DNA of 34,989 nt from Bacteroidia bacterium (GTDB lineage Bacteria > Bacteroidota > Bacteroidia > AKYH767-A > 2013-40CM-41-45): the NCBI GenBank assembly GCA_020852075.1, contig JADZBN010000176.1, forward strand, positions 1 through 34,989. The letters are read 5' to 3'. The translations under genes were made by a program, and so were the position numbers. Below the pieces are notes generated by a model, which worked only from the letters and a program-made list of their open reading frames with translations, was not told the DNA's origin and ran no database searches. Positions 1 through 34,989 of the stretch are shown piece after piece. The first letter of the stretch is position 1, and each line of letters starts with the position of its first letter.

Positions 1-1
1 T

Positions 2-1303
2 CATTTTGAAGGCCAGCCTGATATGTGGAACACAAAGCCGCCTTTGCTTATCTGGATGCAGGTATTGTCCATGAAGTTATTTGGATTGAATGAAACAGCA
101 TTTCGCATTCCCTCGGCACTGGCTGCCTTATTCACCTGTATATTGCTTCTATGGTTCAGCGCCAGGTATCTCGAAAAACCCTGGCTGGGTATTATTTCTG
201 CGATAATTCTAATGACATCCACCGGTTATGTGCAGGATCATGTATCACGCACCGGCGATTATGATTGTCTCTTAACCTTTTTTCTTTTTTTCAGTTGCCT
301 CCACTTTTACCTGTTTACAGAATCAGGGCATAAAAAAAACCTGTACCTGTTCTTTGCCGGTACCACCCTGGCCATCCTTACCAAAGGAGTTGCGGGATTT
401 TTTTTCGTGCCTTCCCTTGCCATTTATACAATCATCAGAAGAAAAACCGGTATGCTTGTCCTGAACAGGCATTTTTATGCCGGCCTTTCCGGATTAGCCC
501 TGGTTATTGCAGGATACTACTTACTCAGGGAATCTCAAAATCCCGGATATTTATCTGCAGTTTTTCAAAATGAATTGGGCAACAGGTTTCTTAATACCAT
601 TGAAAATCACCAGGGAGATTTTTGGTTTTATTACGATGCCCTGACAGGTGAGTCGTTTGCACCGTGGTACGTATTAATTCCTGCCGGTATTCTGTGTGCC
701 TTTTTTATGAAAGACCAGCGATTGAAGCGAATTTCACTATTATTAGTGATTCTGATGGTTGTGTATTTTGTGCTCATTTCCCTGGCTCAAACGAAAATCA
801 TCTGGTACGCTGCTCCGCTTTACCCTGTTATAAGCATGCTTGCGGCAATTGTCATTTATTTTGTATTCCAATTCCTCACGGAAAACCGTCAGTTGCAACA
901 ATCCTTCTCGTATAATATTATTCCGGGTATTTTTCTCTATTTCATTTTTATAACTCCAATACAGAAAATTACGATGGCAACCTATGACCCTCAGGAATTA
1001 CCTGCAGAAAAAGAGTATTATGAAATTTCATATTACCTGCGGGAAGCCCTCCACGGAAAACAGAATATGAATCAGGTATACATCCTGTTCGATGGCGTGA
1101 ATACACATCTGATGCCCTATATCCTCCGGCTCAGGGAAAAAGGAATAGTTACCGGGTTCGCAGACTTCAAAAACCCTCCGGTACATACTACGGTTATTAC
1201 AAATCAGGAATCCATAAAAAATCTGATTGCATCAGAATATAATACAGTGATTCTTGATTATTGGGGTAATATTATCCGCTACAGAATCGAAAGTCATAGG
1301 TGA
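2..1303 (+). CDS. Glycosyltransferase family 39 / ArnT-like membrane glycosyltransferase, 5' end truncated by window edge
   Basis: Frame is open from base 2 (HFEGQPDMWNTKPPLLIWMQ...), matching the periplasmic-loop motif of PMT/ArnT-like proteins. Multiple hydrophobic TM helices follow. Stop TGA at 1301-1303. Confidence 0.85.
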   Translation, partial: HFEGQPDMWNTKPPLLIWMQVLSMKLFGLNETAFRIPSALAALFTCILLLWFSARYLEKPWLGIISAIILMTSTGYVQDHVSRTGDYDCLLTFFLFFSCLHFYLFTESGHKKNLYLFFAGTTLAILTKGVAGFFFVPSLAIYTIIRRKTGMLVLNRHFYAGLSGLALVIAGYYLLRESQNPGYLSAVFQNELGNRFLNTIENHQGDFWFYYDALTGESFAPWYVLIPAGILCAFFMKDQRLKRISLLLVILMVVYFVLISLAQTKIIWYAAPLYPVISMLAAIVIYFVFQFLTENRQLQQSFSYNIIPGIFLYFIFITPIQKITMATYDPQELPAEKEYYEISYYLREALHGKQNMNQVYILFDGVNTHLMPYILRLREKGIVTGFADFKNPPVHTTVITNQESIKNLIASEYNTVILDYWGNIIRYRIESHR

Positions 1304-1397
1304 CTTTTCCGCTTTCTTATGAAACCTGTAGTATGTACTTCTTCCCAAAACTCCCTTGATGTTGTAGCTTTTTTATTACCTTTCGGGAAATCAAAAG

Positions 1398-2288
1398 ATG
1401 AAATCCAACCAACGGCTTTATATTTTTATATATTTCAATATCCTTGTAGGCGTGCTCCCCGTAGGGGCTCAGACCTTTCTGATGGATTCTTGTCTTATTT
1501 CCTGTGCTCCGGGAACCACAACATTTTCCAGTAATTATCTTTTCAGTCTGGATGCGGATTTGCTCGAATGGAACGGATCTTCATGGACCGGTGGATGGCC
1601 ATCAGCCAATATTCTACTGCCACCACCTTTAAACAAAGAACCAGGTTGCAGGGCGGCATTTACCGGAAGTGGTACTTTATGGACTACAGGAGGCGAAAAA
1701 ATTGCCATGCGACTGAATCAACCATTGGTATCAGGGCAATCCTATTCGCTGAGATTTACCTATGCGAGTGATGGAACCGGGGCCAATGGAAACTTCAGCC
1801 CTGTTGTATATTCTTCAGATACGACAAGTCTCCTGAATGCTGTATTTATTGACAGCCTGCCTGCTGCCGGTTATAACTGGATAAATAATTATCTCAGCTT
1901 TACCGCAAGTGTTTCACAAAACGGACATTCATGGATCTTTTTCGGTACGAATGCAAATACCAGTTCCGGTCTTATGGGATCCTTTTGTGATGCATGTTAT
2001 CCCCCGTCCCAGGCAACCGGCATAGGGGAATCCGCACTAATAGAATCTGTTTATCCGGATCCATTCCGAAATTACTTTACGATCAGCTTCCGAAATGCAT
2101 ACCTGTCAGGTGCTTCAGTTTCCCTGATAAACCCTGCAGGTCAGTTAATCTGGAAAGAGACAATAAAAAACAATTTACAGGGTTCCACATACACCCTTTA
2201 CCCGGGGACTTTAGCATCAGGCATTTATTTCCTCCTGTTAAAACCAAAACAGGGATCCATTGTCAGTCGTAGAATAATACGGGAATAA
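1398..2288 (+). CDS. Secreted protein with T9SS type A C-terminal sorting domain
   Basis: N-terminal signal peptide-like segment (LYIFIYFNILVGVLPVGAQ). C-terminus ...SVYPDPFRNYFTISF...ASGIYFLLLKPKQGSIVSRRIIRE is typical of a T9SS type A CTD. Confidence 0.75.
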   Translation: MKSNQRLYIFIYFNILVGVLPVGAQTFLMDSCLISCAPGTTTFSSNYLFSLDADLLEWNGSSWTGGWPSANILLPPPLNKEPGCRAAFTGSGTLWTTGGEKIAMRLNQPLVSGQSYSLRFTYASDGTGANGNFSPVVYSSDTTSLLNAVFIDSLPAAGYNWINNYLSFTASVSQNGHSWIFFGTNANTSSGLMGSFCDACYPPSQATGIGESALIESVYPDPFRNYFTISFRNAYLSGASVSLINPAGQLIWKETIKNNLQGSTYTLYPGTLASGIYFLLLKPKQGSIVSRRIIRE

Positions 2289-2310
2289 TATTGTAATACC
2301 TCTGAAGGTT

Positions 2311-2334
2311 ATTTTCCCGGTTGAACGGGAAAAT
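2311..2334. other. Perfect 9-bp inverted repeat (hairpin) in the intergenic gap
   Basis: ATTTTCCCG-GTTGAA-CGGGAAAAT, perfect complement with a 6-nt loop. No T-run after it, so terminator function is uncertain. Confidence 0.5.
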
Positions 2335-2369
2335 CCGAATAGAATAGTTCAGTCTGCTACCCTACAGAT

Positions 2370-3749
2370 TTGAATAAGTTACTCTCCCTCCTGTACTGCC
2401 TCCTTCTTTGCGGCAGTGTTTCATCTGATTCCCCTCAGGTAGCAGATTCCCTCCTGTTGGTTTACCGCCATACGCAGATTGACTCCATAAAGGCAGACAT
2501 CCTGATTGAGATATGCCGTGAAAAATGGAAATATGCCGAATATGCAGAGGCTAAGAAATATGCCGACAGCTCTCTGATATTATCTGAAAAATCCGATTAC
2601 AAAAAAGGAATAGCAGGAGCTTACAACCAAACGGGAATTGTATTCTGGTATCTGAAAGATAATACAAAGGCTCTTTACTACCACAAGAAGTCGTTATCCC
2701 TCTTTGAAGAAACCGGAGACCGTGAAGGTATTTCAGAAGTTTACAACCGGATAGGACATGATTATGCGGATATGCCTGATTATCCTATGGCGCTGTTGTA
2801 TTTTCAAAAAGCACTTGATCTTGACCGGCAATCAGGTAATATTTCGGGAATTGCAAGAAATATTGACCTGATTGGGTTTGTGTATATGCGCCTTTCCGAT
2901 TACCCAAAGGCACTCTCAAATTATTTCAACGCATTGGAAATCACCCGTTCTATTCAGGATAAAAGAGGGGTCTCGGCAGTCAGTCATGACATTGCCGTGA
3001 TTTATGCCATTCAGGGAAAACTGAACAGCGCCCTGTTTTTTGCAAAGCAGGGGTTGGATCTTGCACTTCAGGTAGGTGAGAAACACCTGATTCAGGAAGC
3101 GTATGAAGGCCTGGAAAATATTTACAGAAAAATGAACCGCTTTCATGATGCTTATCAGACCCGGCTGAAATTTGATGAAATTGAAACCGAATTAAACAAT
3201 GCAGATCATGCCGGAAAAATTCACCAGATGCAGTTGATTAATGATTTTGAAAAAAAGCAGGTGGGCGACAGTATTCAATTTGCAAAAGCCGAAGAAATCA
3301 ATGAACTGAAGTTGCAAAAGCAAAAAATATTTACGTATGGAAGTTTACTGGGTATCAGCATTACTATTTTATTATTGTTCCTGGTTTACAGGAATTATAA
3401 AAAACAGAGAATTGCAAACAGAAAGTTGAGAGAGGCCCAACAAACCCTGATTCAAAGTGAAAAACTTGCGGCATTTGGGGAAATGGCTTCACGTCTCGCC
3501 CATGAAATACAAAACCCTATGAATTTTGTAAATAACTTTTCTGAAATGTCCACCGAGCTGTTGAAGGAAATTCAGGAGGAAAAAAATGATCATATCCGGA
3601 ATCAAAGTATTGACATGCTGATGCGCAATCTGGATAAAATTCATGAGCATGGAACCAGGGCTGCAGTAATAATCAAGCTTCTTGAAGAACACAGCAGCAG
3701 AGGACCCATGGACGTATTTCTGGAAAATAAAGAAGATAATAACACCTGA
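2370..3749 (+). CDS. TPR-repeat sensor protein with TM helix and HisKA/DHp segment, lacking a HATPase_c domain
   Basis: Multiple TPR-like helices, TM (FTYGSLLGISITILLLFLVYR), coiled coil, then SEKLAAFGEMASRLAHEIQNPMNFVNNFSE (H-box). Protein ends ...HEHGTRAAVIIKLLEEHSSRGPMDVFLENKEDNNT. TTG start. Confidence 0.8.
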   Translation: MNKLLSLLYCLLLCGSVSSDSPQVADSLLLVYRHTQIDSIKADILIEICREKWKYAEYAEAKKYADSSLILSEKSDYKKGIAGAYNQTGIVFWYLKDNTKALYYHKKSLSLFEETGDREGISEVYNRIGHDYADMPDYPMALLYFQKALDLDRQSGNISGIARNIDLIGFVYMRLSDYPKALSNYFNALEITRSIQDKRGVSAVSHDIAVIYAIQGKLNSALFFAKQGLDLALQVGEKHLIQEAYEGLENIYRKMNRFHDAYQTRLKFDEIETELNNADHAGKIHQMQLINDFEKKQVGDSIQFAKAEEINELKLQKQKIFTYGSLLGISITILLLFLVYRNYKKQRIANRKLREAQQTLIQSEKLAAFGEMASRLAHEIQNPMNFVNNFSEMSTELLKEIQEEKNDHIRNQSIDMLMRNLDKIHEHGTRAAVIIKLLEEHSSRGPMDVFLENKEDNNT

Positions 3750-3772
3750 AAAAACAAAACGAACCTTTCGAA

Positions 3773-4183
3773 ATGAAAACGTACAATTCCATAAAGGAAT
3801 ACCTGCATGAACAGCCTCCGGCCTCACAGAAAATTCTTGCCTCTGTATTGAATACCATCCGGACAGCAGCCCCGGGTGCTACGGAATCAATCAGTTATAA
3901 TATGCCTGCTTTTCATCATGATGGGATTCTCGTGTATGTCGCGGCCTGCAGGAATCATATTGGTTTTTATCCACTTCCTTCAGGGATAAAGAAATTTTAT
4001 ACTGAGATTTCAATGTACAAAAATTCGAAAGGTGCTGTTCAGTTTCCACTGGATCAACCCATTCCTCATGCACTAATAACTCAGATTGTAAAATTCAGGA
4101 TAAAGGAGAACAGGATGAAAGCCATATTAAAAAAGAATATCAAAATTCAAAAAAAGAAATTGACAAATAAGAAAAAAGGATGA
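3773..4183 (+). CDS. DUF1801 (YdhG-like) domain protein
   Basis: MKTYNSIKEYLHEQPPASQKILASVLNTIRTAAPGATESISYNMPAFHHDGILVYVAACRNHIGFYP...SKGAVQFPLDQPIPHALITQIVKFRI is the characteristic DUF1801 pattern. Confidence 0.8.
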   Translation: MKTYNSIKEYLHEQPPASQKILASVLNTIRTAAPGATESISYNMPAFHHDGILVYVAACRNHIGFYPLPSGIKKFYTEISMYKNSKGAVQFPLDQPIPHALITQIVKFRIKENRMKAILKKNIKIQKKKLTNKKKG

Positions 4184-4193
4184 TTTAATTCAT

Positions 4194-4213
4194 CGGATGG
4201 AAATCCGGTTTTT
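4194..4213 (+). terminator. Weak candidate intrinsic terminator after the DUF1801 gene
   Basis: CGGAT-GGAA-ATCCG followed by GTTTTT. Short 5-bp stem with a GNRA-type loop. Confidence 0.3.
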
Positions 4214-4241
4214 AAAATTCCATTTTCAGGATCGGAAAATA

Positions 4242-4261
4242 CCGGTAATGTTCTTTACCGG
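4242..4261. other. 7-bp inverted repeat between convergent genes
   Basis: CCGGTAA-TGTTCT-TTACCGG. Possible shared transcription-end structure. Confidence 0.3.
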
Positions 4262-4300
4262 AAGGAGAAAATCACCGGAGCAGATTCACGAAACCCCTGA

Positions 4301-6457
4301 TCATTCTTTAATAAGATGAAGGTGTTGCATTCTGTGGTTACCTTTTACACTGACCAGGTATATTCCGGCAGGCATTGCGGATAAATCAAGAGTCCGGTCT
4401 CCGGGGGTGTAATTAATATTCAGCATCTGCTTGCCGGTCAGATCAAAAACCATAATATTTATCGCTTCCCTACATCGAAAATAATAATTGCCATTCCCCG
4501 GATTGGGATACATAGATATCAGAACCGGACCGGACCCCGCTGAAGGGATTCCAAGGCAGGGATCCACAAATACCTGAACCGAATCTGTTCCGGTGCAACC
4601 GAAACTGTCGTCACCGGTTACTACATAGGTTTGAGTGGCGAGCGGCACAAAGGGTATTCCGTCCGTCACTCCGTCTGACCAGGTGTATGTCTGAGCGCCG
4701 CTGCCGGTAAGCGTTACAGGGTTACCAGCGCAAACCGTGTCGGAACTTGTACCTGCAACAACAACGGGAAGAGGATTCACCGTAACCGTCAGGGAAACGC
4801 TCAGGCTGCAGCCCATGGTATCTGTTCCGGTAACCGTATATGTACTGGTAACTACGGGTATAATGGTAATTGAATCGTTTATACTTCCCGTATTCCAAAG
4901 GTAATCCACAGCCCCCGCAGCAGTCAGTGTAACAGGCGTACCTTCACAAACCGGGCCGGATGTGTCAGCAGCAACTGTAACAATAAAATTTTCACAGATA
5001 TCGTGCACATTCATCCGGATCATGAACACCTGCAATTGCAGGGTTGGGAAGGATTCTATATTGGCCCAGTCCCCGATAGGACTGCTCGGCCAGTTGACCC
5101 AGGTTTTGCCCTCCGTAAAATTATTCATGCAGGTGCCAATTTTTAATATGCTGTCTGTTTCCACTGCTGCAAGTAAATAGGTGTCCGGATATAGAATTAC
5201 CGGTGTGGAATCGGGGACATAATAATTGAGCCAGCCTGAAAAAGGTTGTATCAGGGAATCTGCCGGAAACGAACAGACGACAGAAGAAGGTTTCCCCTGA
5301 TCAAAACGAAAAAGCGCCATGCTGATTTTTGTCCCGGCCGGCTGATTGGTCAAAAATACAGACCCGGAAGAAAACCGGACAGTATCTCCGATTTCAAACT
5401 GATTGCCCAGATAACCCTGCTCTCCGGCGCCGATGCCCATGAAGGAGTCCATTAATCCGTTATCTCTTGCATACACCGTATCAGAAATTGTAACGGTCGC
5501 AGACGATAAGCTATCATTCAATGTATTTCCATCCGTTTCATTGATGGTTACAGAATTCAGTGCATGATACCTTCCGGTAACCAGAGGTTGGAAATTATGC
5601 AATGTTCGCCACAGCGTGTCAGCACCGGCATCCAGGGAATCTATCACGGATCCGGTATCCGAAAACACAATAATACCCGCAGAATCCATCAATTCAGCAA
5701 CCAGCTCAACTCCTGTAACGATACGGTTTCCGGTATTACTTATTATGGACGGGAAGTTCAGGGATGGATGGATACACAACGGAAGGATGGTATATTCTGA
5801 CAATGGTCCGGACGATGTAAGGGCAGCATCATAATCAGGGATACCTGCGACATTCACATCATCAATCATCAACAGGTATTTATCCGCAGAATTATTCCTG
5901 AATCCGATATATACAGATTGTCCGGTATATGCACCAAGTGAAGCCGAACGGGAAGTCCAGTATGCATTCTCAGCAGTCGTGGAATAAAGAACTGTTGATC
6001 CCAGTTCCTGATTCCCAAGAACTCCGGTAGATCCCGAAGGCGGACCGGAAGAAGACAGCATCACCCGAACCTCATAACCGTCGCGATGTAAAGAATCCGG
6101 TGCTATCGCCTCCCAGGTAAGAACCGTACCGGCACCCAATGGACCAATCAAAGGGGTCCACATCCAGTCATCCGCACTGCCGGCAGGATTGTACCAGGAA
6201 GTACTCATGGCCACCGAATCCGTTGTATTTAAATTAAAGTCTTCCCGCCGCTCCCAGGCATCATTAATAAACGAAACCGGCGTCCTCGGTGTCAGATTAT
6301 CAACATTTCTCAAAAACCATCCGTTGGGAAATGAATAGGTTCCCGGACCACCGGAGGTAGCACCCGGAATATTGTCGAATGTTTCCAGGAACAGAACTTG
6401 GGGAAAAGCATCCAGGGAACAACACAGGAACAATATGTATGGTATGATCTTTTTCAT
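4301..6457 (-). CDS. Large secreted protein: choice-of-anchor J-like N-terminus, tandem PKD/Ig-like repeats, T9SS type A sorting domain
   Basis: Signal peptide MKKIIPYILFLCCSLDAFPQ; LFLETFDNIPGA...PNGWFLRN start; two CxGxPVTLT...YxVTGxDxxGC repeats; C-terminal SMYPNPGNGNYYF...MPAGIYLVSVKG. Confidence 0.8.
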   Translation of the reverse strand: MKKIIPYILFLCCSLDAFPQVLFLETFDNIPGATSGGPGTYSFPNGWFLRNVDNLTPRTPVSFINDAWERREDFNLNTTDSVAMSTSWYNPAGSADDWMWTPLIGPLGAGTVLTWEAIAPDSLHRDGYEVRVMLSSSGPPSGSTGVLGNQELGSTVLYSTTAENAYWTSRSASLGAYTGQSVYIGFRNNSADKYLLMIDDVNVAGIPDYDAALTSSGPLSEYTILPLCIHPSLNFPSIISNTGNRIVTGVELVAELMDSAGIIVFSDTGSVIDSLDAGADTLWRTLHNFQPLVTGRYHALNSVTINETDGNTLNDSLSSATVTISDTVYARDNGLMDSFMGIGAGEQGYLGNQFEIGDTVRFSSGSVFLTNQPAGTKISMALFRFDQGKPSSVVCSFPADSLIQPFSGWLNYYVPDSTPVILYPDTYLLAAVETDSILKIGTCMNNFTEGKTWVNWPSSPIGDWANIESFPTLQLQVFMIRMNVHDICENFIVTVAADTSGPVCEGTPVTLTAAGAVDYLWNTGSINDSITIIPVVTSTYTVTGTDTMGCSLSVSLTVTVNPLPVVVAGTSSDTVCAGNPVTLTGSGAQTYTWSDGVTDGIPFVPLATQTYVVTGDDSFGCTGTDSVQVFVDPCLGIPSAGSGPVLISMYPNPGNGNYYFRCREAINIMVFDLTGKQMLNINYTPGDRTLDLSAMPAGIYLVSVKGNHRMQHLHLIKE

Positions 6458-6688
6458 TTCGCACTGTTATCATTTGGATTTTTGAAGTCCCGGAAATACC
6501 GGAAATCACGTGCGGAAAGTAGTATAATTGTTTTGAACATGGAATAAATCATCCGTTGAATGTACCGCAAATACGGATATTTCACATTTCAGGCAATGGG
6601 GAATCCTTACTGAATCTGTATTTCACAAAAATACTCTCAGATTGAAACACGGAAAAGGGAGGCATAAAATTACAACAGGCGGAAAGGC

Positions 6689-7717
6689 TCATCCAAAAAG
6701 AGTACCTTCTTCTTTTGGCGGGATTTTACCAAAATGCTTATAAGCAGATTCAGTGGCCTCCCTGCCCCTGGGTGTTCGTTTAATATAACCTTCCTGGATC
6801 AGAAACGGCTCATATACTTCTTCAATGGTACCAGCTTCTTCGCCGACGGCCGTAGCAATCGTTGAAATTCCCACAGGGCCACCACTGAATTTATCAATAA
6901 TCACGGCAAGAATCCGGTTGTCCATTTCGTCAAGGCCGTGCTGATCAACATTGAGGGCAGCCAGTGAATATTTTGAAATCTCCTCGTCAACAATACCGTT
7001 CCCTTTTATCTGTGCAAAATCACGAACTCTTCTGAGGAGCGCATTGGCGATCCTTGGTGTACCCCGGCTGCGTCGGGCAATTTCAGACGCTGCGTTGTCC
7101 CTGATTTCAATTTTCAATATTTCTGCCGAACGTTTCACAATTTTTTCAAGTACGCTGCTGTCGTAGTATTCAAGCCTTGACGTAATTCCAAATCTTGCTC
7201 TCAGTGGCGCGGTAAGCAGTCCCGAACGGGTGGTAGCGCCAACAAGGGTAAAAGGATTGACTTTTATCTGAACCGAACGTGCATTGGGACCTGATTCTAT
7301 CATTATGTCAATTTTAAAATCCTCCATCGCAGAATACAGGTATTCTTCCACAACAGGGCTCAGGCGGTGAATTTCATCAATGAATAAAACATCGTTTGGT
7401 TCAAGGCCTGTGAGCAACCCTGCAAGATCACCGGGTTTATCGAGTACAGGGCCGGAGGTGGCACGCACATTCACCCCAAGTTCGTTGGCGATTATGTAAG
7501 CAAGGGTAGTCTTTCCAAGACCCGGAGGTCCATGCAGTAATACGTGGTCCAGGGATTCATCGCGTAATCTGGCAGCCTCTACAAACACCAGGAGGTTGTC
7601 CACAATACTTTTCTGACCGGCAAATTCATCAAATCCCTGGGGACGGAGTACTTTGTCCACCTCCTTTTCAGCAGCAGGGCTGCCGGTTCCTGAGGGGTGT
7701 AGATTGGGATTGAGCAT
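6689..7717 (-). CDS. ruvB: Holliday junction branch migration DNA helicase RuvB
   Basis: [19 protein letters not shown], Walker [13 protein letters not shown], Walker [33 protein letters not shown]-terminal [13 protein letters not shown]. Confidence 0.97.
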
Positions 7718-7724
7718 GACCGTA

Positions 7725-7732
7725 CAAATATA
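7725..7732 (-). promoter_or_regulatory. Candidate Bacteroidota -7 element upstream of ruvB
   Basis: Minus strand TATATTTG (TAnnTTTG), 7 nt from the ATG, implying a very short leader. No clear -33 TTTG. Confidence 0.35.
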
Positions 7733-7816
7733 ATGGAATCCCGCATAAGCCCGCCGGGAAGAATAAGTATTAAGTCAACAGTATCCTTTGAAAAAGAGAA
7801 TCTTTGAGTTTGTAAT

Positions 7817-8572
7817 TTAATTACCCTCTCCTTCATGGGAAGTATCACTTCCTTCATCGTTTTTCACGGGATGAAACAAGGCATGGTACAACTCTTCCAG
7901 AAAAACCTTCACTGCCAGGGAATAGGTGTATGAATTGAAATCCTCCCGGACATTCTGTGATGCATACAGGGTTACCCTTCCACCGACGGTCGCCCCCAAT
8001 CCGAGCCATTTGAATATATTGAACTGGGCATACAGATCGGGATGATAAATGATGACGGTTTCAAGCGGGGTATTGACCCGTGATGTATCCGAGCGCCTGA
8101 TATACTGATAATTCGCCTGTCCGACTCCCAGTTGTAAAGGTAGAATTGAAAATTGCCACGGATACCGGATGAAATAGGTATATTCTGTCGAAACAGAAAT
8201 AAAATCAAATTTCAATTCTCCGTTTGTCGTATAACTATTCTTTCCATCCACCACGGAAATCCGGCTGATATACGAATTGCGGTCGAGCGAATAGAATCCA
8301 ATGCCGAACCGAACCCTCCTGTTGTAATTCAGCCCCAGCCTAAGCCCTGTGAAATTGACAAATGATCCGCTGATATAGGAATTATAACTGGTAAGATTCA
8401 GGAAGAATTTCGGACGTTGGGTAAAACTGTAAAGAACCGTGTCTTTCATCCGGGAAAACACTTTCCCATCCTGAGAAAAAGCCAATACGGGGAATAAGAA
8501 AAAAAGGAACAAAAAAATCCCGGTGAAATTTGCCTGGAGGCGTTTTATTTCCTGCTCTTTCATCCGGATCAA
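7817..8572 (-). CDS. Hypothetical outer-membrane beta-barrel-like protein
   Basis: N-terminal hydrophobic signal (FTGIFLFLFFLFPVLAFSQ) followed by alternating aromatic/polar beta-strand-like sequence. Start may be the internal MKEQEIKR. Confidence 0.5.
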   Translation of the reverse strand: MIRMKEQEIKRLQANFTGIFLFLFFLFPVLAFSQDGKVFSRMKDTVLYSFTQRPKFFLNLTSYNSYISGSFVNFTGLRLGLNYNRRVRFGIGFYSLDRNSYISRISVVDGKNSYTTNGELKFDFISVSTEYTYFIRYPWQFSILPLQLGVGQANYQYIRRSDTSRVNTPLETVIIYHPDLYAQFNIFKWLGLGATVGGRVTLYASQNVREDFNSYTYSLAVKVFLEELYHALFHPVKNDEGSDTSHEGEGN

Positions 8573-8601
8573 AGATACAGGAATGCGTGTGTTAATAAAA
8601 C

Positions 8602-8847
8602 TCAGCGTTTCTCTGTTGCCTCTGTCACAATCAGTTTCTTCCCTACCAGTTCCTTTCCATTCAGGTTTTCGAGGGCCTTCATGGCATCCTCCTTTTTCCG
8701 GAATTCAACAAAGCCAAATCCTCTGGATTCCCAGGTTATATGATCATAGACAATCTTTGTGTTTAAAACGTCTCCAAACTGTTTAAAAATAGCCTCGAGT
8801 AATGCCTCGTTTACCGTACTTTCAATATTCTTAACAAATAATTTCAT
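8602..8847 (-). CDS. Small RRM-family RNA-binding protein
   Basis: RNP2 LFVKNI and RNP1 RGFGFVEF motifs. ATG at 8847 (MKLFVKN) preferred over the track start at 8868. Confidence 0.9.
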   Translation of the reverse strand: MKLFVKNIESTVNEALLEAIFKQFGDVLNTKIVYDHITWESRGFGFVEFRKKEDAMKALENLNGKELVGKKLIVTEATEKR

Positions 8848-8993
8848 GTCGTGTTTAATAATGGGCAATGATATTTAAATTTTTAGAGTAATTAAATCGC
8901 GCTTTTCGGGAGCTCTCCATGAATAACGGGACCTTTCATATAAATAACTTTTTTTCCAGTAAAAGAATGGTTAAACTGTCTGATTGCAATTCC

Positions 8994-9488
8994 TTATTCG
9001 GTATATACTGCCGTAAATTCTCCCGACCCCAGGGTCAGATTGCCGGTAACCGGGCTTTTCAGGGTCACGGTAAAATGCCCTTTGATGGTATTGTTTGATG
9101 TATTGTGCGAATCAATAACCAATGAACCGGGATTGCTGTCGTTGGATTCAAACCCGTTTGCGGCAGCATCGGTATATATGAAATGGTTTATCGAAGAATT
9201 GATAACATGGGGACCGGTACTGAGATCATTCAACTCCATATTAATTGTAGATCCGTTTTGATTTTCACCATGGATGGTCAGATCTGTACCTAAATCGGCA
9301 AAGCCCCCCATATCAGAGCACCAATGGCTTCCGTTTACCATAAACGTCACCTGTGCCGGTAATACCCCCGAACAACCTACCGGGTTGTGATGGTCGTTAT
9401 CGTCATTATTCTTTTCGCAGGAACTTAGTGCCAGGAGCGTTATCCCCGCAAAGAATACACAATTTCTGCTTCTGAACATGTGTTGCAA
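8994..9488 (-). CDS. Putative lipoprotein of unknown function
   Basis: Signal peptide with lipobox-like LLALSSC followed by an Asn/Asp/His-rich linker and a small beta-rich domain. Confidence 0.6.
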   Translation of the reverse strand: MQHMFRSRNCVFFAGITLLALSSCEKNNDDNDHHNPVGCSGVLPAQVTFMVNGSHWCSDMGGFADLGTDLTIHGENQNGSTINMELNDLSTGPHVINSSINHFIYTDAAANGFESNDSNPGSLVIDSHNTSNNTIKGHFTVTLKSPVTGNLTLGSGEFTAVYTE

Positions 9489-9580
9489 ACATCAAATATC
9501 TGAAAATTCCCGTATTACAGTCCCAATAATCAAAAAAAACTGGATGGAATAGTATCTTAGCAGGATAAAATCCCTTTTCT

Positions 9581-11500
9581 ATGGCATTCAGAATTCAGAC
9601 TTTCGAAGAATATCAGGAAGAATACAGGAAAAGCGTCACGGACCCGGAAGCATTCTGGGAAGATAAGGCGAAACATTTCACGTGGAGAAAAAAATGGGAT
9701 AAGGTTCTTGAATGGAACTTCACGCAACCTTCGGTGAAATGGTTTTTGGGTGGGAAACTCAATATTACGGAAAACTGCCTGGACAGGCACCTTGATATAC
9801 ACGGAGAGAGAACGGCCATCATTTGGGAGCCGAATGATACTAAAAAGGATAAAACCCGGTACATCAGTTATGCTGAACTCCACGACCAGGTATGCCGGTT
9901 TGCCAATGTTCTGATCCGTAACGGTGCAAAAAAGGGAGACCGGATCTGCATCTATATGCCCATGGTGCCCGAATCTGCTGTCGCCATCCTCGCCTGTGCC
10001 AGGATAGGCGCCATTCATTCGGTGGTTTTTGCAGGCTTCTCTGCTCATTCGCTCATTGACAGGATCCAGGACAGCGATTGTTCAATAGTAATTACGAGCG
10101 ACGGCGCGTTCAGAGGGGCAAAAGAAATTCCTATCAAAGACATTGTGGATGAGGCCGTAGAGGTCTGCCCTTCCGTAAAGAAAATTATTGTTCTGGAACG
10201 AACCGGTTGCAATATCCGTTTGACGGAAGGCAGGGATCTACTCTGGAAGGATGAAATGAAAAAGGTAACCAACCAATGTCCGGCAACAGAAACCGACTCG
10301 GAAGATATGCTGTTCATCCTGTACACCAGCGGATCAACCGGCAAACCCAAAGGTGTTGTGCATACGGTGGGCGGTTACATGGTATTTATGGCCTATTCCT
10401 TTACCAATGTATTCCAGTATCCCCTGGAACCTGCCCATTCCACACGCCCGGATATTTACTGGTGTACGGCAGATATTGGCTGGGTTACAGGACATTCCTA
10501 CATCATTTACGGGCCGCTGCTTTGTGGAGCCACTACCGTTATGTTTGAAGGCATACCCACCTGGCCCGATGCAGGAAGATTCTGGGAGGTGGTGGACAAG
10601 CACCAGGTCAATATTTTCTATACGGCTCCCACTGCCATCCGTTCCATGGAAGCACAGGGCCTTGGCTATGTCAGGCCCTATTCCCTGGATTCCCTCCGGG
10701 TATTGGGTACGGTGGGTGAACCTATCAATGAAGAAGCCTGGCAATGGTATTACGAAAACATCGGGAAAGGGAAATGTCCCATTGTGGATACCTGGTGGCA
10801 AACAGAAACCGGGGGTATTATGATTTCTCCGCTTGCAGGAATTACTCCTGTCAAACCCGGTTTTGCTACCCTGCCCCTGCCCGGTATTCAGCCGGTACTC
10901 GTGAATCACGATGGAAAGGAAATTACGGGAAACGGCGTTGAGGGCAATTTATGCATCCGCTTTCCCTGGCCATCCGTAATCAGAACCACATACGGTGATC
11001 ATGAAAGATGCCGGCAAAATTATTTTGCCACTTATAAGGAATTGTATTTCACCGGTGATGGATGCAGAAGGGACGAGAACGGATATTACCGCATTACCGG
11101 CCGTGTGGATGATGTGATCAACGTTTCGGGCCACAGAATCGGTACCGCTGAAGTGGAAAATGCAATCAACCAGCATCCCGACATCGTGGAATCTGCCGTA
11201 GTAGGATTTCCTCACCCCATCAAAGGACAGGGCATTTATGCTTTTGTCATCTGCACCAACAGCCAGCATGATATTTCACTGCTGAAGGAAGAAATTCTTG
11301 CCGTTGTAAATAAGATGATTGGTCCTATTGCAAAACCTGATAAGATCCAGGTGGTGGGCGGTTTGCCTAAAACCCGCTCGGGTAAAATATTGCGTCGGAT
11401 TTTGAAAAAAGTTGCGGAAGGCGAAACTTCCAACCTGGGTGATACCAGCACATTGCTGGATCCATCCGTAGTGGACTCCATCCGTACTGGTGCGCTTTGA
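9581..11500 (+). CDS. acs: Acetate-CoA ligase (acetyl-CoA synthetase)
   Basis: YTSGSTGKPKGVVHTVGGYM, DIGWVTGHSYIIYGPL, DTWWQTETGG, YFTGDGCRRDENGYYRITGRVDDVINVSGHRIGTAEVE, LPKTRSGKILRRIL. Confidence 0.97.
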   Translation: MAFRIQTFEEYQEEYRKSVTDPEAFWEDKAKHFTWRKKWDKVLEWNFTQPSVKWFLGGKLNITENCLDRHLDIHGERTAIIWEPNDTKKDKTRYISYAELHDQVCRFANVLIRNGAKKGDRICIYMPMVPESAVAILACARIGAIHSVVFAGFSAHSLIDRIQDSDCSIVITSDGAFRGAKEIPIKDIVDEAVEVCPSVKKIIVLERTGCNIRLTEGRDLLWKDEMKKVTNQCPATETDSEDMLFILYTSGSTGKPKGVVHTVGGYMVFMAYSFTNVFQYPLEPAHSTRPDIYWCTADIGWVTGHSYIIYGPLLCGATTVMFEGIPTWPDAGRFWEVVDKHQVNIFYTAPTAIRSMEAQGLGYVRPYSLDSLRVLGTVGEPINEEAWQWYYENIGKGKCPIVDTWWQTETGGIMISPLAGITPVKPGFATLPLPGIQPVLVNHDGKEITGNGVEGNLCIRFPWPSVIRTTYGDHERCRQNYFATYKELYFTGDGCRRDENGYYRITGRVDDVINVSGHRIGTAEVENAINQHPDIVESAVVGFPHPIKGQGIYAFVICTNSQHDISLLKEEILAVVNKMIGPIAKPDKIQVVGGLPKTRSGKILRRILKKVAEGETSNLGDTSTLLDPSVVDSIRTGAL

Positions 11501-11537
11501 TTATAAAACGTCACTACGCTTCATAAAACCCCAACAG

Positions 11538-11987
11538 ATGCCTGTACATCTTCAATCTCTGAATGATCTTTATGTACGTGAGCTTATCCGGCTGGAAGAG
11601 GAAATAAAAGAATACATCCATGATGCAGACGTATGGAAAATTCTGCCGGGTACTTCCAACAGCGGAGGAAATCTGTGCCTGCATCTTTGTGGTAATCTCA
11701 GGTATTTTTTTGGTGCAGTGCTGGGTGGTGACGGATACGTCCGCGACCGTGACGCAGAATTTGGTATAAAAGACCTCTCACGGGAAGACTTATTGAAAAT
11801 AATAAATGAAACCAGGAGCAGTGTTCAAAATACCATTAAAAACCTGTCAGAAGACATAATGGCAAAGGAGTACCCGCTCGTGATTCTCGGAAAGCCGCAT
11901 ATCACGGAGTTTTTCCTGATGCACCTGCTTTCCCACCTTTCGTATCACCTGGGACAGTTGAATTATCACCGCCGGATGGTATCCTGA
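11538..11987 (+). CDS. DinB-like superfamily protein
   Basis: Four-helix DinB-type pattern with spaced His residues (LCLHLCGNLRYFFGA...LMHLLSHLSYHLGQLNYHRR). ATG at 11538 avoids overlap with acs; the track starts at 11490. Confidence 0.7.
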   Translation: MPVHLQSLNDLYVRELIRLEEEIKEYIHDADVWKILPGTSNSGGNLCLHLCGNLRYFFGAVLGGDGYVRDRDAEFGIKDLSREDLLKIINETRSSVQNTIKNLSEDIMAKEYPLVILGKPHITEFFLMHLLSHLSYHLGQLNYHRRMVS

Positions 11988-12044
11988 CAGATTACTGCCG
12001 TCCTTTCAGCAGAATTCCACGTTTCCAGCACAGTTCTTTCTTTG

Positions 12045-12052
12045 TATCTTAG
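12045..12052 (+). promoter_or_regulatory. Weak candidate -7 element upstream of the mannosyltransferase-dihydroorotase cassette
   Basis: TATCTTAG with TTTC 19 nt upstream (12022-12025). One mismatch each to TTTG / TAnnTTTG. Confidence 0.3.
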
Positions 12053-12070
12053 CCAACCCTGATTCTTCCG

Positions 12071-12817
12071 GTGAGCGACAGCATAATCATCATACCAACC
12101 TATAATGAGAAAGAGAACATTGCCAGGATGATCCGGAAAGTTTTTTCCCTTCCTCACAACTTTCACCTTCTTATTATTGACGATGGATCACCCGATGGAA
12201 CAGCAGATATTGTAAAATCCCTCTTCCCGGAATTTCCTGATAAATTATTCCTTGAAGAAAGAAATGGAAAGCTTGGACTTGGAACTGCCTACATTCATGG
12301 TTTCAAATGGGCGCTGGAAAGAACGTATGCGTTTATCTTTGAAATGGATTGTGATTTCTCACATAATCCCGATGATCTCCTCAGGTTATACCAGGCCTGT
12401 GCGTTCGGCGGAGCTGACGTTGCCATTGGATCAAGATATATCAGAGGTGCCAATGTCATTAACTGGCCCCTGGGCAGGATTATTATGTCATATTATGCCT
12501 CCGTATATGTACGTGTAATTACCGGAATCAAGGTAAAAGACACCACTGCCGGATTTATTTGTTACAGGAGGGTGGTATTACAGACTATACCACTCGACCA
12601 GATTCATTTTATCGGATATGCATTCCAGATAGAAATGAAATTCACGGCATGGAAATATGGTTTTGTTATCCGTGAAGTACCCATCATCTTTACCGACCGC
12701 CTGGAAGGCTCCAGTAAAATGAGTAAAGGAATTTTCCGTGAAGCAATCCTTGGGGTGATTCAGATGAAATGGAAAAGCTGGTTTAGAAATTACTCCAGAA
12801 AAAAAATCTCCGGGTGA
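12071..12817 (+). CDS. Polyprenol monophosphomannose synthase (GT2 family)
   Basis: IIIPTYNEKENI, LLIIDDGSPDGTADIV, FEMDCDFSHNPDDL, KDTTAGFICYRR, DRLEGSSKMSKGIFREA. GTG start. Confidence 0.93.
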   Translation: MSDSIIIIPTYNEKENIARMIRKVFSLPHNFHLLIIDDGSPDGTADIVKSLFPEFPDKLFLEERNGKLGLGTAYIHGFKWALERTYAFIFEMDCDFSHNPDDLLRLYQACAFGGADVAIGSRYIRGANVINWPLGRIIMSYYASVYVRVITGIKVKDTTAGFICYRRVVLQTIPLDQIHFIGYAFQIEMKFTAWKYGFVIREVPIIFTDRLEGSSKMSKGIFREAILGVIQMKWKSWFRNYSRKKISG

Positions 12818-14157
12818 AATACAGGCTGATTAAAAATGCCAGAATTGTAAATGAGGGGAAAATTGTCCCCGGTGATATTCTCATTGCCGGTCAGCGGATT
12901 GAGAAGACAGGGCCGGGAATATCACATCCCACTGCAGAAATTTTTGAGGCGGATGGCCAGTTTCTGATGCCCGGAGTTATTGACGACCAGGTTCATTTCA
13001 GAGAGCCTGGCCTTACACACAAGGCAGAAATCCATACCGAATCTGCCGCTGCCGTTGCAGGAGGTATTACTTCTTTTATGGAAATGCCCAATACAATCCC
13101 CAACACACTGACGCAGGATCTCCTTGAAGAAAAATACAGGCTGGGCGCTTCAAAATCCCTGGCTAATTATTCATTTTATATGGGAGTTTCCAATGACAAC
13201 CTGGAAGAGGTTCTTAAAACCAACGGGATGAATGTCTGCGGTGTCAAAGTGTTCATGGGATCATCTACGGGCAATATGCTGGTTGACAGCCGGGATACAC
13301 TGGAAAATCTTTTTTCAAAATGCTCACTGTTGATCGCTTCACATTGCGAGGATGAAACCACCATCAGGAATAATCTGGAAATATTCAGAAAAAAATACCA
13401 GGATAAAATTCCTGTTTCGGCCCATCCTCTGATCCGAAATGAGGATGCCTGTTTCTTATCGTCTTCATTTGCTGTGGATCTTGCCAGGAAATATGGCACC
13501 AGGCTTCATATTTTGCATATCAGCACAGCAAAAGAAACCGGTCTTTTTTCCAATAGCCAACCGTTGGAAGAAAAGAAAATAACCTCTGAAGTTTGTATCC
13601 ATCATCTCTGGTTCGATGAAGCGGATTACAATGAAAAAGGAAATCTGATAAAATGGAATCCTGCAGTAAAATCCGCATCCGACCGGGAAGGACTCTGGAA
13701 TGCTCTCCTTGACAACCGCTTGGATGTTATCGCTACCGATCACGCTCCGCATACACTGGAAGAAAAATCCAGAGAGTATTTGAATGCACCTTCCGGAGGC
13801 CCGCTCGTGCAGCACTCCCTGGTTGCCATGATGGAAAAATATCTTGAAGGGCACATCACACCGGAGCGGATTGCAGAAAAAATGTCGCATGCGGTGGCTA
13901 CCTGTTTCAGGATTAAAGACCGTGGGTTCATTCGTGAAGGATATTTTGCCGATCTTGTCTTGATTCATCCCGATAAACCCTGGACGGTAAATGCCGGTAA
14001 TATCCTTGCCAAATGCGGATGGAGCCCCTTTACCGGGACAACTTTCCGGTCATCCGTTACCGGGACATTCGTGAACGGATATCCGGTGTACTATAATGGA
14101 AGAATAGACAGGGATTATAGAGGGATGCGTATGGAATTTAATGGTATCCGGCCGTGA
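12814..14157 (+). CDS. pyrC: Dihydroorotase
   Basis: LMPGVIDDQVHFREPGLTHKAEIHTESAAAVAGGITSFMEMPNT, LHILHISTAKE, DVIATDHAPHTLEEK, GYFADLVLIHPDKPWTV. GTG start overlapping the upstream TGA (GTGA). Confidence 0.93.
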   Translation: MKYRLIKNARIVNEGKIVPGDILIAGQRIEKTGPGISHPTAEIFEADGQFLMPGVIDDQVHFREPGLTHKAEIHTESAAAVAGGITSFMEMPNTIPNTLTQDLLEEKYRLGASKSLANYSFYMGVSNDNLEEVLKTNGMNVCGVKVFMGSSTGNMLVDSRDTLENLFSKCSLLIASHCEDETTIRNNLEIFRKKYQDKIPVSAHPLIRNEDACFLSSSFAVDLARKYGTRLHILHISTAKETGLFSNSQPLEEKKITSEVCIHHLWFDEADYNEKGNLIKWNPAVKSASDREGLWNALLDNRLDVIATDHAPHTLEEKSREYLNAPSGGPLVQHSLVAMMEKYLEGHITPERIAEKMSHAVATCFRIKDRGFIREGYFADLVLIHPDKPWTVNAGNILAKCGWSPFTGTTFRSSVTGTFVNGYPVYYNGRIDRDYRGMRMEFNGIRP

Positions 14158-14504
14158 ATTCAGAAAGTATTATCAGAGTTCTTCTTTTCTGCTGCCTGGC
14201 CTATGCATGCGGAAGGGAACAGGCCATTCCTCCCGGTGTTTTGACGAAAGAAGAAATGGTTCCGCTTCTTACCGATATACAACTTGCACAGGCAGAAATT
14301 TCCCTCAGCCAGCAAGCCGATCCCGAAAATCATTCCCTGTCAGATTACCTTATCACTATTTTAAAGCACAGAAAAATATCCGTAGAAACCTATGAAAAAA
14401 GCATCCGTTTTTATTCTGAGCATCCCGGACTTCTGAACGAAGTATATCAGGCCGTGATCATCCGGCTGAACCAGTTACAGGGCGAAGTACAGGCCGCAGG
14501 ATAA
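14154..14504 (+). CDS. DUF4296-type putative lipoprotein
   Basis: LLFCCLAYACGRE lipobox-like signal; LTKEEMVPLLTDIQLAQAEIS...YEKSIRFYSEHPGLLNEVY pattern. GTG start overlapping the dihydroorotase stop (GTGA). Confidence 0.75.
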   Translation: MNSESIIRVLLFCCLAYACGREQAIPPGVLTKEEMVPLLTDIQLAQAEISLSQQADPENHSLSDYLITILKHRKISVETYEKSIRFYSEHPGLLNEVYQAVIIRLNQLQGEVQAAG

Positions 14505-15509
14505 TTACCGGCTCTGATATTCCTTTAAAAAAATAGCTGCTGTTTCTCCGATGGATGAACGTACAGGAATAAAATTTACCCCCAGTTCCTTCCGGATTTT
14601 TTCATTTGAATAATACCAGCTTCTTCCTGCATTTCTCACGGTTTCCTTTGTAATGATCGGATTTCCACCCCCGATCAGGTATCGGATATTTTCAAGTCGC
14701 CAGGCAATCTCCGATAAAAAGGGGGTAGCTTTTATAGTTGGCCGGGATTTTCCCAGCCGGTCAGCAACATCATTTAATACGGTCCGGTAATCCAGATTTT
14801 CAGAATTCAGGATGTACCGTTGTCCTGAAATGTTTTTTTTCATAAGCCGGATGGCACACACAGAAACATCCCTGACATCAACAAACCCGGTTGTGTTTTC
14901 GGTATAAAATTTTAATCCTTTCCAGACCTGGGAAAAAATATAGGAGCTGCCTTTCCTCCAGTCTCCCGGGCCTATGATAATGGAAGGATTCACAATTACC
15001 GCATGTAAGCCCTCTTCCATCCCTCTCCAGACTTCCCTTTCTGAGCAATATTTCGAAATGGCATAGCCGGTGTTTCTTTTGGATGTTTTCCAAACATTGT
15101 TTTCATTTACTTCACCTCCCGTTTCGTTCCGGCCTATAGCGGAAACGGAACTGATGAAACAGAATTTTTTGATTCCTTTTTCCAGGGATGCATTAACCAT
15201 ATTTGCAGTTCCCTCCACATTAATTTTCATCATTCTTCTGAAATCCGAAGATTGAAAGGAAATAATACTCGCGGCATGATACACCTCATCAATACCTTCC
15301 AGGGCATCTTCTATCGAAAAGAGGTCGTTTACATCCCCTACCACCCATTCCACCAATTCACGGCGGGAGCCGGCATCCGCCATTTGACGGTTAAATACCG
15401 ACAGGTTGCTCTCCTTTCTTTTCAATGCTCTTACCCCGATTCCTTTACCGGTAAGATCTCTGATGATCCGGGAACCGACCAGTCCGGTTCCTCCTGTTAC
15501 GAATACCAT
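14505..15509 (-). CDS. NAD-dependent epimerase/dehydratase family protein
   Basis: VFVTGGTGLVGSRIIRDL Rossmann motif, VYHAAS, FISSVSAIGRN, YAISKYCSE catalytic YxxxK, VNPSIIIGPGD. Confidence 0.9.
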   Translation of the reverse strand: MVFVTGGTGLVGSRIIRDLTGKGIGVRALKRKESNLSVFNRQMADAGSRRELVEWVVGDVNDLFSIEDALEGIDEVYHAASIISFQSSDFRRMMKINVEGTANMVNASLEKGIKKFCFISSVSAIGRNETGGEVNENNVWKTSKRNTGYAISKYCSEREVWRGMEEGLHAVIVNPSIIIGPGDWRKGSSYIFSQVWKGLKFYTENTTGFVDVRDVSVCAIRLMKKNISGQRYILNSENLDYRTVLNDVADRLGKSRPTIKATPFLSEIAWRLENIRYLIGGGNPIITKETVRNAGRSWYYSNEKIRKELGVNFIPVRSSIGETAAIFLKEYQSR

Positions 15510-15567
15510 ACGTATGATTCAGGATGCTAAGATGGAAATTTGTTTCGAAGGAACCGAACACTCACGG

Positions 15568-15598
15568 TTTGTACATCGTTTTCACATACTTATCTTTG
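15568..15598 (+). promoter_or_regulatory. Bacteroidota housekeeping sigma promoter for tyrS
   Basis: TTTG (15568-15571), 19-nt spacer, TATCTTTG (15591-15598); ATG at 15616. Exact match to TTTG-N19-TAnnTTTG. Confidence 0.7.
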
Positions 15599-15615
15599 GC
15601 ACCAAAAGAGGTTGA

Positions 15616-16896
15616 ATGAAGAACTTTGTTGAAGAACTGCGCTGGAGAGGTATGCTTTATGATATGATGCCAGGAACCGAAGCATTATTGAATTCCGGGA
15701 TGATAAAAGGGTATATTGGCTTCGATCCTACTGCGGATTCCCTGGGTGTTGGAAATCTGGTACAGATCATGACCTTACTTCATTTTCAAAAGTCAGGTCA
15801 CAAACCCGTAGCACTTGTGGGAGGCGCCACCGGAATGGTGGGTGATCCATCCGGAAAATCACAGGAGCGAAACCTGCTCACGGAAGATACTCTCCTGCAT
15901 AATCTCAACTGTCAGAAGAAGCAACTGGAAAAATTTCTGGATTTCAATTGTGGGGAAAATTCAGCAGAAATTGTAAATAACTACGACTGGTTCAGGTCAT
16001 TTTCCTTCCTCGATTTTATCAGGGACGTTGGTAAGCATATTACTATAAATTATATGCTGGCTAAAGATTCGGTACAGAACCGCCTTGAATCAGGGATGTC
16101 TTTTACTGAGTTTTCCTACCAGTTGGTTCAGGGTTATGATTTCTATTATCTGTGGAAAAACCACGGAGTCAGGCTTCAGATGGGTGGTTCTGACCAATGG
16201 GGCAACATTGTAACCGGGACCGAATTGATCCGCAGGAAAGATGCAGGAGAAGCTTTTGCCCTCACAACACCCCTGATTAAAAAATCCGATGGATCGAAGT
16301 TCGGGAAATCCGAAGGGGGTAATATCTGGCTCGATCCAAAAAGGACATCTCCCTACCGTTTCTACCAGTTCTGGCTCAATACCACAGACGAAGACGCAGA
16401 AAATTATGTACGGATTTTTACACTGAAAACAAAAGGAGAGATTGATGCACTTCTTGAAGAACACAGGAAGGCTCCACATCAAAGGCTGCTGCAAAAGAAA
16501 CTTGCAGAAGAAATCACCATCCGTGTACATTCAGAAAAGGACTTCATTGCCTCTGTTGAAGCATCGGAAATTCTTTTCGGTAAAGGTACCCCCGACGCAC
16601 TCCTGGCACTGTCGGAAGATGACCTGCTCACGGTCTTCGAAGGTGTGCCCCAGGTTACCATTTCCCGTACAGACCTTGATACCGGTATTAATGTCGTTGA
16701 ATTTCTTTCCGATAAAACCTCCATTTTCCCCTCCCGGGGGGAGGCGCGGAAAATGATCCAGGGTGGAGGGGTACTCCTTAACAAGGAAAAAATTCAGGAT
16801 GTGAATAAGACGGTGGCCGGATCCGATACACTTCGAGGAAAATATATCCTGGCACAAAAGGGCAGGAAAAACTACTACCTGATTATTGTGAACTGA
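15616..16896 (+). CDS. tyrS: Tyrosine-tRNA ligase
   Basis: [84 protein letters not shown]-terminal S4-like domain. Confidence 0.97.
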
Positions 16897-17148
16897 CTAT
16901 TTTTTACCGTCATCGGTATTTTGTTTGTTCATGCGGTGCAGGAAAAAAGAAATACCTACCACAATTGCCACGGCAAAGAGAAAGTTAATTCCCAGTTGTA
17001 TATAGTCATTGGGCCCAAGGGTACCCATCCTCTGTTTTACAATCCAGAAAGAAATAAGGCTGCCTGCAAGAACAGAAATAAAAATTATCGTATATCTCCT
17101 CCTGTTTGATAACATAAAAGGTAACATTTTGGGTATCAAAGATACCAT
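16897..17148 (-). CDS. Small two-TM membrane protein of unknown function
   Basis: Two hydrophobic helices (YTIIFISVLAGSLISFWIV; YIQLGINFLFAVAIVVGISFFL). Stop TAG directly abuts the tyrS stop. Start could be the internal MLSNRRR. Confidence 0.55.
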   Translation of the reverse strand: MVSLIPKMLPFMLSNRRRYTIIFISVLAGSLISFWIVKQRMGTLGPNDYIQLGINFLFAVAIVVGISFFLHRMNKQNTDDGKK

Positions 17149-17215
17149 TTCTTCCGTGCTGGTACGGGATTCCGGTAAATCTGTTGTTGCCGGTTTACCG
17201 GATAATCCATGAGTA

Positions 17216-18232
17216 TCAGACTACCAGAAGATTACATCCTCTTACATCGCTGAAATCAAACCGTCCAAGTATCTCAAAAGTACCTTCCGGGGATTTTCTC
17301 CCAAGATCCTGTGAGGCAATAAATGAACATGAATCAAGATTGGCAAGGTCGGTAATACATATCCCTCCCGTTTCCCCGTCGCGTCCGAGTTGAAACGGAT
17401 CATTGATATCCCGGATATCAACCCTCATCCACGGAACCGGCCGGAAAATTCCATGTCCCGGAGAATAAGCCTGTGAAAGCAATTCGGTCATACCATATTC
17501 GGAATGAATGGCAGGTACATGAAAGGCATTGATAAGAATTTCGTGAACCTCTTCCCGGATCTTTTCGGGGCCTCTTCCTTTCATACCACCGGTTTCCATG
17601 ATAATGGCTCCGGGAATTTGACAGGGAAATTTTCCTGCAAAATCCAGTAATGCGAAAGTTGCGCCAAATAAAAATATTTTCTGATTCAATGCCGTTTGTT
17701 CCCGTAACACATCATACAAACCGGAATGATCATTCAGGTAAAGCCCGCCCGCAGGATGGCCTGAACGACGGATCAACTCCTCCATCATGTAAACAAGGGA
17801 GGATCCAGGTCTGTCAAGATAGGATGGCAGTAGTGCCAGTATGCAGTATTGTTCGGGCGATCCGTAATACCGCTGAAACCCCCTGAGAAAACTTTCAACA
17901 TACAGATTCGGGTCTGCCACGCAATGACGTGAAGGCTTTGAAGATGTCGTTGAACTGCTGGTGAAAATCAAAACTGGTTGTTTACTCACTGAGATTACCT
18001 CTGTATCCCTGAAAAATTCAATGGGCAGAAAAGGAATTTCCCTCGCAGTATCTACCTTCAATGGGTTGATTCCAATGGCTTCAATGTATCTCCGGTAAAC
18101 GGGAACTGATTCTGACTGATAGCGGAAAATTTCCAGTGCCAGTTCATCAAATGACTCCGCTGTATGTTCGGAAAAAATCCGCCCTGCAAGTTCGTTTCGC
18201 TTCATCCCGGAAAAACTATTTATGGATTTCAA
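17216..18232 (-). CDS. LuxE-like acyl-protein synthetase / acyltransferase family protein
   Basis: REIPFLPIEFFRDTEVIS, FTSSSTTSSKPSRH, ILALLPSYLDRPGSSLVYMMEELI, METGGMKGRG, SEYGMTELLSQAYS. Confidence 0.8.
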   Translation of the reverse strand: MKSINSFSGMKRNELAGRIFSEHTAESFDELALEIFRYQSESVPVYRRYIEAIGINPLKVDTAREIPFLPIEFFRDTEVISVSKQPVLIFTSSSTTSSKPSRHCVADPNLYVESFLRGFQRYYGSPEQYCILALLPSYLDRPGSSLVYMMEELIRRSGHPAGGLYLNDHSGLYDVLREQTALNQKIFLFGATFALLDFAGKFPCQIPGAIIMETGGMKGRGPEKIREEVHEILINAFHVPAIHSEYGMTELLSQAYSPGHGIFRPVPWMRVDIRDINDPFQLGRDGETGGICITDLANLDSCSFIASQDLGRKSPEGTFEILGRFDFSDVRGCNLLVV

Positions 18233-19802
18233 TGGTTTCGGTTACGGGCGGATAATCTGTGGAGTAATGCAATCCCACACTTTCTTTTCTTGCCTTGGCA
18301 AATTTGACAATCAGGTACGCAACACTTATCAGGTTTCTCAATTCACAAAGCTGTGTTGAAACAGTGGTACGTTCATACAACGCCTCCGTTTCTCCATATA
18401 AAATCCGGAGCCTGTCAAGAGCCCTTTTCAGTCTTTGATCAGAACGCACTATCCCCACATAACTGCTCATCACCTGCTGAAGTTCCTGCAGGTTATGGGT
18501 AATGAGAATACCTTCCCTGGGCTCCGAGGTGCCTTCTGCATTCCAGTAGGGAACATGACGGTTAAAGGTTTTGCCTGACAGGGTTGATATTGCATCCATG
18601 GATGCCCGGTGTGAAAAGACCAGAGCCTCCAGCAGGGAATTTGACGCAAGACGATTCCCGCCATGGAGACCTGTGCAGGCACATTCTCCGGCAGCATACA
18701 GGTTACCGATGGAACTTCTTGCCCATTCATCCACCTTCACACCTCCGCAAATATAATGTGCCGCGGGAACCACCGGAATACAATCACGGCTGGTGTCTAT
18801 ACCAATCTGCAGGCATTTTTTCCTGATATTGGGAAAGTGTTCCTCAAACCGTTCTGGATCAATTGCTGTCGCATCCAGATACACAAAGGGATCACCCCTG
18901 ACCTTCATTTCATTGTCAATGGCCCTGGCCACAATATCCCGAGGTGCCAGTGAGTCCCGTTTGTCATACTTTTCCATGAAGGTGCAGCCATCACGTGTCC
19001 TGAGAACCGCGCCCATTCCGCGGACGGCTTCGGTAATCAGGAAAGACGGCCGTTCTCCGGGATGATACAAAGCCGTCGGATGAAACTGAATAAATTCCAT
19101 GTCCTTAACATACCCCTTGGCCCGGTACACCATGGCAACACCATCACCGGTAGCAATGACGGGATTCGTGGTAGCCTGATACACCTGGCCTGCTCCTCCC
19201 GTGGCAACCAGGATGGATTTGGAGAGAATGGTTTCTATCTCATTCGTATCGTGGTTTAGCACATAAGCGCCATAACATTCGATACCCGGAGTATTCCTGT
19301 TCACCTCTTCGCCAAGATGATGCTGGGTAATAAGATCCAGTGCAAAAAAATGAGTGAATATTTTTATATTGGGATGACTTCTCACTTTTTCCAGCAAGGC
19401 TCTCTCAATTTCGTTACCGGTAGCATCCTTGAAATGCAGTACCCGGTGGGCGCTGTGGCCTCCCTCTTTGGCAAGATCAAATTCGCCATCGGCATTTTTA
19501 TCGAACCTTGTTCCCCAGTCAATGATCTCACGGATCCTGTCTGCACCCTCGGTAACCACCATCCTGACGATTTTTTCATCACACAGTCCGGCACCACAGA
19601 TCAGGGTATCCTGAATATGTTTTTCAAACGTATCCGGTCCGTGAAGAACGCCTGCAATTCCGCCCTGTGCGTACTTGGTATTGGACTCTTCTGCGGTCGC
19701 TTTGGTAATAATATAAACACTGCCGCTGTCCGCTACTTTCAGGGCAAAGGTCAGGCCGGCAATTCCGCTCCCGATTACCAGAAAATCAACTTCATGCCTC
19801 AT
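18216..19802 (-). CDS. nadB: L-aspartate oxidase
   Basis: DFLVIGSGIAGLTFAL, TKYAQGGIAGV, HSAHRVLHFKDATGNEIERAL, EFIQFHPTALYHPG, FLITEAVRGMGAVL, AAHYICGGVKVD, LHGGNRLASNSLLEALVF. Stop TAG. Confidence 0.96.
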   Translation of the reverse strand: MRHEVDFLVIGSGIAGLTFALKVADSGSVYIITKATAEESNTKYAQGGIAGVLHGPDTFEKHIQDTLICGAGLCDEKIVRMVVTEGADRIREIIDWGTRFDKNADGEFDLAKEGGHSAHRVLHFKDATGNEIERALLEKVRSHPNIKIFTHFFALDLITQHHLGEEVNRNTPGIECYGAYVLNHDTNEIETILSKSILVATGGAGQVYQATTNPVIATGDGVAMVYRAKGYVKDMEFIQFHPTALYHPGERPSFLITEAVRGMGAVLRTRDGCTFMEKYDKRDSLAPRDIVARAIDNEMKVRGDPFVYLDATAIDPERFEEHFPNIRKKCLQIGIDTSRDCIPVVPAAHYICGGVKVDEWARSSIGNLYAAGECACTGLHGGNRLASNSLLEALVFSHRASMDAISTLSGKTFNRHVPYWNAEGTSEPREGILITHNLQELQQVMSSYVGIVRSDQRLKRALDRLRILYGETEALYERTTVSTQLCELRNLISVAYLIVKFAKARKESVGLHYSTDYPPVTETIEIHK

Positions 19803-19920
19803 GATACGGCGGTAAAAATAATCATTGCCGGCGGGCTTCCCAACCCCGGTATATTCTTCAGCAGGCAGGACACGTTTTTCCGGGGAGGTTCTGCCATTTT
19901 ACCACCCTGACAATACTTCG

Positions 19921-19928
19921 TACCTTTG
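19921..19928 (+). promoter_or_regulatory. Candidate -7 element upstream of the Nfu-type gene
   Basis: TACCTTTG (TAnnTTTG), with TTTA about 19 nt upstream; ATG at 19947. Confidence 0.45.
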
Positions 19929-19946
19929 GGCTGAAATACGAACGTT

Positions 19947-20531
19947 ATGTCTGAGCCCAGGATCATTCAGGTTTACGCCGAATCCACGCCCAACCCCGCA
20001 TCCATGAAATTTGTTCTCAATACCAGCCTGCTCCGGGAAGGCAGTGTAGAATATAAAAATCCTTCCGAAACTGCACATGCACCACTCGCCAGAAAACTCT
20101 TTGGATTCAGCGGTATCACAGGCGTGTTTATCACGGCCAACTATATCACCCTGACCAAAGCAGAAGGTATTGACTGGTATGAGATTATGGGAATCATGAG
20201 AACCTGCATAAAATCCTACGTGGAATCCGGTGAACCCATATTTACCGGGCCCCGGGAACAGGCTTCTGATCCTGAAATCGGGAGAACACACTCCGCATCC
20301 GCAATGGAAAGCAAAATAATCGAAACCCTGGATGAATATGTCAGACCTGCCGTTGAAATGGATGGCGGTGCAATTATTTTTAAATCTTTTGATAATGGTG
20401 TGGTCACCCTCATCATGAAAGGCGCCTGCAATGGTTGCCCGAGCAGTTCCATTACATTAAAATCAGGAATTGAAAATCTGTTAAAAAGACTGGTTCCGGG
20501 CGTAACCGAAGTAGTGGCAGAAACTGTTTAA
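19947..20531 (+). CDS. NifU-family Fe-S cluster scaffold/carrier (Nfu N-terminal plus NifU C-terminal domain)
   Basis: YAESTPNPASMKFVLN (Nfu N-terminal domain), VRPAVEMDGGAIIFKSFDNGVVTLIMKGACNGCPSSSITLKSGIENLL (CxxC NifU-like domain). Confidence 0.93.
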   Translation: MSEPRIIQVYAESTPNPASMKFVLNTSLLREGSVEYKNPSETAHAPLARKLFGFSGITGVFITANYITLTKAEGIDWYEIMGIMRTCIKSYVESGEPIFTGPREQASDPEIGRTHSASAMESKIIETLDEYVRPAVEMDGGAIIFKSFDNGVVTLIMKGACNGCPSSSITLKSGIENLLKRLVPGVTEVVAETV

Positions 20532-21079
20532 TCAGGTTTAAACAAAAATATCGCAAGCCTGCGGTACCATACATCCTTAGCCGTGTGTTCTGTCTGCCAG
20601 AGTTCTGAAAAACTGACACGCGGTAATTGAATAGTGGTGTTCGGAAGTTCTATCATTTCATCCTTCCTGTTTCGGTTACGGAGCCTGGCCAGGGTAATAT
20701 GCGGAACCGGATCCCTTTCTATTGGATGTATTGTCATATAGGATGTACATATTTCTTTACATCCTGAATGCAGTGTGGAAAAAATTTCTGATTTCTCAAA
20801 CCTGGTCCAGATCATGGATGGGCGATGCGGATTTCCGGCATAGGAGAAATCCGAAAAGTTCAATGTAAAAGGTGCTACATTCCTGAAATACCCCGTGAGA
20901 AGTCTGATGATTTCAGGTATGGACACCTCACCAACTTCTCCGATAAAGAAAAGGGTAATGTGAAAATTTTCCTGCGGAGTTTTTCTTAATCCCGCGAATA
21001 CAGGCAGGGATTGCTGCACATTATATATTTCCCTGCGAATGGAATCTGAAACCGGTATGGCAACAAATATTCTCTTCAT
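20528..21079 (-). CDS. thpR: RNA 2',3'-cyclic phosphodiesterase (2H phosphoesterase)
   Basis: KRIFVAIPVSDSIRREI; two HxT-type motifs (FHITLFFIGEV and PHITLARLRN). Confidence 0.88.
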   Translation of the reverse strand: MKRIFVAIPVSDSIRREIYNVQQSLPVFAGLRKTPQENFHITLFFIGEVGEVSIPEIIRLLTGYFRNVAPFTLNFSDFSYAGNPHRPSMIWTRFEKSEIFSTLHSGCKEICTSYMTIHPIERDPVPHITLARLRNRNRKDEMIELPNTTIQLPRVSFSELWQTEHTAKDVWYRRLAIFLFKPD

Positions 21080-21099
21080 TCTCTGCCTGCCGGGTCAGG

Positions 21100-22338
21100 T
21101 CAAAGTCCGATTACTGCCTGCACCGGGTCCTTTCCTCCTGAAAGCATCCGTGCAGGATCTTCAAGCAGTTGCTTCACCCTGACCAGAAAACTGACCGATT
21201 CACGGCCATCAATAATCCGGTGGTCGTACGATAGTGCCACATACATTACCGGCCTGATTTCAACCAGGCCATTTATGGCTACCGGGCGTTCTACAATATT
21301 ATGCATTCCCAGAATTGCACTCTGAGGCGGATTAATAATCGGTGTGGATAACATGGAACCAAAAACACCTCCGTTGGTAATGGTAAACGTACCCCCTGTC
21401 ATTTCATCTATGCTGAGTCTTCCTTCACGTGCCTTTCCCGCCAACTCAAGAATCCTGCTTTCAATTTCAGCAAAACCCATGGACTCCGCATTTTGCAGTA
21501 CCGGAACCATTAATCCTTTGGGTGCAGATACTGCAATGCCAATATCACAGTAATCGTGGTAAATGATATCCTTACCGTCAATCATGGCATTCACTGCGGG
21601 GAACTCCATCAGTGCTTCGCAAACAGCTCTGGTAAAGAATGACATGAAACCCAGGCTTACCCCGTATTTTTCACGAAAAGTATCTTTAAATCTCTTCCTT
21701 GTTGAAATAATTGCACTCATGTCCACCTCATTAAATGTGGTGAGCATTGCCGTCTCCTGTTTTACCGAAACAAGCCTCTCTGCAACTTTCTTCCTCAGCA
21801 TACTCATGGGTTCCCTGCGTTCCTTTCTTTCCCCTTTGTAGGTTGGGGCCGATACAGGGCTGGCTGTTACAGCCCCTGAAGAAGCTGACAGTACATCTCC
21901 CTTGGTAATTCTTCCTCCTCTTCCTGTGGCGGTAATTTTATCCGCGCTTATATTTTTTTCCCGCATAAGTTTTTCAGCCGCTACGGAGGGTATTCCGCCG
22001 GCATAACCTGCGGGTGCTGCCGGACCTGGCCTCTTATCTGCTTTTATTTCCTCAGGCTTCACCCCGGATGTTTTAACCGCAGGAGAAGCCGGTTGACTGA
22101 CGGAAGTATCAATGGTACATACTGTCTTTCCTACTTCAATGGTTTCGCCGTCTTTTACCAATATCTTTAACCTGCCGCTTTCCTCAGCATTCAGGGTAAG
22201 GGTAGCCTTGTCCGAATCAATTTCACAGAGTTCTTCATCCTTCTCAACGAAGTCACCGTCTTTCCTGATCCACCGGGCTATCTGCACTTCCGTTATGGAT
22301 TCACCCGGGCTGGGAACTTTCATTTCAATAATGGCCAT
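21100..22338 (-). CDS. odhB: Dihydrolipoyllysine-residue succinyltransferase (2-oxoglutarate dehydrogenase E2)
   Basis: Lipoyl domain with [19 protein letters not shown]3-binding [13 protein letters not shown]...[12 protein letters not shown]; catalytic [30 protein letters not shown]. Confidence 0.96.
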
Positions 22339-22365
22339 GGTATTCGGTTTTTCGGGTTAATAATG

Positions 22366-25107
22366 TCAGTTATGTACGGGTTGCCTGCTGAATGCACGTG
22401 AAAGTAATTCTTTTTGTTCACGGTCATGGGCCTTATGTGATCCCGTCGCAGGGCTGGCACTTTCCTCCCTGGCAATCACCTGAAATCCGGTTTTCTCCGA
22501 AACACGCACCATGTATGACCAGGCCCCCATATTCAGCGGTTCTTCCTGAAACCATATCCAGTCAGTGGCATTTTTGTACTTCGCCTTAAGCTTGTCGAGT
22601 GCTTTTTCAGGAAACGGATATAATTGCTCAAAACGAATGATGGCAACATCTCCCGCCTGCTCCTTTTCTTTCCGTTCAAGCAATTCATAATATACTTTCC
22701 CGGAACAGGCAACCACACGATTCACCGAATCCGGATTGGCATCCGGATCATCCATCAGTTCAATAAACTTCCCTTTCTCAAAATCCGATAATTGGGAAAT
22801 ACACCGTGGATGCCTTAGCAGACTTTTCGGAGTAAATACCACAAGTGGCTTACGGAATGGTCTCAGCATCTGCCTTCTCAGGGCATGGAAGTAATTTGCC
22901 GGTGTGGTACAATTTATCACCTGCATATTCAGCTCCGCACAGAGTTGCAGGAACCGTTCCATGCGCGCACTGGAATGTTCCGATCCCTGTCCTTCAAAAC
23001 CATGTGGTAACAAAAGTACCAGACCGTTCATACGGTTCCATTTATCTTCCGCACTGCTGATGAACTGGTCAATGATAATCTGACCACCGTTCATAAAATC
23101 TCCAAACTGGGCTTCCCAGATTACCAGTGAATTAGGACTTGACAAGGCATACCCATATTCAAATCCAAGCACTGCATACTCTGACAGCAGTGAATTATAA
23201 ATCATAAACGGTGCCTGTTGCCCGCCGATATGATTCAACGGTACAATCTGCTCGTCCGAGTCCTCCACACGGATCACTGCATGACGCTGGGAAAACGTTC
23301 CGCGTTCGACATCCTGTCCGCTGAACCGAACCGGGAAATTTTCTCGTAAGAGTGTACCGAATGCAAGCAATTCTGCCAGAGGCCAGTCGGTTTTTCCCGA
23401 TTCCAGCATCTTTCTTCGTTCATCAAACAACCTTATGGTTTTTCCAAAAAAGGATTTATGTTCCGGAAGGCTGGTAATGGATTTTCCAACAAGATCCAGG
23501 TATTGCCTGTCAACTCCGGTTGCAGGACTGCTGTCGAAATCTGATTTCCTGGCGGCTCTTAATCCTTTCCAGCTTCCTTCCAGAAACGGTGATACTTTCT
23601 TTTGCTTCACCTGCTTTGCTTCATCCAGACTAACTTCCAGCATGCTTTTGAAGGATTTCTCCATTTCTCTGGCAAGGTTTGCCTCCACCTCGCCCTGTAA
23701 CAAAAGCTTTTCATTATAAATTTCCCTCGGATTCGGGTGTGTGGCAATGGCTTTGTATAAAAGAGGCTGGGTAAACCTGGGTTCATCGCCTTCATTATGG
23801 CCATACTTTCTGTATCCGAGAATATCTATGAAAACATCTTTGTGGAATTTCTGACGGTACTCCATGGCCAGTTCAATGGTGTACACCAACGCTTCAACAT
23901 CATCTGCATTAACGTGGAAAACGGGTGACAAGGTAACCTTGGCCACATCCGTGCAATAGGTGCTCGACCTGCCATCAATATAGTTGGTGGTAAACCCAAC
24001 CTGATTATTCACCACCAGGTGAATGGTCCCCCCTGTCCTGAATCCCCTGAGCAGTGACATCTGAATGACCTCATACACCACTCCCTGAGCGGCTATGGCG
24101 GCATCACCATGTATCAGGATGGGTGAGATCTGATTTTCATTGCCTCCCGGTGTGTTATCAATCTTCGAACGGACCATGCCCTGTACAACAGCATCCACCG
24201 CCTCCAGGTGTGAGGGATTGGGTGCTACACTCAGGTGAATATCTTTCCCTGATTCTGTTTTAACATCACCGGAATAACCAAGATGATATTTCACATCACC
24301 CGAAAATCCCAATTCATCATATTCCAGGCCTTCAAACTCCGTGAATATTTCCTCGTAGGTTTTACCCAGGATGTTTGCCAGCACATTCAGCCTGCCGCGA
24401 TGGGACATACCAATTACAAATTCCTTAATCCCCGATTCAGCACCTGAATTAATAACGGCATCAAGTGCGGGAATCAGAGTTTCACAGCCTTCCAGGGAAA
24501 ATCGTTTCTGACCGATAAATTTGGTATGTAGAAAAGTTTCAAAAGCCACCGCCTCATTGAGCTTACTCAGAATCCGTCTTTTTTTCTCAATGGGAAAATC
24601 AGGTGTGTTTTTCCTGCTTTCCATTTTCTTTTCCAGCCAATCCACAATTTCAGGAGTGCGGATGTATTTGTATTCGGCTCCGATGGAGGTGCAATAGGTC
24701 TGTTCCAGATGGGAAATAATGGCCTGCAATGGTGCAGGGCCAATACCAATCAGCCTGCCGGATTGGAATACCTGACTCAGGTCGGTTGGTTCGAGTCCGA
24801 AATTTTCAATGGCCAGGGTAGGCGAGGATTTTCTCCTTTCCCGTACCGGGTTGGTATGGGTAAAGAGGTGCCCACGGGTACGGTAACCGTTTATCAGATT
24901 GATAACATTAAATTCTTTCTGGAAATTTTCCGGTATTATACCGCCGTCTTTTTCATGTATTGATGGAAACCTCGTACGGGAAAAATCAAATCCTTCAAAA
25001 AAATCCTTCCAGCTTTCATCCACAGAAGACGGATCCTGCAGGAACTGGCGGTACAATGCTTCTATCTCACCGGGATCTGCATTTCCCAGATAGGAAAATT
25101 TATCCAT
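22366..25107 (-). CDS. sucA: 2-oxoglutarate dehydrogenase E1 component
   Basis: MDKFSYLGNADPGEIEALYRQFLQDPSSVDESWKDFFEGFDF; EFVIGMSHRGRLNVLANILGK; HGDAAIAAQGVVYE; GYRKYGHNEGDEPRFTQP. ATG at 25107 preferred over the TTG start at 25134. Confidence 0.96.
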   Translation of the reverse strand: MDKFSYLGNADPGEIEALYRQFLQDPSSVDESWKDFFEGFDFSRTRFPSIHEKDGGIIPENFQKEFNVINLINGYRTRGHLFTHTNPVRERRKSSPTLAIENFGLEPTDLSQVFQSGRLIGIGPAPLQAIISHLEQTYCTSIGAEYKYIRTPEIVDWLEKKMESRKNTPDFPIEKKRRILSKLNEAVAFETFLHTKFIGQKRFSLEGCETLIPALDAVINSGAESGIKEFVIGMSHRGRLNVLANILGKTYEEIFTEFEGLEYDELGFSGDVKYHLGYSGDVKTESGKDIHLSVAPNPSHLEAVDAVVQGMVRSKIDNTPGGNENQISPILIHGDAAIAAQGVVYEVIQMSLLRGFRTGGTIHLVVNNQVGFTTNYIDGRSSTYCTDVAKVTLSPVFHVNADDVEALVYTIELAMEYRQKFHKDVFIDILGYRKYGHNEGDEPRFTQPLLYKAIATHPNPREIYNEKLLLQGEVEANLAREMEKSFKSMLEVSLDEAKQVKQKKVSPFLEGSWKGLRAARKSDFDSSPATGVDRQYLDLVGKSITSLPEHKSFFGKTIRLFDERRKMLESGKTDWPLAELLAFGTLLRENFPVRFSGQDVERGTFSQRHAVIRVEDSDEQIVPLNHIGGQQAPFMIYNSLLSEYAVLGFEYGYALSSPNSLVIWEAQFGDFMNGGQIIIDQFISSAEDKWNRMNGLVLLLPHGFEGQGSEHSSARMERFLQLCAELNMQVINCTTPANYFHALRRQMLRPFRKPLVVFTPKSLLRHPRCISQLSDFEKGKFIELMDDPDANPDSVNRVVACSGKVYYELLERKEKEQAGDVAIIRFEQLYPFPEKALDKLKAKYKNATDWIWFQEEPLNMGAWSYMVRVSEKTGFQVIAREESASPATGSHKAHDREQKELLSRAFSRQPVHN

Positions 25108-25131
25108 AATATGTATAAAGTAAGACTGCCT

Positions 25132-25139
25132 CAAAGGTA
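25132..25139 (-). promoter_or_regulatory. Candidate -7 element for sucA
   Basis: Minus strand TACCTTTG (TAnnTTTG), about 24 nt upstream of the preferred ATG at 25107. No clear -33. Confidence 0.4.
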
Positions 25140-25432
25140 CGGTTTTACCTCCTGCTAATCCATGCGTTGGATATTCCCGATATTCCGGCTGAATTTGAAC
25201 AATTACTGCTTCAACTCGGATTTTCTATTCAGGAAAATGAGTTGGAACTTCCCGGAGCTATGGATTAAACCGGTAACTCATCCTGTTTGAGAAAATTAAC
25301 CGGTATAGCATCCCGGCATTTACTATAAAACTAAGGGTTGGAAATAATACAGGATTTCGAAAAGCGGGTATCTCAGGAAAGCCGTCCCAAGAGGGGATCG
25401 CACGATAATGGCCCGCCGCAGAACATGCAATC

Positions 25433-26410
25433 TCAATCTCCCAGGATCCAGGAAAACATCAGCGGTGCAACGATCGAAGCATCACTCTCGACAATAAACT
25501 TGGGAGTGTCAATTCCAAGTTTCCCCCAGGTGATTTTTTCATTCGGCACCGCGCCTGAATAGGATCCATAACTGGTTGTGGAATCACTGATCTGACAGAA
25601 ATATGACCAGAAGGGGACATCGTGCCATTCCAGGTCCTGATACATCATCGGCACCACACAAATCGGAAAGTCACCTGCAATTCCGCCCCCGATCTGGAAA
25701 AAACCAATGCCTTTCCCTGAACTGTTCTTCCGGTACCAGTCCGAAAGCCATGCCATATACTCAATCCCGCTTTTCATGGTGGAGGCTTTCAGTTCATCTT
25801 TGATTACATAACTGGCAAAAATATTTCCCATGGTCGAATCTTCCCATCCCGGGACTACGATGGGCAGGTTCTTTTGTGCCGCCGCCAGCATCCAGGAATT
25901 CTTCGGATCAATTTCATAATAGGATTCCAGTTCACCGGACATCAGGACTTTATACATATATTCATGCGGAAAGAACCTCTCCCCTTTCCCCTCAGCATCC
26001 TTCCAAACCTTATGAATATGCTTTTGCAGTCTTCTGAATGCCTCCTCTTCAGGAATGCAGGTGTCAGTGACCCGGTTAAAGTGATTTTCCAGCAGATTCC
26101 ACTCTTCCTGCGGACTGAGGTCCCTGTAGTGTGGAACTCTTTTGTAGTGATTATGTGCCACCAGATTCATTATATCCTCCTCCAGGTTGGCGCCCGTACA
26201 GGAAATGATCTGAACTTTATCTCGCCGGATCATTTCAGCAAGGGAAATGCCTAATTCCGCCGTACTCATGGCACCGGCAAGTGTCACCATCATCTTACCG
26301 CCTTCTTCCAGATGCTTTTCATACGCTTTGGCAGCATCCATCATGGCCGCAGCATTAAAATGGAGGTAATGCTTCTCCATAAATGCCGATACAGGTCCTT
26401 TTTTCATCAT
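25433..26410 (-). CDS. Deoxyhypusine synthase-like protein
   Basis: MMVTLAGAMSTAELGISLAEMIRRDKVQIISCTGANLEEDIMNLVAH...PIVVPGWEDSTMGNIFASY...IGGGIAGDFPICVVPMM...SGAVPNEKITWGKLGIDTPKFIVESDASIVAPL; the WGK region corresponds to the catalytic Lys region of DHS. Confidence 0.93.
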   Translation of the reverse strand: MMKKGPVSAFMEKHYLHFNAAAMMDAAKAYEKHLEEGGKMMVTLAGAMSTAELGISLAEMIRRDKVQIISCTGANLEEDIMNLVAHNHYKRVPHYRDLSPQEEWNLLENHFNRVTDTCIPEEEAFRRLQKHIHKVWKDAEGKGERFFPHEYMYKVLMSGELESYYEIDPKNSWMLAAAQKNLPIVVPGWEDSTMGNIFASYVIKDELKASTMKSGIEYMAWLSDWYRKNSSGKGIGFFQIGGGIAGDFPICVVPMMYQDLEWHDVPFWSYFCQISDSTTSYGSYSGAVPNEKITWGKLGIDTPKFIVESDASIVAPLMFSWILGD

Positions 26411-26496
26411 GTTATTTGTTGGGAAGGCGAATATAAAAAATCCTCAGGCTCAGGGGAAATAGCTGCCGGGGATCAGGACGTAACAGAAATTCTTGT

Positions 26497-27549
26497 TTAC
26501 TTAATTTTCCTCAGCAGTTCAATGTAGGTCGGAAAATGGTCGCTGTATCCTCCGGCATAATTATCAAAATCATAGGTTCGCTTGGGATACCCTTTATACC
26601 TCCCTGAAGTCTGAGTCATCCAGGGCCTTGAAAAGATTTTTGCGTCCTGGAAAAAAAATCCCTGCTGCTTTTTATCCAGCCAGCCCGAAGATACCATGAT
26701 CTGATCAAACAGGTTCCAACTGTCGTTGTATGCAAGCGTACCGATTCCTTCCTTATACATGTTCACCCAGGGATTGTACATCCCTCCTCTTTTCACCTGG
26801 TCCTTTTCTCCCTTAGCACCAATAACCACAGAAACACTCGGACTTGTGGGGTCGTCGTTCAGGTCACCCATCAGGATGATCTTGGCGTCCGGATTCATTG
26901 TAGTGATGGAGTCTATTTTATGCCGGCAGACAGCGGCGGCCTTTGCGCGAGATGGCGCACTGACCTCTTCTCCTCCCCTCCGGGAGGGCCAGTGACCCAC
27001 CAGAATGTGAATGGGTTCACCCGACAGTTCACCATATACATATAGTACATCCCTTGTATGGTATTCCGATGAATCCGGATTAAAGAGGTGAACCGTCAGT
27101 GGTTCACTGAAAAGGGGCCTGAAATATTTGGGATTATATAAGAGCCCCACATCTATGCCTCTGGCGTCCGGAGAATCATAGTGAACGATATGATAGTTAC
27201 GCGACTGAAGTTTTGGGGTACGTACAAGATCCTTGAGTACATTTTCATTCTCCACCTCTGCACAACCCATCAGGGTCAGCCCCTCAGGCGACATTTCTGT
27301 ACCGATAAGAGAAATTACATCAGACAAATGACTGAGTTTGTCCTTATATACTGTACCGGAGTATTGTTTGGAACCTCCAGGGAGAAACTCTTCATCCAGT
27401 ATCTTTGGATCATCCAGGGTATCAAAAAGGTTTTCAAGATTATAGAATCCGACCACCGCCACCTGATAGGATACCTTTTCCTGGGCCCGGACGGTCAACA
27501 TCTGAATAAAGGGAAGAAGGGCAATCAAAAAAGTCTTTCTCATACTCAT
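26497..27549 (-). CDS. Secreted endonuclease/exonuclease/phosphatase (EEP) family protein
   Basis: Signal peptide MSMRKTFLIALLPFIQMLTVRAQ; VAVVGFYNLENLFD, LMGCAEVENENVL, HILVGHWPSRRGG, IILMGDLNDDPTSPS, GGYSDHFPTYIEL. ATG at 27549 preferred over the track start at 27642. Confidence 0.88.
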   Translation of the reverse strand: MSMRKTFLIALLPFIQMLTVRAQEKVSYQVAVVGFYNLENLFDTLDDPKILDEEFLPGGSKQYSGTVYKDKLSHLSDVISLIGTEMSPEGLTLMGCAEVENENVLKDLVRTPKLQSRNYHIVHYDSPDARGIDVGLLYNPKYFRPLFSEPLTVHLFNPDSSEYHTRDVLYVYGELSGEPIHILVGHWPSRRGGEEVSAPSRAKAAAVCRHKIDSITTMNPDAKIILMGDLNDDPTSPSVSVVIGAKGEKDQVKRGGMYNPWVNMYKEGIGTLAYNDSWNLFDQIMVSSGWLDKKQQGFFFQDAKIFSRPWMTQTSGRYKGYPKRTYDFDNYAGGYSDHFPTYIELLRKIK

Positions 27550-27838
27550 AATAGTAATACCATGAAACCACTGAGGGCAGAAACAATTTCCCCCTAATTC
27601 ATCGGATTTTACCGTATATCGGGGTTTTCGGGCGACAAACATACAAATTCAGACCATGAGGATGCATGAAAATTTCCTAAAAATTCCTGAATTCGAATTA
27701 TTTGAAGGTGTATCACGCGTTCTTTACAGCCACCTGACGTTGGTTGCCGGTTACAGGTTTTGCCTGGCAGGTTGAATGAAAAAACAGAAACCGGTATCTA
27801 ATTCATCATGGGAATCCATAATAAATACCGGATTTTAA

Positions 27839-27865
27839 TAGCTTTGTTCCCCCGTTCAAAACGGG
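27839..27865 (+). promoter_or_regulatory. Candidate -7 element plus 5'UTR hairpin upstream of the TonB-dependent receptor
   Basis: TAGCTTTG at 27839-27846; CCCGTT-CAA-(A)ACGGG-type inverted repeat at 27851-27865; ATG at 27890. Confidence 0.35.
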
Positions 27866-27889
27866 TCGAAAATAATTGCAATATTCTTT

Positions 27890-30664
27890 ATGATGAACTT
27901 CAGAAGCCGGATTTTATTACTCCTGATTTTTATGCCTTTCATGGCATTCCCTCAGGGGACGCAATTCAAGGGAACAATTAAGGATGATCATGACTGGCCG
28001 GTTGCAGGCGCCAGGGTATCCGTGAGAAATTCAGCCCTGAGTACCACTACAGATTCACTGGGTAATTTTTTACTGGAAAATATTCCTGTTGGAACCGCAG
28101 AGTTGGAAATCACCGGAGCTTCAGGATTTTCAAAGGTCGAAGCGGTAACGGTTACTGCAACGTCAGAATCCAAAACAATTATATTACCCGAATATCCGCA
28201 GGAAGAGAGCCGGCTGGGCTCCGACAATCTACCCGTTATTTCCCTGGGTGATGATGACCTGCGGGACGCCGTTTCTCCCAATGTCGCCAGCGTACTGAAT
28301 GCTTCCCGTGACGCATTTTCCTCCGCTACCGCCTTCGTATTCAGCGCTGCGCGATTCCGCGTGCGGGGGTATGATGATGAAAATTTCGTCAGCTATATGA
28401 ATGGTATTCCACTCAATGACCTTTATACCGAGAGGAACCTCTACTCTTCCTACAGCGGATTGAATGATGTCATGAGGAATCGTGACAATTCCCTGGGCCT
28501 TGCACCCGCAACCTTCGCCTTCGGTGGCGTGGGTGGCTCGTCCACCGTTGACAGCCGTGCTTCCAGGCAGCGAAAACAGTTTCAGGTTTCTTATGCGGCT
28601 TCCAACCGCACTTATGATAACCGCCTCATGCTTACTTATGGTTCAGGACTGATGAAGGGCGGGTGGTCCTACGCGCTCAACTATTCAAGACGCTGGGCCA
28701 CGGACGGGTACGTTGACGGAACATTTTATGATGGCCATTCCTACTTCGCCGCCCTTGAGAAAAAAATCAATAGCCGGCATTCCCTCGCCTTGACCATAAT
28801 GGGCGCAAAAACAAAATCCGGAAGAACTTCTGCCGTAGTTCAGGAAATGTACGACCTTGCCGGAACCCATTATTACAATCCCAACTGGGGATACCAGAAT
28901 GGTGAAAAAAGAAATTCAAAGGTGGGAGATACACATCAGCCCCTGGCCATCCTTACACATGAATGGAAAATAAATGACAAGTCCTCCCTGTTATCTGCAG
29001 TCAGTTACCAGACCGGCTATACTGAAATTTCCGGCATAGACTGGTACAATGCCACCGACCCACGTCCGGATTACTACCGCTATCTGCCCAGTTACGATCC
29101 GAATTATGGTGAAGACCCCGCTTCCTTTGCAGTCTATTCTTCTTTGCTTGCCAGCCTGATGAGGGCAAATGAAGACTTGCGGCAGATCAACTGGGACAGG
29201 CTTTATGAATCCAACCAACTGCACGATACCACCTTCAACGGTGTTTCGGGTAAGTGGGCAAAGTATATACTGAGCGACCGGGTCACCGACAATACCAGGA
29301 TATGCTTCAACTCTACCTATAGCAATGTGGTAAGTGATCACCTGACTTTTAACGGCGGATTCACCTATCAGTCACAGCAATCGGAAAATTACAAGGAAGT
29401 AAAAGACCTCCTGGGTGCAGATTTCTTTGTTGACCTGAATCAATATACCGACCTGGCAAATCCCGATTCAACGGATATGCAGAATGACCTGAACAACCCC
29501 GACAGAATCCTGCATACGGGTGATAAATACGGCTATGACTTTACCGCGCATCTGCAAAATGCATCGTTATGGGGACAGGGAACCTGGAAGTTCAGCCGTA
29601 TGGATTATTTCCTTGCTCTTCAACTCACTTCCAGCAGTTATTACCGTACCGGTCACTATAAAAACGGCGTATTTCCGGACAACTCCTATGGAAATTCGGA
29701 AAAGCAAAACTTTTTCAATTATGCTGTAAAGGGCGGTGCTACCTTTAAGTACAACGGACGGAATTATTTTTATGGGAATGCAGCCTATCTTACCCGTGCA
29801 CCGCTTTTTGAAAATGCATACGTAAGTCCGCGTACCCGGGACTTTGTGGTAAAAAACCTGAAGGACGAAAGCATCTATTCCGGGGAAGCCGGATACCTTC
29901 TCCGGTCTCCAAAATTCAAGGGAAGACTGACAGGGTACTTTACCCAGTTTACGGACGGCACCGATACAAGGAGCTTTTACGATGAGGACTACAAGACTTT
30001 TGTGAACTACACCCTCACCGGTGTGGATAAGCGCAATACCGGGGTTGAAATTTCAGCGGAAGCCAGCCTCGGCAAGGGCTTCTCGGCAAGCGCGGTGGCT
30101 GCTGTAGGACAGTATTATTATTCCTCCCGCCCCCTTGCCACCATCAGCCAGGACAATGTGGATACCCTGCTATTTGACGGAGAAGTGGTGTATGCAAAAA
30201 ACATGAGGGTCTCCAGTGGCCCACAGTCAGCTTAGTCCATCGGCCTGAACTACCGGTCGAAGCAATACGGGTCGGTATATGTCAACGCGAATTATTTCGA
30301 TGATTTTTACGTGGACATTAACCCTGCAAGACGCACCATTTCCGCACTGGATCTCGTTGACGCCGGTTCTGTTGAATGGGACAGGATATTGTCACAGGAA
30401 AAGCGTAAAGGTCAGTTTACTCTCGACGCCTCTTTCAACTGGTCGGTTAAGCTGAATAAGAAATTCAAATCACTCAAACGAAACACCTTCGTCGTGTTGA
30501 ACCTGGGGGTAACCAATATTCTTGACAACAAGGATATCACCACCTCTGCATACGAACAACTGCGGTTTGATACTACGGATAAAAATCCGGATAAATACGC
30601 TACCAAGTATTCTTACGGATTCGGAAGGACTTTCTTCGCCAGTATAATTTTCCGAATGAACTGA
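27890..30664 (+). pseudogene. TonB-dependent receptor (CarboxypepD_reg-like N-terminus) interrupted by one in-frame TAG at 30233-30235
   Basis: Signal peptide ...FMAFPQ; FKGTIKDDHDWPVAGARVSVRN; FRVRGYDDENFVSYMNGIPLND plug; beta-barrel. After TAG the same frame continues SIGLNYRSKQYGSVYVNANYFDDFYVDINPARRT... to a barrel-type C-terminus FGRTFFASIIFRMN. Could be a true nonsense allele or a base error. Confidence 0.85.
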
Positions 30665-30699
30665 CAATCAATTAAAATCAAGACATCATTATAAATCCC

Positions 30700-32115
30700 A
30701 TGAAAAAAAGTATCATTCTTCTTCAGTCCATTGCTGTTCTCGCATTCCTGTCAGTATCCTTTTCTTCCTGCGTTAAGGACGAATTCGATCAGCCCGTAAC
30801 GGCCAACGTAGATCCGGCAATTACACCAACGCATACCATCCTGCAACTTCAGGGAATGGCCTCCGGACCTGTTCCTGTTGAAATTACCACGGATGTGATA
30901 GTCTCCGGAATCATTATTGCAGATGATGCTTCGGGGAATTTCTATAAAGAAATAATATTCCAGGACTCCACCGCCGGCCTAAGTATCTCGGTTGATGTTT
31001 CAAATTTCAATTCCGATTATCCTATCGGAAGAAAAATTTTCGTCAACTGTAAAGGATTGTTCATCGCAGATGACGGTGACGGAAACTTCCAGCTTGGCAT
31101 TAAAGACAATCTGACGATAGGAAGGATTCCGGCATCCCTTATTACAAGGTACATTACCAAAGGCTCCTGGGGCCATCAGGTGAATCCCGCATCCTACAAT
31201 CTTGTAACAATCGGCAGTGCTCCCAGCAATACCCTTATCCGCCTCAGTGACGTGGAATTCGCTGCCGCCGACGCAGGGATAACCTATGCAGACGGAGTCA
31301 ACCTGATTTCCAAAAACAGAACCATCGAAGATTGTTTCAATAACACCATTAAACTTTACAGCAGCGGTTATGCAAAATTTGCAAACACCCTCACACCTTC
31401 CGGCAAAGGCACCATTGTGGCCGTAAATAAATTTTATAACAACAGCAGTGAACTCATAATCCGTGATCCCGCAGATGTGATCATGAACGACAACCGTTGC
31501 GATGGTTCCTCCGGACAGCTTACACTAATGCCCCTTGACAGTGTCAGAATGTTGTTCACCGGAACTGCAACAAATGGCCCGCTGGGAAGAAAAATCCGTG
31601 GTACTGTAACCTCGGATTATATCAATGGAAATACCGATCCGAAAAATATGTTCATTGAAGACGGAACCGCCGGTATAGTCGTCAGGTTTACTTCCGCACA
31701 TTCCTTTGCTGCAGGCGCTGTGGTGGAAGTAAATATCGGAGGGCAGGAAATTTCCGAATACAACGGATTACTTCAACTGAACAATGTACCTAATGTGAAT
31801 GCCGTTCAGACCGGTACAGGAACCGTTACACCCAGAACAGCCACCATCGCACAGGTAATTGCTAATTTTCAGGCATGGGAATCCACCCTTGTCAAAATAA
31901 CAGGAGTTACCATCACGGGAAGCGGTACCTACAGCGGCTCCAATACGGTGACGGATGCAACGGGAAATATGACCTTGTTTACCCGTTCACAGGCGACATT
32001 TGCTGCAACTGCCTATCCCGCAGGTGCTGTTAGTGTAACGGGTCTCCTGACCGAATACAGTCCCAGTACCTTTACTCCACAGATCAGTATCCGGAACACT
32101 ACGGATGTCCAGTAA
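30700..32115 (+). CDS. DUF5689-type lipoprotein with repeated OB-like beta modules
   Basis: Lipobox-like SFSSCVKDEFD; VSGIIIADDASGNFYKEIIFQDSTAGLSISVD...; later modules IRGTVTSDYINGNTDPKNMFIEDGTAGIVVRF and KITGVTITG.... Confidence 0.75.
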   Translation: MKKSIILLQSIAVLAFLSVSFSSCVKDEFDQPVTANVDPAITPTHTILQLQGMASGPVPVEITTDVIVSGIIIADDASGNFYKEIIFQDSTAGLSISVDVSNFNSDYPIGRKIFVNCKGLFIADDGDGNFQLGIKDNLTIGRIPASLITRYITKGSWGHQVNPASYNLVTIGSAPSNTLIRLSDVEFAAADAGITYADGVNLISKNRTIEDCFNNTIKLYSSGYAKFANTLTPSGKGTIVAVNKFYNNSSELIIRDPADVIMNDNRCDGSSGQLTLMPLDSVRMLFTGTATNGPLGRKIRGTVTSDYINGNTDPKNMFIEDGTAGIVVRFTSAHSFAAGAVVEVNIGGQEISEYNGLLQLNNVPNVNAVQTGTGTVTPRTATIAQVIANFQAWESTLVKITGVTITGSGTYSGSNTVTDATGNMTLFTRSQATFAATAYPAGAVSVTGLLTEYSPSTFTPQISIRNTTDVQ

Positions 32116-32131
32116 AAAATTTCGAAAACAA

Positions 32132-32158
32132 AAAGCTCCGGAAATCCGGGGCTTTTTT
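32132..32158. terminator. Intrinsic terminator, possibly bidirectional, between convergent genes
   Basis: AAAGCTCCGG-AAAT-CCGGGGCTTT followed by TTTT. 10-bp stem with one G-T wobble; A-run on the other side. Confidence 0.85.
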
Positions 32159-32949
32159 TATGCGATTCCGGACCTGATAAACCGGTTCACTGCAGCATAA
32201 AATCCCTTGGGATTTTCTGCATGTACCCAGTGACCTGCATCGGGAACCGTTACAAAACGTACGTCCGTAAAAATTTTCCGGATTCCGGGTTCATCTTCCG
32301 TGCTGAGGTACCCCGATCTGCTGCCGCGGATAAACAGGGTCGGTACTGCAATGTGCGAATCCGGCGGAAGAGCACTTCCAAGGGACTCTATCTCCCTTTC
32401 AAGTACCGGTAGGTTAAACCGCCAGGAAAGGCTTTCATCGGATTTCCAGTAGAGGTTTTTTAACAGAAACTGTATGGTTGCCTCATCCGTCAGACCCTGC
32501 CTCAGGATCTGTTCCGCATCTCTCCTCGAATGTATGGATTTCAAATCAACAGCGTCCATGGCCGCAATTACCGACTGGTGATGCGGGGAATAATACCTCG
32601 GTGCAATGTCCACCACAATCAGCCTGGACAATTTCTGGGGATATTTCCTGGCAAAAAACATAGCCGATTTCCCTCCCATCGAATGGCCAATCATCACAAT
32701 ACTTTCCAGCCTGTTGATGTTTGCAAACCTGTTCAGGTCTTCCGCCATCAGTTCATAACTCATTTCATCTGAATGGGGGCTGCGGCCATGATTTCTTAAG
32801 TCAACGGAATAGACTGCATATCCCTCCTGGGAAAACAGATTGGCCTGGGTCTTCCAATTATCACCAAGCCCGAACAGGCCGTGCAGAATCACCAGAGGTT
32901 TTCCTTCACCCGTTTTCTGAAAGTGTAAATCTACTGCTCCGGAATCCAT
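32158..32949 (-). CDS. Alpha/beta hydrolase (YbfF-like)
   Basis: LVILHGLFGLGDNWKTQANLF, VDLRNHGRSPHSDEMSYE, VMIGHSMGGKSAMFFA nucleophile elbow, DAGHWVHAENPKGF. ATG at 32949 (MDSGAVDLHF) preferred over 32997. Confidence 0.92.
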   Translation of the reverse strand: MDSGAVDLHFQKTGEGKPLVILHGLFGLGDNWKTQANLFSQEGYAVYSVDLRNHGRSPHSDEMSYELMAEDLNRFANINRLESIVMIGHSMGGKSAMFFARKYPQKLSRLIVVDIAPRYYSPHHQSVIAAMDAVDLKSIHSRRDAEQILRQGLTDEATIQFLLKNLYWKSDESLSWRFNLPVLEREIESLGSALPPDSHIAVPTLFIRGSRSGYLSTEDEPGIRKIFTDVRFVTVPDAGHWVHAENPKGFYAAVNRFIRSGIA

Positions 32950-32980
32950 GAGTATTTGTGTCTGGATACAGAAATAAGAA

Positions 32981-33745
32981 TCAATCCGTTTGTGCATTAT
33001 AGGTGTCTGTAGGACGATCAGTATTCCCGTTTTGCTTCAGAAGGCGCAGGTACATCTGTACGGTATTCTCCATCCCGTAATACAATGCATCGCAGATGAT
33101 GGCATGCCCGATAGACACCTCCATCAATTCAGGGACCTGCTCCCTGAAATATTTCAGGTTATGCAAATTGAGATCATGTCCGGCATTCAAGCCAAGGCCG
33201 GCACCATAAAATGCAATCGCAGCTTCCCTGTATGGCTTTACAGCTTTCTCCCTGTCCTCTGCATACTGCGATGCATACCATTCTGTGTACAATTCAACCC
33301 TGTCGGTTCCGGTAGCAGCGGCTGCAGCTGCCAGAGATAGATCGGGTTCTATAAAAATCGAAGTGCGGATCCCCGCTTGTCTGAATCCCGATACAACTTC
33401 TGAAAGAAAATCTTTATGCTTCTTCACATCCCATCCTGCATTGGATGTAAGAACATCCGGTGGATCAGGAACCAGGGTAACCTGATCAGGTCTGACACGC
33501 AACACCATGGCAATGAATTCCTCCGTCGGATATCCTTCGATATTAAATTCTGTTCTTAGGATTTTTTTCAGTTCGGTTACATCACTTTTCCGGATATGCC
33601 TTTCATCCGGACGCGGATGAACCGTGATTCCCTCCGCTCCGAACTTCTCAATATCCTTTGCCATCCGCAGGAGATCCGGTACATTTCCGCCCCTTGCATT
33701 CCGTAACGTGGCAATTTTATTGATATTAACGCTGAGCTTCGGCAA
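32981..33745 (-). CDS. pdxJ: Pyridoxine 5'-phosphate synthase
   Basis: [91 protein letters not shown] start with an in-frame TAA two codons upstream. Confidence 0.96.
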
Positions 33746-33895
33746 TCCCTTTTATTTCTCACTGTAAAATTCCATGATAAATTAAAATAAATCATGGCCT
33801 CCTGATGTTTTTATTAAGGGATGGATGCTGAAAAACCCCATGGAAGATGCTGTCACCCTGTCTCAAACTCCCAAACAACATCACAAATCAGCCCG

Positions 33896-33931
33896 TTTGC
33901 CCGTATCAAAGGCATAAATTCCGTAAGTTTG
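33896..33931 (+). promoter_or_regulatory. Candidate promoter of the CBS-domain gene
   Basis: TTTG (33896-33899) and TAAGTTTG (33924-33931), spacer 24 nt (long), upstream of ATG 33977. Confidence 0.4.
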
Positions 33932-33976
33932 CGCCCCACAGAACCTTCTCCACCTGAAAGCGTATTAAATGATCCC

Positions 33977-34639
33977 ATGACAGCCCGGGAATTAATAAAT
34001 GATTCATACCCTCCGCTCAAGCTGAGCGATACCGGTTTGAAGGCCATCAACTGGATGGAAGAATTCCGTGTGGAACACCTCCCAATTGTTGACGGGGGAA
34101 CCTACCTTGGCCTGGCAACAGAACAGGATATTCTTAAACTGAGTACGCTCGATCAGCCGCTGGCAAATCATTCCCTCTCCCTCATAAAACCCTTCGTCAG
34201 ATTTAATCAACCCGTATTTGAAGTGGTGAAGGTGATGTCAAAACATAAACTCACCCTGGTTCCGGTACTGGATGAAACCGAACATTACATCGGCCTGATT
34301 ACACTTTCAGATGTTTTGAAACATTATTCGGAAAGTGGGATTTTTGAGGATGCAAACGGCGTCATTGTTCTTGAGGTGGGTGCAAAAAGTTATTCCATGA
34401 GTGAAATTGCCCAACTCATCGAAACCGAAGACGGAAAAATCATCAGCTCGTACATCACACCGAATCCAGAGAATGAAACCATTGACATTACATTAAAAAT
34501 CAACCAGCGGGAACTGTCAAGAATTCTTTCTTCGTTTACAAGGCACGGTTACATCATAAAAGAACATTATCATCAGAACGAATTTATGGACGACCTAAAG
34601 TCACGGTATGATTCGCTGATGAATTTCCTGGGAATCTGA
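33977..34639 (+). CDS. CBS-domain pair protein
   Basis: MTARELINDSYPPLKLSDTGLKAINWMEEFRVEHLPIVDGGTYLGLATEQDIL...HKLTLVPVLDETEHYIGLITLSDVLKHY. The track ORF from 33821 is probably over-extended. Confidence 0.88.
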   Translation: MTARELINDSYPPLKLSDTGLKAINWMEEFRVEHLPIVDGGTYLGLATEQDILKLSTLDQPLANHSLSLIKPFVRFNQPVFEVVKVMSKHKLTLVPVLDETEHYIGLITLSDVLKHYSESGIFEDANGVIVLEVGAKSYSMSEIAQLIETEDGKIISSYITPNPENETIDITLKINQRELSRILSSFTRHGYIIKEHYHQNEFMDDLKSRYDSLMNFLGI

Positions 34640-34650
34640 TACACCGCGTC

Positions 34651-34989
34651 ATGCGCAGGATCAGGCCTCTTGTGTTTCTTGTACTTATTTTCCTGTTAAC
34701 TTTTCAGGGATTACTGCTGGCCGGAGACACCGGATCATTTGTATTGTCCGACTCCATTCCCCACCGGATCGCCTCCATAACCATTATTGGCAACAAGACC
34801 ACCCGGGACCACATCATCCTCCGTGAACTCACCTTCCATACCGGTGATACGCTGGATGAAGCCGGCCTCATCAAACGGGCACATCGCAGTGAAGAAAATG
34901 TGTACAATACCTCACTGTTCAACTCGGTTCATATCAACTGGCTGCCTGACCAGGGGTCATGGAATGTATTCATCCTTGTAACGGAAAGA
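34651..34989 (+). CDS. BamA/Omp85-like outer membrane protein, POTRA region, truncated by window end
   Basis: Signal peptide MRRIRPLVFLVLIFLLTFQGLLLAG, then HRIASITIIGNKTTRDHIILRELTFHTGDTLDEAGLIKRAHRSEENVYNTSLFNSVHINW (POTRA). Open to the last base. Confidence 0.75.
   Translation, partial: MRRIRPLVFLVLIFLLTFQGLLLAGDTGSFVLSDSIPHRIASITIIGNKTTRDHIILRELTFHTGDTLDEAGLIKRAHRSEENVYNTSLFNSVHINWLPDQGSWNVFILVTER

Follow-up and report, generated by a model that had tools for sequence, protein, structure and literature searches.

An in-frame TAG in a putative DNA-uptake receptor gene of a Bacteroidia metagenome assembly is probably a consensus error

Is the single TAG that splits a TonB-dependent receptor gene in a Bacteroidia draft genome a true lesion, a codon that is translated, part of a switch, or a wrong base in the assembly? 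The gene lies on contig JADZBN010000176.1 (assembly GCA_020852075.1), of which the window, that is, the whole stretch of DNA that we analysed, covers 34,989 nucleotides. The genome is a metagenome-assembled draft of 2.75 Mb in 250 contigs with an estimated completeness of 85%, and in our comparison set it represents its genus alone. The features at issue are these:

27890..30235, plus strand: truncated open reading frame of 781 amino acids with a signal peptide, a CarboxypepD_reg domain (residues 27-93), a weak plug match (residues 116-185) and predicted barrel strands 1-17
30233..30235, plus strand: in-frame TAG, codon 782, at the start of predicted barrel strand 18
30236..30664, plus strand: C-terminal 142 codons (predicted strands 18-22) and the natural TGA, conserved about as well as the upstream part
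30700..32115, plus strand: DUF5689 lipoprotein gene (PF18942), the operon partner, 35 bp downstream of the receptor
26497..27642, minus strand: Exo_endo_phos_3 family gene, which lies divergently upstream and is listed as a neighbour, not as a component

The receptor frame is broken as sequenced

Translation of 27890-30664 from the ATG at 27890 gives 781 open codons before the TAG and, in the same frame, 142 open codons after it that end at the TGA at 30662-30664, and the TAG is the sole in-frame stop between codon 1 and this natural end. The open frame resumes directly after the TAG, and the ORF listed at 30311-30664 is just the portion of it that begins at the first GTG, 26 codons downstream. 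The stop site occurs once in the genome. When 1.06 Mb of this genome was scanned by codon usage for stops with coding-like sequence immediately past them, the site scored highest or close to it. The 142 codons also align with homologues as far as the C-terminus. Because the coding signal stays in one frame, the C-terminal part has homology, and the relatives are uninterrupted, we conclude that this is a broken gene as sequenced rather than two ORFs that happen to be neighbours, which confirms by translation, codon scan and homologue alignment the earlier description of a receptor frame split by one TAG.

Homologues read across the stop, and the codons past it are conserved

All 68 homologous loci aligned at the site, drawn from two collections, cross it without a stop, and the gene is present in 28 other genomes of the order, none of which has an internal stop. 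The initial annotation had predicted a tyrosine at this position, and for near relatives this is borne out by the C-terminal alignment, with Tyr in 8/8 same-family homologues; more distant homologues carry mostly Tyr, Phe, Ala or Gly, and elsewhere in the order the residue is most often Tyr or Phe. The uninterrupted homologues contradict the idea that such receptors naturally end here. The two same-frame ORFs that are present in the sequence would suit a receptor that is naturally made in two pieces or in a shortened form, or one under a phase-variable switch, but 68 loci read across the site, the nearest GTG past the stop falls inside the barrel, and a search for repeats that could support phase variation at the TAG site found none. 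The phase-like off state that had been proposed is accordingly rejected, and we consider this whole group of readings the least probable of those weighed here.

The codons past the TAG show no relaxed constraint. Of the columns that are near-invariant in 24 relatives, the receptor retains 20/21 past the TAG; in three blocks upstream of it, the figures are 78/81, 36/39 and 24/25 (138/145 in total). Within the family, 55/67 columns are kept after the TAG vs 59/65 just before it, and these values lie inside the spread of other genomes. Because the post-TAG codons have not decayed, either the lesion arose very recently or it is not real; a pseudogene of such recent origin would be expected to show equally well-kept columns. 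Twelve codons past the TAG, codon 794 (GGG, 30269-30271) encodes Gly where relatives have a near-invariant Trp. From the alignment, this substitution could be early relaxation, and it counts against an error as the explanation.

A search of the genome for a second receptor copy found no paralogue for the C-terminal part, and the gene is single copy. The receptor was not found in some near relatives (G003 and G006 of the same family and several genomes of families f3 and f5), so the locus has been lost or replaced in places. A megablast search for plasmid relatives returned none.

The predicted fold is that of a TonB-dependent transporter

In Pfam, CarboxypepD_reg (PF13620) is the only confident domain of the receptor; the Plug match is below threshold (15.8 vs 23.9 bits) and no barrel model matches. 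No NCBIfam model matched the receptor, and a single-sequence search found no direct relative in the PDB. An AlphaFold model of the read-through protein, for which the alignment was used without loci L063-L099, has a pLDDT of 83 and a pTM of 0.77, and we counted 22 barrel strands in it; the region ahead of the plug, residues 101-140, is of low confidence. The best Foldseek matches are all TonB-dependent transporters (PqqU, Fiu, YncD, FecA, FhuA and OprC). The prediction makes the protein a TonB-dependent transporter with 22 strands, and the model and the structural matches support the family assignment made in the initial annotation. Since the TAG falls at the start of strand 18, the truncated product would lack strands 18-22, the last five strands and the last quarter of the barrel, in agreement with the earlier claim that C-terminal barrel strands are cut off. 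A barrel without its C-terminal strand should fail Bam assembly.

The receptor forms a conserved operon with a DUF5689 lipoprotein

The receptor adjoins the DUF5689 gene in 24/24 loci of the order, 36/39 genome-contig loci and 20/20 loci across the phylum, the last chosen via the lipoprotein partner. Loci L063-L099 are included in the adjacency count. In the window, neighbouring genes encode an outer-membrane protein with CarboxypepD_reg (PF13620) and a DUF5689 protein (PF18942). In Riemerella anatipestifer, the CarboxypepD_reg outer-membrane protein RA0C_RS04915 and the DUF5689 protein RA0C_RS04920 are both essential for natural transformation and have been proposed to move DNA over the outer membrane (PMC8459023). 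The same laboratory reported that transformation of R. anatipestifer is inhibited when either tonBA or tonBB is mutated, which for tonBB was attributed to poor uptake of iron (PMC8383284). Against the NCBIfam model lipo_M949_1556, the window's DUF5689 protein scores 172 bits, under the 475-bit cut-off; in the three genomes that exceed the cut-off, a full-length homologue of the receptor adjoins, at 29-30% identity. ComEC and DprA are present in this genome with open reading frames.

By synteny with the R. anatipestifer genes tested by others, the window receptor likely takes up DNA, and because its operon matches the RA0C_RS04915/RA0C_RS04920 pair, the designation TonB receptor can be narrowed to that of a putative DNA-uptake receptor. 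A homologue of RA0C_RS04915 had been reported only within Flavobacteriaceae (PMC8459023). The receptor and DUF5689 pair is a conserved Bacteroidota operon that is found outside that family too, and this is the more useful by-product of the analysis. Also in the window, at 25433-26410 on the minus strand, is a gene of the deoxyhypusine synthase family (PF01916), probably a polyamine-related homologue.

Stray stops in other genes point to a probable assembly error

We scanned about 1.06 Mb, some 38% of the genome, for stray stops with codon scores. Lists of this kind include many natural gene ends, and a stop was counted where a Pfam domain extends over it or relatives read through it. At least four further conserved genes in this sample have one in-frame stop. 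In alaS (C60:15017), a TAG stands where 28/28 relatives have Lys; the gene is single copy in the assembly and the fragment is otherwise normal. In pfkA (C3:1434), also single copy in the assembly, a TAG lies inside the conserved TIDNDI-x-GTD motif, where the closest relatives have Tyr or Phe. An HlyD-family gene (C18:4887) has a TGA that is spanned by the family profile or relatives, and a PepSY protein (C18:2452) has a TAA inside the PepSY domain. The two C18 stops are 2.4 kb apart, and this pair could be error or real decay of an efflux locus. Alanyl-tRNA synthetase is indispensable to any cell, and therefore the TAG in alaS is either a false call or a codon that gets translated.

The five stray stops comprise three TAG, one TAA and one TGA, a mix that fits random substitution. 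From codon usage, the opportunity for stop-creating substitutions is 35% for TAG, 42% for TAA and 24% for TGA, so that at least three TAG among four has a probability of 0.12 under random substitution, and the excess is weaker still once the TAA case is added. Given five stops and about 4% of substitutions creating a stop, the implied error rate is, very roughly, 1e-4 per base. Random wrong bases at this rate explain all five stray stops; the rate is high for a well-covered short-read consensus, and this counts against an error.

If the TAGs were instead read through, because the codon is partly reassigned or a suppressor tRNA decodes it, the cell would make AlaRS, PfkA and the full receptor, and it is true that 3/5 of the stray stops are TAG, one of them in an essential gene, and that TAG is the least used native stop (it ends 49 of the 556 ORFs of at least 250 codons). 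The suppressor tRNA search suggested by the initial annotation found no CUA anticodon among the 31 tRNAs recovered, a set that is incomplete, lacking Ala, Ile and Glu species; the window itself yielded no tRNA genes. RF1 is intact and 49 long ORFs still end in TAG, with in-frame runs after them as short as those after TAA or TGA. The residues lost at the three TAGs differ (Tyr, Tyr/Phe and an invariant Lys), and TGA and TAA interruptions occur too. A readthrough structure was sought downstream of the window's TAG and none was found (z-score -0.31). The +4 base there is T, which favours termination. We therefore regard readthrough as very unlikely, and slightly more so its specific form in which a suppressor tRNA encoded in the unassembled 15% of the genome reads TAG efficiently enough for alaS, pfkA and the receptor gene to tolerate it in frame, in a Bacteroidota lineage that is starting amber reassignment.

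The stronger competitor is a real nonsense mutation of recent date, whether fixed or variable among strains. It would switch the receptor off, leaving a 781-residue product without strands 18-22 that Bam would not assemble and that would be degraded, and the uptake route would be lost with ComEC and DprA intact. The TAG is one substitution from the Tyr codons of relatives, the frame past it is still open and conserved, which a recent event would predict, the single-copy receptor has no back-up, and the open comEC and dprA frames are in keeping with such a loss. Inactivating mutations in competence genes occur in sequenced Haemophilus influenzae strains (PMC2689351). Moreover, the receptor is presumably dispensable, unlike alaS, which leaves room for a real mutation. 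However, all 28 order relatives that carry the gene have it uninterrupted, and with stray stops in genes of the same assembly that cannot be broken, error suffices without a new event. We regard a genuine mutation as possible but rather doubtful; should it be real, a probable competence gene has been lost in an unremarkable way.

Because the same draft has similar stray stops in indispensable genes, we favour the base-call error that the initial annotation had listed among its options, and we infer, with a probability of about 0.6, that the TAG is a consensus or base error in the metagenome assembly. The most likely reading is thus an error, otherwise a recent nonsense mutation, and readthrough is unlikely. 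Under the error reading, the TAG would be a wrong consensus base, one of several stray stops in the assembly, and the receptor gene would most likely be intact in the living population, where it would encode a Bacteroidota TonB-dependent transporter that is paired with a DUF5689 surface lipoprotein and is probably the outer-membrane step of DNA uptake. If this is so, a lone stop in this assembly must not be taken as the sign of a pseudogene or of recoding.

Comparison with known systems

The predicted receptor resembles PqqU, FecA, FhuA and OprC in fold over its whole length (for 9c4o, E 3.5e-26 and a target TM-score of 0.73; 22 strands in the model). It differs from them in sequence, with about 10-14% identity, in its extra N-terminal CarboxypepD_reg domain, and in having only a sub-threshold Pfam plug and no barrel model match. 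With SusC/RagA it shares a CarboxypepD_reg-type domain ahead of the plug, the SusC homologue 9hfj matching residues 21-97, but its partner is a DUF5689 protein and not SusD, and it is without an NCBIfam match. The R. anatipestifer pair RA0C_RS04915/RA0C_RS04920 was matched indirectly, through domains, synteny and lipo_M949_1556, and the window copy differs in having the stop. The likeness to this pair is the arrangement of a CarboxypepD_reg outer-membrane protein beside a DUF5689 protein; when Bacteroidota genomes were selected with lipo_M949_1556, a lipoprotein family that is named after R. anatipestifer, all 20 had a homologue of the receptor, at near full length, immediately upstream.
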